NCBI GenBank assembly: GCA_022508925.1
Contig: JAFLUF010000004.1
Coordinates: forward strand, 1-56,699
DNA from: Oscillospiraceae bacterium
GTDB lineage: Bacteria > Bacillota > Clostridia > Oscillospirales > Ruminococcaceae
Direction of reading: 5' to 3'
DNA length: 56,699 nt
Both the position numbers and the translations under genes were made by a program. The notes under the pieces are model-generated. The model did not search any database. It saw nothing but the letters and a program-made list of their open reading frames with translations, and was not told the DNA's origin. Positions 1-56,699 of this stretch are shown piece by piece. Position 1 is the stretch's first letter; the number at the start of each line of letters is the position of its first letter.

Positions 1-11
1 TCATAGCGTTT

Positions 12-59
12 TTCGCCGCAGGCGAATAATGCGCCCTTATCAAAGACTTTTTGTACGCT
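12..59 (-). repeat. Dispersed intergenic repeat, copy D (border plus small hairpin)
   Basis: On the minus strand the 19-bp border AGCGTACAAAAAGTCTTTG lies at 59-41. It is identical to the border at 22866-22884 and 43162-43180 on the plus strand. It is followed by a different hairpin from the other copies (TTCGCC/GGCGAA around GCA, 12-26). It lies just beyond the stop codon of the ABC exporter gene. The element may extend past the window edge. Confidence 0.6.
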
Positions 60-62
60 TTC

Positions 63-1802
63 CTATATGTTGTATAGCTTCGCGTAGATCCCGCCCTTTT
101 CAAGCAGCTCGCTGTGAGTTCCTTGCTCGCATATCCCGTCTTCCGTAAGCACGACTATTTTGTCCGCGTTTTTTATCGTTGTCAGTCTGTGCGCTATCGT
201 AAGCACCGTTCTGCCCTCGGCAAGCCGTTCGAGCGACTGCTGAACGATATGCTCCGATTCGTTGTCGAGGGCGCTTGTCGCCTCGTCAAGAATAAGCAGC
301 GGCGGGTCTTTCAAAAACACCCTCGCGATGGACAGTCTCTGCTTCTGGCCTCCCGAAAGCCTTACTCCTCGCTCTCCGACATACGTCTGATAACCGTTGG
401 GGGTTGAAAGGATAAATTCGTGCGCGCCCGCCTTTTTCGCCGCTTCAACAACTTCATCCTTGGTCGCGCCGGGCTTTCCGTAGGCTATGTTCTCGAAGAT
501 CGTACCCGAAAACAGATAAACGTCCTGCTGGACAACTCCGATCTTCCCGCGCAGAGCGTCTAAATCCATTGTGCGGACGTCGATCCCGTCTATCATGACG
601 CTCCCCGATGTAACGTCGTAAAAACGCGGAATGAGGTTGCATATCGTGGTTTTTCCGCCGCCAGACGGACCTACCAGCGCCACGGACTGCCCGCTCTTTA
701 TATCAAGGTCAAGGTGGCTTAAAATGGCTGTGTCAGGGTCGTCCTTATACGCGAAGCTGACGTCGGAGAACGTAATGTTCCCGCTGATCTTTTCGGGCTT
801 TACCGCGTTTTCGGGATTTTCGATATCCGGAATTTCGTCCATTACCTCAAAATATCTCTCTATTCCCGTCATGCCGCGCTGAAACTGCTCGGTAAACTCG
901 ACTATCCTCCTTATTGTCGCAAGCAGGGTAGTCACATACAGCAGATACGCCATAAGGTCCGCGGGCGTTATCTGCCCGTGCATCATAAACAGCCCGCCGC
1001 CTAATATCACCGCGATGTACATACATCCGTCAAACGCGCGCGTAGTCGCGTTAAACGCGCCCATATAGCGGTAGTTTTCGCGCTTTATGTTCAGCCATTC
1101 CTGATTTCCGCGCTCAAATTTCTCTATTTCGCGCTGTTCGCCCGTAAAGGATTTTACAACGCGTATCCCGAGCAGGCTGTCCTCGACCTGCGCGTTCACC
1201 TCTCCGACCTGCTTGCGGTTTTTGGCGAATGTCACGCGCATTTTGTGGTTGAATTTCGCGCACACGACCGCCATTATCGGCACGATAGCGAATATGATAA
1301 GCGTAAGCGGAACGTTTATCGTACACAAGATCGTAAACGAGACCGCGATTTTCAGTCCCGCTATGAAAAACTCCTCGGGGCAGTGGTGGGCAAATTCCGT
1401 TACGTCAAACAGATCGCTCGTAATTCTCGCCATAAGCTGACCGACCTTTGTCTCCGCGAAATAGCTGAACGAAAGCTTTTCGATGTGCTTAAAAAGCGCC
1501 GAGCGCATATCCGTTTCTATCCTCGCGCCCATAACGTGACCGATATTCGACATAAAATACTGCGCCGTAACGTCAATGACGCGCAGTACTAAATAAACAA
1601 CGGCAACCTTTAGGATCAGCTCCAGTGTAAGCTGAGTAATATCGTCTATCCCGACCTGCGCCAAATACCTCACAAGCATAGGCAGCACGATCTCACAAAG
1701 CGTGGTAAGCGCCGCGCACAACAGGTCCAGCGCTAATATTTTTCCATAGGGTTTAAAATAAGGCATAAACCGCTTTAATAAGCGTGTTGTTGATTGTTTC
1801 AT
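63..1802 (-). CDS. ABC transporter, fused permease/ATPase (exporter type)
   Basis: This 579-residue half-transporter has an N-terminal six-helix membrane domain (about residues 15-300) and a C-terminal nucleotide-binding domain (about 340-579), the arrangement of homodimeric or heterodimeric exporters of the MsbA/LmrA/BmrA type. Visible motifs are Walker A GPSGGGKT (378-385), signature LSGGQKQR, Walker B LLILDEATSALD and the H-loop IAHRLTTI. The substrate cannot be told from sequence; lipids, drugs or peptides are all possible. It is the last gene of a minus-strand group, 48 bp after a small membrane protein gene, and ends next to a dispersed repeat. No partner half-transporter is visible, though one could lie outside the window. 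Confidence 0.93.
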   Translation of the reverse strand: MKQSTTRLLKRFMPYFKPYGKILALDLLCAALTTLCEIVLPMLVRYLAQVGIDDITQLTLELILKVAVVYLVLRVIDVTAQYFMSNIGHVMGARIETDMRSALFKHIEKLSFSYFAETKVGQLMARITSDLFDVTEFAHHCPEEFFIAGLKIAVSFTILCTINVPLTLIIFAIVPIMAVVCAKFNHKMRVTFAKNRKQVGEVNAQVEDSLLGIRVVKSFTGEQREIEKFERGNQEWLNIKRENYRYMGAFNATTRAFDGCMYIAVILGGGLFMMHGQITPADLMAYLLYVTTLLATIRRIVEFTEQFQRGMTGIERYFEVMDEIPDIENPENAVKPEKISGNITFSDVSFAYKDDPDTAILSHLDLDIKSGQSVALVGPSGGGKTTICNLIPRFYDVTSGSVMIDGIDVRTMDLDALRGKIGVVQQDVYLFSGTIFENIAYGKPGATKDEVVEAAKKAGAHEFILSTPNGYQTYVGERGVRLSGGQKQRLSIARVFLKDPPLLILDEATSALDNESEHIVQQSLERLAEGRTVLTIAHRLTTIKNADKIVVLTEDGICEQGTHSELLEKGGIYAKLYNI

Positions 1803-1850
1803 AATTGTATCCGTCCTTAATAATACATTACTTTATAACATAAATCATTA

Positions 1851-2180
1851 TCAGTCCAGGCTCCGGTAATAGTACAGATACATTTTCTGAACGGAATTCT
1901 CCAGAAAGTAATAGTGCTTTATATACGGAACGAGCAGTATCAGAAACAATACCGACAGAACAAGCGTTCCTATCTGCTGTGTTATCAGATAAAGCGATAA
2001 CGCTATAAGAAAAAACACCCCGAACGACATTGTGACGATAAGGTGTATAAGACGCTCATGCTGGTAAAACTGTATTCTCTGCAAAAGCCGCGCGCGAAAT
2101 TCCGCAAATTCCTCGCGCGTGTGTTCTTCGGAGTAAAACCGCTCCAAAAGAGCGAGATATTCTCTGATTTGTTTAGTCAT
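1851..2180 (-). CDS. Small membrane protein, unknown function
   Basis: A 109-residue protein with a charged, probably helical N-terminal half (TKQIREYLALLERFYSEEHT) followed by two hydrophobic segments at about residues 46-68 and 71-90. The ATG at 2180 is preferred over a TTG six bases upstream, because AGAGGAG sits about seven bases before it inside the end of the ABC-F gene. The two genes overlap by eight bases, so they are probably translationally coupled. I do not recognise the family. Its position between an ABC-F ATPase and an ABC exporter suggests only co-transcription. Confidence 0.75.
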   Translation of the reverse strand: MTKQIREYLALLERFYSEEHTREEFAEFRARLLQRIQFYQHERLIHLIVTMSFGVFFLIALSLYLITQQIGTLVLSVLFLILLVPYIKHYYFLENSVQKMYLYYYRSLD

Positions 2181-4074
2181 TATCAAACTCCTCTAATTTC
2201 GCCGAAGCGTCCTCCCATTCTTCCATTGCGCTCTCCTGAGCCTTCTGAAGCTCGGCTATCTCCGCGGAAAGCTCCATTGCCCGCTGATAATCGCTAAGCT
2301 CCGCAAGCTCCTTTGTTTTTTCGGCAATAAGCGCGTCTGATTCTTCGATCTGCTGTTCGAGCCTCGAAACTTTTGTGTTAAGCTTTCTTCGCTCGCTTTC
2401 ACGTTCTTTTTTCTGTCTGTAATCAAGCGCGCTGTCGGACTTTTTCGGCTTTTCCTCGTTGACTACCGCAGCTTCACGGTTGTGCTCAATGTAAAAATCA
2501 TAGTTTCCGAGATAATTCTCCGCGCCGCTTTCCGATAGCTTGTACACACGGTTTGCGAGCTTGTTTATCAGATAGCGGTCGTGAGAAATTACAAACAGCG
2601 TTCCGTCATAGTTTAAGAGCGCGTTTTCCAGCGCTTCGCATGAGTTTATGTCAAGGTGGTTTGTCGGCTCGTCAAGAAGCAGGAAATTCGCCCCTGAAAG
2701 CATAAGCTTTAACAACGCGACTCTTGCGCGTTCTCCGCCCGATAGCGAGCTTATTTTCTTGAAAACGTCGTCCCCCTTGAACAAAAACGAAGCCAGCGCA
2801 GTCCTCACAGCCGTTTCGGTCATGCGCGGGTATTCGTCGTGTATCTCCTCCATAGCGGTTTTTTCTTCATGAAGTCCGCGCTGAGCCTGGTCGAAATACC
2901 CGAAACGGACCCTCGCGCCGAATTTAAAGCTTCCGAGATCGGGCGCGTGTTCTCCCGTTAGAACACGAAACAGCGAGGTCTTTCCGCAGCCGTTGGCGCC
3001 TATCAGAAACACGCGCTCGCCCTTTTTGATGTCTATGTTTACGTTTGTAAACAGTGTTTTGCCGTCAAACGAAAGCGCGATATTTTTCGCTTCCAAAACG
3101 TCGTTTCCGCAGCCGTCGTCGCAGTGAAATGAAAATTTTATCGCGTCGGGAGATTCCTCGGGCTTTTCGAGAGTTTTTTCGATGCGGTCTATCTGTTTTT
3201 GCTTAGAGGCGATAGTAACATAGTTGTGAGCCTGGTTCCAGCGTTTTTGCTGTTCGATTATCCCTTCAACGCGGTTTATTTCCTTGACCGCCGCTTCGTA
3301 TTCCTTTCTGCGGCGTTCGACGTCCTCTTTTTTCAGCTCGACAAAACGCGTGTAGTTACCCTTGTAATCGCGTATTTTTTGATTTTCAAGCTCGATCGTG
3401 CGGTTTGTTACCTTGTCAAGGAAAAATCTGTCATGTGATATAACCAGATACGCGCCTTTATAGTCAAGCAAAAATTTTTCGAGCCACTCCACCGATCGGA
3501 TATCGAGGTGGTTTGTCGGCTCGTCAAGTAAAAGCAGATCGGCGTTTGACAAAAGCAGCTTAGCAAGCTGCAGCTTTGAAAGCTGTCCGCCGCTTAATAC
3601 CTCGGTCTTAAGCGAAAAGTCGCTCTCGGAAAACCCTAAGCCCACAAGCGCCGCGGCTGTGCGGCTTTTATAGGTAAGTCCGCCGTTTTGTTCAAACTGC
3701 TCGGAAAGTCTCGCCTGCCGTTCGATTATTTCCGCGCTGTGGTCGCCGAAATCTATACGGTCGTGTATCTGCGCCAATTCAAGCTCCATATCCTCAAGCT
3801 CGGAAAATACCGTCAGCGCCTCGTCATAAAGCGTCTGGTCGGTGTTTTTAAACGCAAACTGCTCCATAAATCCTATACGGCAGTCCGCGGCTTTGGTCAC
3901 AGTTCCGCCGTCAGCCGACAGCTTTCCGGTAATAAGCTTTAAAAGCGTTGTTTTTCCGCTTCCGTTTACACCGATAAATCCGATCTTATCATTTTCGCAG
4001 ATCTCAAAGCTGACGTCCGAAAAAAGCGTTCTGTCCGCAAATGAGATTTCAACATTGTTAAGTCCAAGAAGCAT
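2173..4074 (-). CDS. ABC-F family ATPase (Uup/YdiF-like)
   Basis: A soluble 633-residue protein with two ABC domains in tandem and no membrane segments, the hallmark of ABC-F proteins, which act on ribosomes in translation or antibiotic protection. The first Walker A is GVNGSGKTT (about residue 36) with signature LSGGQLSK and LLLLDEPTNHLDI. The second is GANGCGKTS with LSGGERAR and FLLLDEPTNHLDI. A charged linker separates the domains, and a C-terminal coiled coil (about 545-630) resembles the DNA- or RNA-binding CTD of Uup. The ATG at 4074 is preferred over the GTG at 4083 because AGGTGA sits correctly before it. It could be a housekeeping factor or a resistance-type member; sequence alone does not decide. 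Confidence 0.92.
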   Translation of the reverse strand: MLLGLNNVEISFADRTLFSDVSFEICENDKIGFIGVNGSGKTTLLKLITGKLSADGGTVTKAADCRIGFMEQFAFKNTDQTLYDEALTVFSELEDMELELAQIHDRIDFGDHSAEIIERQARLSEQFEQNGGLTYKSRTAAALVGLGFSESDFSLKTEVLSGGQLSKLQLAKLLLSNADLLLLDEPTNHLDIRSVEWLEKFLLDYKGAYLVISHDRFFLDKVTNRTIELENQKIRDYKGNYTRFVELKKEDVERRRKEYEAAVKEINRVEGIIEQQKRWNQAHNYVTIASKQKQIDRIEKTLEKPEESPDAIKFSFHCDDGCGNDVLEAKNIALSFDGKTLFTNVNIDIKKGERVFLIGANGCGKTSLFRVLTGEHAPDLGSFKFGARVRFGYFDQAQRGLHEEKTAMEEIHDEYPRMTETAVRTALASFLFKGDDVFKKISSLSGGERARVALLKLMLSGANFLLLDEPTNHLDINSCEALENALLNYDGTLFVISHDRYLINKLANRVYKLSESGAENYLGNYDFYIEHNREAAVVNEEKPKKSDSALDYRQKKERESERRKLNTKVSRLEQQIEESDALIAEKTKELAELSDYQRAMELSAEIAELQKAQESAMEEWEDASAKLEEFDND

Positions 4075-4085
4075 ATCGTTCACCT

Positions 4086-4134
4086 AAATAAAAAGCACAC
4101 GCTTCCCAGAGCTTCGGGGAGTATGTGCTTTTGG
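4086..4134 (-). terminator. Rho-independent terminator after the prsA-like gene
   Basis: On the minus strand a stem AAAAGCACA/TGTGCTTTT (4132-4124 with 4099-4091) with an inner CTCCCC/GGGAAG pairing is followed by a T-rich tract (CTTTTTATTT). It separates the proBA group from the downstream ABC-F gene, which begins only about 15 bases later. Confidence 0.75.
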
Positions 4135-4171
4135 ATCTCGCAAACATAAGTTCACGTTATTCTGCTTTATT

Positions 4172-5398
4172 TTATTCGCTCTTAAAAAGCTTTTCGGGAG
4201 AGTATTTTGTGTCAACAAGATACGAGTTCATTTCAATTTCATAGTTCTGAGAATAAAGATCGAGAAAACCTTCAAAACTGTTGCCCTTTATTTCGGTAAG
4301 AACAGCCTCGCGGTTTTTGTCCTGCCAGTGGGTGTTTTTTGTGATATCGGTCACAACAACGACATAAACGCAGTTCTTGTCTTCGCTGGGGTATATTACC
4401 GCTGTATCAAATGTGTCGGCGTTTAAGACATAATCCACAAGATTTTCGTCATAGCTGTACGAGTCCTTATCCGCGTCTCTTCTGAATAATGTGTCCGCGT
4501 CTTCCTCGTCGATTTTATCTGCCGTTACCGCGTCTACCGCTTCCTTAACGTACTCTTCGAGAGTCATATCATCGTTGGGGTTTTCGTTATATTCGTCAGT
4601 AGCTTTAGCCTTGGCGATCTCCTTTTGGATCGCAAGCTCGCATTCGTACATCACATCAGCAAAGCTTTTGCCTTCATTAAGCATATCAGCATAGCTCTGG
4701 GCAAACACCTTACGCTCTTCGATCCTTTCGGTGTCGGTCGTTGCTTTTCCGTGTTCGTCGTTATACGGAATGGTTATAATCTGCGCGGACGCGTAGGTCT
4801 TGTTGATATGATCGATAAATTCGTCCTCGGAAACAGCCTGCTCTCCGCCCTCGCCGTATATCGACATAAACAGCTTTGATTTAAGGCTGTTTACCTTATA
4901 AAGCATTGTCATCGATTCGCGGGAAATACCGCAGCTTTCATAGTACTCGCCGAGGTTGTTTATTCCGTAATAGATCTGATAAATGTAGTTGTCCTCATCC
5001 CACATTTCTCTTATTATTTCGTTTACCTCGTTTATATCCTCGTCGTCAAGCGTGATATTTCTTTCCTCGCATATTCTCTGAATGGCAACATACTGACGTA
5101 TCAGGCGAAGCGTTTCATTTTTTACCCAATCCGAAGAGGACTTGTTTTCGATGGTCTGAGCGAAGAAATCAAGCGACGTGGTATCTATGCTGTTCTCGGA
5201 ATCGCCGGAGTTGAAAATTTCATTGAGCTTGTCGTTTGCGACAGCGTAGGCGTCCTGCTGATAATAGATATAAATACCGTTTCGAATATCCATTCCGTCT
5301 ACTGTCATGATATATCCGTTGTCAGCGCAGCCGCAGAGCGAAACAGCCAGAGCTCCCGCTAAAATTCCCGAAAGTATCTTTTTAAATCCGTTCTTCAT
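4172..5398 (-). CDS. PrsA/SurA-like lipoprotein, probable extracellular chaperone
   Basis: A 408-residue predicted lipoprotein. A basic, hydrophobic signal ends in the lipobox LCGC with Cys24 as the lipid-modified residue. The mature part is highly acidic and helical, like the SurA/PrsA N-terminal domain, and contains the typical motif of a short beta-hairpin (IMTVDGMDI) followed by helices. The C-terminal third (about 280-390) has a parvulin-like layout ending VYVVVVTDITKN, but I cannot confirm prolyl isomerase activity. AGGAGG precedes the ATG. It is the last gene of the proBA group, ahead of a strong terminator. Exported-protein folding is the likely role, by analogy with PrsA. Confidence 0.7.
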   Translation of the reverse strand: MKNGFKKILSGILAGALAVSLCGCADNGYIMTVDGMDIRNGIYIYYQQDAYAVANDKLNEIFNSGDSENSIDTTSLDFFAQTIENKSSSDWVKNETLRLIRQYVAIQRICEERNITLDDEDINEVNEIIREMWDEDNYIYQIYYGINNLGEYYESCGISRESMTMLYKVNSLKSKLFMSIYGEGGEQAVSEDEFIDHINKTYASAQIITIPYNDEHGKATTDTERIEERKVFAQSYADMLNEGKSFADVMYECELAIQKEIAKAKATDEYNENPNDDMTLEEYVKEAVDAVTADKIDEEDADTLFRRDADKDSYSYDENLVDYVLNADTFDTAVIYPSEDKNCVYVVVVTDITKNTHWQDKNREAVLTEIKGNSFEGFLDLYSQNYEIEMNSYLVDTKYSPEKLFKSE

Positions 5399-5480
5399 TT
5401 TTTGTTTTCCTCCTTAGAAGTTTAAAGGGTAATAAACTGATCTCAGATCATAAGGCTCATACAGATTTTCACAAGCCGCT

Positions 5481-6350
5481 TCAGTCCATGTCGATATCAG
5501 ATGTAAACTGTACGGCGACAAGCGTGTTTTTTCCGTCATACCGGCTTATGATGTATTTCATCGTCTTTTCCGCGCTTTCTTCTATTCCCATATTTTCGGA
5601 AAGAAAGCGTACCGACGGCGAATAGTAATCCACTGTCAGCGTATAGATGCCGTCGCTCTTCGTCATTTCCGTTATAACAGGAACATAGCTAAGATACCGG
5701 AGATCTTTGACACAGCTGTATACATGTTTTTCCGAGTCATAGGAAAATCTCATGTCCGTACTTCCGACCGTTCTGTGTATAAGACCGGAGGACGTACCGA
5801 AGATCTCCTTGCAGGAATACTCCACGTCATATTCGGGTATAAGCATTTCTCCCGTGTCCGAAAGCTTGTACAAAGACGTGTCGTGATTAAGCATGATGTT
5901 CCAGATAGAGCAGTTTATTTTTGCCGTATTTGAAAGCTCGTTCTCGCTGTCAAACGGAGCAGTATCGTTTGCCACGACAGGAAGCAAAAAGCGTGTGTAT
6001 TCTTCCATAAGCGAATTTGAACTCGCCAGATCCCTGATACTGTTTACGGTAAATATAACCGTCGAGACGATGCCCACGACCGCCATTACTATCACAACGA
6101 CCGCGAAAGCAAAATAAAAGCCGTTCTTTTTTTTAGGCTTTGCTTTGCCCGAATCAACATCGGTCTTTTCAACGCCGTTGCTTTCTATTTTCGACAGCGC
6201 GTTGCTGATGTTGTTTACGAAAATATCGGTGCTTTCTCCGTATCCGCCGTTTGCAGAATTATACTTTGTTTCTTCGTCAAGCTCGTTTAAAAGCTCGTTT
6301 AAAACATTTTCACGGTTGGTGTTATTTGTTTTTCTTTTGTTATTTGACAT
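5481..6350 (-). CDS. Single-pass membrane protein, unknown function
   Basis: A 289-residue protein with a hydrophilic, Asn-rich cytoplasmic N-terminus, a basic stretch (KPKKKNG), one membrane segment at about residues 78-103 and an extracellular domain of about 185 residues. It starts three bases after proA and is followed 82 bp later by the PrsA-like lipoprotein, so it belongs to the same transcript. The extracellular part contains many beta-strand-like alternations but no motif I recognise. Its neighbour suggests a role at the cell surface, which is inference from position only. Confidence 0.8.
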   Translation of the reverse strand: MSNNKRKTNNTNRENVLNELLNELDEETKYNSANGGYGESTDIFVNNISNALSKIESNGVEKTDVDSGKAKPKKKNGFYFAFAVVVIVMAVVGIVSTVIFTVNSIRDLASSNSLMEEYTRFLLPVVANDTAPFDSENELSNTAKINCSIWNIMLNHDTSLYKLSDTGEMLIPEYDVEYSCKEIFGTSSGLIHRTVGSTDMRFSYDSEKHVYSCVKDLRYLSYVPVITEMTKSDGIYTLTVDYYSPSVRFLSENMGIEESAEKTMKYIISRYDGKNTLVAVQFTSDIDMD

Positions 6351-6353
6351 AAA

Positions 6354-7604
6354 TCAGCCTCTAATTTGTCCGTTGCCGTTTATAAGGTATTTATATGATG
6401 TGAGTTCGCGAAGTCCCATAGGACCGCGCGCGTGCAGCTTCTGCGTGGAAATTCCTATTTCCGCTCCGAGTCCGAATTCAAATCCGTCCGTAAATCTTGT
6501 CGAAGCGTTTACATAAACCGCCGCCGCGTCGATCTCCCGCTGGAATCTCTCCGCGTTTTCAGGCGACCTTGTCACAATGCACTCGCTGTGACCCGTTCCG
6601 AATCTGTTTATGTGAGCTATCGCCTCGTCTATGCCTTTGACTACCTTTGACGAGAGCTTATAGTCAAGAAACTCCGTCGCGTAATCCGTATCGTCCGCGA
6701 TCTTTTCTACGCTTATGCGTTTCGCCGTCGCTTCGTCGCCGAGTATTTTGACCTTGCCCTGCCACAACTCATCGAGCTTTCTGAAAAACTCTTCGGCAAT
6801 ATTCTCGTGTATCAGAATGCTCTCAATGGCGTTGCATACCGAGGGACGCTGCGTTTTGGCGTTGTTTACGATATTTACCGCCATATCAATATCCGCGCTT
6901 TCATCTACAAAAACATGGCAGTTTCCCTCGCCCGTGTGTATAACAGGCACAGTGGCGTTTTCAACGACCGTTCTGATAAGTCCGCCTCCGCCTCTCGGAA
7001 TAAGCAGGTCAAGATACTTATCCGCTTTCATCATGGCGTTTGCGGTATCACGGGAAGTATCTTCCACCAACTGTATACAATCCGCGGGGATACCCCGCTC
7101 CGCTATAGTCCGCCGCATAAGATCAACAAGATACTTGTTGGAATTGAACGCGTCCGAGCCGCCGCGGAGAATTACCGCGTTGCCTGATTTAAAGCACAGT
7201 GCCGCTGCGTCGAGCGTAACATTGGGACGGCTTTCATATATAATGCCGATAACTCCCATCGGAACACGTTTTTGCGTTACCACCAGACCGTTTGGCAGTG
7301 TTTTTTGTGAGATGACTTCTCCTATTGGGTCGGGCAGTCCGCACACCTGCATAACGCCCTCTGTCATTCCCGCAATGCGTTTTCCGTCAAGCGTAAGCCT
7401 GTCGATAAGAGCCTCGCTCATTCCGTTTTTGCGTGCGTTTTCAATATCAACAGCGTTCGCCTCGATAAGTCCCGAAGGGTTTTCGTTAAGACGTCTCGCA
7501 ACCTCGCCCATAGCACCGCATTTGGTTATATCGTCACAGCCCGCCAGAAACGGAGCCGCCGCCTTTGCCTTTTTCCCAAGCTCTTCAATATATCCCATAA
7601 TCAT
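6354..7604 (-). CDS. proA: Glutamate-5-semialdehyde dehydrogenase
   Basis: A 416-residue enzyme of full family length that reduces gamma-glutamyl phosphate to glutamate-5-semialdehyde with NADPH, the second step of proline synthesis. The aldehyde-dehydrogenase fold is clear: KRVPMGVIGIIYESRPNVT, the nucleotide-binding GNAVILRGGSDAFNSN, LLIPRGGGGLI, and the catalytic-cysteine motif QRPSVCNAIES. The C-terminus GPMGLRELTSYKY is also typical. The start codon overlaps the end of proB by four bases, so the two are coupled. It is a cytosolic enzyme, and its ProB partner is the gene upstream. Confidence 0.97.
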   Translation of the reverse strand: MIMGYIEELGKKAKAAAPFLAGCDDITKCGAMGEVARRLNENPSGLIEANAVDIENARKNGMSEALIDRLTLDGKRIAGMTEGVMQVCGLPDPIGEVISQKTLPNGLVVTQKRVPMGVIGIIYESRPNVTLDAAALCFKSGNAVILRGGSDAFNSNKYLVDLMRRTIAERGIPADCIQLVEDTSRDTANAMMKADKYLDLLIPRGGGGLIRTVVENATVPVIHTGEGNCHVFVDESADIDMAVNIVNNAKTQRPSVCNAIESILIHENIAEEFFRKLDELWQGKVKILGDEATAKRISVEKIADDTDYATEFLDYKLSSKVVKGIDEAIAHINRFGTGHSECIVTRSPENAERFQREIDAAAVYVNASTRFTDGFEFGLGAEIGISTQKLHARGPMGLRELTSYKYLINGNGQIRG

Positions 7605-8395
7605 CGCTCCTGTCCCTTAAAGAACGTGCATTTTACGTCGCCGCTCTCAAACAGTCTGTAAATTATCTGCGGATCCTTGTTTCCGATAATCACCGTGTCT
7701 ATTCCCGCCTCGGTGGCTATCTGCGCGGCTTCGATCTTTGTCAGCATCCCGCCCGAGCCCAGAACCCCGCCCGCGCCCTGCGCCATGGAGATTATTTCGG
7801 AGTTTATCTGCTTTACCTCCGGGATAAGATTGGACGTAGGAAGCGACGGGTCTCCGTCATAAAGCCCGTCAACGTCCGTAAGGATAACCAGCAGGTCGGC
7901 GTCGCACAGCGTAGCGACAATTGCCGAAAGCGTATCGTTCTCGTCAAAATCAAGCTGTTTTATCGAAACGACGTCATTCGCGTTTATGATAGGTATGATA
8001 TTAAGCTCGAAAAGCTTGTTGAATGTGTTTATAACATTTGTGCGGCGGGTCTCGTTGCTTATTACGTCTCTCGTGAGCAAAAGCTGTGCGACGTTGTGGT
8101 TATAGCGCTCAAAGTTTTCCGAATAGAACTTCATAAGCTCGCTTTGTCCTATCGCCGCGCACGCCTGTTTTGAGGGCGTATCCTTGGGCTTTTGAAGAAA
8201 GCCGCCCTTTGCCGCGCCGACGCACTGCGCGCCGCTTGTAACGAATACGATCTCCCTGCCGGAGTTTTTAAGGTCCGCGAGGACTTCCACAAGCTCGCGG
8301 CTTTTGCGTATATTAAGGTTTCCTGTTTCGGGGTAGGCCAGCGTACTGCTTCCTATTTTAATTACAACTCTTTTTTTATCCGCAAAGCAGGGCAT
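7601..8395 (-). CDS. proB: Glutamate 5-kinase, short form without PUA domain
   Basis: A 264-residue amino-acid kinase that phosphorylates glutamate to gamma-glutamyl phosphate, the committed and usually proline-inhibited step of proline synthesis. Motifs are VIKIGSSTL at the N-terminus, IVFVTSGAQCVGA, the substrate-site NANDVVSIKQLDFDENDTLSA and ILTDVDGLYDGDP. The common 365-residue form carries a C-terminal PUA domain, which is absent here; short forms are known in Firmicutes. It is the first gene of the group proB-proA-membrane protein-lipoprotein and is transcribed from a sigma-A-like promoter about 45 bp upstream. Confidence 0.96.
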   Translation of the reverse strand: MPCFADKKRVVIKIGSSTLAYPETGNLNIRKSRELVEVLADLKNSGREIVFVTSGAQCVGAAKGGFLQKPKDTPSKQACAAIGQSELMKFYSENFERYNHNVAQLLLTRDVISNETRRTNVINTFNKLFELNIIPIINANDVVSIKQLDFDENDTLSAIVATLCDADLLVILTDVDGLYDGDPSLPTSNLIPEVKQINSEIISMAQGAGGVLGSGGMLTKIEAAQIATEAGIDTVIIGNKDPQIIYRLFESGDVKCTFFKGQER

Positions 8396-8439
8396 ACCTT
8401 AAACCTCATTTCACAAAGAATAAAATTCATACATTGTTT

Positions 8440-8468
8440 ATTATAACAAAATCCTTCGGAAATTTCAA
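8440..8468 (-). promoter_or_regulatory. Sigma-A-type promoter for proBA
   Basis: Read on the minus strand, TTGAAA (8468-8463) and TATAAT (8445-8440) are separated by exactly 17 bp, and the -10 box lies about 45 bp ahead of the proB start codon. It is divergent from the promoter at 8562-8590. Confidence 0.7.
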
Positions 8469-8561
8469 CACATTATAAGAATTTATCGGTAATTTTTTAT
8501 TTAAAAGATAAAATCTGAAATAAACACGCAGAAATTTTATATAAAATACATAAAAAAGTAC

Positions 8562-8590
8562 TTGAATATTAAAAAAAAATATGTTACAAT
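8562..8590 (+). promoter_or_regulatory. Sigma-A-type promoter for the 8622 gene
   Basis: TTGAAT (8562-8567) and TACAAT (8585-8590) have a 17-bp, A-rich spacer. The start codon at 8622 follows about 31 bp later, after a GGGAGAG ribosome binding site. Confidence 0.65.
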
Positions 8591-8621
8591 ATCTTAGTGA
8601 TTTAGTTTCGGGAGAGATTTA

Positions 8622-9140
8622 ATGGACAATATTTGTGAACAGCTTGTAGTAAAATCAAGAACAAGCTCGGACAGAGCAAAGGCTGTGCTCATTATTCTGG
8701 GAATGGCGGTCTTAGCCGCGGCTTTGCTGTTTCTGGCTTTTATAACCGGATTTCTCGTTTTCCTGCTGATAGCGGGCGCGGCGGTTTTCGGCGGAATATA
8801 TCTGCTTAACGGTATGGATATCGAGTACGAGTATATCATCACAAATAACGAGCTCGACATTGATAAGATCATCGGCAGACGGAAAAGAAAACGTATGATA
8901 ACCGTGGATCTGTCGAGGACGGAGGATTTTTGCCGTTATCCTATGCGGGAAGAACCCGACGCGGACGCCACGGTTCACGCTACAACGGGTCTTGAAGAAG
9001 ACGCGCGGTATCTTTTCGCGGTTCATAAGGATTACGGCAAGGTGGGCGTTATTTTCAATCCCAACAAAATAACAAGGGAGGCAATCGTGCGCGAGTTTCC
9101 GAATGCCCTGCGCGCGAGATTGGACGAAGATGTCAAGTAG
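8622..9140 (+). CDS. Membrane protein, possibly DUF6106-type
   Basis: A 172-residue protein with a short cytoplasmic N-terminus, two close hydrophobic segments (about residues 22-43 and 46-63), and a soluble C-terminal domain that begins with a beta-strand pattern (EYEYIITNNELDIDKIIGRR) reminiscent of bacterial PH-like membrane proteins. A run of basic residues (GRRKRKR) follows. GGGAGAG lies before the ATG. The last 11 bases overlap the next gene, an AcpS-like protein, so the pair is probably coupled. The family name is tentative and no biochemical role can be assigned. Confidence 0.75.
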   Translation: MDNICEQLVVKSRTSSDRAKAVLIILGMAVLAAALLFLAFITGFLVFLLIAGAAVFGGIYLLNGMDIEYEYIITNNELDIDKIIGRRKRKRMITVDLSRTEDFCRYPMREEPDADATVHATTGLEEDARYLFAVHKDYGKVGVIFNPNKITREAIVREFPNALRARLDEDVK

Positions 9141-9507
9141 TATTTTTATCAGAACGGGAACTGCCATTGTAGAAATTGACAGAATTAAAAAGGCTCAGAA
9201 AAACAAACGCTTTTTGTCGGACTATTTTTCCGCCGACGAGATAAGATTTTTTGTCAATCATAAGCTCAATCCGAATCTTATCGCCGAGAATTACTGTGTT
9301 AAAATCGCGATAGCGAAGGCGTTGGGTTCCGGCATGAGAATTATCCACGCGAGAGATATTTCCGTACTCCGCGACAGGATCGGTTCGCCGGTACTTATAC
9401 TTGACGGTATCGCCAAAATGATGGAACAGCGCGAGGGTTATGTGGTGGAGCTGTCGGTTGCGAGCTGTAAGGAATACGCTACCGCGAGCGTTGTTGTACA
9501 TAAATGA
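9130..9507 (+). CDS. AcpS-like protein, probably catalytically dead
   Basis: This 125-residue protein has the overall pattern of holo-acyl-carrier-protein synthase (AcpS), which moves phosphopantetheine from CoA to ACP. The N-terminal GTAIVEIDRI aligns with the family's G-x-D-I-x-E-x-x-R-I, the middle VKIAIAKALGSG with K-E-A-x-x-K-A-x-G-T-G, and the end CKEYATASVVV with the final strand. The Asp and Glu that bind magnesium (Asp8 and Glu58 in Bacillus AcpS) are Ala12 and Ile59 here, and the usual His before KEYA is missing. The ATG at 9130 is chosen because it matches the family N-terminus; it overlaps the upstream gene by 11 bases. Function is unknown, and a true AcpS presumably lies elsewhere. 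Confidence 0.72.
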   Translation: MSSSIFIRTGTAIVEIDRIKKAQKNKRFLSDYFSADEIRFFVNHKLNPNLIAENYCVKIAIAKALGSGMRIIHARDISVLRDRIGSPVLILDGIAKMMEQREGYVVELSVASCKEYATASVVVHK

Positions 9508-9559
9508 TATATTACGTTTTCACGAGGGTATTTTAAGGCATTTAAAATAAGAACTGAGG

Positions 9560-9590
9560 TTGGGGATTGCGTTGCAATTCCCAATTTTTT
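9560..9590 (+). terminator. Rho-independent terminator after the AcpS-like gene
   Basis: An 11-bp stem TTGGGGATTGC/GCAATTCCCAA (9560-9570 with 9574-9584, one G-T pair) has a GTT loop and is followed by six T residues. It ends the 8622-9507 transcript. Confidence 0.85.
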
Positions 9591-9621
9591 GAGACAAATT
9601 AAATGTATAAGTTTAGTTAAG

Positions 9622-9741
9622 ACTGTCGGGAAACCCTCAGATGCACGGGATATTGCAGGCAAAATCCCTAAGCCTCATCACGGAAAGGCTTTGTGCCCGT
9701 CGTGGTGAGGCTGACAAAGCAGATGAGGATATATCGACAGT
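9622..9741 (+). promoter_or_regulatory. Candidate structured 5' leader of the GTPase-nuclease gene
   Basis: The 120 bases ahead of the GTPase gene can fold into a closed multi-branch structure. An outer stem ACTGTCG/CGACAGT (9622-9628 with 9735-9741) ends at the base before the ATG. Inside are a small GGG-AAA-CCC turn (9628-9636), a hairpin GGGAT-A-TTGC/GCAA-A-ATCCC (9647-9668) and a 12-bp stem AGCCTCATCACG/CGTGGTGAGGCT (9671-9682 with 9701-9712). An overlapping 40-codon ORF runs from ATG 9641 to TGA 9761-9763, without a clear ribosome binding site. I match it to no riboswitch class I know. Confidence 0.5.
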
Positions 9742-12291
9742 ATGTTCGGGGGTGGTTTTGTGAAGCGGTTGGCTATAAGCATGGCGGCACACGTGGACGC
9801 GGGCAAGACCACGCTTTCCGAGGCGCTTTTGTTTGCGGCGGGAGAAATAAGAAAGCAGGGGCGCGTAGATAACGGCGACGCTTTTCTTGACAACAACTCT
9901 CAGGAGCGCGAAAGAGGCATCACGATTTTTTCCAAACAAGCTCTTCTGCGGCTTGACGGTGCGGAATTTACGCTTATAGACACTCCGGGGCACGCGGATT
10001 TCGCCGCGGACGCCGAACGGGCGTTTGCCGTTTCGGACTGCGCGGCGCTTGTTATAAGCGGCGCTGACGGCGTTCAGAGCAGAACGCGTACTATTCTGCG
10101 TTTGCTTGACAGAGCGGACCTTCCGGTGTTTACATTTGTAAACAAAATGGATATCGCACACAAGACCAAGACAGAGCTTTTGGAAGAACTTCGCTCGCTT
10201 GACAGGCGCTTTGCCGATTTTTCCGAAAACATTGCGGAGACCTCGGCGGAGTTCGACGAGGAATGTATGAATTACCTTTTAGACAGCGGAGAAGTCCCCG
10301 ATGAGATGATCGCGCGGGCTGTTAAAGAGCGTAAAATATTTCCCGTTTTGTTCGGTTCGGCTTTAAAAAACATGGGCGTCGGGGACTTTGCCGATCTGCT
10401 CGCAAGGTTTGCGATGCCAAAGGAAATATACAACAATTTTGCCGCGCAGGTGTTCAAAATTTCCTCGGACAAGAACGGTGTGAGAGAAACGCAGCTCAAA
10501 ATAAACGGCGGAGAGCTTCGCGTCAGACAGGAGCTTAACGGCGAAAAAATAACGCAGATACGGGTCTACAACGGCGAGAAATTTACTTCTGCCGAAACCG
10601 CGGCGGCGGGACAGCTTTGTGCAGTTACAGGTCTTTCAAAGACGTTTGCGGGGCAGTGCTTCGGAGAGCAGAAGCCGCCGAGCGAGCCGTCGGTGCGCGC
10701 CGCGCTTAGTTATAACGTGATGTTTGACAGCCGCGTAAATATAACGGAAGCGTATTCAAAGCTGAAAATTCTTGAGCAGGAGGATCCCCAGCTTCGCTTT
10801 TCGCTCTCGCACGGAGAGATACAGGCGGAGGTAATGGGCGAGATACAGCTTGAGGTGCTGCAGACCGTTATAAAAGAGCGCTTTGGTTTGTTCGCGGCAT
10901 TCGGCGAGGGGAGAATCTCCTACAAGGAAACAATAACCGAACGTGTCGAGGGCGTAGGGCATTTCGAGCCGCTCAGACATTACGCCGAGGTGCATCTGCT
11001 CATCGAGCCTTTGCCGAGGGGGAGCGGCGTAGTTTTTGCGCGCGACTGCCGGAATCTTGACGAAAACTGGCAGAGGCTGATAATGTCGCATCTTCACGAA
11101 AGGCGGCATATCGGCGTTCTTACAGGCTCGCCGATAACCGACGTGAAAATCACGCTTAAATCTGGCAAAGCGCATTTAAAGCACACCGAGGGCGGGGATT
11201 TCCGCGAGGCGACCTACCGAGCGGTAAGGCAGGGATTAGCCTCCGCAGTATCACAGCTTTTGGAGCCATTTTACGAGTTTTCGCTTGAAGTGCCGCAAAG
11301 CGCCGTCGGCAGAGCGCTTACGGACTTGCAGAGAATGGGCGCCGAGTTTTCATCTCCTAAACCTGTCGGAGAATTCTCCGTTATCGGGGGAATTTGCCCC
11401 GTGTCGGAAATGCAGGGCTATCACAGGGAGATCATTGCGTACACCCATGGAGAGGGAAGGCTCTCGTGCGAAATAAAGGGATATTTCCCATGTCACAACG
11501 CCGATGAGGTAATAGAAAAAATCGGTTATGATTTCAACGCCGATGTTGAGAATACCGCCGACAGCGTGTTCTGCTCGCACGGCGCGGGACATTTGGTGAA
11601 GTGGAACGAGGTTTACGGACAAATGCACCTCGAAAGCATATTTTCAAAGCCGCGCAAAGTGACCGAAGCCGAGATAAATTCCTACAAAAGCCGCGCCGCA
11701 ACCGATAAGGAGCTTATGGAGATATTCGAGCGGACATACGGAAAGATCAGGCACAGAACTGACGGAAAATCCGAAAGAACCGCGATGCGCCGCGACAAAC
11801 AGATCGAAAACGCGGGTGAGAGCAAAAGGCCGAAGGCAAAGCCTCTCGGCGAGGAATACCTGCTGGTTGACGGGTACAATATCATTTTCGCGTGGGACGA
11901 GCTTAAGGCAATAGCCGCGCAAAATCTCGACAGCGCGCGCATGAAGCTGATAAGCATTATGTGCAATTATCAGGCGTTCAGAAAATGCAATCTCATTCTG
12001 GTTTTTGACGCGTACAAAGTAAAAAGCGACAGAGAGATCGAAACGATAGGCGGTATCACCGTTGTGTACACAAAAGAAGCCGAGACGGCCGATGCGTTTA
12101 TCGAAAAGACGGCGCACTATCTCGGAAAGCCCGAAAATAATAACCGCGTGCGTGTCGCGACAAACGACGGAGTAGAGCAGCTTATAATAATCGGCGGCGG
12201 CGCACAGCGGGTCTCGGCGGAAATTTTCAGGCTTGAGGTAAACGAGGTAGAGAGGTCTATACGGGAAATTCTCGAAGAGCTTCACAAATAG
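9742..12291 (+). CDS. TetM-like ribosomal-protection GTPase fused to Rae1/YacP-like NYN nuclease domain
   Basis: An 849-residue two-part protein. Residues about 7-650 follow the EF-G-like TetM/TetW/TetO plan: G1 AHVDAGKTT, switch motif ERERGITIF, G3 DTPGHADF, G4 FVNKMD, and a C-terminal IGYDFNADVENTADSVFCSHGAGH close to the ribosomal-protection family. After a basic linker, residues about 705-849 match Rae1 (YacP) of Bacillus, an NYN-fold endonuclease that cuts mRNA in the ribosomal A site: LLVDGYNIIFAWDEL, LVFDAYKVK, TKEAETADAFIEK and VATNDGVEQL. A GTG start at 9760 behind GGGGGTGG is an alternative to the ATG. It could protect or rescue ribosomes; tetracycline resistance should not be assumed. 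trmO follows eight bases later. Confidence 0.88.
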   Translation: MFGGGFVKRLAISMAAHVDAGKTTLSEALLFAAGEIRKQGRVDNGDAFLDNNSQERERGITIFSKQALLRLDGAEFTLIDTPGHADFAADAERAFAVSDCAALVISGADGVQSRTRTILRLLDRADLPVFTFVNKMDIAHKTKTELLEELRSLDRRFADFSENIAETSAEFDEECMNYLLDSGEVPDEMIARAVKERKIFPVLFGSALKNMGVGDFADLLARFAMPKEIYNNFAAQVFKISSDKNGVRETQLKINGGELRVRQELNGEKITQIRVYNGEKFTSAETAAAGQLCAVTGLSKTFAGQCFGEQKPPSEPSVRAALSYNVMFDSRVNITEAYSKLKILEQEDPQLRFSLSHGEIQAEVMGEIQLEVLQTVIKERFGLFAAFGEGRISYKETITERVEGVGHFEPLRHYAEVHLLIEPLPRGSGVVFARDCRNLDENWQRLIMSHLHERRHIGVLTGSPITDVKITLKSGKAHLKHTEGGDFREATYRAVRQGLASAVSQLLEPFYEFSLEVPQSAVGRALTDLQRMGAEFSSPKPVGEFSVIGGICPVSEMQGYHREIIAYTHGEGRLSCEIKGYFPCHNADEVIEKIGYDFNADVENTADSVFCSHGAGHLVKWNEVYGQMHLESIFSKPRKVTEAEINSYKSRAATDKELMEIFERTYGKIRHRTDGKSERTAMRRDKQIENAGESKRPKAKPLGEEYLLVDGYNIIFAWDELKAIAAQNLDSARMKLISIMCNYQAFRKCNLILVFDAYKVKSDREIETIGGITVVYTKEAETADAFIEKTAHYLGKPENNNRVRVATNDGVEQLIIIGGGAQRVSAEIFRLEVNEVERSIREILEELHK

Positions 12292-12299
12292 AGGTTAAT

Positions 12300-12971
12300 A
12301 TGAATATTGAGCCGATAGCGCATATCGAAAATGATTTTAAAGAGAAATTCGGAATACCGCGGCAAAGCGGTATATGTCAACTGCGCTCGAAAATCGTTTT
12401 CGAGCCGAAATACAGCGATATAAACGCGCTTCGCGGGCTTGAGGATTTTACTCATATCTGGCTTGTCTGGGGCTTTTCCGAAGCGGTCTGCGGGGAGTTT
12501 TCCCCCACTGTCCGACCGCCGCGGCTTGGGGGAAATGTAAGAAAGGGCGTGTTCGCGACACGCTCGCCGTTTCGACCGAATTCGCTCGGGCTGAGCGCGG
12601 TAAGGCTTGAAGAGATACGGGCGGACGGAACGCTTATCGTAAGCGGCGCGGATCTGATGGATTCTACGCCTATTTATGATATCAAACCGTATCTTCCGTA
12701 CGCGGACAGCATTTCCGACGCGTCAAACGGCTGGGCTGCGGAGTTTATCGGGGAACAAATTGACGTTGAGTTTCCCGAAGAATTGCTGGAAAAAATTCCC
12801 GCAGAAAAAAGGAACGGACTTTTGCGGCTCCTTGCCGAAGACCCGCGCCCGCAGTATCAGGACTCTCCCGAGCGGCTGTACACAATGTCCTTCGGAGAGT
12901 ATCAGATAAGCTTTCGCGTATGCGATGACAAGCTTACTGTGATCGATGTATTTACATCCGATGAAGAATAA
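12300..12971 (+). CDS. trmO: tRNA (t6A37) N6-methyltransferase, TsaA-like
   Basis: A 223-residue member of the TrmO (YaeB/TsaA-like) family, which uses S-adenosylmethionine to methylate t6A at position 37 of some threonine tRNAs. Visible motifs are the N-terminal IEPIAHIENDFKEKFGIPRQ, LEDFTHIWLVWGF, and the strongly conserved FATRSPFRPNSLGLSAVRLE, followed by DLMDSTPIYDIKPYLPYAD. The length is usual for the family. It follows the GTPase-nuclease gene by eight bases and is likely co-transcribed, placing two translation-related genes together. Cytosolic. Confidence 0.92.
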   Translation: MNIEPIAHIENDFKEKFGIPRQSGICQLRSKIVFEPKYSDINALRGLEDFTHIWLVWGFSEAVCGEFSPTVRPPRLGGNVRKGVFATRSPFRPNSLGLSAVRLEEIRADGTLIVSGADLMDSTPIYDIKPYLPYADSISDASNGWAAEFIGEQIDVEFPEELLEKIPAEKRNGLLRLLAEDPRPQYQDSPERLYTMSFGEYQISFRVCDDKLTVIDVFTSDEE

Positions 12972-13031
12972 ATCATAACAACCGTTTATCACTGGCTTTA
13001 AAATTTCGTGCAGTTTTACCTAAAAACCATG

Positions 13032-13060
13032 TTGACTGATAAAAAAAATTGTGCTATAAT
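13032..13060 (+). promoter_or_regulatory. Sigma-A-type promoter for the tubulin-like gene
   Basis: TTGACT (13032-13037) and TATAAT (13055-13060) are 17 bp apart. The start codon at 13108 lies about 47 bp downstream behind GAGGTG. Confidence 0.75.
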
Positions 13061-13107
13061 AAATATGTATATTTTTAGACTTTCTCCTGACTGAACGAGG
13101 TGTTTTT

Positions 13108-15381
13108 ATGGATATAGAAAAGCAGATAGAATGGCTCAGACCCGACCGCATTTTAAAGCTTTATGACGGCGAGAAAAATATGCTCGGAATGACAAGGCTG
13201 TTTGTTGTGGGAATAGGAAAGAACGGCGCCGACTGCCTTATAAGAGTAAAGGATATAGCCGAAAACAGGTTTTCCGCGGAGACAGACAGGATACGCTATC
13301 TTGCCTTCGGGTTTGACGATGATATAGATAAAACGGAGTTTCACGGCTCGGAGCTTGCCGAGGGAGAGCGCGTCTCGATCGACCGGCAGGAATCGGTTTT
13401 GAAATATCTCGACAATCCCGAGCTTCTTTCCGAATACGCGCTTGAATGGTTCGACATGAACCTCAAGAATTATTCGTCCAATCCTCCGCTGTACGGGCTG
13501 TGGAAGCGCCAGTGCGGAAGGATCGCGCTGTTTCATCACATTGATGAGATCATTTCCAAGCTCACCGCGGTAGTAAACGATTTTTCCAGATCCGATTCTC
13601 CTCTTGAGATCGTTCTTACCGGAAATATGGGAGATCCGCTTTTTACCGGTTCGGTCATTGATTTCGGATACATACTCAAGGAAATGTTTTCAAGTCTCAA
13701 TACTTATCCTGTAAAAGTAAACGCTCTTATGTTCGCGGGGGACACCGCCAATCTTTTTGAAACGGACGCGAGAAACCTTGCCAACTACTACGCGTATACC
13801 ATACTTACAAAAGGAGATATTGACAAATTTCAGGGCAAAAAGGTCTCGTTTTCCCAGAAATATACAAACGGCTTTGAGATAAGCTCCGATAAGCCGCCGT
13901 TCAACGCCTGCTTTATCGCGGGCGCGGAGAATACGTATGAGGAGACGATTACAAAGGCGGCGGAAAAAATAATCTCCGCTTCGGAGTTTATCTACAAAAA
14001 GGACGACGACGCCGACAGAGCCATGTCGTTTAATCTTCTCGGACAAAGCCAGAACCACTCGTTCAGCTGCCTCGCCTACGATATAAGCGGCGCCGAGGTC
14101 CCGCTTGGCGAAATTGTTTCATATCTTTCCGCAAAAATATTCTTTAAGCTTTGCGACAGCCTGAGGACAAACTCCATCGGAGATCTTCAGCTTTCGATCT
14201 ACGCTAACAGGGCCACTCCCGACGCGTCTTTTCTCGCATCGAGAGCCGGCGTTGTTCCCAGGCTGGAGTTTGACGAGATGCTTAATCCGCTGTTTACCAT
14301 AAACTCGCTGAAAAAGGGCGGAGAAACGTCGAAGCACTATGTAACGGAAAGAGTAGACGAGACCGTCCGGCTTACCGAAAAGGGCGCGGAAATGTCTTTT
14401 GACACTATTGCCGCGGAAATAGAGGAAGCGTGTTTGAGCGCGCTTACGGATATTGAGAAAGGACCGTTCTGCGCTAACGAGATAATGAAAAGCTGCATTA
14501 AAGAGCTTTCACGGGAGATCCAAAAGGCAAAGGAGATCAAGGAGGATTCCGACGAAGTGATCGCAAGGCGCGAGAAGCTCCTTATCTCCGACTATCGTAA
14601 GCTTAAATCCACGCCCGCGTTTATGGCGACAACGGCGAAGAGATATTATATACAGACGCTTACGGATTACGCGGAATGTCTTAAAACTCACAAAACCATA
14701 GATACCATGCTTGATTTCTATACAAAGCTCAAGGATAGGCTTGTCGCGTTTAAGGATGAAAAACTCGACCAGAGCACAAAGCTGTTTACCGTCGAGCAGA
14801 AAGAGTTTCTCAATATGCTCAGAACGGAAAGCTCCGGAGGCTGTGTCCGCAAGGCTTTTGAGATAAGTTATCCGGAAATGACGTCAAAGCTCGACAAGCT
14901 GATCGACGAGATTCCCGAGACCACAAAGGAGCTCGCGTTTAAGAAAATGAAGCTTGACACGGGCGACGACCCGAAAGCTCTTCCGCGCGAGATAATAAAC
15001 CTCGCGGCGAAATGCTTCGGAAGATTTCTGCTTATGGGCTTTAATGATTTCTGCGAGTTTTTCGGCTCGGACAGCTCGCTTATGAAGGAGCTCCAATACT
15101 GCTTTGACTCGGTCGATATAAAAACTCCCGCAAGCGGAGAAACGCTTTCGCGCGCCATATGCCCGCAAAGCGTACAGCAGGGCGATATCGCGCCCATAAA
15201 GGCTTCGCATAAGGGCGCGAATCATATATGGAACGGCTCTCCGATGTTTAACGCGGTATTTGTCGTTCAGACGAAAAACGGCGTAAAGCTTGAAAAATTC
15301 AAGGACTATAATCAGTGGGAGAATATGCGCTACGCTTTTGTAAACGACGGTCTTAAAAAGCAGGGCATCAAAATATTTTGA
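13108..15381 (+). CDS. Probable tubulin-like protein (PF13809-type), degenerate nucleotide site
   Basis: A soluble 757-residue protein. The first 200 residues follow the layout of large bacterial tubulin-like proteins: a strand and turn LFVVGIGKNGADCLIRVKD in place of the usual FIGLGGTG-x-K, then RIRYLAFGFDDD in place of the LAIDTD strand, LWKRQCGRIALFHHID like the conserved R-x-x-GR-x-A-L helix, and LEIVLTGNMGDPLFTGSVID where the GGGTGSG GTP loop is expected. The glycine-rich loop is clearly altered, so nucleotide binding may be lost. The C-terminal 450 residues are mostly helical with no motif I know. It forms a two-gene unit with the transglutaminase gene 16 bp downstream. The family assignment is by pattern, not by search. 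Confidence 0.55.
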   Translation: MDIEKQIEWLRPDRILKLYDGEKNMLGMTRLFVVGIGKNGADCLIRVKDIAENRFSAETDRIRYLAFGFDDDIDKTEFHGSELAEGERVSIDRQESVLKYLDNPELLSEYALEWFDMNLKNYSSNPPLYGLWKRQCGRIALFHHIDEIISKLTAVVNDFSRSDSPLEIVLTGNMGDPLFTGSVIDFGYILKEMFSSLNTYPVKVNALMFAGDTANLFETDARNLANYYAYTILTKGDIDKFQGKKVSFSQKYTNGFEISSDKPPFNACFIAGAENTYEETITKAAEKIISASEFIYKKDDDADRAMSFNLLGQSQNHSFSCLAYDISGAEVPLGEIVSYLSAKIFFKLCDSLRTNSIGDLQLSIYANRATPDASFLASRAGVVPRLEFDEMLNPLFTINSLKKGGETSKHYVTERVDETVRLTEKGAEMSFDTIAAEIEEACLSALTDIEKGPFCANEIMKSCIKELSREIQKAKEIKEDSDEVIARREKLLISDYRKLKSTPAFMATTAKRYYIQTLTDYAECLKTHKTIDTMLDFYTKLKDRLVAFKDEKLDQSTKLFTVEQKEFLNMLRTESSGGCVRKAFEISYPEMTSKLDKLIDEIPETTKELAFKKMKLDTGDDPKALPREIINLAAKCFGRFLLMGFNDFCEFFGSDSSLMKELQYCFDSVDIKTPASGETLSRAICPQSVQQGDIAPIKASHKGANHIWNGSPMFNAVFVVQTKNGVKLEKFKDYNQWENMRYAFVNDGLKKQGIKIF

Positions 15382-15397
15382 GGTATAGTTTTACTTA

Positions 15398-18091
15398 ATG
15401 TCTGAAAAAATGAACAAAAGAAAAAAAGCCGAGTTTATTCTTGTATTTGACAGATATTTCACGAGCAAGCCAAACGCCGTTTTGTCCGTACTCAAAAGAA
15501 CGCTTTACGCGTGCGCGGAATGCGTGTGTATGATGTTCTGCCTTCTGGGCATTTACAGTATTTACGCAAACCCGTGGATAATCGCGGGCTGCTGCGTGGT
15601 ATTTACGGCGTTTTTCAGCTTTATTTTCTGCTTTGTAAGAAAGAGATTTGCTGTCCCCGCGTTTGCGCTTATAATCGCGCTGATAATTTACGAGAATATC
15701 GAAGCCGTAACGGAAAAGCTTACATATTTCATCGACGCGGTCTTCAGGGCGATGGACGGCATTGTGTTCGGCATGAACAGATATATGTGGCACCGCGATC
15801 TTACGGAAAACGTTGAGAGCGAAGTTATATTCGCGCTTATAGGAGTTTCGTGCGTTCTTTCGCTGATATGCGCGGGGGCTATGTTCAGAAAGCCGTCCGG
15901 CGTTGTGCCGCTTATTACTTTTATTGTGCTTTTCGCGCCCATGGGAATAGCTCAGAACCTGTCGTTCAACCTGTGGGTCGTTCCTACAACAGCGCTTTTG
16001 CTCGGCGGATTTGCCGTGTCAAAAGCATTTTCAAGCGGCGTTATTACGCGCGGCGGAGTATACGAGGGCTGCCGCAGGGCGTTTATCCGTAAAGAGCGCT
16101 CGTTTGGCTCGGGCGCGGCTAAAGCTTCTGTGATAGAGAGCGCCGGTCTTAACGCGGTGCATTATTCAAAATATTTCTCCGCGGCTGTCTGCGCCGCCGC
16201 GGTTTTCACCGCTACCGGTTTTTTAGGCTCGATCATAATGGACGGCCGCGGCGGTATCGATTACAGCGGAGTGTATGAATATTTCGCGAATATAGGAAGG
16301 AACGTCTCTCCTTCTTCGGGCGGAGAGGAAACCGGCTTTCCCGATCTGGGCTTTCTTACAGACGAGTTCAACCAGTCTCTTGGAATTGTCTCTCCCGGTG
16401 TGAGCGAGCGCGAGGTGCTGAAAGTTCAGAACTTCGGACCGGAGGTTTATCTGCGCGGAGATATCGGCGTAGATTTCAACGGGCTCAGCTGGTCGTCGCA
16501 TTTATCCGGTCTGTTTAACAGCGCAAAGGATGTGCCGGGCAAATACCGTCCGGCGGAGATACGGCTTCTCAGAGATCTCGAAAATTCGTTCAGAAATAAA
16601 TATCCGAGCATATATGTTGCCGATATTCCCGAAAGCTATCTTTCAGCCGGAGAAGGCGCTCTTGTCAGAGATGGAAAAATAAATCTCGAGTACCTTACGC
16701 GGACAAATGTTGTTTTCCTGCCCGCGTATGTTGACGGTTATTCGGTTTTTTACGGAGCGGGATATGATATATACGGAGACTATGTCGTCAGAAGCAGGGC
16801 TGAAAAAATAGAAGATATTGGATACACCGCGCTCGTTCCGTCACTCAATTATACCGGATACGGGGCTGAAGACAAGCTTATGCTTGTTTCGGCGGCTCAG
16901 AGGATCAGCGAGATCTATGAATTTGCCAACACCTTTGATACAAATGTCGTTCCTGATTGGAGCGGAGCAGGGATATATAAAGAGTATCTGGATTATGTGC
17001 ATGAGACTTACCTTGATGTTCCCGACAGCCTGCGCGGTGATTTAACGGCTTTTCTTAAAGATAACGGGCTTTATTCGGGCAGTCTCAGTGGGGACGATAA
17101 TATACAGAAGTATTCTGTCTGTGTGGAGATCACGGATTTCTTGAAGGACAACTACGCCTATTCGCTCAATACGGACAACGGGCTAACAGATCCTGTCATG
17201 ACCTTTCTCACCGAAACAAAAAGCGGACACTGCGCGCTTTACGCAAGCGCCATGACGCTTATGCTGCGCTCTATGGATATTCCCGCGAGATACTGCACGG
17301 GTTTTATTGCCCCGCATACCGATTACGGAAATACGGCGGTGTTAAAGTCCAAAAACCTTCACGCGTGGTGTGAGGTATACTTTGACGAGATAGGCTGGAT
17401 AACTTTTGACCCCACCGGCTCGTCTGTGTCCGGCGATATCGAGATAGTTGATCCTTTCAGCGGAGTAAGCTCATCATCCGAGACCGAAAGCAGCGATTCC
17501 GAAATTTCAGATGACAGCGAAAGCAGCTCATACACTGATGTTGAAGATCCCGCGACCGACAGCGACGACGAAAGCGACACCGATCCCGAAGACTACGGCG
17601 ATGACAGTGATGACAGCGATTTCGGCGGTTCGTATCCTCATGATGAACATAAAGGCGTAAATGTTCTGCCGTATGTTATAGCTTCGGCCGCGGCGGTTCT
17701 TCTTATCGCGCTTGCTGTCATATCGGTATATAAATTCAGGAAACTTGACAAGGAAGCTAAAAATGTGCTTGAAAAGTCTCGGTCTTTCGGAAGCTGCGAG
17801 GAGCTGTACGCAAAGATAATCGAGGTGCTTAAGCTTTGCGGTTTCAGGCAGAATTCCGGCGAACAGCCCGAAAGATTTTTCCTGCGGGCAGACAAACATT
17901 TTAAGACCAAACTTTCAAAGCACGCTGAAATGCTGATGAAAATTGCTTTCGGAAACGCGGAGTTCAGCGGCGACGAGGTTTTGAAAACAGCCCTGCTCCT
18001 GAATTCTCTTTTTGAAGCCGCCGATTCTCAGCTTGTCGTCATAGGACGCGTCAGACTCCGTAAAATAATCATAAACAAAATACTTCCGTAA
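15398..18091 (+). CDS. TgpA-like membrane transglutaminase
   Basis: An 897-residue protein. The N-terminal part (about 25-300) holds several hydrophobic membrane segments, as in the DUF3488/TgpA family. A large external region follows, with a transglutaminase core at about 575-680: SGHCALYASAMTLMLRSM (Cys612), NLHAWCEVYFDE (His655) and WITFDPTGSS (Asp671) give a complete catalytic triad. After it comes a long Ser/Asp/Glu-rich linker (about 685-750), one more membrane segment (about 757-778) and a cytoplasmic tail. Such proteins usually neighbour MoxR and DUF58 genes; here the partner is the tubulin-like gene instead. The substrate is unknown. The ATG is weakly supported, with GAGG about 15 bases upstream. 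Confidence 0.85.
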   Translation: MSEKMNKRKKAEFILVFDRYFTSKPNAVLSVLKRTLYACAECVCMMFCLLGIYSIYANPWIIAGCCVVFTAFFSFIFCFVRKRFAVPAFALIIALIIYENIEAVTEKLTYFIDAVFRAMDGIVFGMNRYMWHRDLTENVESEVIFALIGVSCVLSLICAGAMFRKPSGVVPLITFIVLFAPMGIAQNLSFNLWVVPTTALLLGGFAVSKAFSSGVITRGGVYEGCRRAFIRKERSFGSGAAKASVIESAGLNAVHYSKYFSAAVCAAAVFTATGFLGSIIMDGRGGIDYSGVYEYFANIGRNVSPSSGGEETGFPDLGFLTDEFNQSLGIVSPGVSEREVLKVQNFGPEVYLRGDIGVDFNGLSWSSHLSGLFNSAKDVPGKYRPAEIRLLRDLENSFRNKYPSIYVADIPESYLSAGEGALVRDGKINLEYLTRTNVVFLPAYVDGYSVFYGAGYDIYGDYVVRSRAEKIEDIGYTALVPSLNYTGYGAEDKLMLVSAAQRISEIYEFANTFDTNVVPDWSGAGIYKEYLDYVHETYLDVPDSLRGDLTAFLKDNGLYSGSLSGDDNIQKYSVCVEITDFLKDNYAYSLNTDNGLTDPVMTFLTETKSGHCALYASAMTLMLRSMDIPARYCTGFIAPHTDYGNTAVLKSKNLHAWCEVYFDEIGWITFDPTGSSVSGDIEIVDPFSGVSSSSETESSDSEISDDSESSSYTDVEDPATDSDDESDTDPEDYGDDSDDSDFGGSYPHDEHKGVNVLPYVIASAAAVLLIALAVISVYKFRKLDKEAKNVLEKSRSFGSCEELYAKIIEVLKLCGFRQNSGEQPERFFLRADKHFKTKLSKHAEMLMKIAFGNAEFSGDEVLKTALLLNSLFEAADSQLVVIGRVRLRKIIINKILP

Positions 18092-18129
18092 TTTTGCATA
18101 AAAATTTATATATTTTTTCAAAAAAAGTG

Positions 18130-18158
18130 TTGATTTTCGGTAAAAAAGGTGGTATAAT
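18130..18158 (+). promoter_or_regulatory. Sigma-A-type promoter for the DHH gene
   Basis: TTGATT (18130-18135) and TATAAT (18153-18158) have a 17-bp spacer. About 110 bases of untranslated leader lie between it and the chosen start at 18278. Confidence 0.75.
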
Positions 18159-18277
18159 ATTCTTACGGTATGCGTCTGTTGAAACAGCGGCTTCGGTCGG
18201 AAACGCGCATCTGCCGTATGACGGACAGTGTCCCTCACTTTAAGAATCCAAAATACATAGAGAGGTTGGTTGTTTCC

Positions 18278-19210
18278 ATGGCTATGAGATTGATAACGCG
18301 TTCGGACTTCGACGGACTTGCCTGCGGGGCTTTGTTATTAAGCGCGGGGATCGTTGACAGCTGGACTTTTGCTCACCCTAAGGATCTGCAGGACGGTCTT
18401 GTGCCCGTTACAGAAAACGACTGTCTGGCAAATGTGCCTTTTGTAGAGGGCTGCGGGCTGTGGTTCGACCATCACTCGAGCGAGGAAGAGCGCGTCCGCT
18501 ATAAAGGCAAGTACAAGGGCGAAAGCCGTATCACTCCGAGCTGCGCGCGTATTATCTACGAGTATTACGGCGGAAAAGAGCGCTTTCCGAATTTCGACGA
18601 TATTATGGAGGCAGTTGACAAGGTCGACAGCGGAAATCTCACAAGAGACGAGATATTAAACCCCAAGGGCTGGATACTCGTGGGCTTTCTTATGGATCCC
18701 AGAACGGGTCTCGGCCGCTTCAGAAACTTTACCATAAGCAACTATCAGCTTATGGAAAATCTCCTGAAGTATTGTTCATACATGAGCACCGATGAGATAC
18801 TCGCGCTTCCGGATATTCAGGAAAGGATCGAGCTGTATAACGAGCAGACCGAGCTGTTCAAAGAAATGGTATTCGCCCATACGAGAGTTGAAGGCGATGT
18901 TATCATAAGCGACCTGCGCGGTGTAGACCCGATCTACACAGGAAACCGCTTTTTGATCTATTCGCTTTATCCCGAGCAGAACATAAGCTGCTGGATAGTT
19001 GACGGAAAGGGCGGAAAGGGCTGCTCCTGCGCGGTGGGATATTCCATTCTGACGAGAACATCTCACGTCAATGTCGGACGCCTTATGCTTAAGTACGGCG
19101 GCGGCGGACATATGGCGGTAGGCACCTGCCAGTTCAGCGACGAGGACGCTCAGACAAAGGTTCCTCAGCTTTTAGACGAGCTTGTAAATTACGATAAGCT
19201 GTACAAATGA
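18278..19210 (+). CDS. DHH-family phosphoesterase
   Basis: A 310-residue protein with the two-domain DHH layout. The metal-binding motifs are ITRSDFDGLACGALL near the N-terminus and LWFDHHSSEEE at about residue 64. The C-terminal DHHA1-like signature is LKYGGGGHMAVGTCQF. Relatives hydrolyse phosphodiesters such as pApA or oligonucleotides, or polyphosphate; the substrate here is not settled by sequence. An in-frame ATG at 18170 would add 36 residues without family-like features, so the ATG at 18278, preceded by AGAGG, is preferred. A strong terminator follows the stop, so the gene is probably monocistronic. Confidence 0.85.
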   Translation: MAMRLITRSDFDGLACGALLLSAGIVDSWTFAHPKDLQDGLVPVTENDCLANVPFVEGCGLWFDHHSSEEERVRYKGKYKGESRITPSCARIIYEYYGGKERFPNFDDIMEAVDKVDSGNLTRDEILNPKGWILVGFLMDPRTGLGRFRNFTISNYQLMENLLKYCSYMSTDEILALPDIQERIELYNEQTELFKEMVFAHTRVEGDVIISDLRGVDPIYTGNRFLIYSLYPEQNISCWIVDGKGGKGCSCAVGYSILTRTSHVNVGRLMLKYGGGGHMAVGTCQFSDEDAQTKVPQLLDELVNYDKLYK

Positions 19211-19214
19211 CGTT

Positions 19215-19247
19215 AAAACAACCGCGGATCTCCCGCGGTTGTTTCTT
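19215..19247 (+). terminator. Rho-independent terminator after the DHH gene
   Basis: A ten-bp perfect stem ACAACCGCGG/CCGCGGTTGT (19218-19227 with 19233-19242) with loop ATCTC is extended by flanking A-T pairs and followed by TTTCTTT. Confidence 0.85.
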
Positions 19248-19279
19248 TGATAATAAAACTTACGCTGAAAGCGTATCGC

Positions 19280-19308
19280 TTGACAAATAAGCAATAATGT
19301 GGTACAAT
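19280..19308 (+). promoter_or_regulatory. Sigma-A-type promoter for the 19357 gene
   Basis: A perfect TTGACA (19280-19285) and TACAAT (19303-19308) with a 17-bp spacer; the start codon lies 48 bp downstream. Confidence 0.75.
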
Positions 19309-19356
19309 AAAAGCAACGACCGGAGTTTTTAGTGTTCTCGCGCGGGAGCTGATTTT

Positions 19357-19797
19357 ATGGAATATCTTATTGTTCTGGCTCTTCTGGCAATTATACTGTT
19401 CTGTCTGGGATTCAGCCTCGGCGATGTGCTTATGATGATAGCTGTGCTTTTGTGCGTGGGCATTGTGTTTGTCGGGGCGTTTTTCGTGTTTTCGCTTGTC
19501 GTTCTTATCGCTTCGAGAGAGGTTAGCGCGAGCTTTGTAAAAATGAACGACGACGGGCGCTATCCCTGCGCGGTGTACAAAGTCGGTGACAGCGAGGTCA
19601 AAAACCTTTTCCCGAGTGAAATGATAATGAAAGATAAACTGTATGTTCCCGAAAAGGAGATCAAGATACGCAGGTGCGTGTTTTTTAAAGCGGCGCTTGA
19701 CAAAAACGCTGTTATTACGATTGTTTTCGGTAGCGCGGTTTTTATCCCGCTTTCGGCGGTGGTCATTCTCGCGATGAAATGGTTTTTCGGGTTGTGA
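19357..19797 (+). CDS. Small membrane protein, unknown function
   Basis: A 146-residue protein that opens with a very hydrophobic stretch of about 50 residues (two membrane segments), has a soluble middle part of about 60 residues with alternating strands, and closes with a third hydrophobic segment (about 120-143). GGGAG precedes the ATG. It has its own promoter and ends just before the control region of the purine operon. I do not recognise the family. Confidence 0.75.
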   Translation: MEYLIVLALLAIILFCLGFSLGDVLMMIAVLLCVGIVFVGAFFVFSLVVLIASREVSASFVKMNDDGRYPCAVYKVGDSEVKNLFPSEMIMKDKLYVPEKEIKIRRCVFFKAALDKNAVITIVFGSAVFIPLSAVVILAMKWFFGL

Positions 19798-19798
19798 G

Positions 19799-19847
19799 TT
19801 GTGATAAATCACAAAAATATTTACACATTTTGTCATAATTCGACAAA
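19799..19847 (+). promoter_or_regulatory. Two inverted repeats upstream of the purine promoter
   Basis: TTGTGAT-AA-ATCACAA (19799-19814) is a perfect 7-bp inverted repeat, and TTTGTC-N7-GACAAA (19829-19847) is a second 6-bp one. They end 22 bp before the -35 box at 19870, a usual place for operators. The first could instead form a weak hairpin at the 3' end of the preceding transcript. Confidence 0.35.
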
Positions 19848-19869
19848 TAGAAAAAATTTCAAAATCCTC

Positions 19870-19898
19870 TTGCAATTCGACCGGATTTATAGTACAAT
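19870..19898 (+). promoter_or_regulatory. Sigma-A-type promoter of the purine operon
   Basis: TTGCAA (19870-19875) and TACAAT (19893-19898) are separated by 17 bp. Transcription would begin near 19905, giving a leader of about 160 bases before the purE start codon. Confidence 0.7.
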
Positions 19899-19934
19899 AT
19901 AAGTGGGTCTATTCCATATAAGGGAGTTATTAAA

Positions 19935-19994
19935 ATGAAGCTATGCGTTTTAAAAAGAAAATCGGCTCTTTATTATTATGGAATAAGTGCATAA
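19935..19994 (+). CDS. Candidate 19-residue leader peptide ahead of purE
   Basis: ATG at 19935 follows AGGGAG (19921-19926) with eight-base spacing and encodes MKLCVLKRKSALYYYGISA, including three consecutive Tyr codons, before TAA 13 bases ahead of a terminator hairpin. Such a layout is typical of ribosome-controlled attenuators. The Tyr codons overlap the strand that pairs with the 5' end of the transcript, so they may reflect RNA pairing rather than amino-acid sensing. Confidence 0.5.
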   Translation: MKLCVLKRKSALYYYGISA

Positions 19995-20007
19995 AAAATC
20001 AAGAGAA

Positions 20008-20038
20008 AGCCGTATTTCATAAAAGTACGGCTGTTTTT
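20008..20038 (+). terminator. Leader terminator upstream of purE
   Basis: A perfect 7-bp stem AGCCGTA/TACGGCT (20008-20014 with 20026-20032) with an 11-base loop is followed by GTTTTTATTT. It lies between the promoter and purE, so it must be conditionally read through for the operon to be expressed. Confidence 0.75.
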
Positions 20039-20066
20039 ATTTGATTTGATGAAAGGAAATTTGAGT

Positions 20067-20573
20067 ATGTCAGAAAAAAAGGTTGCGGTTATTATGGGCA
20101 GCGACAGCGATCTGCCCGTTGTGAAAAAGGCTCTCGGAGAGCTTAAGAGCTACGGAGTTGAGTACGAGTGTCATGTTATGTCCGCGCACAGAACCCCCAG
20201 TCTTGCGTGCGAGTTTGCGGCAAACGCCAGGAAAAACGGCTTCGGTGTTATCATCTGTGCCGCGGGAATGGCGGCACATCTTGCGGGAATAGTCGCCGCG
20301 CACACCACACTGCCCGTGATCGGCATTCCGTGCAGCTCGAAAAACTTTGACGGAATGGACGCGCTTTTGGCTACTGTTCAGATGCCGTCGGGAGTCCCCG
20401 TGGCTACTGTGGCGGTTGACGGAGCGAAAAACGCCGCGATATTGGCTGTGCAGATATTGGCGCTGAACGACAAGGAGCTTACGGACAAGCTCGAAAACAG
20501 CAAGCGCGAAATGGCGCAGTCTATCTGGGAAAAGGACGCTCAGCTTCAGGAAAAGCTTTCGGCTGAGTTTTAA
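20067..20573 (+). CDS. purE: N5-carboxyaminoimidazole ribonucleotide mutase
   Basis: A 168-residue class I PurE, which rearranges N5-CAIR to CAIR (or carboxylates AIR, depending on class) in purine synthesis. The N-terminal VAVIMGSDSDLPVVKKA, the catalytic-site SAHRTPSLACEFA, and GMAAHLAGIVAAHTTLPVIGIP are all typical. The ATG at 20067 is chosen because AAAGGA (20052-20057) is nine bases upstream and family members begin at this point; two earlier in-frame starts would add only a few residues. No purK is visible in the window. It is the first gene of the operon, directly behind the leader terminator. Confidence 0.96.
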   Translation: MSEKKVAVIMGSDSDLPVVKKALGELKSYGVEYECHVMSAHRTPSLACEFAANARKNGFGVIICAAGMAAHLAGIVAAHTTLPVIGIPCSSKNFDGMDALLATVQMPSGVPVATVAVDGAKNAAILAVQILALNDKELTDKLENSKREMAQSIWEKDAQLQEKLSAEF

Positions 20574-20617
20574 CTGTATTGTATTGCAAACAAAATAAAT
20601 ATTAAGGAGATATTATT

Positions 20618-21340
20618 ATGGAGTACACTAAAGGACAGCAGCTTTATGAGGGAAAGGCAAAGAAGGTCTTTGCTACAAACGACCCCGACTACGTTATCGT
20701 AGACTACAAGGACGACGCTACGGCGTTTAACGGCGAGAAAAAAGGAACTATCGTCGGAAAGGGCGTTATCAACAACAAAATGACGAATTTTATGTTCGGA
20801 CTGCTTGAAAAAGAGGGAGTTCCCACTCATCTTGTAAAAGAGCTTTCGGACAGAGAGACTCTCGTGAAAAAGGTTGAGATAGTACAGCTTGAGGTTATCG
20901 TAAGAAACGTTGCCGCGGGCAGCTTTTCAAAAAAGCTCGGCATTGAGGAGGGCACACCCCTCAAATGCCCGACGCTTGAGTTCAGCTACAAAAACGACGA
21001 GCTGGGCGACCCGTTCATCAACGACTACTACGCGCTCGGTCTCGGTATTGCCACAAGAGAAGAGCTTGATACGATAGCAAAGTACGCGTTTAAGGTAAAC
21101 GAATTTATGCTCAGGTTCTTTAAGGAGATAAACGTTGACCTCATTGACTTTAAGATCGAGTTCGGACGCTTCCACGGAGAAATTCTCCTTGCCGATGAAA
21201 TATCTCCCGATACCTGCCGTTTCTGGGATTCCACAACTCACGAGAAGCTGGATAAGGATCGTTTCCGCCGTGATATGGGCGGCGTAGAGGACGCGTATAA
21301 CGAGATGATGAAGAGAATAATGTCCGCAGACAGAGGTTAG
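20618..21340 (+). CDS. purC: SAICAR synthetase
   Basis: A 240-residue enzyme that joins aspartate to CAIR with ATP. Motifs are [14 protein letters not shown] at the N-terminus, [28 protein letters not shown] and [25 protein letters not shown], which contains the SAICAR synthetase signature. The length matches short bacterial PurC. AAGGAG precedes the ATG, and the gene lies 44 bp after purE in the same operon. Confidence 0.97.
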
Positions 21341-21355
21341 AGATCAGAAGTAAGA

Positions 21356-21383
21356 AGTCAGAGACGGGAGTTACGCTCTGACT
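21356..21383 (+). other. Intercistronic hairpin between purC and the PurF paralog
   Basis: AGTCAGAG/CTCTGACT (21356-21363 with 21376-21383) is a perfect 8-bp inverted repeat with a 12-base loop, not followed by a T tract. It could stabilise or process the mRNA rather than terminate it. Confidence 0.4.
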
Positions 21384-21429
21384 GCTTGCTTGTCCACAAT
21401 CGAAAAGACAATTCGCAAAGGAGAGTTAA

Positions 21430-22851
21430 ATGGGCGGTTTTTTTGGAGCGGCTGTCACCGGCAGCTGTATTGACGACGTTTTTTTCGGAACGGACTATCA
21501 TTCGCATCTTGGTACAAGACGCGGCGGAATGGCGGCATATTCTCCCGAAAAGGGTTTTCAGAGAAGCATTCACAGCATAGAAAACTCGCCGTTTCGGACA
21601 AAGTTTGAAAAGGATATCGTGGATATGGCCGGCTCGCTCGGTATCGGCTGCATAAGCGATACCGACCCTCAGCCGATATTGCTGCGCTCAAGTCTCGGAA
21701 GCTACGCTGTCTGCAACGTCGGCATCATCAACAATGCCGAGGAGCTTTGCGCCGAGTTTTTAAGCGGCAGTCACGCGAGCTTTGAGACCATGACCAGCGG
21801 AAAACTCAATTCCTCCGCGCTTATCGGCGCGCTTATCGCGCAAAAGGAAAGCATCGCAGAGGGGATAAAATACGCGCAGGAGCGCATTTCGGGAACAATT
21901 TCGCTTATGGTCCTCACAGAGAGCGGGATCATTGCCGCGCGCGATAAGTACGGAAGGCTTCCGATAATTGTCGGAAGAAGGGACGACGGATACTGCTTTT
22001 CGTCCGAATCCTTCGCGTTTCAGAAATTGGGCTATGAGACCTGCAAGGAGCTTGCGCCGGGCGAGATAGTAAAAATAACGCCGAAGGGCATCGAGGTCTT
22101 AAGCGCGGGAGATCCCGACAATCTTAAGATCTGCGCGTTTATGTGGACATATTACGGCTACCCGAATTCCGTATATGAAAATATAAACGTTGAGGCAATG
22201 CGGACCAGAAACGGCGAGATAATGGCGGAGTTTGACATAGATCACGGAACGCTGCCCGATGTGGATTATGTGTGCGGCGTGCCGGATTCGGGGATACCTC
22301 ACGCTATCGGCTACGCAAACCGAAGCGGGATACCGTTCGCGCGTCCGTTTATCAAGTACACTCCGACCTGGCCGCGCAGCTTTATGCCGCAGAGTCAGGC
22401 GATGAGAAACAAGGTCGCTAAGATGAAGCTTATCCCCGTTCGCGAGCTTATCGAGGGCAAAAAGCTGCTTTTCGTGGACGACAGTATCGTAAGAGGCACA
22501 CAGCTCAGGGAGACGGTTGAGTTCCTTTACGCGAACGGCGCGAAGGAAGTCCACATGAGAAGCGCCTGTCCGCCGATAATGTACGGGTGTAAGTATCTCA
22601 ACTTCTCGCGAAGCACCAGCGAGCTTGACCTTATCGCGCGCCAGATAATCGACGAGTTTGAGGGCTCAAAGGGCGTGGAGTACATAATGGAATACTCAAG
22701 CCCCGAGACCGAGCGCGGAAAGAAACTGCGAGCGGAGATATGCAGAAGGCTCAAGCTTACCTCTCTTGAATTTCAGTCGCTTGAGGGCGAGGTAAAGGCG
22801 ATAGGGCTGCCTTGCGATAAGATCTGTACTTATTGTTGGTCGGGTTTGTAA
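21430..22851 (+). CDS. PurF-like protein with degenerate glutaminase site
   Basis: A 473-residue paralog of glutamine PRPP amidotransferase. The phosphoribosyltransferase half looks intact, with the PRPP loop LLFVDDSIVRGTQL, PDSGIPHAIGYANRSGIPFA, and C-terminal Cys residues (CDKICTYCWSG) like those holding the iron-sulfur cluster of true PurF. The N-terminal glutaminase half is eroded: it begins MGGFFGAAV, without the nucleophilic Cys of the CGVFG motif, has HLGTRRGGMAAY for LQHRGQESCGI and CNVGIINNAEE for AHNGNLVN. It could use free ammonia, regulate the true PurF or act on another substrate. AAAGGAG precedes the ATG. The intact purF follows 138 bp downstream. Confidence 0.85.
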   Translation: MGGFFGAAVTGSCIDDVFFGTDYHSHLGTRRGGMAAYSPEKGFQRSIHSIENSPFRTKFEKDIVDMAGSLGIGCISDTDPQPILLRSSLGSYAVCNVGIINNAEELCAEFLSGSHASFETMTSGKLNSSALIGALIAQKESIAEGIKYAQERISGTISLMVLTESGIIAARDKYGRLPIIVGRRDDGYCFSSESFAFQKLGYETCKELAPGEIVKITPKGIEVLSAGDPDNLKICAFMWTYYGYPNSVYENINVEAMRTRNGEIMAEFDIDHGTLPDVDYVCGVPDSGIPHAIGYANRSGIPFARPFIKYTPTWPRSFMPQSQAMRNKVAKMKLIPVRELIEGKKLLFVDDSIVRGTQLRETVEFLYANGAKEVHMRSACPPIMYGCKYLNFSRSTSELDLIARQIIDEFEGSKGVEYIMEYSSPETERGKKLRAEICRRLKLTSLEFQSLEGEVKAIGLPCDKICTYCWSGL

Positions 22852-22865
22852 AAAGATATTGGGAA

Positions 22866-22930
22866 AGCGTACAAAAAGTCTTTGGGAAAGGGGTCTGGGG
22901 AAAACCCTTTCTTCAGAAAGGGTTTTCCCC
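22866..22930 (+). repeat. Dispersed intergenic repeat, copy A (border plus perfect 16-bp hairpin)
   Basis: The border AGCGTACAAAAAGTCTTTG (22866-22884) is followed 12 bases later by GGGGAAAACCCTTTCT/AGAAAGGGTTTTCCCC (22897-22912 with 22915-22930), a perfect 16-bp stem with a TC loop. It lies inside the purine operon between the two purF-like genes. There is no T tract behind it, so it is not an ordinary terminator. Confidence 0.8.
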
Positions 22931-22989
22931 GGAAGAAATAAATACAGAAAATTTTTAAAGGCGCGGGAACAGGGAAGGAAGAGATCAAT

Positions 22990-24411
22990 TTGAACGGCAT
23001 TCATGAAGAGTGCGGTGTTTTCGGAGTTTACAGCAACAAGCTTGCAAACGTTGCGCATCTGACTTATTTCGGGCTTTACGCTCTTCAGCACAGAGGGCAG
23101 GAGAGCTGCGGAATAGTGGTGAACGAGCGCGGCGTGTTTAAGACGCACAAGGGTCTGGGTCTTGTAAACGAGGTTTTCGGCGAGCGTGAGCTAAACGAGT
23201 TTGAGGACGGAAGAATAGCGGTCGGTCATGTGCGCTATTCCACAACGGGAAACGTAAACACCTCAAACTGCCAGCCGCTTACCGTAAGACACGTCAAAGG
23301 CTCTCTTGCCATCGCGCATAACGGAAACCTTGTAAACGCGCTTGAATTAAGGCGGGAGTACGAACTCAGAGGCGCTATTTTTCACACCACAAGCGACACC
23401 GAGGTCATTTCCTACGCGGTCACACGCGAAAGGCTCGAAAGCGGCTCGATACAAGAAGCGGTCGAAAAGGCCATGCGCAAAATAAAGGGCGCGTATTCTC
23501 TTGTCATTATGTCGCCGAAAAAGCTTATCGCCGCGCGCGACCCAAACGGCTTTCGGCCGCTTTCGATCGGCGTTCTGCCGGATAACGGCGGGTATGTCGT
23601 GGCGAGCGAGACCTGCGCTTTTGACAGCATAGGAGCTAAGTTTTTAAGGGACGTCGGGCCGGGAGAGATCGTAGTAATTGACGAAAACGGGATCGACAGT
23701 ATCAAAACGCACTGCGGCGGGAAAAGTTCTATGTGCGTGTTTGAGTTTATCTATTTTGCCCGGCCCGATTCGATAATCGAGGGAGCGTCGGTGCACAGAG
23801 CAAGACTGAGGGCGGGAAATTTTCTTGCGCTCGAACATCCCGTACAGGCGGACGTAGTCATCGGTTGTCCCGACAGCGGACTTGACGCGGCGCTGGGGTT
23901 TTCGCAGACCTCGGGCATACCTTACGGCGTTGGCTTTATCAAAAACCGCTATATCGGAAGAACGTTTATCCAGCCCACGCAGGGCATGAGAGAAAACTCG
24001 GTGAAGATAAAGCTGAACGTTATCCGCGAGACCGTCGAGGGAAAACGCGTGGTTTTGGTAGATGACAGCATCGTAAGAGGAACTACCTCGGCAAAGGTCG
24101 TACAGCTTTTAAGAAACGCGGGGGCTAAGGAAATACACATGAGGATAAGCTCTCCGCCGTTTATAAGCGAGTGCTTTTTCGGAACGGACATTGACAGCAA
24201 GGAAAACCTTATCGCAAACAAGCATTCGGTTGAAGAAATAGCGAAAATGATCGGTGTGGACAGCCTTGGGTTTTTAAGCGTTGATAATGTCGTAAAGCTT
24301 GCGGAAAACGCGGGCTGCGGATTTTGCAGAGGCTGCTTTACGGGAGAATATCCGATAGAAGTGCCGAGCGAGATACCGAAGGACAAGTTTGAAACTAAGT
24401 TTCAGGAATAA
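22990..24411 (+). CDS. purF: Amidophosphoribosyltransferase
   Basis: A 473-residue enzyme of the Bacillus type that makes phosphoribosylamine from PRPP and glutamine, the first and regulated step of purine synthesis. A seven-residue propeptide (MNGIHEE) precedes the nucleophile Cys8 in ECGVFGVYS. ALQHRGQESCGIVV, GHVRYSTTGNVNTSN and AHNGNLVNALEL complete the glutaminase site. The PRPP loop is VVLVDDSIVRGTTS. Cys residues in SSMCVFEFIYFARPDS and in the C-terminal CGFCRGCFTGEYP are placed like the 4Fe-4S ligands of Bacillus PurF. It begins at a TTG codon behind AAGGAAGAG. The degenerate paralog lies immediately upstream. Confidence 0.96.
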   Translation: MNGIHEECGVFGVYSNKLANVAHLTYFGLYALQHRGQESCGIVVNERGVFKTHKGLGLVNEVFGERELNEFEDGRIAVGHVRYSTTGNVNTSNCQPLTVRHVKGSLAIAHNGNLVNALELRREYELRGAIFHTTSDTEVISYAVTRERLESGSIQEAVEKAMRKIKGAYSLVIMSPKKLIAARDPNGFRPLSIGVLPDNGGYVVASETCAFDSIGAKFLRDVGPGEIVVIDENGIDSIKTHCGGKSSMCVFEFIYFARPDSIIEGASVHRARLRAGNFLALEHPVQADVVIGCPDSGLDAALGFSQTSGIPYGVGFIKNRYIGRTFIQPTQGMRENSVKIKLNVIRETVEGKRVVLVDDSIVRGTTSAKVVQLLRNAGAKEIHMRISSPPFISECFFGTDIDSKENLIANKHSVEEIAKMIGVDSLGFLSVDNVVKLAENAGCGFCRGCFTGEYPIEVPSEIPKDKFETKFQE

Positions 24412-24437
24412 GCAGAGTTTAGTTAAGGAGTATTGAA

Positions 24438-25475
24438 ATGAACAGTTACAGCGAAAGCTACAAAGCGGCAGGCGTTGACGTTACGGCGGGATATGAGAGC
24501 GTCAAGCTTATTAAAAATGACGTAAAGCGCACGGAGATACCCGGCTGTATTTCGGGGATTGGCGGCTTCGGCGGTCTTTTCCAGCTTGATCTGAGCGGAA
24601 TATCCGAGCCTGTTCTCGTTTCGGGAACGGACGGAGTAGGCACCAAGCTCAAGATCGCCATGCTTCTGAATAAGCATGACACGATAGGCGTCGACTGTGT
24701 TGCTATGTGCGTAAATGACATTATCTGCTGCGGAGCAAGACCGCTGTATTTCCTTGATTATATCGCTATCGGAAAGAATATTCCCGAAAAGGTGGCGTCT
24801 ATCGTAAAGGGCGTTGCGGACGGCTGCGTTATGGCAGGCTGCGCGCTTGTCGGCGGCGAGACCGCCGAGCACCCCGGCATGATGGCGGAGGACGAGTACG
24901 ATATCGCGGGGTATTCTACCGGTGTTGTGGATAAATCGAAGATCATTGACAACACCAAGATAAAGCCCGGCGACGCTATTATCGGGATCGCCTCGAGCGG
25001 CGTTCATTCAAACGGCTTTTCGCTTGTAAGAAAGGTGTTCAATATAAACGAGCAGAAGGTAAAGACATTTGTGCCCGAGCTTAAAAAGTCGCTCGGAGAG
25101 GCGCTTCTTACACCCACGAGAATTTACGTAAAGCCCGTTCTTGATCTCATTTCTAAAATGGATGTAAAGGGTATTTCTCATATCACGGGCGGCGGATTTT
25201 ACGAGAATATCCCGCGTATGCTTCCCGACGGTATCTCGGCAAAGATCGCTATGGGAAGCTGGCAGATACCCCCGATTTTCGAGCTTATTCAAAAAGAGGG
25301 CAACATAAGCGAGCACGATATGTACAACACCTTTAATATGGGTATAGGAATGGCGGTTGTCGTAGCCAAAGAGGACGCCGAAAGAGCGGTGGAAATTCTC
25401 AACGAAAACGGCGAGGAAGCGCATATCATCGGCTATACCGTTGAGGGGACCGTAGGAGTTTTGTTCAGTTATTGA
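24438..25475 (+). CDS. purM: AIR synthetase (phosphoribosylformylglycinamidine cyclo-ligase)
   Basis: A 345-residue enzyme that closes FGAM to AIR with ATP. Typical stretches are [20 protein letters not shown] at the start, [51 protein letters not shown] and [18 protein letters not shown], followed by [17 protein letters not shown]. Length is normal. AAGGAG precedes the ATG, 26 bp after purF. Confidence 0.97.
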
Positions 25476-25482
25476 GGGTACA

Positions 25483-26058
25483 ATGGGATTTTTTGACATA
25501 TTTAAGAAGAACAGGGCGAACGATTTAGAACCCTCGGAAATTACGGTAGTCTTAGACGAAGACAGTATGACCCTAAACGGCGTTTCAATAGATATCCCTA
25601 CTCATATAGACGTGCTTAAGAAACTGCTCGGAAAGCCGCGCGAGATCGTCTGCCCCAAAGATGACACGAGTAAAAATTCCGACGAGCTGAACAGGTTTCT
25701 CGAGAAGAACCTCACCACCCGCCGCGTAAACTACGCTTGGGATAAATTAGGGCTGTACTGCTATACGAAAAACGGTTCTGTGGTACACGCTCTGGGGATA
25801 AGGCTGAATGAGGGCGAGATCTGTCCGAAGCACTATCCGGCGGAGTTTTTCAAGGGCGAGATAACGATTAAGGGAATGCGTTGGTCTGAGGCGGTAAAAA
25901 CGCTTCCGAATGCCGAGGAAGATGCGCCTTTTTTCAAGACGCTCGACCTCGGTCTTTACAACGCGGTTGTCGAGTATGTTGATTATGAGCAGGACGATTC
26001 TGCACGCACGGAAAAGGACTATTCCGACATAGAAATTCAACTGAACAAGTTCAATTGA
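25483..26058 (+). CDS. Unknown protein inside the purine operon (191 aa)
   Basis: A soluble protein beginning MGFFDIFKKNRAND, a short amphipathic start often seen in small accessory proteins, followed by alternating strands and turns (SEITVVLDEDSMTLNGVSID) and an acidic C-terminus. No signal peptide, membrane segment or known catalytic motif is visible. It starts seven bases after purM, behind GAGGG, and ends 12 bases before purN, so it is co-transcribed. I do not recognise the family. A role in purine synthesis is suggested by position only. Confidence 0.75.
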   Translation: MGFFDIFKKNRANDLEPSEITVVLDEDSMTLNGVSIDIPTHIDVLKKLLGKPREIVCPKDDTSKNSDELNRFLEKNLTTRRVNYAWDKLGLYCYTKNGSVVHALGIRLNEGEICPKHYPAEFFKGEITIKGMRWSEAVKTLPNAEEDAPFFKTLDLGLYNAVVEYVDYEQDDSARTEKDYSDIEIQLNKFN

Positions 26059-26070
26059 GGTAAGGCAGCT

Positions 26071-26697
26071 ATGAAAAATATCGTTGTTCTGGTTTCGGGC
26101 GGCGGAACCAATTTACAGGCGCTTATCGACGCGGAAAAGCGCGGAGATATCAGAAACGGAAAGATCACCTGCGTTATTTCCTCAAAGGCGGACGCTTACG
26201 CTCTTGAAAGAGCTGAAAACGCGGGGATAGACGGCGTTGTTCTTGAAAGAAAAGCCTATCCCGACAGCAAGGCTTACAGTGAGGCAATCTTAGCTGAGCT
26301 TGACAGACTTAAAGCGGATTTAGTCGTTTTAGCGGGATTTATGACGATACTCGACGAGTGCGTGACAAAGGCGTATCCGTATAAGATAATAAACGTTCAC
26401 CCCGCGCTTATCCCGAGCTTTTGCGGAGAGGGCTTTTACGGACTTAAAGTCCATAAGGCGGCGCTCGATTACGGCGTAAAAATTTCGGGAGCCACAGTGC
26501 ATTTCGTAAACGAGAAAGCGGACGCGGGCGCGATCATTCTTCAGGGAGCCGTCGATGTATTAAACGACGACACTCCCGAAACGCTGCAGCGCAGGATAAT
26601 GGAAAGTGTTGAATGGAAGCTTCTGCCGAAAGCGGTCTCGCTGTTCTGCGAGGACAAAATAAAGATAGAAAACGGAGTGGCTAAAGTATATGAGTGA
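26071..26697 (+). CDS. purN: Phosphoribosylglycinamide formyltransferase
   Basis: A 208-residue folate-dependent GAR transformylase. The N-terminal IVVLVSGGGTNLQALIDA binds the substrate phosphate. LVVLAGFMTILDE and KIINVHPALIPSFCGEGFYG hold the catalytic Asn and His, with ISGATVHFVNEKADAGAIIL supplying the catalytic Asp. Family length is normal. The gene overlaps the next one by eight bases. Confidence 0.96.
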   Translation: MKNIVVLVSGGGTNLQALIDAEKRGDIRNGKITCVISSKADAYALERAENAGIDGVVLERKAYPDSKAYSEAILAELDRLKADLVVLAGFMTILDECVTKAYPYKIINVHPALIPSFCGEGFYGLKVHKAALDYGVKISGATVHFVNEKADAGAIILQGAVDVLNDDTPETLQRRIMESVEWKLLPKAVSLFCEDKIKIENGVAKVYE

Positions 26698-27199
26698 CTA
26701 TTCTATCCACAACAGCGAAAAATATTTCAACTGTCTTGAGGGAACTCTTCATTCAAAGCTTTTTGATATGAACGTTCCGTTTCAGGCGAAGAACTGTGAG
26801 GAAGTCTACGCCAAGCGCTGCGCGGAGTTTTTTGAGAAGCTCGACCTTGACAGCGAGGCGTTTTCCGAGCTTGTTTACGCGGGAATAGACTATTTAAACG
26901 ACCTGCTTGACGAGCGCGGAGACGAGTTTGATCTGGGCGAGGAGCTTGACGAGATAACTCCCGAGGATTTCCTGAGAATAACCGCGCCGGTGGTTATCGT
27001 TTTTGAAATGCACAATTTGCTGACCGAAGACGACAGTCCCGTCGGGTTCAGCATCAAAATGCATTTAAGGGCAGTGCCCGACGAGCTTTTCGAGCTTGCG
27101 ATGCAGGAGGAGAGGGCGATATATGCGGGAGAATACCGCGGTGTTTCGCCTTGGAACGATAAGCTGCTGAAGAAAAAATGGAACTATGTCGAAGAATAA
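26690..27199 (+). CDS. Unknown acidic protein inside the purine operon (169 aa)
   Basis: A soluble, strongly acidic protein (for example DERGDEFDLGEELDEITPED) with a predicted helical first half and a strand-rich second half containing VVIVFEMHNLL. It closes with Trp and Lys residues (PWNDKLLKKKWNYVEE). The ATG overlaps the end of purN by eight bases, a sign of translational coupling, and purO follows 17 bp after the stop. No family is recognised and no catalytic motif is evident. Confidence 0.75.
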   Translation: MSDYSIHNSEKYFNCLEGTLHSKLFDMNVPFQAKNCEEVYAKRCAEFFEKLDLDSEAFSELVYAGIDYLNDLLDERGDEFDLGEELDEITPEDFLRITAPVVIVFEMHNLLTEDDSPVGFSIKMHLRAVPDELFELAMQEERAIYAGEYRGVSPWNDKLLKKKWNYVEE

Positions 27200-27216
27200 T
27201 TTTTAAGGAGTTTTTT

Positions 27217-27927
27217 ATGATCACACTTGACAAAGAACTTAATTCGCTCGCGTATCACGGACGCGGTATCGTTATCGGAAAAAGCGGTAATAAGGCGGTC
27301 ATCGCGTACTTTATCATGGGCAGAAGCGAAAACAGCCGCAACCGCGTTTTTGTTGAGGAAGGCGACGGCATTCGCACTCAGGCCTTCGACGAGAGCAAAA
27401 TGACCGACCCGCATCTTATAATCTACGCGCCCGTGCGTGTGCTCGGCAATAAGACTATCGTTACAAACGGCGACCAGACCGATACTATCTACGAGCTTAT
27501 GGACAAGCAGATGACGTTTGAGGAAAGCCTTCGCACACGCGAGTTTGAGGACGACAAGCCCAATTTCACTCCCAGAATTTCGGGAATCGTTCACATTGAA
27601 AAGGGAACAATGAATTACGCCATGTCTATTCTCAAAAGCGCGGACGGCAATCCCGATTCGTGCAGAAGATATACCTTCGCCTACTCTAATCCGCAGAGCG
27701 GCACGGGAAGCTTTATCCATACCTACGCGGGCGACGAGCATAACGGCAGGCTCCCGAGCTTTGAGGGAGAGCCTAAGGACGTCGTTATCCCCGATATGAG
27801 CCTTGACGAGTTTACCGATTTTGTCTGGAACAACCTCAACGCGGATAATAAAGTCTCGCTTTTCACGCGCTGTATTGACCTTGAGACGGGAAAGTTTGAA
27901 AGCAGGATAGTTAACAAGAATAAATGA
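27217..27927 (+). CDS. purO: IMP cyclohydrolase, PurO family
   Basis: A 236-residue protein matching the PurO-type IMP cyclohydrolase family (PF07826), known first from archaea, which closes FAICAR to IMP. Recognisable parts are the N-terminal YHGRGIVIGKSGNKAVIAYF, IMGRSENSRNRVF, RISGIVHIEKGTMNYAMSIL and YAGDEHNGRLPSFEGEP. The ATG at 27217 is chosen because AAGGAG precedes it and family members begin at this point; an upstream in-frame start would run into the previous gene. It replaces the cyclohydrolase half of bacterial PurH, with the formyltransferase half encoded by the next gene. Confidence 0.88.
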   Translation: MITLDKELNSLAYHGRGIVIGKSGNKAVIAYFIMGRSENSRNRVFVEEGDGIRTQAFDESKMTDPHLIIYAPVRVLGNKTIVTNGDQTDTIYELMDKQMTFEESLRTREFEDDKPNFTPRISGIVHIEKGTMNYAMSILKSADGNPDSCRRYTFAYSNPQSGTGSFIHTYAGDEHNGRLPSFEGEPKDVVIPDMSLDEFTDFVWNNLNADNKVSLFTRCIDLETGKFESRIVNKNK

Positions 27928-27984
27928 GATAACCTTATACAGATATTGATTTAAAGAATACAACAGGACTTTAAGGAGGACAAT

Positions 27985-29163
27985 ATGAACGAGCTTGAAC
28001 TTAAATACGGCTGCAACCCCAACCAGAAGCCGTCCCGCATTTTTATGGAAAACAAAAAGGACTTGCCGATAGAGGTGCTTAACGGAAAGCCCGGCTACAT
28101 CAACTTTATGGACGCCTTTAACGGCTGGCAGCTTGTAAAGGAGCTTAAAAAGGCAACCGGAAAGCCCGCCGCAACGTCCTTTAAGCACGTTTCTCCCGCG
28201 GGCGCGGCGATAGGACTTCCGCTTTCGGAAACTCTCGCGAAGATATATTGGGTGGACGATCTGGGTGAGCTTTCGCCGCTTGCCTGTGCGTACGCTCGGG
28301 CGAGAGGCGCGGACAGAATGTCGAGCTACGGCGATTTTATCGCGCTTTCGGACGTTTGCGACGCTTCTACCGCGAGAATTATCCAGCGCGAGGTATCCGA
28401 CGGAGTTATAGCTCCCGGTTATGACAATGACGCGCTCGAAATTCTCAAGTCCAAGAGAAAGGGAACCTACAACATCATTAAAATCGACCCCGATTATGTT
28501 CCCGAGCAGCTTGAGCGCAAGCAGGTGTTCGGAATTACCTTCGAGCAGGGCAGAAACGAGCTTGTGATAAACGAAGAGCTTTTCGCAAACCGCCCTACGG
28601 CAAATAAGAATATTCCTCAGAATGCGCTCGACGACCTTGCGCTTGCGCTTATCACTCTTAAATACACCCAGTCCAATTCCGTGGCCTACGCTTCGGGCGG
28701 ACAGGCTATCGGCATAGGCGCGGGACAGCAGTCGAGAATACACTGCACGCGCCTTGCGGGTACAAAGGCTGACAACTGGTATCTCAGGCAGTCGCCTACA
28801 GTCATGGACTTGCAGTTTGTTGACGATATCCGCCGCGCCGACCGCGACAACGCGATCGATCTTTACATCGGCGAGGACTATATGGACGTTTTGGCAGAGG
28901 GCGAATGGCAGAAGATATTCAAGGTAAAGCCCGAGGTGTTTACACGCGAGAAAAAGCGCGAATGGCTGGATACAATGAAGGGAACGTCTCTCGGCTCGGA
29001 CGCGTTTTTCCCGTTCGGCGACAACATCGAGCGCGCACACAAGAGCGGCGTAGAGTTTATCGCCCAGCCCGGAGGCTCTATCCGCGATGACAACGTGATT
29101 GAAACTTGTGACAAATATGGCATAGCGATGGCGTTTACGGGTATCCGCCTGTTTCATCATTAA
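27985..29163 (+). CDS. purV: Stand-alone AICAR formyltransferase
   Basis: A 392-residue protein equal to the AICAR transformylase domain of PurH without the cyclohydrolase domain. It moves a formyl group from 10-formyltetrahydrofolate to AICAR. Visible parts are LELKYGCNPNQKPSRI, VLNGKPGYINFMDAFNGWQL, ATSFKHVSPAGAAIG (which includes the catalytic Lys-His), KYTQSNSVAYASGGQAIGIG and IAQPGGSIRDDNVI. AAGGAGG precedes the ATG. It is the last gene of the operon, ahead of a strong terminator. The symbol follows the usage for single-domain versions. Confidence 0.92.
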   Translation: MNELELKYGCNPNQKPSRIFMENKKDLPIEVLNGKPGYINFMDAFNGWQLVKELKKATGKPAATSFKHVSPAGAAIGLPLSETLAKIYWVDDLGELSPLACAYARARGADRMSSYGDFIALSDVCDASTARIIQREVSDGVIAPGYDNDALEILKSKRKGTYNIIKIDPDYVPEQLERKQVFGITFEQGRNELVINEELFANRPTANKNIPQNALDDLALALITLKYTQSNSVAYASGGQAIGIGAGQQSRIHCTRLAGTKADNWYLRQSPTVMDLQFVDDIRRADRDNAIDLYIGEDYMDVLAEGEWQKIFKVKPEVFTREKKREWLDTMKGTSLGSDAFFPFGDNIERAHKSGVEFIAQPGGSIRDDNVIETCDKYGIAMAFTGIRLFHH

Positions 29164-29173
29164 CCGAAGTTTT

Positions 29174-29204
29174 AAGAGCGGCGGAGCGTTTCGCCGCTTT
29201 TTGC
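29174..29204 (+). terminator. Terminator of the purine operon
   Basis: A stem AGCGGCG/CGCCGCT (29177-29183 with 29192-29198), extended by a G-T and two A-T pairs, is followed by TTTTTGCTT directly after the stop of the formyltransferase gene. Confidence 0.8.
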
Positions 29205-29224
29205 TTGTGCCAAGAGGAGAAAAA

Positions 29225-29968
29225 ATGCGAAATCTGAAGGTCTTTATTTCCTATAACGGCGCGGAATATCACGGCTTTCAGCGTCAGGAAAACGCTGTCA
29301 GCGTACAGGAGATCGTCGAAAATACGATAGGAAAGCTGCTTAAAACCGAGCCGCCCGTAATTTACGGCTGTTCGAGAACAGACGCGGGAGTTCACGCAAG
29401 GCGGTTTTGCTTTAACGTGAAGATCGAAAACAATATTCCCTGTGTCGGCTTTGTCAAGGGAATGAACACGCTTTTACCCGATGATATCGCGGTTTTATCC
29501 TGTGAAGAGGCCGATGACGATTTTCACGCGCGATTCTGCACAAAAGCCAAGGAGTATGTGTATCTTATCAACAACAAGCCCGAGCGTGACGTTTTTCTCA
29601 GAAAGCTTGCGTATCATTATCCGCTTCCGCTTGATATTGACAAAATGCGGTCTGCGGCAAGCCTTTTTGTCGGCGAGCACGATTTTTCGGCATTCTGCCG
29701 CTCTGAGGGAAAAAAGCGCGTAAAATCAACTGTAAGAACGATTTATTCAGTTTCGGTGAGTGAGACCGGCGGAATTGTCGAAATAAAAATAAAAGGAAAC
29801 GGTTTTTTGTACAATATGGTGAGAATTATCACAGGTACGCTGATATATATAAGTGAGGGAAAGCGTTCGCTTGCGGACGTTGAAAACGCGCTTGTTACAG
29901 GAGACCGCGAGCTTGCGGGAATGACACTCCCGCCCGACGGCCTGTATTTAAACGAGGTTTATTATTAG
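29225..29968 (+). CDS. truA: tRNA pseudouridine synthase A
   Basis: A 247-residue TruA, which makes pseudouridine at positions 38-40 of the tRNA anticodon arm. The N-terminal ISYNGAEYHGFQRQ and the catalytic-Asp motif YGCSRTDAGVHARRF are clear, as are VRTIYSVSVSE and GNGFLYNMVRIITGTL. The ATG at 29225 is chosen for its AGAGGAG; an upstream TTG lies within the preceding terminator region. The next gene starts about 50 bp later with its own promoter. Confidence 0.95.
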   Translation: MRNLKVFISYNGAEYHGFQRQENAVSVQEIVENTIGKLLKTEPPVIYGCSRTDAGVHARRFCFNVKIENNIPCVGFVKGMNTLLPDDIAVLSCEEADDDFHARFCTKAKEYVYLINNKPERDVFLRKLAYHYPLPLDIDKMRSAASLFVGEHDFSAFCRSEGKKRVKSTVRTIYSVSVSETGGIVEIKIKGNGFLYNMVRIITGTLIYISEGKRSLADVENALVTGDRELAGMTLPPDGLYLNEVYY

Positions 29969-29971
29969 GTC

Positions 29972-30000
29972 TTGACGAAAATGTGAATTTATGGTATAAT
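29972..30000 (+). promoter_or_regulatory. Sigma-A-type promoter for the 30019-35318 group
   Basis: TTGACG (29972-29977) and TATAAT (29995-30000) have a 17-bp spacer, ending 18 bp before the probable TTG start at 30019. The genes to 35318 follow with gaps of at most 20 bp. Confidence 0.75.
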
Positions 30001-30018
30001 ACTTAGATAGGGATAATT

Positions 30019-31173
30019 TTGGGGAACGGCGGTGATTTTACGGAAAAGAAAATCGACTTAAGAGAGATAAATAAAAAGAACAAGCGCAAAAAGCTTATGA
30101 TCAGAGCGGCCGTTGCGGTGCTGATCATTACCGCTGTCGTGCTTGTTGCCGTAAATTGGGAAAAGATCATCGCTCCGTTCCGCGACGCCGCGATCAATAC
30201 CGGCGAGGGCGGGTTTCCGATATCGCTTCCCGGGAGTGCCTCGTATGTTCTGGACAGCTTGGGTACGAATTTCTATCTTCTTACGGATACCTATATTTAC
30301 ACCTACAATGCCGACGGCGCGCAGATAGCGGGCATACAGCACGGCTTTCAGAATCCGAGCGTGACCTCCGGTGAAAAGCGAGCGCTGGTCTTTGATAAAA
30401 ACGGAAAGGGATTCAAGGTCTATTCAAGAACCGCGGAGGTGTTTTCAAAAACGCTCGACGATACGATAGTTTTCGCAAAGATGGGGAAAAACGACCATTC
30501 CGCGGTAGTAACCACCGCCTCGCGGTATTCAAACTATCTGTGCGTTTTTAACGACGAGGGAAAGCAGGTTTTCCGCTATGCCTCGCCGACGGAAAAGATA
30601 ATGCAGGTCTGCTTTTCGGACAACGAGAATTTTGTTTATATTTCTGTTGTCGGGGAAAAGGACGGAGAGCTTGAAAGCGCGGTCTTGTGCTTTGATATAA
30701 CAAAAGAGCAGAACGCCGTCTGGCGCGAATATATAGGAAACGCGCTTACATATTCGCTTGAATATTGCGGCGACGGAATATACGGCACTACAGAGCAGGG
30801 TATGTTTTTGCTTAACTCTTCGAGCGGAAAAATGACCGCGCAGAGCTCGTTTTCGCAGAGCGTTTCGGGAATATGCAAGACAGACGGTACAAGGGTCGTT
30901 TTTTTCCGCGACACGGCATTTAACGGCGATACGGCGGTGGCTTATGACAGCCGGCTCGCTTCGGCAAATACAAAATCTTTTGACAGTGTGTCTTCGTTTG
31001 ACATAAGCAAGGGTATTTTATATGTGCTTTCAAAAAATAAGCTTTACGCTTATTCTGATATGCTTAAGAGCGAACGTGTGTACGAGCTTGACGATGATTA
31101 TTCAAGCGTAAAAATAATAGGCGGTTATGCGTATTTTTTGGGCTATAACAGCGTTCAGAGAATAGCCCTGTAG
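30019..31173 (+). CDS. DUF5711-like membrane-anchored propeller protein
   Basis: A 384-residue protein with a basic cytoplasmic N-terminus (about 1-27), one membrane segment (about 28-45) and an extracellular domain of about 330 residues made of repeated short strands (for example YVLDSLGTNFYLLTDTYIYT), the pattern of a beta-propeller. It resembles DUF5711 proteins of Clostridia; the role is unknown. The start is a TTG behind TAGGGA, since no in-frame ATG occurs before the basic region. It leads a group with a CvpA-like protein and ClpE, which hints at a cell-envelope stress function by association only. Confidence 0.7.
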   Translation: MGNGGDFTEKKIDLREINKKNKRKKLMIRAAVAVLIITAVVLVAVNWEKIIAPFRDAAINTGEGGFPISLPGSASYVLDSLGTNFYLLTDTYIYTYNADGAQIAGIQHGFQNPSVTSGEKRALVFDKNGKGFKVYSRTAEVFSKTLDDTIVFAKMGKNDHSAVVTTASRYSNYLCVFNDEGKQVFRYASPTEKIMQVCFSDNENFVYISVVGEKDGELESAVLCFDITKEQNAVWREYIGNALTYSLEYCGDGIYGTTEQGMFLLNSSSGKMTAQSSFSQSVSGICKTDGTRVVFFRDTAFNGDTAVAYDSRLASANTKSFDSVSSFDISKGILYVLSKNKLYAYSDMLKSERVYELDDDYSSVKIIGGYAYFLGYNSVQRIAL

Positions 31174-31183
31174 GGAGACGGAT

Positions 31184-32218
31184 ATGGGACAGGATTTTGC
31201 GTTTATATTTGATATAGCGATAATAGCGATCATAGTCGGAATGACCTTCGCGGGAGCGAAAAAAGGCTTCGCTAAAATTATTCTTGAAATGGCGGCGGTC
31301 GTTGTTGCGACGTTTTGCGCGGTTTCTCTCAGTGAGCCGCTGGCCGGACCGATATACGAGAGTTTTGTAAAACAGCCCGCCGAGGAGTTTCTTGAAAACA
31401 GTGCCGAAAGCTTTGACGAGCTGTTGAATGTTGATTATTTCGGCGGTAAAAACCTCGACTTTGATAAGGTGAAGATCGACGGAGAATATACAGACAGCTT
31501 TAAACCGGATTACGCCGGGAAAAATTACGCTGTTATCGACCTTACAAACAAGTCGGTCGATTTGTCTGAAACGGGGCTTTCTGAAATAGACCTCTCGTTT
31601 TTCGGAATAGAAAACGGCGAAGACCTTTCGTCGGTTTCGGTCAAAACCGTTGAGTGTACAATAAACGACGAAAAAAAATACGGAGTGGGAATGCTTGTCG
31701 CGGCACAGTATATCGCGTCCTGTTCGGTAAGAAGCGGGGCAGCGGAGCCGTGGGGCGGGATGCTGAATGAGCTTTCGGCATACCTTCCCTCGGATTTCAT
31801 TTCGGGGACCTCGGGCGTTACTGTTTCAACCATAAGCGGAGTCGTTCTTGCCATGCTGGACACAAGAACGACGGCGAAATCCGCTATTATGGAGGGAATA
31901 ATCGAGCCTAACTGTACTACGATTATAAGGACGATCCTGTTCGCGATAATTTTCATTCTCGCAATGGTTATACTTAATGTTATAATATATTTTGCGGGAT
32001 GGCTGAATAAAGTTCCGGTGGTTGGAAAAGCAAACGAGTTTTTGGGCGGCGTCGCGGGCTTTCTGGAGAGCGCGGCAGTTGTGCTTATAGTCTGTGTTGT
32101 TACGAGATTTATTGTGTCTCTCAGCAGCGGAACAAACATAATTTTGTTTAATGAGACCGCGATAGAAAGTACTTTTTTGTTTAAGCATATTTATAATTTG
32201 GATCTAATCATTTTTTGA
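31184..32218 (+). CDS. CvpA-like membrane protein
   Basis: A 344-residue protein with CvpA-like N-terminal helices: IFDIAIIAIIVGMTFAGAKK followed by GFAKIILEMAAVVVATFCAV, the typical GxxxG helix pair. A long external insertion (about residues 60-235) precedes two more membrane helices (about 246-270 and 285-310). CvpA family members are linked to envelope integrity and secretion. The large insertion makes it longer than simple CvpA (about 160-180 residues). It lies 10 bp after the DUF5711-like gene. Confidence 0.75.
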   Translation: MGQDFAFIFDIAIIAIIVGMTFAGAKKGFAKIILEMAAVVVATFCAVSLSEPLAGPIYESFVKQPAEEFLENSAESFDELLNVDYFGGKNLDFDKVKIDGEYTDSFKPDYAGKNYAVIDLTNKSVDLSETGLSEIDLSFFGIENGEDLSSVSVKTVECTINDEKKYGVGMLVAAQYIASCSVRSGAAEPWGGMLNELSAYLPSDFISGTSGVTVSTISGVVLAMLDTRTTAKSAIMEGIIEPNCTTIIRTILFAIIFILAMVILNVIIYFAGWLNKVPVVGKANEFLGGVAGFLESAAVVLIVCVVTRFIVSLSSGTNIILFNETAIESTFLFKHIYNLDLIIF

Positions 32219-32238
32219 CAAAGGCAGGGTGATTGTTT

Positions 32239-34614
32239 ATGATGATGTGTTCGCGCTGTAAAACGCGTCCCGCGGTTATGTTCATTTCCACCGTCAGCGG
32301 CGGAGAAAGAAAGGACGAGGGTTTGTGCCTCCAGTGCGCGAGCGAGCTTAATCTTCCGCAGATGAAGGAATTTCTCAGTAAGTGGGGAATAAATGAGGAC
32401 GATGTAAAAGACGCGCTTGATACTGTGTTTGATGAAAACGGTCAGCTCAACACAAACGCTTTTTCTCAGCTTTTCGATATGAAGGACGACAATGGCGAAG
32501 AGTTGGGAGAGGGCTTTGAAATGCCCGAGTTTGAAGAGGAAAATCCGGAGGAAAAGGACGACAGTCTTTTCGAGCGCGGCGGAGCGGGAACAATGCCCAA
32601 TTTTCTGAAAAATCTTTTTGGAAGCTCCGACAGCTCCAAAAAGGACGAATCCGAGGATGAGAAGAAAGCAAAAAAGAAGCAGGAAAAAACCGACAAAAAG
32701 CGCAAGTGTCTCGAGACCTTCTGCACAAACCTTACCCGCAGAGCAAAAGAGGGAAAGATAGACAGAATAATCGGGCGTGAAAACGAAATATACCGTGTTT
32801 TGCAGATATTGTCACGCAGAACCAAAAATAACCCATGTCTGATCGGCGAACCGGGAGTGGGAAAAACGGCGATTGCCGAGGGTATAGCGCTTAAACTCGC
32901 GAGCGGAGACGTGCCGTTCAGGCTTCAGGGAAAGGAGCTTTACCTGCTTGATCTTACGGCGCTTGTCGCGGGAACGCAGTTTCGCGGTCAGTTTGAAAGC
33001 CGCGTAAAAAACCTCATTGACGAGGTCAAAAACGCCGGAAACGTTATGCTGTTTGTAGACGAGGTGCATAATCTTGTCGGAACGGGCGGAGACTCGGAGG
33101 GCTCGATGAACGCCGCGAATATCTTTAAGCCCGCTCTTTCGAGAGGCGAGCTTCAGGTCATCGGTGCCACAACATTTTCCGAGTACAGAAAGCATATCGA
33201 AAAGGACAGCGCGCTTGAGCGCCGTTTTCAGCCGGTAACGGTAAACGAGCCGACGATCGAGGAAACGATAGAGCTTCTCGGCGGTATAAAGCAGTATTAC
33301 GCAGACCATCACAAGGTCCGTGTTTCCGACGAGATAGCTAAAATGTGCGCGCTTTTGTCGGAGCGTTATATCAACGACCGTTTCCTCCCCGACAAGGCGA
33401 TAGACCTGCTTGACGAAAGCTGTGCCTGCGCTTCGCTCGGAAACGAAAGCATAACCGAGTATGAAAAGCTCAAACAGCAGTTAAAGGAGCAGAAGATCGA
33501 GGAGAGCAAGCTCGCCGAGGACAGCAATATCGACTACGAGCGTCTCGCGAAGCTCAAGACAGAGATCGCCCAGACCGAGCAGAAGGTCGAAGCGGTAAAG
33601 CAGGAAGCCGAAAAAGCAGAGGTAACGCTTGAAGATCTGTCAAAGGTCATCGAGCTTTGGACGGGGATTCCCGCGAATAAGATACGCGAGACAGAGTTTA
33701 AGAAAATGGCTTCTCTCGAGGAAAGCCTTAAAGCGAAGATAATCGGTCAGGACGAGGCGTGCGAGCTTGTTTCAAAGGCGATAAAACGCTCGAGAGTCCA
33801 GCTTTCAAACCGCCGCAGACCCGCGTCGTTTATCTTTGTAGGTCCTACGGGCGTGGGAAAGACCGAGCTTGTAAAGGTCTTGGCAAAGGAAATGTTCGAC
33901 ACGGTAGACCCGCTGATAAGGCTCGATATGTCGGAGTATATGGAAAAGCACAGCGTGTCGAAAATTATCGGCTCGCCTCCCGGATATGTCGGATATGACG
34001 AGGCGGGACAGCTTACGGAGCGTGTACGCAGAAAGCCGTATTCGGTCATTCTGTTTGACGAGATAGAAAAGGCTCATCCCGATGTTATGAACATTCTTCT
34101 GCAAATTCTCGACGAGGGTAAAATTACCGACTCTCAGGGAAGAAACGTAAGCTTTGAAAACACTATCATCGCAATGACCTCAAACGCGGGCAGTTCAAAC
34201 GGAATGAACGGCGTAGGCTTTGCGAAGACGGTTGAGGATATCAGCAAAGAACGCGCCATGAAAGGGCTTCGTGATTTCCTGCGCCCCGAATTTATGGCGA
34301 GAGTGGACGAAATCGTATGCTTTGCTCCGCTTAATGAAGAGAGCTACGCGAAGATAGCAAGGCTCAATCTCGAGGAGCTTCGCGAGCCGCTTTCGGAGAA
34401 AAAGCTCGCTCTTAATATTACTGATGATGTATACAAAGCAGTCGCGAAAAAGGCGTTCGGCGGAAAGTTCGGCGGGCGCGATATCCGCCGCGTGATACGT
34501 TCTGACATTGAGGACAAGATCGCCGAGCTTCTGATAGACCACAGCGAAGAGAGCTTTAAGTCGGTCGAGATAACCGCAGACGGCGACGGGATAAGCGTGG
34601 AGCTTAAAAAATGA
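32239..34614 (+). CDS. clpE: ClpE-type ATP-dependent protease ATPase
   Basis: A 791-residue Hsp100 unfoldase. It begins with a Cys4 zinc finger (CSRC and CLQC within the first 38 residues), as in ClpE, in place of the Clp_N repeats of ClpC. An unusually long acidic and Lys-rich linker (about 45-155) follows. Two AAA+ domains carry GEPGVGKT and GPTGVGKTE Walker A motifs with LFVDEVHNLVG and LFDEIEKAHPD Walker B. A short coiled M domain lies between them. GVGF in the second domain matches the ClpP-docking loop. The ATG at 32239 is chosen for AGGGTGA seven bases upstream. No CtsR site was recognised. Confidence 0.92.
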   Translation: MMMCSRCKTRPAVMFISTVSGGERKDEGLCLQCASELNLPQMKEFLSKWGINEDDVKDALDTVFDENGQLNTNAFSQLFDMKDDNGEELGEGFEMPEFEEENPEEKDDSLFERGGAGTMPNFLKNLFGSSDSSKKDESEDEKKAKKKQEKTDKKRKCLETFCTNLTRRAKEGKIDRIIGRENEIYRVLQILSRRTKNNPCLIGEPGVGKTAIAEGIALKLASGDVPFRLQGKELYLLDLTALVAGTQFRGQFESRVKNLIDEVKNAGNVMLFVDEVHNLVGTGGDSEGSMNAANIFKPALSRGELQVIGATTFSEYRKHIEKDSALERRFQPVTVNEPTIEETIELLGGIKQYYADHHKVRVSDEIAKMCALLSERYINDRFLPDKAIDLLDESCACASLGNESITEYEKLKQQLKEQKIEESKLAEDSNIDYERLAKLKTEIAQTEQKVEAVKQEAEKAEVTLEDLSKVIELWTGIPANKIRETEFKKMASLEESLKAKIIGQDEACELVSKAIKRSRVQLSNRRRPASFIFVGPTGVGKTELVKVLAKEMFDTVDPLIRLDMSEYMEKHSVSKIIGSPPGYVGYDEAGQLTERVRRKPYSVILFDEIEKAHPDVMNILLQILDEGKITDSQGRNVSFENTIIAMTSNAGSSNGMNGVGFAKTVEDISKERAMKGLRDFLRPEFMARVDEIVCFAPLNEESYAKIARLNLEELREPLSEKKLALNITDDVYKAVAKKAFGGKFGGRDIRRVIRSDIEDKIAELLIDHSEESFKSVEITADGDGISVELKK

Positions 34615-35318
34615 GCGTGGTTCTGATCACAGGCGGCACGGGCGCGATAGGCGGGGCGCTTGTCGAGGAGTTTTCCCGTACAGACGACGTTGTTTTTACC
34701 TACAACGAAAACGAAGTCAAGGCAAAAGAGCTTGCCGGGAAATTCCGCTGTAAAGCGGTGAAAATGGATATATCCGATGCAAATTCCGTAAGAGCCGCGG
34801 CTGACTGTGTTATCGGGGAATTTAAGCGTGTGGATATTCTAATAAACAACGCGGGAATCTCGCTGATAAAGCCGTTTACGGACATTTCCGAGGACGAATG
34901 GGAGCGTCAGCTTTCGGTAAATCTTTCGGGGATTTTTCGCGTGACAAAAGCCGTTGTTCCGAGTATGATAAGCCGAAAAAACGGCGCGATAGTAAATATT
35001 TCCTCGGTCTGGGGAGTTTACGGGGCGTCCTGCGAGGTGGCGTATTCGGCGGCAAAGGCGGGGGTTATCGGTTTTACAAAAGCTCTCGCGAAAGAGCTTG
35101 CTCCGTCCGGGATAACCGTAAACGCGGTAGCTCCCGGAGTGATCGAAAGTCCGATGAACAGCGCGCACCTCACCGAAGACGAGCTGAAAGCGCTGTGTGA
35201 TGAAACCCCTCTCGGGCGTATGGGAAAGCCCTCAGAGGTTGCACAGGCGGTTCGTGCTTTGGCAGAAAACAGGTTCATCACGGGTCAGGTTTTGGGAGTA
35301 GACGGCGGATTTTATTGA
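34611..35318 (+). CDS. SDR-family oxidoreductase (FabG-like)
   Basis: A 235-residue short-chain dehydrogenase/reductase with the cofactor motif LITGGTGAIGGALVEEF, the NNAGISL motif, the catalytic Ser at NISSVWG and Tyr-x3-Lys at VAYSAAKAG, then VAPGVIESPM. The C-terminus GQVLGVDGGFY is typical of FabG-like enzymes, which reduce 3-oxoacyl-ACP. The true substrate is not fixed by sequence. The ATG overlaps the clpE stop (ATGA). A role in fatty-acid synthesis is possible, but no other fab genes are nearby. Confidence 0.88.
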   Translation: MSVVLITGGTGAIGGALVEEFSRTDDVVFTYNENEVKAKELAGKFRCKAVKMDISDANSVRAAADCVIGEFKRVDILINNAGISLIKPFTDISEDEWERQLSVNLSGIFRVTKAVVPSMISRKNGAIVNISSVWGVYGASCEVAYSAAKAGVIGFTKALAKELAPSGITVNAVAPGVIESPMNSAHLTEDELKALCDETPLGRMGKPSEVAQAVRALAENRFITGQVLGVDGGFY

Positions 35319-35402
35319 AATTATTGTCAAAATGCACAAAGCCACTTGGCAAAAGTTGAAAAAACTTGTGATATAATTTTTCGCCAATTTTGAGATAATT
35401 TA

Positions 35403-35431
35403 TTGAATTATTCCTGAAAATATTGTATAAT
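35403..35431 (+). promoter_or_regulatory. Sigma-A-type promoter for the oadG-oadB pair
   Basis: TTGAAT (35403-35408) and TATAAT (35426-35431) have a 17-bp spacer, 56 bp before the ATG at 35487. A second -10-like element, TGATATAAT (35370-35377 region, extended -10 form), lies 54 bp further upstream beside the small palindrome AAGTT-GAAAA-AACTT. Confidence 0.6.
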
Positions 35432-35486
35432 TATTATGTTTAATTGAGTAATGTTTTATCTATTTTGATATAAAAAGGAGATTTTT

Positions 35487-35945
35487 ATGAATAACGCGTT
35501 GGTTTTCCTGTCCGAAGGCGCAAGCGTGATCGACAGGCTTCAGGGTCTCGGCGACGCGAAGAAACAGCTTGCCGATCCCGATTATTGGAGCTCGGTCGGT
35601 ATTATTGCTCTTACGGGAATTTTAGTTGTCTTTCTTATTCTCATAATACTTATTTTCATGTTCTGGCTTTTGGGCGTTATCTTTAAGGCTGTCGACAAAG
35701 CCAAGAGTGCAAACGCCGAGGGAAATACAAAGCAAAATGTCGAAGAAGTAAAGCCGGCTGTTGAGGTTGTGTCAGCGGCTGAAGAAGATTACAGCAATGA
35801 CGAGGAACTCGTCGCTGTTATCAGCGCTGCGATCGCGGCTTATACAGAGCAGAGTTTTACCGTAAAGAGCATCAGAAAGCATAATCCGAGGACGCGTTCT
35901 GCTTGGAGCGCCGCGGGAATTAGCGAAAATACCCGTCCCTTTTGA
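35487..35945 (+). CDS. OadG-like gamma subunit of a sodium-pump decarboxylase
   Basis: A 152-residue protein with one membrane segment (about residues 36-65), a charged linker and a C-terminal region whose ELVAVISAAIAAYTEQSFTVKSIRK pattern is typical of OadG/gamma subunits in Clostridia. Gamma subunits hold the membrane decarboxylase complex together. It starts behind AAAGGAG and is followed 19 bp later by the beta subunit. Neither the carboxyltransferase alpha subunit nor the biotin carrier is adjacent. Confidence 0.8.
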   Translation: MNNALVFLSEGASVIDRLQGLGDAKKQLADPDYWSSVGIIALTGILVVFLILIILIFMFWLLGVIFKAVDKAKSANAEGNTKQNVEEVKPAVEVVSAAEEDYSNDEELVAVISAAIAAYTEQSFTVKSIRKHNPRTRSAWSAAGISENTRPF

Positions 35946-35964
35946 CGGCGAAAGGAACTGAAAT

Positions 35965-37245
35965 ATGGAAATCTTTACCGATACATTAACAGGGCTTCTT
36001 GATACTTCGGGTCTTATGGCAATGACATGGCAGAATGCTGTAATGATCCTGCTGTCGTTTGTTCTGTTCTATCTGGCTATTGTAAAACAGTACGAGCCGC
36101 TTCTTATGCTGCCTATTGCTTTCGGAATGCTGCTTACTAATCTTCCGCTTACGGGACTTTATCACCCCGAGCTCTGGGATCCCGCGACAAACCCGTATTT
36201 TGCTCCCGAATATTTAGACTCGGGATATGTTGACGGAAGCATGAATACTATATTCATGAGCGTTTTTACGCAGCACACTTCGCTTGACTACGGGAGAGTG
36301 CTTCACGACGGCGGTCTTCTTGATATGCTGTATCTCGGAGTTAAGCTTCAGATCTATCCTCCGCTTATCTTCCTCGGTATAGGGGCTATGACAGACTTCG
36401 GTCCGCTTATCGCAAACCCCAAGAGCTTTCTTTTGGGAGCGGCGGCGCAGGGCGGTATCTTCTTTACTTTCATCGGCGCGTGCCTGCTCAATGTGACGGG
36501 TATCGCGGACTTTACGCTTAAAGAGGCGGCGTCTATCGCCATAATCGGTGGCGCGGACGGTCCTACGGCTATTTACCTTACATCAAAGCTTGCGCCTCAG
36601 CTATTGGGTTCTATCGCGGTCGCGGCTTACTCTTACATGGCGCTTGTTCCGGTTATCCAGCCGCCCATTATGAGACTGCTTACGACAAAGAACGAGCGCG
36701 CTGTCAGAATGGGACAGCTCCGCGAAGTCTCAAAGCTCGAAAAGGTCGTATTCCCTATAGCGGTTACGGTTATCGTTTCGCTTATCGTGCCATCTGCGGC
36801 TCCGCTGGTCGGCATCCTTATGTTCGGAAACCTCATGAAGGAGTCGGGAGTGTGCGACAGACTTGTTAAAACGGCGACGAATGAGCTTATGAATATCATC
36901 ACCATATTCCTCGGAATTACAGTAGGAGCTACAGCCGTTGCGGAGAACTTCCTCAGCTGGAAGACTATCTTCATCATCGTGCTCGGTCTTGTGGCGTTCT
37001 GCATAGGCACAGCCTGCGGAGTGCTTCTCGGAAAGCTTATGTATCTGATCTCTGGCAAGAAGATAAATCCGCTTATCGGTTCCGCGGGCGTTTCGGCGGT
37101 TCCCATGGCGGCTCGTGTTTCGCAGAAGGAGGGGCAGAAAACCGACCCGTCGAACTTCCTGCTTATGCACGCAATGGGTCCGAACGTTGCGGGCGTTATC
37201 GGTTCTGCCGTTGCGGCGGGAGTTCTGCTCAGCATACTCGGATAA
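35965..37245 (+). CDS. oadB: Sodium-translocating decarboxylase beta subunit
   Basis: A 426-residue polytopic membrane protein that couples decarboxylation of carboxybiotin to export of two sodium ions in oxaloacetate, methylmalonyl-CoA or glutaconyl-CoA decarboxylases. The family core is clear: FLGIGAMTDFGPLIANPKS, IIGGADGPTAIYLTSKLAP, VPVIQPPIMRLLTTK and the C-terminal GPNVAGVIGSAVAAG. Ten or so membrane segments are expected. Because the alpha subunit and carrier are absent, the substrate cannot be named; oadB is used for the family. A strong terminator follows. Confidence 0.92.
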   Translation: MEIFTDTLTGLLDTSGLMAMTWQNAVMILLSFVLFYLAIVKQYEPLLMLPIAFGMLLTNLPLTGLYHPELWDPATNPYFAPEYLDSGYVDGSMNTIFMSVFTQHTSLDYGRVLHDGGLLDMLYLGVKLQIYPPLIFLGIGAMTDFGPLIANPKSFLLGAAAQGGIFFTFIGACLLNVTGIADFTLKEAASIAIIGGADGPTAIYLTSKLAPQLLGSIAVAAYSYMALVPVIQPPIMRLLTTKNERAVRMGQLREVSKLEKVVFPIAVTVIVSLIVPSAAPLVGILMFGNLMKESGVCDRLVKTATNELMNIITIFLGITVGATAVAENFLSWKTIFIIVLGLVAFCIGTACGVLLGKLMYLISGKKINPLIGSAGVSAVPMAARVSQKEGQKTDPSNFLLMHAMGPNVAGVIGSAVAAGVLLSILG

Positions 37246-37263
37246 TTCGGGATAATTAAACAA

Positions 37264-37296
37264 TAAAGGCAAGAGCTTTCTCTTGCCTTTAATTTT
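37264..37296 (+). terminator. Terminator after oadB
   Basis: A perfect 11-bp stem AAAGGCAAGAG/CTCTTGCCTTT (37265-37275 with 37280-37290) with a CTTT loop is followed by AATTTT. It is palindromic enough to serve both directions. Confidence 0.8.
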
Positions 37297-37311
37297 AGAA
37301 GGGAGTTTTTT

Positions 37312-37956
37312 ATGTCTAAAACTATTACAGTGCGCGGTGTAGGAACCGCAAAAAACAAGCCCGATTATATTGTTATCTCTATGAATATCTCCTCGAAAAA
37401 CAGAAGCTACGATGCCGCTGTCGGAGACGCGAACCGCCGTATAGAGCTTATGAAAGACGCACTTACGAAAATCGGGTTTGATAAAGACGACCTTAAAACA
37501 AATGATTTTTCCGTAAACTCAGAGTTTGAAAACATTCAGCAAAACGGACTTTACAAAAGCGTTTTAGCGGGTTATTCGTGCTCTTATCATCTTAAGCTTT
37601 CGTTTGATTTCAGCGCTCAGCGTCTTGCTGAAACGCTTAACGCGATTGTTATCAGCGGCGCCGACGCGGAGTTTTCGATCTCCTTTACCGTAAAGGATAC
37701 CGAAAAAATATCGGAGCAGCTTCTTGTTTCCGCTGCGGAAAACGCGAAGGAAAAGGCGGAGATCCTTTGCAGAGCGTCCGGAAAAACGCTCGGGGAGCTT
37801 GTGTCGATCGATTACAATTTAGGCGAGATAAACGCGCTTTCTCCGAGTAATTACAGAGTTATGCGAACGGCAGTGCCTCTCGCGGCTGTGCCCGAGTTTA
37901 CGCCCGAGGATATCCAGTCAAACACGCGCGTTACTTTTGTCTGGGAGATAATTTGA
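37312..37956 (+). CDS. SIMPL-domain (DUF541) protein
   Basis: A 214-residue protein with the SIMPL/DUF541 pattern: ITVRGVGTAKNKPDYIVISM at the start, followed by IGFDKDDLKTNDFSVNSEFE and a C-terminal strand region ending RVTFVWEI. No signal peptide is visible, whereas many family members are exported, so this one is probably cytosolic. Biochemical function in the family is unknown. GGGAG precedes the ATG. Confidence 0.85.
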   Translation: MSKTITVRGVGTAKNKPDYIVISMNISSKNRSYDAAVGDANRRIELMKDALTKIGFDKDDLKTNDFSVNSEFENIQQNGLYKSVLAGYSCSYHLKLSFDFSAQRLAETLNAIVISGADAEFSISFTVKDTEKISEQLLVSAAENAKEKAEILCRASGKTLGELVSIDYNLGEINALSPSNYRVMRTAVPLAAVPEFTPEDIQSNTRVTFVWEII

Positions 37957-37986
37957 CCTGTTTGCTGAGGTTTAGTGAAAAGAAGA

Positions 37987-38009
37987 TGCCCTCTTTTAAC
38001 AAGAGGGCA
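37987..38009. terminator. Bidirectional hairpin between convergent genes
   Basis: TGCCCTCTT/AAGAGGGCA (37987-37995 with 38001-38009) forms a perfect 9-bp stem between the 3' ends of the SIMPL gene (plus) and the 34-codon gene (minus). The T tracts on both sides are weak, so termination is probable but not certain. Confidence 0.55.
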
Positions 38010-38032
38010 AATTCATTTTAAACAAATTTTGG

Positions 38033-38137
38033 TTATGCAAAATAGCTGTTCAGCAGGGAGCCAATAGAATCCGCTGCTTCTTTTTCGTCTTTTACCACGT
38101 CATAGCAGTACGCGATAGATAAAAGCATGTATTTCAT
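38033..38137 (-). CDS. 34-residue peptide, unknown function
   Basis: A short gene too small for routine calling. The peptide opens MKYMLLSIAYCYDVVKDEKE and continues to SLLNSYFA; it has a hydrophobic start and an acidic helical tail. Support comes from AAAGGTGGG six bases before the ATG at 38137 and from a good promoter at 38217-38245 on the same strand. The transcript leader of about 75 bases contains nested inverted repeats (TGCAAG/CTTGCA around GAGC-AAAAA-GCTC). It ends near a hairpin at 37987-38009. A signalling or regulatory peptide is possible but unproven. Confidence 0.5.
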   Translation of the reverse strand: MKYMLLSIAYCYDVVKDEKEAADSIGSLLNSYFA

Positions 38138-38216
38138 ATATTTCCCACCTTTCTCTGTTTGTTCTACACATTTTGCAAGCCCGGAGCTTTTTGCTCTCTT
38201 TTTTCCTTGCACCACT

Positions 38217-38245
38217 ATTTTAGCACCGTTTGTTGGATTTGTCAA
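38217..38245 (-). promoter_or_regulatory. Sigma-A-type promoter for the 34-codon gene
   Basis: On the minus strand TTGACA (38245-38240) and TAAAAT (38222-38217) are 17 bp apart. It is divergent from the aconitase promoter. Confidence 0.65.
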
Positions 38246-38414
38246 TAGCAAAACACCGTTTTTGGTGATATTCTACAAAAACGTAGTATATTTTACTCTT
38301 TGGTGAAATTTTTTATGTAATTTGTAAATAAAACTGTGTCGAATTGTGCCTTAGTGTATTATAAGTCGTATCAAATATATCAGAGCCCGTTTTTTAACGC
38401 CTGATCTGACCGCG

Positions 38415-38507
38415 TTCCGCAATATCGCTCCACCGCTTGACAATTCTATCAATGTGTAGTATAATAATAATATGAAATCATTGCCATTCCGCAATATCCG
38501 CGGAATG
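38415..38507 (+). promoter_or_regulatory. Aconitase promoter region with flanking direct repeats
   Basis: TTGACA (38437-38442) and TATAAT (38460-38465) have a 17-bp spacer. The 12-base sequence TTCCGCAATATC occurs twice, at 38415-38426 just upstream of the -35 box and at 38487-38498 in the early leader, 72 bp apart. The second copy sits in a hairpin CATTCCGC/GCGGAATG (38485-38492 with 38500-38507). The spacing suits an operator pair. The remaining bases 38252-38414 hold nothing I recognise. Confidence 0.55.
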
Positions 38508-38535
38508 ACCTTGCAAAAACAAAGGAGGAGACAAA

Positions 38536-40464
38536 ATGGGACTTACCCTGACAGAGAAGATCATCAGAGCGCATATCGTAGACGGAGAGCCGGTAAAAGG
38601 CTCGGAGATAGGGCTCAAAATCGACCAGACGCTCACTCAGGACGCCACCGGTACAATGGCGTACCTTCAGTTTGAGGCAATGGGCGTCGACCGTGTAAAA
38701 ACCGAACGGAGCGTGGCGTATATAGACCACAATACGCTTCAGAGCGGCTTTGAAAACGCGGACGACCACCGCTTTATCGGTTCGATCGCCAAAAAGCACG
38801 GGATATGGTTTTCACGTCCCGGAAACGGAATTTGCCACCAGGTCCATCTCGAGCGCTTCGGAAAGCCCGGAAAGACTCTTATCGGTTCTGACAGCCACAC
38901 TCCTACGGGCGGCGGAATAGGTATGCTCGCCATGGGCGCGGGCGGACTTGACGTTGCAGTGGCTATGGGCGGCGGCGCGTATTACATAACAATGCCTAAG
39001 GTAGTAAAAATAAACCTGACCGGAAAGCTTAATGATTGGGTAAGCGCAAAGGACGTTATCCTCGAGGTTTTACGCAGACTGTCCGTAAAGGGCGGAGTCG
39101 GCAAGGTAATGGAGTATACGGGCGAGGGCGTCAAGTATCTTTCCGTACCCGAGCGCGCCACTATCACAAATATGGGCGCTGAGCTTGGGGCTACGACTTC
39201 AATCTTCCCCTCCGATGAAACAACGCTTGCGTTTTTAAAGGCTCAGGGCAGAGAAGAGGACTATGTCGAGCTTTCCGCCGACCCAGACGCGGTTTATGAC
39301 GAAGAAGTGGAGATTGACCTGTCCAAGCTCGTGCCCCTTGCGGCTTGTCCTCACTCTCCCGATAATGTCAAGACAATAGAAGAGATCGGGGCGATAAAGA
39401 TAGATCAGGTCTGCATCGGCTCATGTACAAACAGCTCTTTGCAGGATATGAGAAAGGTAGCGCATATTCTTAAGGGAAAGACGGTTCATCCCGACGTTTC
39501 TCTGTCGATCGCGCCCGGCTCCAAGCAGGTGTTCAATCAGCTTGCCGCGGAGGGAACGCTGTCGATTCTTATCGAAGCAGGCGCGAGAATTTTAGAGAGC
39601 GCGTGCGGTCCTTGCATAGGCATGGGACAGTCGCCTAACTCAAAGGGCGTTTCTCTGCGCACCTTCAACCGAAACTTCCTCGGAAGAAGCGGCACGAAGG
39701 ACGCCGAGGTCTACCTCGTATCTCCCGAAACGGCGGCGGCTTCCGCGCTCACCGGAGTATTTACCGACCCGAGAACTGTCGGCGAAATGCCGCCTTATGA
39801 AATGCCCGAGAGATTTCTTATCAACGACAATATGGTTGTCGCTCCCGCAAGTGTTGAGGAAGCGCCGAAGGTTGAAATTCTGCGCGGACCGAACATCAAG
39901 CCCTTCCCGATAAACAAGCCGCTCGGCGAGATTATCGAGAGCGCAGTTACACTCAAGGTCGGAGATAATATCACCACCGACCATATTATGCCCGCAGGCG
40001 CGAAAATTCTGCCGCTGCGCTCGAATATTCCAGCTATCTCGGAGTATTGCTTTACCGTATGCGACGAAACTTTCCCAAAGCGCGCGAAAGAAGCGGGAAC
40101 ATCTATCATCGTCGGAGGCTCGAACTACGGACAGGGCTCTTCGAGAGAACACGCGGCGCTCGCTCCGCTTTATCTCGGCGTAAAGGCGATAATCTGCAAG
40201 AGCTTCGCTCGTATCCACCGCCAGAACCTTATAAACAACGGCATTCTTCCGCTTGAATTTGCAAACGAAGCCGATTATGAAAAAACAGAGCAGGGCGATG
40301 AGCTTGTTATCGCGGATATCCGCAATACAATAAAGAACGGCGGAAAAATAGTTGTCGAAAACAAGACCAAGGGCTTTTCGTTTGAGGTAAACTGCGAGCT
40401 TTCCGAGCGCGGACGCGGCATGATACTCGCGGGAGGATTGCTTAATTACACAAAGGAAAGCTGA
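38536..40464 (+). CDS. acnA: Aconitate hydratase
   Basis: A 642-residue aconitase of the mitochondrial/AcnA-like short type that interconverts citrate and isocitrate. Iron-sulfur ligands are in CIGSCTNSS and ESACGPCIGMG. SDSHTPTGGGIGMLAMGAGG and DHIMPAGAKILPLRSNIP are family signatures, and GGSNYGQGSSREHAALAP is the C-terminal swivel motif. It begins behind AAGGAGGAG with its own promoter. It stands with isocitrate dehydrogenase and citrate synthase in the oxidative half of the TCA cycle leading to 2-oxoglutarate. Confidence 0.95.
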   Translation: MGLTLTEKIIRAHIVDGEPVKGSEIGLKIDQTLTQDATGTMAYLQFEAMGVDRVKTERSVAYIDHNTLQSGFENADDHRFIGSIAKKHGIWFSRPGNGICHQVHLERFGKPGKTLIGSDSHTPTGGGIGMLAMGAGGLDVAVAMGGGAYYITMPKVVKINLTGKLNDWVSAKDVILEVLRRLSVKGGVGKVMEYTGEGVKYLSVPERATITNMGAELGATTSIFPSDETTLAFLKAQGREEDYVELSADPDAVYDEEVEIDLSKLVPLAACPHSPDNVKTIEEIGAIKIDQVCIGSCTNSSLQDMRKVAHILKGKTVHPDVSLSIAPGSKQVFNQLAAEGTLSILIEAGARILESACGPCIGMGQSPNSKGVSLRTFNRNFLGRSGTKDAEVYLVSPETAAASALTGVFTDPRTVGEMPPYEMPERFLINDNMVVAPASVEEAPKVEILRGPNIKPFPINKPLGEIIESAVTLKVGDNITTDHIMPAGAKILPLRSNIPAISEYCFTVCDETFPKRAKEAGTSIIVGGSNYGQGSSREHAALAPLYLGVKAIICKSFARIHRQNLINNGILPLEFANEADYEKTEQGDELVIADIRNTIKNGGKIVVENKTKGFSFEVNCELSERGRGMILAGGLLNYTKES

Positions 40465-40513
40465 TTTGCGTAATTATCCATGCCGAACTGCTGCATAACA
40501 AGGAGAACTTATT

Positions 40514-41203
40514 GTGAGACAAAGGTTTATGGAGCTTGTAAAGGAAAACGACCGCCTGTATGAAAGCGGCGCGTTTGACGGTATGAAGTCGGTGTTCTTC
40601 TCAGACCTTAAGCCTATTGAGAATCCGCGCGGAGAAAGTTTTTCCGTCGCCGAAAATACCGTTGAGATGACTACAATTGCCTGTATTCTCGAAAACGCGG
40701 GAAAAAAGACCATCGCGCTTAATTTCGCGAGCGCACGGCATCCCGGCGGCGGTTATCTCACGGGAGCCTCCGCGCAGGAGGAATCATTGTGCAGGGCGAG
40801 CGGACTATATTACACGATAAAGGACGTTCGTGAATACTATGAGCAGAACGAGCGCCACAAGCTGTCGGATTATACGGACGGCATGATCTATTCGGAGAAT
40901 GTTCCCGTTGTACGCGACGACAGCGGCGAGCTGTTGAAAACGTCTGTTTTATGCGATTTTATTACCTGCCCCGCTGTCAACAAGGGAGCGGCAAGACTTA
41001 CGGACAGCGAGGTCAACGCAAAGATGAAACAGCGTATCGAGAAGATCATCACACTTGCTGTTTCAAAGGCTCCCGACGTTGTTATACTCGGAGCGTTCGG
41101 CTGCGGGGTGTTCAGAAACCGCCGCGAGGACGTGCTTCCTTTGTTTGAAGACGCGATAAACAGTTATGGCGGGGATATTGAATATATCTTCGCGATACCG
41201 TGA
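40514..41203 (+). CDS. Bacterial PARG-like (TIGR02452) macrodomain protein
   Basis: A 229-residue protein of the microbial poly(ADP-ribose) glycohydrolase type (TIGR02452, DUF2263). The signature HPGGGYLTGASAQEESLCRAS contains the diphosphate-binding GGG and the catalytic QEE motif. ILENAGKKTIALNFASA and VVILGAFGCGVFRN are the flanking strands and loop. Relatives remove ADP-ribose chains or related modifications. It starts at a GTG behind AAGGAG, 49 bp after aconitase, and is followed at once by a diverged copy. Confidence 0.85.
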   Translation: MRQRFMELVKENDRLYESGAFDGMKSVFFSDLKPIENPRGESFSVAENTVEMTTIACILENAGKKTIALNFASARHPGGGYLTGASAQEESLCRASGLYYTIKDVREYYEQNERHKLSDYTDGMIYSENVPVVRDDSGELLKTSVLCDFITCPAVNKGAARLTDSEVNAKMKQRIEKIITLAVSKAPDVVILGAFGCGVFRNRREDVLPLFEDAINSYGGDIEYIFAIP

Positions 41204-41216
41204 CATAAATCAGAGT

Positions 41217-41921
41217 ATGTTTGTAATGAGTATTAGACACAATCTGCGGATAAAATCGGAAAACGACCTCATATTTTCCAACGGTGAGTGGGATATGAAA
41301 AGCCGCTTTATCGAGGATTTTACGCCCGTGCCGATGAAAAGGGAAACGCCTTTTGCGCTTTCAGAGAGTGTTCGGCGGCTGACAACAGTGGGGTGTATTC
41401 TCGAAAACAGGAGCAGGCGGGTGATCGCACTGAATTTCGCGAACGCGCTGTTTGCGGGCGGAGCATACCGAATGGGCGGAAACGCCCAGGAGGAGAGCAT
41501 TTGCAGAGCCTCTCTTCTGTATTATACGATACGCGGCGAAAAAGAATTTTACTCAAATAACCGCAGATGCTTTTCCGCTTTGTACACAGACGGAATGATA
41601 TTCTCTGAGAACGTCCCGATAATACGCGGTGAGGACGGGGCACTTTTAGATACGCGTATAACGGCTGATTTCATAACTTGTCCCGCGGTTAATCTGCGTG
41701 AGCTTATGCCGTGGCAAAGAAAAAGAGCAGACGAGGTTATGGAGCGGCGGATAGGGAAGATAGTGTCGTTTATGCAGTCAAGAGAACCCGATGTTATTGT
41801 ACTTGGAGCGTTTGGCTGCGGAGCGTACGGAAACAAGCGCGAAACGGTACTGCCCTTCTTTGAGAAGGCGATAAATATGTATACAGACGGAAACGCGGAA
41901 ATTATCTTCGCGATACCGTAA
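41217..41921 (+). CDS. Second PARG-like protein, diverged tandem copy
   Basis: A 234-residue paralog of the preceding gene; colinear blocks include [57 protein letters not shown] and [14 protein letters not shown]. The catalytic QEE is kept, but the glycine motif reads AGGAY instead of PGGGY. The ATG at 41217 or 41226 is likely; no strong ribosome binding site is visible, so translation may depend on the upstream gene, which ends 13 bp before. The isocitrate dehydrogenase gene follows 22 bp later. Whether the altered glycine affects activity is unknown. Confidence 0.8.
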
Positions 41922-41943
41922 ACAAAATTTAGGAGGACAAAAA

Positions 41944-43155
41944 ATGGCAAAGATTCAGATGACGACCCCTATAGTAGAAATGGACGGAGACGAGATGACC
42001 AGAATCATCTGGCAGATGATAAAGGATATCTTGATCCTTCCGTATATCGATCTGAAATCAGATTATTACGACCTGGGGCTTGTCCACAGAAATGAAACAA
42101 ACGACCAGGTAACTATCGACAGCGCGAACGCTACAAAAAAATACGGTGTTGCGGTAAAGTGCGCGACAATTACCCCCAACGCTCAGCGTGTTGAGGAATA
42201 TAAGCTCAAGGAAATGTGGAAGTCTCCAAACGGCACTATCCGCGCTATTCTTGACGGAACTGTATTCAGAAAGCCTATTCTGGTAAAGGGCATAACCCCG
42301 TACATTCCTACCTGGACAAAGCCTATTACTATTGCACGTCACGCTTACGGCGATATTTACAAAAACACCGAGCTCAAGGTCGAGCAGGGAAGCAAGGCTG
42401 AGGTTGTCGTAACGGATAAAAACGGAAACGAAACGCGCGCTCTCATTCATGATTTCAAGGACTCCGACGGTATCGTTCAGGGCGTTCACAATCTCGATAA
42501 CTCTATCGCGAGCTTTGCGAGAGCGTGTTTTAACTACGCCCTTGACGCGAAGGAGACCCTATGGTTCGCCTCAAAGGACACTATCTCCAAAACCTATGAC
42601 CACCGCTTTAAGGACATTTTCGCGGAGATCTACGAAAACGAGTATAAGGCGAGATTCGAGGCGGCGGGAATCGAGTATTTCTACACGCTTATTGACGACG
42701 TAGTAGCGCGTGTTGTGCGCTCTGATGGCGGATTTATCTGGGCCTGCAAAAATTATGACGGCGATGTTATGAGCGATATGCTCGCAACCGCGTTCGGTTC
42801 TCTCGGACTTATGACCAGCGTGCTTGTATCTCCCGACGGAAAATATGAGTACGAGGCGGCTCACGGAACAGTCACGCGCCATTATTATCAGCATCTCAAG
42901 GGTGAAAAAACCTCAACCAATCCGATAGCTACGATATTCGCGTGGAGCGGCGGACTTCGCAAGCGCGGCGAGCTTGACAATATACCCGGGCTTGTGGATT
43001 ACGCGGATAAGCTCGAAAAGGCTTCCATTCAGACAATGGAGGACGGTATAATGGATAAAAACCTGTCGCTTATGTCTAAGCTCGAAAACAAGCAGGTCGT
43101 TGATACCGAGACCTTCCTTGTTGAGATCAACAAGCGTCTGAGCGCCATGATGTAA
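41944..43155 (+). CDS. icd: Isocitrate dehydrogenase, NADP type
   Basis: A 403-residue enzyme of the eukaryote-like (type II) isocitrate dehydrogenase class, converting isocitrate to 2-oxoglutarate. Typical parts are [15 protein letters not shown] at the start, [20 protein letters not shown] with the substrate Ser/Asn site, [19 protein letters not shown] with metal-binding Asp residues, [17 protein letters not shown] and [13 protein letters not shown]. Cofactor preference for NADP is by family. It begins behind AGGAGG and probably ends the aconitase transcript. Confidence 0.95.
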
Positions 43156-43161
43156 TGATAT

Positions 43162-43228
43162 AGCGTACAAAAAGTCTTTGGAAAAGGGGTGTGGGGAAAA
43201 GCCTTTCTTCAGAAAGGTTTTTCCCCAC
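43162..43228 (+). repeat. Dispersed intergenic repeat, copy B
   Basis: The border AGCGTACAAAAAGTCTTTG (43162-43180) is followed by an 18-bp hairpin GTGGGGAAAAGCCTTTCT/AGAAAGGTTTTTCCCCAC (43191-43208 with 43211-43228, one G-T pair) around a TC loop. It lies between the convergent icd and SpoIID-like genes, and no T tract follows. Confidence 0.8.
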
Positions 43229-43259
43229 AAATATTTTTTGGGTGATTTTTTCTCAAATG

Positions 43260-44165
43260 TTACGGTGAGATCAGTTCCAGCGGGTAAAACTCCGCTAATA
43301 TCTCATCATAGCTCTTTTTGTTTTTCGCGGCGATATTGGCGGCGTTCAGGCTCATGCCCGCGTTGTCGCCGTTGCCTTTGCACTGAAAGAAAAACGTTTC
43401 GTCGCGGTATTCTATTGAGATAGCCGAGCTTTTGAGGCTAAGCGCCGAGCGGAGCTCTTCTCCGGAAAGTCTTGTACTCAGAAAATCCACCGAAACAAGC
43501 GTCCCGTATTCGTCGTAAACCTGTTCCGAAAACCACTCCGACGGCTCCTTACCCGTAAGACCTGTTGATGAAAGCATTTTTAATATCTTGTTAGGGCTGA
43601 ATGCGCGCTCGGTCAGATAACCCTTTGCAAAGGCGTCCTCGGGAATCGCTCTTGATGGCATAAACATAAGTTCTCTTGTTTTTCCGCTTGAGATCGCGCA
43701 CATCTTTACCGCAACAGGCTCTCCGTCAAAGGCGAGATATGCTTTTCCCGCGGCTTTTACCGCGGATCGGATAAGTTTTCTGTCCGCGTGGTTTACGGCT
43801 TTGTCAGCGTATGAAACATAAGGAAACTCGTCGCATACGGCAAAATCTGCCCCCATTGCTTCAAAGGCGTTTTTGTTTTTCAGTGAATACAGGGCGTTTG
43901 TGTTGATAACCACTGCCGCCGCGGCAAGCGTCTGCTCCTCGTAAATGTTTCCCGTGGCCGGTATTATCCCGCAAAGACAGCCCTCGACAAATTTTTCGTA
44001 GCTCATTTGTTCGATTTGTTCACTGCCGCTTATGTATACCGAGACCGTATCGGGAAATGGCGAAGTTTTGCGGGGTTCTGCCGATATATCCGCTAAAACC
44101 GCGGCAATAACGGCGGCTATTGCGATCATTGCCGAAACGGCGGATAAAATGATTTTTTTACGCAT
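43260..44165 (-). CDS. SpoIID-like protein lacking the catalytic Glu
   Basis: A 301-residue protein with an N-terminal membrane segment (about 5-25) and the SpoIID/LytB layout. MSYEKFVEGCLCGIIPATGN stands where SpoIID has EYVxGVVAAEMP, followed by YEEQTLAAAAVVINTNALYS like the AQAVAARTYA helix. The end GNGDNAGMSLNAANIAAKNK matches GHGVGMSQYGAxxMA. The catalytic Glu of SpoIID, which cleaves peptidoglycan glycan strands during engulfment, is Ile67, and the GHGVGMSQ loop is altered, so lytic activity is doubtful. It is the only minus-strand protein gene of substantial size after proB, lying inside the citrate-pathway block. Confidence 0.7.
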   Translation of the reverse strand: MRKKIILSAVSAMIAIAAVIAAVLADISAEPRKTSPFPDTVSVYISGSEQIEQMSYEKFVEGCLCGIIPATGNIYEEQTLAAAAVVINTNALYSLKNKNAFEAMGADFAVCDEFPYVSYADKAVNHADRKLIRSAVKAAGKAYLAFDGEPVAVKMCAISSGKTRELMFMPSRAIPEDAFAKGYLTERAFSPNKILKMLSSTGLTGKEPSEWFSEQVYDEYGTLVSVDFLSTRLSGEELRSALSLKSSAISIEYRDETFFFQCKGNGDNAGMSLNAANIAAKNKKSYDEILAEFYPLELISP

Positions 44166-44195
44166 TGTGTGAGTACCACTCCTTGTAATACCGAC

Positions 44196-44224
44196 TTGAC
44201 AACTAAGGCAAAATGATGTATAAT
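44196..44224 (+). promoter_or_regulatory. Sigma-A-type promoter for citrate synthase
   Basis: TTGACA (44196-44201) and TATAAT (44219-44224) have a 17-bp spacer; the start codon at 44256 lies 31 bp downstream behind GGAGAAAG. Confidence 0.75.
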
Positions 44225-44255
44225 AAAATTAAGTATGTAGAATGGAGAAAGATTT

Positions 44256-45620
44256 ATGGATAATCTCGAAAAATTAAAATCAACCGAAGAATTAAAGCAG
44301 ATGTGCGATGAGTTCTGCAAAAACAGCGTCATCAGCACAGAGCTTATAAATAAGTTCGGCGTAAAACGCGGACTTAGAAACCCCGATGGCTCGGGAGTTC
44401 TTGCGGGAATTACCAACGTCTGCTGCGTACACGGTTATGTTATCAGCGAGGGAGATAAACAGCCCATAGAGGGCGAGCTTATTTACCGCGGTTATAATAT
44501 CCGTGATATAGTAGCGGGCGCGAAAAATGACAACCGCTACGGCTACGAAGAAGTTGTATACCTTCTGCTGTTGGGAACGCTTCCGACAAGATCCGAGCTT
44601 CAGTGGTTCTCAAAGCTTATCGCCGACTACCGAGAGCTTCCGCTGTATTTTATCGAGGATGTTATTATGCGAAACCCTTCGCCTAATATCATGAACAAAA
44701 TGCAGCAGGCGGTGCTTTCGCTTTACAGTCATGACAGCGACCCCGAAAACAATTCTCCCGAAGTTGAGATGCTTCAGGCGATCTCGGTCATTTCAAAGCT
44801 TCCCGCCATTGTTGTCGCGGCATATCAGGCAGTGCGCCGCTTTTATCATAACGAAAGCATGGTAATGCACCCGATAAACAAGGAAGAGAGCCTTGCTGAA
44901 AGCATTCTGTCGACCCTGCGAGACGACAGAGCTTATACTCCCGAAGAAGCAAAGCTGCTTGACCTTTGTCTTATGCTTCATGCCGAGCACGGCGGCGGTA
45001 ATAACTCTACTTTTACCTGCCGCACGGTATCCTCTTCGGGTACGGACGCTTATTCCGCTTATTCCGCGGCGATAGGCTCGCTCAAGGGTCCGCGTCACGG
45101 CGGCGCCAACATCAAAGTAATGGAGATGCTTGACGCTGTAAAAGAAGGCGTTAAAGACTGGAACGACGATGATGAGGTAGCAGACTTTCTGCATAAAATT
45201 ATTCGCAAAGAAGCCGGCGACGGCTCGGGACTTGTATACGGAATGGGTCACGCGGTTTATACGCTGTCCGACCCGAGAGCCGTTATCCTCAAAAAGAACG
45301 CGATGGAGCTTGCAAAGGGAACACCGTTTGAAGCGGAGTTCAAACTTCTTGACAGTATAGAACGTATAACTCCCGTGGTGTTCAGGGAGGAACGCGGTGA
45401 CATTAAGAATATATGTGCAAATGTGGATATGTATTCGGGACTTGTCTATAAAATGCTGAAAATTCCTGTTGAGATGTACACGGCGCTGTTTGCCTGCGCG
45501 AGAATGGCGGGCTGGTGCGCGCACAGAATGGAAGAAATGATAAACGGAAAGCGCATTATCCGTCCCGCGTATAAGGCGATAAATATCGATAAAACGTACA
45601 TTCCGCTTAATGAAAGGTAA
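44256..45620 (+). CDS. gltA: Citrate synthase
   Basis: A 454-residue enzyme that condenses acetyl-CoA and oxaloacetate to citrate. Family motifs are GELIYRGYNIRDIVAGA, LCLMLHAEHGGGNNSTFTCR with a catalytic His, SLKGPRHGGANIKVMEML and VYGMGHAVYTLSDPRA with the second active-site His. The C-terminal RMAGWCAHRMEEMINGKRIIRP is typical. A methylcitrate synthase role cannot be excluded by sequence, but aconitase and isocitrate dehydrogenase nearby favour citrate. It has its own promoter and is followed directly by a membrane protein gene. Confidence 0.92.
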   Translation: MDNLEKLKSTEELKQMCDEFCKNSVISTELINKFGVKRGLRNPDGSGVLAGITNVCCVHGYVISEGDKQPIEGELIYRGYNIRDIVAGAKNDNRYGYEEVVYLLLLGTLPTRSELQWFSKLIADYRELPLYFIEDVIMRNPSPNIMNKMQQAVLSLYSHDSDPENNSPEVEMLQAISVISKLPAIVVAAYQAVRRFYHNESMVMHPINKEESLAESILSTLRDDRAYTPEEAKLLDLCLMLHAEHGGGNNSTFTCRTVSSSGTDAYSAYSAAIGSLKGPRHGGANIKVMEMLDAVKEGVKDWNDDDEVADFLHKIIRKEAGDGSGLVYGMGHAVYTLSDPRAVILKKNAMELAKGTPFEAEFKLLDSIERITPVVFREERGDIKNICANVDMYSGLVYKMLKIPVEMYTALFACARMAGWCAHRMEEMINGKRIIRPAYKAINIDKTYIPLNER

Positions 45621-45627
45621 TAAACAT

Positions 45628-46497
45628 ATGACAAAAAACGGCACAGCCTCAATAATTGCCCTTGCCGCGGGAATTGTTCTGTGCACAGCGGCAAGAGTTG
45701 TCGGAATTTTGTTCTTCACGGATATGAAAACAGGTTTTCTGTTTCACGAAAGCGAGTTTTTATACTGCGTGATATTCTATGTTATCTGCGCGGCTTCGGC
45801 GGTTCTGACCGCGGCTTTCGCTCCGAAATATCCGACCGAGGGCTCGGGTCTTTCCAAAAACAAAACGCTTGTGGTCGGGTGGATCATGGTGTTTATGGCG
45901 GCGCTTGCGGCGTGGGACGGGATATCAAATCTCAGCTCAGTTAATTATTCCCTTCTTATAATCATCGGGGATTTTGTCGCGGCGGTCTATATTGAGATCG
46001 TCGGTATAGTGACGCTTGTAAAGAAAAAAATAAGCGCGGGTCTCGGATTTATGTACTCTGTTGTCGGTGTTTATTTTATACTCAGAGCCGTCGAGATACT
46101 TTCGCAGAGAATGGTTATCATAAGCGTTCAGGAATATCTGCTTGAGGTGCTGGGAGTATCGGCGGGAGCAGTCTGCTTTGCGTTGTTCGGAAAGATATAC
46201 TCCGATAACGGCGAAAAACGCTCGGTGTTCTTTCTGCGCTTCTGGGGTTCGGGAGCCGCGGTAATAACGGTTTCAACTTTTCTCGGCGCTGTTCTGGCGA
46301 AACTTTTCGGTCCGGATGAGATATCAAAAAGGATAACTGCCGATTTTATCGAAGCGCAGAGATATTATCAGGAAAATGCGATGAGCGCGGACGGAAGCTA
46401 TATGATGTCCTTTGTGCCGTATGTGAACGCGGTTATGGGAATATTCGCCGCGGCGGCGGTAATAATGTCGCTTTCGGAAAATACAAGCGGAAAGTAA
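45628..46497 (+). CDS. Polytopic membrane protein, unknown function
   Basis: A 289-residue protein with about seven hydrophobic segments spread evenly over its length (for example SIIALAAGIVLCTAARVVGI at the start and AVMGIFAAAAVIMSL at the end). Several internal segments contain Tyr and Gly, and no channel or transporter signature is evident. The ATG at 45628 is chosen for AAAGG ten bases upstream, which overlaps the citrate synthase stop; the earlier in-frame ATG at 45610 lies inside that gene. Not recognised. Confidence 0.75.
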   Translation: MTKNGTASIIALAAGIVLCTAARVVGILFFTDMKTGFLFHESEFLYCVIFYVICAASAVLTAAFAPKYPTEGSGLSKNKTLVVGWIMVFMAALAAWDGISNLSSVNYSLLIIIGDFVAAVYIEIVGIVTLVKKKISAGLGFMYSVVGVYFILRAVEILSQRMVIISVQEYLLEVLGVSAGAVCFALFGKIYSDNGEKRSVFFLRFWGSGAAVITVSTFLGAVLAKLFGPDEISKRITADFIEAQRYYQENAMSADGSYMMSFVPYVNAVMGIFAAAAVIMSLSENTSGK

Positions 46498-46507
46498 AAA
46501 CTGAATT

Positions 46508-46564
46508 CGATCGGGAATGTGAGACTGTCATACGCGTTTTCGGGCAGCCTTGGATTCCCGGTCG
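46508..46564 (+). other. Long-stem inverted repeat ahead of the lipoprotein gene
   Basis: CGATCGGGAAT/ATTCCCGGTCG (46508-46518 with 46554-46564, one G-T pair) encloses a 35-base loop. No T tract follows, so it is not a standard terminator. It begins 11 bases after the membrane protein stop codon and may be an mRNA structure or a degraded element. Confidence 0.35.
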
Positions 46565-46588
46565 GCTGTTGAATGATGTGGTGAAGAA

Positions 46589-47917
46589 TTGAAGCTTAAG
46601 AGAATTATCGCGCTTTTGCTCGCCGGGATAATAAGTATATCGGCAAGCGGCTGTATGGACACCTCGGTTGAAAATATGCTTAATCCGCCTAAGCTTTCCG
46701 ATGAGCAGGATGAGATATACAATGAGCTTATAAAAAGCGTAGGACAAAACATAAAGCTTGTATATCCGAAGAGCGGCGAATACCGCTCAGCGTTTGTTAT
46801 ATATGATTTCGACGATGATCCGGAAGACGAGGCGCTCGTCTTTTATGAAAGCAAAGGCGCGGCAGCGGGCGAAGGTTCGCTGAGAATGAAAATATTCGAC
46901 AAGGTCAACGAAAGGTTCGAGGCGGTTTACGACCTTGCCTGTGAGGGCAGCGAGGTTGAAAGCATAAGCTTTGAAAGGCTCGGAAAAAGCGGCGGAGTGA
47001 ATATTGTCGTTGAGTATACGCTTTTAAATCAATCTGAAAAGGTTTTTTCCGTGTACAAATATGAGGACCGTACGCCTACTAAGCGCTACTCCTCGTCATA
47101 CGTCTGCCTTGACGTTTTCGATATAAACGGCGACGGTGTTGACGAGCTGATAACCGTGAATTATGATCGGACTTCTAAAATATCCTCCGCAATGATGTTT
47201 GCCGACGGAGAAGACAGTTTGATAAAGTTGTCTCAGACAGATCTCTGCGGAGGAACGGCTGATTATATAAAAGTTACCGAGGGAATGCTCAGTAAGGACA
47301 CCGCGGCGCTTTTCCTCGACTATTCCAAGTCCGGTGGACAGTCCGGCACTGATGTGCTTTACAGTGTTTCAGATACGCTTTACTGTCCGAACGGCGCGGA
47401 TATGAACATCAGCAGGGTTACAAACGACTATATGGCGGAAATATACTGCTGTGATATCGACGGAGACGGGCTGGTGGAGATACCCTCCACAAGGCTGCTT
47501 CCAGGATACGAAACAGCCGGCAGAAACGAACAGCTTTACGCGGTAGAGTGGTATACAGTTGAGTCGGGCAAATTCTCTTTCAAGCATTACAGCTATTTTT
47601 CGAGCAAATACCGCTTTGCGCTGATCTTTCCCAGCAGATGGGTAGGAGTTGTCACGGCGGTGCCCGATGTTTTAAATGATGAGGTTGTCTTTGTTGCCTA
47701 TGACCAACAAATAGGATTTGACCTTGAAAACGCGGCAGAAATTATGAGAGTGCGGGCGGTAGATAAAGATGACGAAAAAGGTATCGAAGAAGCACAAGGT
47801 TTTGTTTTTATCGGAGAAACGGACGAGACCTATTATTGCGTAACACATACGGGTTACGCCGCCGGAACGTTGACTCTTACGGAAAGCGAGCTTAAAAACT
47901 GCTTTAAGACACTGTAA
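46589..47917 (+). CDS. Lipoprotein with Asp-rich, calcium-loop-like motifs
   Basis: A 442-residue predicted lipoprotein with signal and lipobox SASGC (Cys22). The external part contains two loops of the D-x-D/N-x-D-G-x-x-E type, VFDINGDGVDELIT and CDIDGDGLVEIPST, and a looser one, IYDFDDDPEDEALV, as in FG-GAP/dockerin-like repeats, suggesting calcium-stabilised beta structure. The start is a TTG behind GGTGAAG. It is followed 36 bp later by a response regulator and histidine kinase. Lipoproteins beside two-component systems often act as sensors or targets, which is an inference here. Confidence 0.8.
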   Translation: MKLKRIIALLLAGIISISASGCMDTSVENMLNPPKLSDEQDEIYNELIKSVGQNIKLVYPKSGEYRSAFVIYDFDDDPEDEALVFYESKGAAAGEGSLRMKIFDKVNERFEAVYDLACEGSEVESISFERLGKSGGVNIVVEYTLLNQSEKVFSVYKYEDRTPTKRYSSSYVCLDVFDINGDGVDELITVNYDRTSKISSAMMFADGEDSLIKLSQTDLCGGTADYIKVTEGMLSKDTAALFLDYSKSGGQSGTDVLYSVSDTLYCPNGADMNISRVTNDYMAEIYCCDIDGDGLVEIPSTRLLPGYETAGRNEQLYAVEWYTVESGKFSFKHYSYFSSKYRFALIFPSRWVGVVTAVPDVLNDEVVFVAYDQQIGFDLENAAEIMRVRAVDKDDEKGIEEAQGFVFIGETDETYYCVTHTGYAAGTLTLTESELKNCFKTL

Positions 47918-47953
47918 TTATAATAAACCGCAGAATATTCAGAAAGGTTTTTT

Positions 47954-48649
47954 ATGAAAAGAATACTTGTTTGCGAGGACGAGGCTTCGATAAGAGATTT
48001 TGTCGTTATAAATCTCCGTCGGGCAGGGTATGACGTAGTTGATACTTCTAACGGAGAAGAAGCTCTGGAGGTCTATAAGAACAACAACGGCGGCTTTGAC
48101 GTTGCGCTGCTTGATATCATGATGCCCGGAATGGACGGCTGCGAGCTTTGCAAGAGGATAAGAGAGCAAAGCGCGGAGATAGGCATAATAATGCTTTCAG
48201 CCAAAAGTCAGGAGATAGACAAGATAAATTGCCTCATGCTGGGCGCTGACGATTATGTTACAAAACCGTTTTCTCCGAGCGAGCTTGTAGCGCGCATCGA
48301 CGCGATCTACAGAAGAGTTACCCTCAGCCGTTCTCCAAAGGAGGAAACAAAAGTTATTACTGCCGAGCCGTTTAAGCTCGATCTGCAGAGCAGAATGTGC
48401 TACAAAAACGGAGAGCTTATCGAGCTTACGCAGGTAGAATTTCACATGATGAAATATCTGCTGTCAAACAAGGGAACTGCCATCGACAGAAAGTCTATCC
48501 TGCGCCATATCTGGGGCGACAGCTATGTCGGAGAGGATAAGGTGATCGACGTAAATATGAGAAGACTGCGTATGAAGATCGAGGACGATCCCTCCTCGCC
48601 GAAGTATATCCAGACTATCTGGGGCTTCGGATATAAATGGAACGGCTGA
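47954..48649 (+). CDS. OmpR/PhoB-family response regulator
   Basis: A 231-residue two-domain regulator. The receiver domain shows the acidic pair in VCEDEASIRDFVV, the phospho-acceptor Asp in VALLDIMMPGMDG and the conserved Lys in DDYVTKPF. The C-terminal winged-helix domain includes ELTQVEFHMMKYLLSNKG, DRKSILRHIWGDSYVGEDKV and VNMRRLRMKIEDD and ends YIQTIWGFGYKW. It is followed, with a 13-base overlap, by its kinase. Targets are unknown. Confidence 0.94.
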   Translation: MKRILVCEDEASIRDFVVINLRRAGYDVVDTSNGEEALEVYKNNNGGFDVALLDIMMPGMDGCELCKRIREQSAEIGIIMLSAKSQEIDKINCLMLGADDYVTKPFSPSELVARIDAIYRRVTLSRSPKEETKVITAEPFKLDLQSRMCYKNGELIELTQVEFHMMKYLLSNKGTAIDRKSILRHIWGDSYVGEDKVIDVNMRRLRMKIEDDPSSPKYIQTIWGFGYKWNG

Positions 48650-50130
48650 CAGAGATGAGTGAGTATATAAAAATAAAAGGATTGAGAAGCCGGTCGCTTG
48701 CTTCAAGGTGGATGACAAATACTCTTTCGGTCGTGGTGATCGTGCTGATTTTTGTAAATTTCGGCGTTTATTACTTTGCCAAGCAGTATTACTACGGCTC
48801 GGCAGAGAGCTATATGATCTCCGAGGCGAACGCAACGCAGACGATTTTAAGGCGCGTTTATGAGGATACGGCGGCAAATTATTCTTCTGAGGTCCGCGAA
48901 ATGATCGAGGGCTTTTCCAAAAAGGATCAGATGGAGCTTATGTCCGTAAACCGAAGCGGAGAAGTCACCCTCTCGTCCAGCGGCTTCAAGCCCGACGAGG
49001 ATTATTATATGCCCGATTATGACGAAGCTCTTGAAAGCGATGAAAACATGGGTGTTTACATCGGGGCGGGCAGGGGCGAAAATATCATTGCGGTCACTAT
49101 CATAATCGACAATCCGAGCAGCAGCTACAATGCCCTCAGGTTTGTGACATCTCTTGGAATGATAGACGCGCGGATCGGCGGGATCATGCTTACCTGCGTT
49201 ATAATAAGCGTGTTTATAATCTCGGTCATAGCGCTTACGGGATTTTACTTTGTAAAATCTATCTGCGATTCTCTGGTGCAGATGGGAAGCATCGCCAAAA
49301 AGCTCGCGAAGGGAGATTTTTCCGAGCGCATTCCCATAACCGCAAACGACGAGATAGGACAGCTTTCGCTTGCGTTTAACGAAATGGCGGACGAGCTTGA
49401 AAACTCCGAGCAGATAAAAAACGATTTTATCTCCAGCGTTTCGCATGAGCTGAGAACTCCGCTTACCGCCATAAAGGGCTGGTCTGAAACCTTAAGCGGA
49501 GGACCCGACAAGCCGACAGCCGATAAGGGCGCGTTTGACGACGCTACCTTCAACAGGGGAATGAAAGTCATCACAGGCGAGACCGCGCGTCTTGAGCAAA
49601 TGGTTGAGGAGCTGCTTGACTTTTCGAGGATACAAAGCGGCAGACTGACGCTTCAGATGGATAAAACGGACATAATCGCCGAGCTTGAGGACGCGCTGTT
49701 GATTTATATCGACAAGGCAAAAAAGGAAAACAAAACGCTTTCATATAACGAGCCTCAGTTTATGTGCATTGTATACGGCGATAAAAGCAGACTTCGTCAG
49801 GTGTTTATAAACATAATCGATAATGCCGTAAAATACACCGAACCCGAGGGGAAAATAGACATAACCGTTACAAAAGACGACGATATGGTTGCGATTTCCG
49901 TTAAGGACACGGGGTGCGGAATAGCCGCTGAGGATCTGCCCAAGGTAAAGCAGAAGTTCTTCAAGGCAAACAGCACAAAGCGCGGCTCGGGTATAGGACT
50001 TGCCGTAGTGGATGAGATAGTTTCGATGCACGGCGGCTATCTCGAGGTAAACAGCGAGCTTGGAAAGGGAACCGAGGTTACGGTCATGTTCCCGCTTTAC
50101 GAAAGAAAAGGAGAGCCGTTCGATGAGTAA
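48637..50130 (+). CDS. Sensor histidine kinase
   Basis: A 497-residue membrane kinase with two membrane segments (about residues 28-48 and 185-208) around an extracellular domain of about 135 residues, then HAMP (SIAKKLAKGDFSERIPITAN), HisKA (SSVSHELRTPLTAIKGWSE with the phospho-accepting His) and an HATPase domain (FINIIDNAVKYTE, DTGCGIAAEDL, GSGIGLAVVDEIV). An alternative start is the ATG at 48655, just after the regulator stop. It pairs with the preceding regulator. The signal is unknown; the lipoprotein upstream is a candidate partner. Confidence 0.93.
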   Translation: MERLTEMSEYIKIKGLRSRSLASRWMTNTLSVVVIVLIFVNFGVYYFAKQYYYGSAESYMISEANATQTILRRVYEDTAANYSSEVREMIEGFSKKDQMELMSVNRSGEVTLSSSGFKPDEDYYMPDYDEALESDENMGVYIGAGRGENIIAVTIIIDNPSSSYNALRFVTSLGMIDARIGGIMLTCVIISVFIISVIALTGFYFVKSICDSLVQMGSIAKKLAKGDFSERIPITANDEIGQLSLAFNEMADELENSEQIKNDFISSVSHELRTPLTAIKGWSETLSGGPDKPTADKGAFDDATFNRGMKVITGETARLEQMVEELLDFSRIQSGRLTLQMDKTDIIAELEDALLIYIDKAKKENKTLSYNEPQFMCIVYGDKSRLRQVFINIIDNAVKYTEPEGKIDITVTKDDDMVAISVKDTGCGIAAEDLPKVKQKFFKANSTKRGSGIGLAVVDEIVSMHGGYLEVNSELGKGTEVTVMFPLYERKGEPFDE

Positions 50131-51106
50131 GGATAATGAGAAAAAGACGACTATCGGCGGTCAGGCGCTTATCGAGGGCGTAATGATGAAGGGCGTTTCG
50201 GTCGGCGCGATGGCTGTAAGAAAAAAGGACGGTTCGGTCTATGTTGAGGAGTGGGCGCTGTCCGGCAAGAAATGGTATAACAAGGCGCCGTTTATACGCG
50301 GTTGTATAAACTTTGTCTCACAGCTTAAAGAGGGGTATTCATGCATATTAAAATCCTCCGAGATAAGCGGAGCGTTTGAAGAGGGAGAACCGACATGTTT
50401 CGATAAATTTCTGGTAAAGACCTTCGGAGAAAAAGGCGCTGAAAAGGTCGGAGGAGCTATCGCGGGGATACTTTCCTTTCTGATGGTCGCGGCAATGCTC
50501 GCGGTATTTCTGTTTGTGCCGAGTTATTTGTTTACATTGCTTGAAAACGCCGTAAGCGCGGATATTTCCGGGTGGAAGTCCGCTTTTGAGGGCGTGCTGA
50601 AATTAGTCCTGTTTATCGCGTATATGGCGATAGTGGCGCAGACAAAGGACATTCGCAGAACCTATGAGTATCACGGCGCGGAGCATAAGACAATCGCCTG
50701 CTACGAGGCGAAAAAAGAGCTTACGGTAGAAAATGTCCGCCCGATGAAAAGATTTCACCCGCGCTGCGGGACGAGCTTTATCGTAATAACTCTTTTAGTA
50801 AGCATTTTGGTGTATACTTTTATCCCGCTTGAACCGGGAGCATGGCTCGGTATAGAAAACAAGGTGCTTTCGGCCTTGCTCAGGGTGCTTATAAAGCTTC
50901 CGTTTCTTCCGATAGTGGTGGGGATATCGTACGAGCTTATAAAGCTTGCGGGAAGATATTCAAACGCTTTTACCAGAATACTTTCCGCTCCGGGACTGTG
51001 GACTCAGCGCCTTACCACGCGCGAGCCGGACGACAGGCAAATTGAGATAGCCATTGCCGCGATGAAGCCTTGCCTCCCCAAAGAGAATGAAAACGATAAT
51101 TGGTAA
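50123..51106 (+). CDS. DUF1385 membrane protein
   Basis: A 327-residue protein of the DUF1385 family, of unknown biochemical function, which commonly sits beside prmC in Firmicutes. The family start TTIGGQALIEGVMMKGVS is clear, followed by TYEYHGAEHKTIACYEA and RFHPRCGTSFIVITLLVSI. Four or so membrane segments are visible. The ATG at 50123 is chosen for AAAGGAGA; it overlaps the kinase stop by eight bases. A longer in-frame ORF upstream lies inside the kinase gene and is rejected. Confidence 0.9.
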   Translation: MSKDNEKKTTIGGQALIEGVMMKGVSVGAMAVRKKDGSVYVEEWALSGKKWYNKAPFIRGCINFVSQLKEGYSCILKSSEISGAFEEGEPTCFDKFLVKTFGEKGAEKVGGAIAGILSFLMVAAMLAVFLFVPSYLFTLLENAVSADISGWKSAFEGVLKLVLFIAYMAIVAQTKDIRRTYEYHGAEHKTIACYEAKKELTVENVRPMKRFHPRCGTSFIVITLLVSILVYTFIPLEPGAWLGIENKVLSALLRVLIKLPFLPIVVGISYELIKLAGRYSNAFTRILSAPGLWTQRLTTREPDDRQIEIAIAAMKPCLPKENENDNW

Positions 51107-51109
51107 GCG

Positions 51110-51958
51110 GTGATTGACTTGGAAAACAGAGAACTGCTCAGAGAACTGATATGCGCGCTTTCGGACAACGGAACAGAAAACGCGGGCTTTGAGGCAAATC
51201 AACTGCTCGAGCTTTCGGGAATACCGCGCATGAAAGTCATAACCGACCCGAGAGGACAGGTTTCCGAAGAAGCGGCTGATAACGCGAGAGCTTATCTTGA
51301 AAGACGGCTTTCGGGCGAGCCTTTACAGTATATTTTGGGAGAATGGGAGTTTTACGGACTTCCGTTTAAAGTCGGAAAGGGCGTTTTGATCCCCCGTCAG
51401 GACACCGAGCTGCTCGTGGATATCACAAAGGAGTTTCTGAATAATTTTCCCGGGGGCGAGAGTGTTCTCGATCTGTGCGCGGGCAGCGGATGTATAGGGA
51501 TTTCGCTTGCGAAATACTGCAATGCTGAGGCGGTGCTCGTGGAAAAATCTCCCGAGGCTTTTGAATATCTTCGGCGGAATATCGCGCTTAACGGCGTTGA
51601 GGAAAAGTGCAGGGCGGTGCTTGGCGACTGCCTTGATGAATATAGCGAATATGGGGAGTTTTCGGCGATAGTGTCAAATCCGCCGTATCTCACGATATCC
51701 GATATGAAAAACCTGCAGCGCGAGGTTCGCTTTGAACCCGAGATTGCGTTATACGGCGGAGACGACGGGCTTGACTTTTACCGAAGACTGCTTAAAGTTC
51801 ACGCGAAAAACGTAAAGAAAAACGGACTTTTCGCGGTTGAAATAGGGATAGGCGAGGAAAAGCCTGTGATGGAAATATTCCGGGAAAACGGTCTCGAGCC
51901 TTCTTGTGAAAAGGATCTAAATGGTATTTACAGAGTTGTGTACGCAGTAAAAAATTAA
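51110..51958 (+). CDS. prmC: Release factor glutamine methyltransferase
   Basis: A 282-residue PrmC (HemK), which methylates the Gln of the GGQ motif in release factors RF1 and RF2. The N-terminal helical domain is followed by the Rossmann-type SAM motif [16 protein letters not shown] and the active-site NPPY in [29 protein letters not shown] and [13 protein letters not shown] are also typical. The start is GTG 51110, or possibly TTG 51119. Its usual neighbour prfA is not next to it here. Confidence 0.94.
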
Positions 51959-51974
51959 ACGGAGGATAAATTTT

Positions 51975-53114
51975 ATGGCATCGGAAAAGAAAAAAGCATC
52001 GGCGGCAAGTCCCGTTGATAAATCGGTTACTCCCGACGAGAGAAAAAAGGCGCTTCAGACAGCGATAGCGCAGATCGAAAAGAAATACGGCGACGGTACC
52101 ATTATGTCAATGGGCGAAAATAAGCATTTAGATGTAGAGCATCTGCCGACAGGCTCGCTTATGCTCGATCTGGCTCTTGGGATAGGCGGACTTCCCAAAG
52201 GACGTATCATCGAGGTATACGGAACGGAAAGCTCGGGAAAGACAACGCTTTGCCTGCACGCAGTCGCGGAAGCTCAGAAGGCTGGCGGAACTGCGGCGTT
52301 TATCGACGTAGAGCACGCTCTCGACCCCGTTTACGCGAAGAACCTGGGGGTCGATATAGACAATCTCCTTGTTTCTCAGCCCGATACGGGCGAACAGGCG
52401 CTTGAGATAATTGAAACGCTTGTGCGCTCGGGAGCGATAGACATTGTCGTACTCGACTCTGTCGCGGCAATGGCGACGCAGGCGGAGATCGACGGAGAAA
52501 TGGGTGACGCGCACGTCGGAGTTCAGGCGAGGCTAATGTCTCAGGCAATGAGAAAGCTCACCGCCATAATCGGAAAAACCAACTGCGTAGCCGTTTTCAT
52601 AAACCAGATACGCGAGAAGATAGGCGTTATGTACGGAAACCCCGAAACTACCCCCGGCGGCAGAGCGCTTAAGTTCTACTCCTCGGTAAGAATAGAGGTA
52701 AGAAAGGGCGAGGCGCTTAAAAACGGCGCTGAGGTTTACGGAAACCGCGTAAAGTGTAAGGTCGTAAAGAACAAAGTCGCGCCGCCGTTTAAAACTGCCG
52801 AGTTCGATATGATATTCGGTCAGGGCATTTCGAGAATGGGCGAGGTCGTAGACTGCGCCGTTGACATGGGAATAATAAAGAAAAGCGGCTCGTGGTTCAG
52901 CTATGACGATATGAAGATCGGACAGGGACGCGACAAGGTTTTCGAGTTTCTTAAGGAAAACTCCGCGCTTTGCGCCGAGGTAGAGCAAAAGGTGCGCGAG
53001 GAGTTTCTGAGAAAGACCCGCGATGAAGACAGCGGCGAAGAGGCTGTACAGGAAGCAAAACCGAAGGCTGCCGAAAACGATGATTTTTCCGAGTTTAAGG
53101 AAGAGGATCTGTAA
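51975..53114 (+). CDS. recA: Recombinase A
   Basis: A 379-residue RecA, the strand-exchange protein of recombination and co-protease of the SOS response. Walker A is [35 protein letters not shown] and [21 protein letters not shown] follow, then [20 protein letters not shown], the MAW/loop region. A basic N-terminal extension and an acidic C-terminal tail are present. AGGAG precedes the ATG. I did not see a clear LexA (SOS) box in the 16 bp before it; the promoter may lie further upstream in the operon. Confidence 0.98.
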
Positions 53115-53746
53115 TGCTTATAACTTCTCTGTCGGTCTATAAGGGTGACACATGGGAGATCGTGATCGACAGTGGCTGTAAATATTACATAAACGGCTTT
53201 GTTATCGCGCGGTTCGGGCTGAAAAAAGGCGAAGAGCTTTCAGACGGGCGGTTAGAGGAAATTATCGCGGCGGATACGCTGAGAAAGGCAAAAAAGCGCG
53301 CGCTTTATCTGCTGGGCGAAAGAGCGTACTGTTCGGGAGAGCTTAAGAAAAAGCTTTCAAAAACCTACGGCGTGGAAATTGCCGAAAGCGCCGTCGATTA
53401 CGCTTTGGAGCTCGGCTACATAAACGACGAGGATTACGCGGGCAAATACGCCGAGTATCTTATTAAATCAAAGCGTCACGGAGTTTCACGCGCACGCCGC
53501 GAAATGCTTATGAAAGGGCTTTCAAAGGAAATAACCGAAAACGCGCTTGCGGAATTTACCGAAGAAGAACTTGATGAAGAATTGATGTATCTAATAAGGC
53601 GCAAGTATTCCGAAAAAATAGGAGATCATGACAGCCGCAGAAAAACCATCGCGGCTCTGGCGCGGAGAGGATATGATTTCGGCTCGATAAAGCGCTGTAT
53701 AGAGGCGGTTATAAACGAAAAACTTGACGAAGAATTTGAGGAATGA
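53114..53746 (+). CDS. recX: RecX regulatory protein
   Basis: A 210-residue RecX-type protein, a modulator of RecA filament growth. It contains tandem three-helix repeats: ALYLLGERAYCSGELKKKLS, ALELGYINDEDYAGKYAEYL and SKRHGVSRARREMLMKG. It begins at the last base of the recA stop codon, so it is tightly coupled. The N-terminal half (about 1-60) is strand-rich, as in Gram-positive RecX proteins. Confidence 0.9.
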   Translation: MLITSLSVYKGDTWEIVIDSGCKYYINGFVIARFGLKKGEELSDGRLEEIIAADTLRKAKKRALYLLGERAYCSGELKKKLSKTYGVEIAESAVDYALELGYINDEDYAGKYAEYLIKSKRHGVSRARREMLMKGLSKEITENALAEFTEEELDEELMYLIRRKYSEKIGDHDSRRKTIAALARRGYDFGSIKRCIEAVINEKLDEEFEE

Positions 53747-53749
53747 TAA

Positions 53750-55096
53750 ATGAGCGAAAAAACGAAAACAGCCCAAACCAAAATTGCAATGGTGTCGCTT
53801 GGCTGCGCGAAAAATCAGGTCGACGCCGAGCTTATGCTTTACAAGCTTAACGAGGCGGGATACGCTTTTGCCGAAGAACCCGGGCTTTCGGATATCACAA
53901 TACTTCACACCTGCGGATTTATCACCGAGGCAAAGCAGGAAGCGATAGAGTGGCTTAACGAGCTTATCACGCTTAAAAACGAGGGCACGATAAAAAAGAT
54001 ATGCGTTACGGGCTGCCTTTCCGAGCGATACCGCGAGGAGTTTGAAAAAGAATATCCCGAGGTTGACGGAATAGTTGGTATTTCCGAGTACAGCGACATT
54101 GCCGAGATTATCCGGAAAATCGAAAACGGCGAGAAGGTAGTTGTATTCGGCGATAAGGAAAAGCACACAATGGAAGGCGGCAGAGTTTTATCGACCGCGC
54201 CGTATTACGCCTATCTCCGCGTCGCGGACGGCTGCGATAATTGCTGTACATACTGCGCTATCCCGCAGATACGCGGACGTTTTCGCTCGAGAACAATGGA
54301 AAACATCTTAAACGACGCGCGCGAGCTCAGCGAAAGCGGAGTAAAGGAAATTATCCTAATAGCTCAGGATACCACGCGCTACGGACTTGACCTGTACGGA
54401 AGACTTGCGCTCCCCGAACTGCTTAATAAGCTCTGCGAGCTTGATTTCAAGTGGATAAGGCTGTTGTATTGCTATCCGGAGAGAATTACGGACGAGCTTA
54501 TTTCCGTTATAAAGACTCAGCCGAAGATCGTGAAATATATGGACATACCCATTCAGCATTGCGACGGTGAAATTCTGAAAAGAATGAACCGAAAGGGCGA
54601 TGAGAATTCCCTGCGCGAGCTTATAGCAAAGCTCCGCCGCGAAATTCCGGGAATAACACTTCGCACGACTTTTATAACGGGCTTTCCCGGCGAAACCGAA
54701 GAACAGTTCAACCGCCTCGGAGAATTCGCCCAGGAAATGAGGTTTGACAGAATGGGCTGCTTTGCTTATTCGGAGGAAGAAAACACGCCAGCCGCGAAAT
54801 ACCCCGACCAGGTAGACGAGGAAGTCCGCGAGCACCGCAAGGAAATTCTCGAGGAACAGCAGGACACGCGCGTGGAAGAAGCGTTTAAGAATATGATAGG
54901 CGAGACCGCCGAAGTAGTCGTAGAAGGTTATGACCGGTTTATCGGGTATTATTTCGGAAGAAGCGCGGCGTTTGCTCCCGAAATTGACGGAATGATCTAT
55001 TTCAAGGCGAATAAACAGCCCTCCGTCGGAGATTTTATAAATGTAAAATATGTAAGAGTAGTAAACAATAACCTTGTAGGAGAAGCCGTCGAATGA
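53750..55096 (+). CDS. rimO: Ribosomal protein S12 methylthiotransferase
   Basis: A 448-residue radical SAM enzyme that adds a methylthio group to the conserved Asp of ribosomal protein S12. The N-terminal UPF0004 domain supplies Cys residues in VSLGCAKNQVD, LHTCGFITEA and VTGCLSERY. The radical SAM cluster is in CDNCCTYCAIPQIRG, and a C-terminal TRAM domain (about 380-448) binds RNA or protein. RCGRFRSRT-like and GFPGETEEQF features favour RimO over MiaB. It lies four bases after recX and overlaps pgsA by four bases. Confidence 0.93.
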   Translation: MSEKTKTAQTKIAMVSLGCAKNQVDAELMLYKLNEAGYAFAEEPGLSDITILHTCGFITEAKQEAIEWLNELITLKNEGTIKKICVTGCLSERYREEFEKEYPEVDGIVGISEYSDIAEIIRKIENGEKVVVFGDKEKHTMEGGRVLSTAPYYAYLRVADGCDNCCTYCAIPQIRGRFRSRTMENILNDARELSESGVKEIILIAQDTTRYGLDLYGRLALPELLNKLCELDFKWIRLLYCYPERITDELISVIKTQPKIVKYMDIPIQHCDGEILKRMNRKGDENSLRELIAKLRREIPGITLRTTFITGFPGETEEQFNRLGEFAQEMRFDRMGCFAYSEEENTPAAKYPDQVDEEVREHRKEILEEQQDTRVEEAFKNMIGETAEVVVEGYDRFIGYYFGRSAAFAPEIDGMIYFKANKQPSVGDFINVKYVRVVNNNLVGEAVE

Positions 55097-55692
55097 ATTT
55101 AGCAAACAAGCTTACGATGTTCCGCGTTGTTCTGGTGCCGTTTTTTCTGGTTATTATGAGCGTTTCCGAGATACCGATGAGATTTTTGTGGGCGCTGATA
55201 ATTTTTATTGTTGCCAGCATAACCGATATGCTTGACGGAAAGATAGCGCGAAAATACGATATGGTATCGGACTTCGGGAAATTTCTCGACCCGCTTGCGG
55301 ATAAAATATTAGTAGCGGCGGCGCTTATCTGCTTTGTAGAGCTTGGCTGGACAAAGGCGTGGATAGTCGCTGTTATCATGATGCGCGAGTTTGCGGTCTC
55401 GGGAGTAAGACTTGTCGCCGTACAAAGCGAAAAAAAGACTGTCATTTCCGCGAGTATCTGGGGTAAGCTGAAAACAGCGTTTACAATGATAGCGATAATC
55501 GCGATACTGCTTATGTATATCCTTTCGGATTTCGGATTGATATACGACATCGGAGTTGTTTCTTCGGAGAGCTTCGGGTTTCCGATAGTGATCATCAGCG
55601 ACGTGCTTATGTATATCACGGTTTTGCTTACGGTAATTTCGGGAATAAAGTATATTTATGATTACAGAGAGTGCATTGACCCGAGAAAGTAA
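55093..55692 (+). CDS. pgsA: Phosphatidylglycerophosphate synthase
   Basis: A 199-residue membrane enzyme that joins CDP-diacylglycerol and glycerol-3-phosphate on the way to phosphatidylglycerol. The CDP-alcohol phosphotransferase signature is present as DMLDGKIARKYD followed by DFGKFLDPLADK, with all metal-binding Asp residues in place. Four or five membrane segments are visible. The ATG overlaps the rimO stop (ATGA). The order recA-recX-rimO-pgsA is compact and conserved in part of the Firmicutes. Confidence 0.95.
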   Translation: MNLANKLTMFRVVLVPFFLVIMSVSEIPMRFLWALIIFIVASITDMLDGKIARKYDMVSDFGKFLDPLADKILVAAALICFVELGWTKAWIVAVIMMREFAVSGVRLVAVQSEKKTVISASIWGKLKTAFTMIAIIAILLMYILSDFGLIYDIGVVSSESFGFPIVIISDVLMYITVLLTVISGIKYIYDYRECIDPRK

Positions 55693-55715
55693 AAGTTCTT
55701 GACAGGAGATGAACG

Positions 55716-56633
55716 ATGAGCGATAAAATATTAAAGCAGGATATGAGTGAAAAAGCTCCCGAGCGGACGATGCTTATGGCTCAGCTTTTATTCAGGGAAA
55801 AGCCCGGGGAGGTTTCTGTTTCGGATATTCAGAAGGTCGTTGAGGATATATTCGGAGAAATAGAATTAGTGTATGACGCTCCGGAGGCGCCGTTTTTCGC
55901 GCTGAAAAATTACCGCGCGACCTTTAAAAAAGAAGATGGCAAGGAATACAATCATTCGGTCGACAACGGCGACGGCACTGTTTCGCTGCCCGTGCTTGCT
56001 AATTTCATAATCGGCGGGGAATTCAATACAGAGCTTGACCCTCTTATTAAAAGCCAATTCTGGGATTTTAAAGGCAATTTCGACGAGTTTAAGTATCACA
56101 CGTCTGTGTTTGGAATGCTTTCTGGAACCATGCCTTATAAACAGGAAGCCGAGCTGTTTTTAAAGGAGATAGAGGCGGCTCTCAGATGCTTTCCTACTGC
56201 CGAGGCTATCTATGTCCCGCACAGCGGAAAGCTTACTACAGTCGATCATTTCCGCGAGGGAATGGAGTTTGACCTGTCAGGCAGATTTATCAGAACAGCG
56301 GTGAACGCGCGCTTTTTCAGAATTGAAAATTCGGAGGACTTTGTAGTCGATACTCTCGGATTTTTCGCGTTCGGAGGTGCTGACGTTCAGATGCATTTTC
56401 ACGGTCTTAACCCCGATGACGTAGTGAGGTATGTGTACAATATCGCGAGCTATCAGTTTGACGCGGATTTCCCGATAAAAAGCGGAGACACCGTTGACGG
56501 GCTTGATAAAAGCGGGCAGATATCTCAGGCGATCCAGTGGAAAACGCAGTACGAAAACTCGCTTATCCAGCCGGTTCGCGCTGTTCTTGACATTAACTGT
56601 GGTGAGTTTGCCTCGGGAAACAGAGGCAAATAA
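55716..56633 (+). CDS. DUF4261-domain protein
   Basis: A 305-residue soluble protein whose second half (about 210-290) has the DUF4261 pattern: VDTLGFFAFGGADVQMHFHG followed by NIASYQFDADFPIKSGDTV and the QWKTQYENSLIQP end. The first half (about 15-130) is a mixed alpha/beta region with MLMAQLLFREKPGEVS. Function in the family is unknown. AGGAG precedes the ATG, 23 bp after pgsA, so it is likely the last gene of that operon; a dispersed repeat follows it. Confidence 0.85.
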   Translation: MSDKILKQDMSEKAPERTMLMAQLLFREKPGEVSVSDIQKVVEDIFGEIELVYDAPEAPFFALKNYRATFKKEDGKEYNHSVDNGDGTVSLPVLANFIIGGEFNTELDPLIKSQFWDFKGNFDEFKYHTSVFGMLSGTMPYKQEAELFLKEIEAALRCFPTAEAIYVPHSGKLTTVDHFREGMEFDLSGRFIRTAVNARFFRIENSEDFVVDTLGFFAFGGADVQMHFHGLNPDDVVRYVYNIASYQFDADFPIKSGDTVDGLDKSGQISQAIQWKTQYENSLIQPVRAVLDINCGEFASGNRGK

Positions 56634-56644
56634 GGTGTATTTTT

Positions 56645-56699
56645 CTGAGGGAAAACTTTCTGAAGAAAGTTTTCCCTCAGACTCCCTTTCAAAGACTTT
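56645..56699 (-). repeat. Dispersed intergenic repeat, copy C (cut by the window end)
   Basis: CTGAGGGAAAACTTTCT/AGAAAGTTTTCCCTCAG (56645-56661 with 56664-56680) is a perfect 17-bp stem. On the minus strand it is preceded by AAAGTCTTTG, the end of the same border as copies A and B. The loop core, read on the minus strand, is TTTCTTCAGAAA, as in copies A and B. Confidence 0.75.

Follow-up and report, generated by a model that had tools for sequence, protein, structure and literature searches.

The window (the whole stretch of DNA analysed, 56,699 nucleotides) holds on its forward strand a single uninterrupted reading frame of 849 codons (9742-12291), whose translation joins in one chain an EF-G/Tet-type GTPase, a C-terminal extension, a linker and a NYN nuclease of the YacP/Rae1 type. 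An earlier note, made from the sequence, had proposed the fusion of the two domains, and this is confirmed: the frame is open throughout, Pfam and phmmer match both parts, and the profile-database search found both the GTPase domains and NYN_YacP over cut-off (for domains II and III see Table 1). The four nuclease motifs that the note picked out (LLVDGYNI, VFDA, ETADAFIEK and VATND) are all present in the translation, and the active-site residues of the two domains are intact.

The true start is probably the GTG at 9760, giving a protein of 843 amino acids, since 9 of 28 complete fused homologues have their first codon precisely where residue 7 aligns, and the window has a GTG there with GGGGGTGG upstream. 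An internal start that would make free nuclease was considered and rejected: inspection of the window by eye showed no ribosome-binding-site-like sequence before the conserved M682, hence nothing to suggest that nuclease is also made on its own. Neither Rfam nor a tRNA scan gave a match in the window.

Table 1. Coordinates of the fused gene, its domains and its downstream neighbour in the window
Feature	Position	Strand	Remarks
Whole fused gene	9760..12291 (ORF as listed 9742-12291)	+	Probable GTG start
GTPase (G) domain, residues 11-223	9772..10410	+	Pfam GTP_EFTU 8e-47; AHVDAGKT, RGIT, DTPGH, NKMD
Domain II, residues 233-303	10438..10650	+	Pfam EF-G_D2 6.4e-05, under its cut-off
Domain III, residues 339-386	10756..10899	+	Pfam EFG_III 0.0032, under its cut-off
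Domain IV, residues 390-502	10909..11247	+	Pfam EFG_IV 1.5e-16
Domain-IV tip loop GKAHLKHTEGGDF, residues 475-487	11164..11202	+	KHTEGGD invariant in 29/29 rows
Domain V, residues 505-586	11254..11499	+	Pfam EFG_C 1.9e-16
C-terminal extension, FC.HGAG..V.W motif	11500..11676	+	Common to unfused sister GTPases
Linker with conserved DKELMEIFERTYG segment	11677..11853	+	AlphaFold2 pLDDT <50 over residues 603-701
YacP/Rae1-type NYN nuclease, residues 706-846	11857..12279	+	Pfam NYN_YacP 2.4e-44; phmmer 5mq8/5mq9 1.3e-24
D710, catalytic-type Asp (= D7 of YacP chain)	11869..11871	+	55/55 fused, 40/40 standalone
Asp D756 (= D53 of YacP chain)	12007..12009	+	55/55 fused, 40/40 standalone
Asp D784 (= D81 of YacP chain)	12091..12093	+	55/55 fused, 40/40 standalone
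Asp D809 (= D104 of YacP chain)	12166..12168	+	55/55 fused, 40/40 standalone
trmO	12300..12971	+	Starts 8 bases downstream of fusion stop

Among solved structures, phmmer matched the front part to EF-G, TetO and TetM. With its GTP_EFTU, EFG_IV and EFG_C matches, intact G motifs and catalytic His the protein falls within the EF-G/EF2 family. An alignment of 29 fused proteins has 160 invariant columns. These include the catalytic His (H84) and the letters of the GTP-binding motifs, with the exception of A20 and M136; domain IV is the most conserved part, with 34 of its 117 columns (386-502) invariant. Some more distant fused proteins deviate in places in their GTPase motifs (ANVDSGKT in L151, ITKMD in L150 and AHVDGGKT in L068).

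The NYN identity of the C-terminal part, open to doubt had the profile search come back empty, is well founded: NYN_YacP scores 151.7 bits over residues 707-846 against a cut-off of 24.6. Nor have relatives lost the conserved Asp residues, and D710, N713, D756, D784, E788 and D809 are invariant among the 29 aligned fused proteins. The tail is another matter. The solved YacP chain (5mq8/5mq9), which we take to be Bacillus subtilis Rae1, reads FEKWRRGD in its tail, with R166 inside the tail motif (defined here as phi-x-x-[WFYL]-[RK]-[RK]). R166P is among the B. subtilis rae1 suppressor alleles that are read as loss of function by the authors who reported them (PMC6613710). Standalone Rae1 proteins (n = 40) have a median tail of 43 residues with a net charge of +3, and 26 of 40 carry the tail motif; in fused NYN domains the median is 19 residues, the charge -2, and 1 of 55 has the motif. 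The tail of the window protein is 18 amino acids long with a net charge of -3, that is, not basic. A further difference lies at R823, an Arg in all 40 standalone proteins; of 55 fused ones, 20 have Leu or Val there, so the contacts of the nuclease may differ between the two forms, as judged from the alignment, and this counts against full equivalence with Rae1. By sequence this is a NYN_YacP domain and not a complete Rae1. In a quick tree of 84 NYN domains (44 fused, 40 standalone) the label fused or standalone needs two changes, which points to one or very few origins of the fusion.

The similarity of six unfused GTPases to the extension and linker stops after 53-70 of 121 positions, and the DKELMEIFERTYG segment of the linker was not matched in these six proteins of the phylum sample. 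In an AlphaFold2 model built from 25 sequences (mean pLDDT 76.4, pTM 0.58) the nuclease is folded and the linker of about 100 residues is of low confidence; at this pTM the relative positions of the domains are not reliable. A model from a shallower alignment had a mean pLDDT of 56.6, which the deeper alignment raised to 76.4. The best 50 PDB matches in a Foldseek search were EF-G/EF-2-type chains or ribosome entries, none of which speaks to the NYN fold.

NYN_YacP is matched over its cut-off in 36 of 61 genomes (60 relatives plus that of the window); the match falls in a frame of at least 834 codons in 30 of the 36 and in frames of 132-746 in the other six. From 29 fetched loci we obtained 28 complete fused proteins with 46-94% identity; the remaining locus is a sub-cut-off second match in genome G010. 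The closest named relatives are MAGs of Oscillospiraceae and Clostridia. Frames of fused length are spread over many family groups, and a distant fusion (32-34% identity) is encoded in a Solobacterium MAG. The fusion is also present in records deposited for Agathobacter rectalis and Monoglobus pectinilyticus, where the replicons (252 and 518 kb) are filed as plasmids and typed as non-mobilizable; the gene is therefore not chromosomal everywhere.

Within the genus the genes around the fusion are conserved; outside it they are diverse. The suggested tie to trmO, another gene acting on translation, is weak: trmO lies at most two genes downstream in 22 of 24 loci of the genus (that of the window and 23 fetched), and also in the close MAG locus L067, but in 1 of 19 loci beyond the genus; trmO is probably a genus-level neighbour and not part of the system. 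Of the neighbours compared, none recurs as a conserved operon partner beyond the genus. We rejected a phage or mobile origin after a scan of viral_contigs with the full alignment, in which none of 49 loci matched into the NYN part; a scan of the same collection with the NYN alignment likewise gave no fusion. The best 10 of 12 phage-collection records with NYN matches are unannotated, and one of these, marked UNVERIFIED, has a complete fused frame and may be host DNA. A defence system was rejected too, PADLOC giving only a weak GTPase match (E 0.0028).

In a quick tree of 45 GTPases rooted on EF-G as outgroup, all 24 fused proteins form one clade (SH-aLRT 97), sister to all six unfused GTPases (SH-aLRT 95) and then to the ribosomal-protection proteins (RPPs), the RPP and Solobacterium rows being long-branched and their placement less sure. 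Since the fused proteins are essentially one clade, the exclusivity described next and the tail loss may each rest on one or few events.

In a phylum sample of 398 genomes, 28 have the fusion and each of the 28 has exactly one NYN_YacP match, while 187 of the 370 non-fused genomes have an over-cut-off match (standalone state checked in part). The Fisher test of fusion against other NYN_YacP match (p 1.6e-8) treats related genomes as independent, and its p value should not be read as counting independent events. A class sample of 293 genomes, overlapping the phylum sample, gave listed matches in 149 genomes, where frames of at least 800 codons were called fused by length: 83 genomes have fused-length frames, 59 standalone copies only and 7 frames of intermediate length. 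Such frames are common in the sampled class, at 83 of 150 NYN_YacP places among the matches listed. Also among the matches listed, 82 of the 83 fused-length genomes are without an over-cut-off standalone copy, the exception being G721; three other fused genomes have second matches, all of them below the cut-off. The only NYN_YacP match of the window's own genome is the fusion, in an assembly that is 89.85% complete. One genome, G499, has standalone Rae1 only, which groups with the standalone lineage, and the genome gave no linker match; its five sampled same-genus relatives (G474, G562, G611, G645 and G690) are all fused. A family-level comparison covering only five genomes found one fused (G275) and four standalone. 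The fusion thus almost never occurs alongside free-standing Rae1, which gives indirect support to the Rae1-like role proposed earlier; to judge from these genomes, it appears to replace free-standing Rae1 in its hosts.

Rae1 has been described as an endoribonuclease of the A site, with the proposal that it enters stalled ribosomes (PMC8266666, PMC6613710, PMC10100781), and as acting on mRNA in a ribosome-dependent way (PMC6613710, PMC10100781). The fusion, the conserved active-site residues, the near-exclusivity with free Rae1 and the tail loss can be read from the sequences, and what they suggest to us is a one-chain, ribosome-dependent, mRNA-cleaving factor of housekeeping type, in which the GTPase would take over the ribosome targeting of a Rae1-type nuclease; the whole protein would do the job of free-standing Rae1 in these bacteria. 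We hold this reading tentatively, at a little under an even chance. In EF-G-type factors it is domain IV that occupies the A site. The EF-G/Tet-type GTPase, carrying its Rae1-type endonuclease on a long flexible tether, would dock at the factor-binding site of a ribosome whose A site is vacant or blocked; domain IV would probe or clear the A site and withdraw after GTP hydrolysis, whereupon the tethered nuclease could enter and cut the mRNA there. We infer the withdrawal because the A site has no room for domain IV and the nuclease together, and a hand-over would be needed; this clash counts against our best reading, as does the uncertain placement of the domains in the model. The GTPase would also replace the basic tail of Rae1, a putative ribosome anchor, and the absence of that tail is consistent with ribosome targeting having passed to the GTPase. 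In a stronger form, which we regard as rather unlikely, the protein would be a bacterial one-chain no-go-decay factor whose GTPase recognises stalled ribosomes and hands the A site to its own endonuclease on GTP hydrolysis. If true, this would be GTP-gated cleavage and an independent invention of a coupling that in eukaryotes is split over Hbs1, Dom34 and Cue2.

A looser arrangement deserves the most weight among the alternatives, unlikely as we think it: the chain may combine an ordinary Rae1 with an EF-G-like factor for rescue or elongation, the gain being co-expression or co-localisation, and no hand-over would be gated by GTP. Unfused sister GTPases do exist, and a separate standalone Rae1 accompanies them in 4 of 6 genomes of the phylum sample and in 13 of 19 genomes of the class sample (frames of 624-729 codons, counted by eye, leaving out G672, whose frame has the look of a broken fusion); of the other class-sample genomes six are without NYN_YacP, and none is fused. 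The length and low confidence of the modelled linker would also suit two loosely joined enzymes. Against this, the loss of the basic tail suggests that the nuclease depends on the GTPase part, one segment of the linker is conserved across the fused proteins but finds no match in the six unfused ones, and, as seen by eye, M682 is not preceded by a site from which nuclease could be made separately.

It is improbable, in our estimate, that the nuclease acts on rRNA or tRNA and not on mRNA, in ribosome quality control or maturation. The idea draws on Atkinson 2015 (PMC4342817), which cites a proposed role of YacP in rRNA and tRNA maturation and suggests testing for rRNA RNase ability; the characterised close relative, Rae1, is by contrast described as ribosome-dependent and acting on mRNA.

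The same paper proposed that such proteins may be a novel resistance mechanism (PMC4342817), and a tetracycline-resistance RPP with an added RNase is quite improbable here. The best NCBIfam model for the protein is indeed tet_protect, and PGAP assigns to the TetM/TetW/TetO/TetS family both the fused homologue of A. rectalis and the unfused homologues of Ligilactobacillus salivarius. The score, however, is 364.4 bits against a cut-off of 775, compared with 819.2 for an RPP control (L179, from genome G049) on this NCBIfam model. Scores of 430 and 402 were obtained for two unfused sisters, and 437 for another fused protein. The domain-IV tip loop reads KHTEGGDF in the window protein and SPVSTPADF in that single control, so the tip is not of RPP type. 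EF-G tip loops are of the VDSSEMAF type, and fused and unfused relatives have the KHT.GGDF type, apart from a few deviating rows. Genomes G049 and G190 carry an RPP besides the fusion, identical between the two families, and the genus-wide conservation of the neighbourhood also speaks against resistance. Score, tip loop and separate RPPs argue against a simple resistance role as far as sequence can tell, in keeping with the view in the earlier note that this is not a drug-resistance protein. A literature search on resistance or susceptibility of the relatives gave nothing useful. An assembly chimera or annotation artefact, conceivable in a draft of 136 contigs, is refuted by the fusion in 28 fetched homologues and in the deposited A. 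rectalis and M. pectinilyticus records, and its probability is close to nil.

PGAP names for fused homologues are inconsistent ('tetracycline resistance' once, 'translation factor GTPase family protein' once), and counts of resistance genes in gut surveys may therefore be too high because of this family. Should it cut mRNA on stalled ribosomes, a quality-control factor of many bacteria would be filed under drug resistance. To our knowledge, how Rae1 chooses and enters ribosomes is unsettled, and a natural fusion to a GTPase expected to dock on ribosomes, without the tail of Rae1, offers a testable answer.

Among known systems, the Rae1/YacP of B. subtilis shares with the fusion the nuclease domain (E 1.3e-24) and all four Asp residues; it differs in standing alone and in its basic tail, which ends FEKWRRGD and is missing from the fusion. 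Tet(M) and Tet(O) have in common with it an EF-G-like five-domain GTPase, but the fusion scores under their family cut-off and has another domain-IV tip, and its C-terminal extension is absent from the one RPP control aligned. The unfused sister GTPases (frames of 651-674 codons) share the GHFEPLRHYAEV-type and KHT.GGDF-type motifs and the extension, with some letters deviating, but they have no nuclease, and linker similarity ends after the 53-70 positions given above. In eukaryotes, Hbs1/Dom34 with Cue2 couple the recognition of stalled ribosomes to mRNA cleavage by separate proteins. The nuclease folds of SmrB, MutS2 and Cue2 are unrelated to that of the fusion. SmrB and MutS2 would resemble it in their way of working only, the former coupling stalled-ribosome recognition to mRNA cleavage and the latter to rescue, and neither is a family match; B. 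subtilis MutS2 is described as splitting stalled ribosomes without mRNA cleavage (PMC10897456). The nearest likeness is in Atkinson 2015 (PMC4342817), where Tet proteins of ten clostridial species are reported to have acquired a YacP-like NYN domain. No other paper on the fusion came up among the listings and passages searched, and Condon 2018 on Rae1 distribution may already mention fusions. The fusion itself is therefore not new, having been published in 2015; to it the sequence comparisons here add the clade structure, the Asp conservation, the near-exclusivity with Rae1, the tail loss and the non-RPP scores. The Tet-NYN fusions of Clostridiales in that paper have the identical architecture, a Tet-like trGTPase followed by a YacP-like NYN domain, and by that architecture our protein belongs with them; the suggestion made there was of resistance or rRNA.

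Fused and standalone forms were found together in one genome, G721 (L245, L247). The free-standing YacP/Rae1 nuclease of a second genome, G499 (L246), is close to that of G721, and the fusion seems to have been lost in G499. At G672:C121:2829-3207 the fused gene looks broken, because the linker match is spread over two frames, one of 678 codons and one of 295.

Fused genes also occur in genomes that hold a tetracycline ribosomal-protection protein (RPP). Both G049 and G190, genomes from two families, have a fused gene as well as an RPP frame of 644 codons, and these RPP frames (L179 and L180) are identical, which points to recent transfer.

In the genome that contains the window, L168 is the sole EFG_IV protein found besides the fusion. 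Its GTPase motifs are degenerate (GHGGSGKT, DAPGQ, NKxD missing) and it clusters with EF-G copies that are themselves divergent. The search turned up no canonical EF-G in this genome, perhaps owing to an incomplete assembly.

The product of the gene upstream of the fusion scores above the Pfam ACPS cut-off and, against TIGR00516 (acpS), reaches 58.5, slightly below the cut-off of 59.8. The families of the tubulin-like protein (757 aa) and of the transglutaminase-core protein (897 aa) each appear again, on either strand, in 13 of the loci compared. Farther off, the 658-aa minus-strand frame is overlapped by a plus-strand ORF at 27985-29163, which may be the real gene there.

Features of the window and the EFG_IV protein elsewhere in its genome
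Feature	Position	Strand	Remark
Phosphopantetheinyl-transferase-like gene	9103-9507		upstream of fusion; Pfam ACPS
Tubulin-like protein, then directly transglutaminase-core protein	13108-18091		Pfam Tubulin_2 (tubulin-like protein)
658-aa ORF	27184-29160	-	no match in Pfam search
DUF4261 protein	55716-56633	+	at window end
L168, EFG_IV protein	G000:C60:43367-43720		own genome

The record L190 (MT835563.1, UNVERIFIED Bacteriophage sp.), which is filed as phage, contains the fused GTPase-NYN frame in full, 878 codons long; its DNA probably comes from a host or from the edge of a prophage. Three IMG/VR viral contigs (L191, L192 and L218) carry relatives, at 41-43% identity, of the sister GTPases that lack the nuclease; those in L191 and L192 sit at the contig start. 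Among phage protein families, PHROG phrog_6880 matches the window protein with 403.7 bits (residues 8-629).
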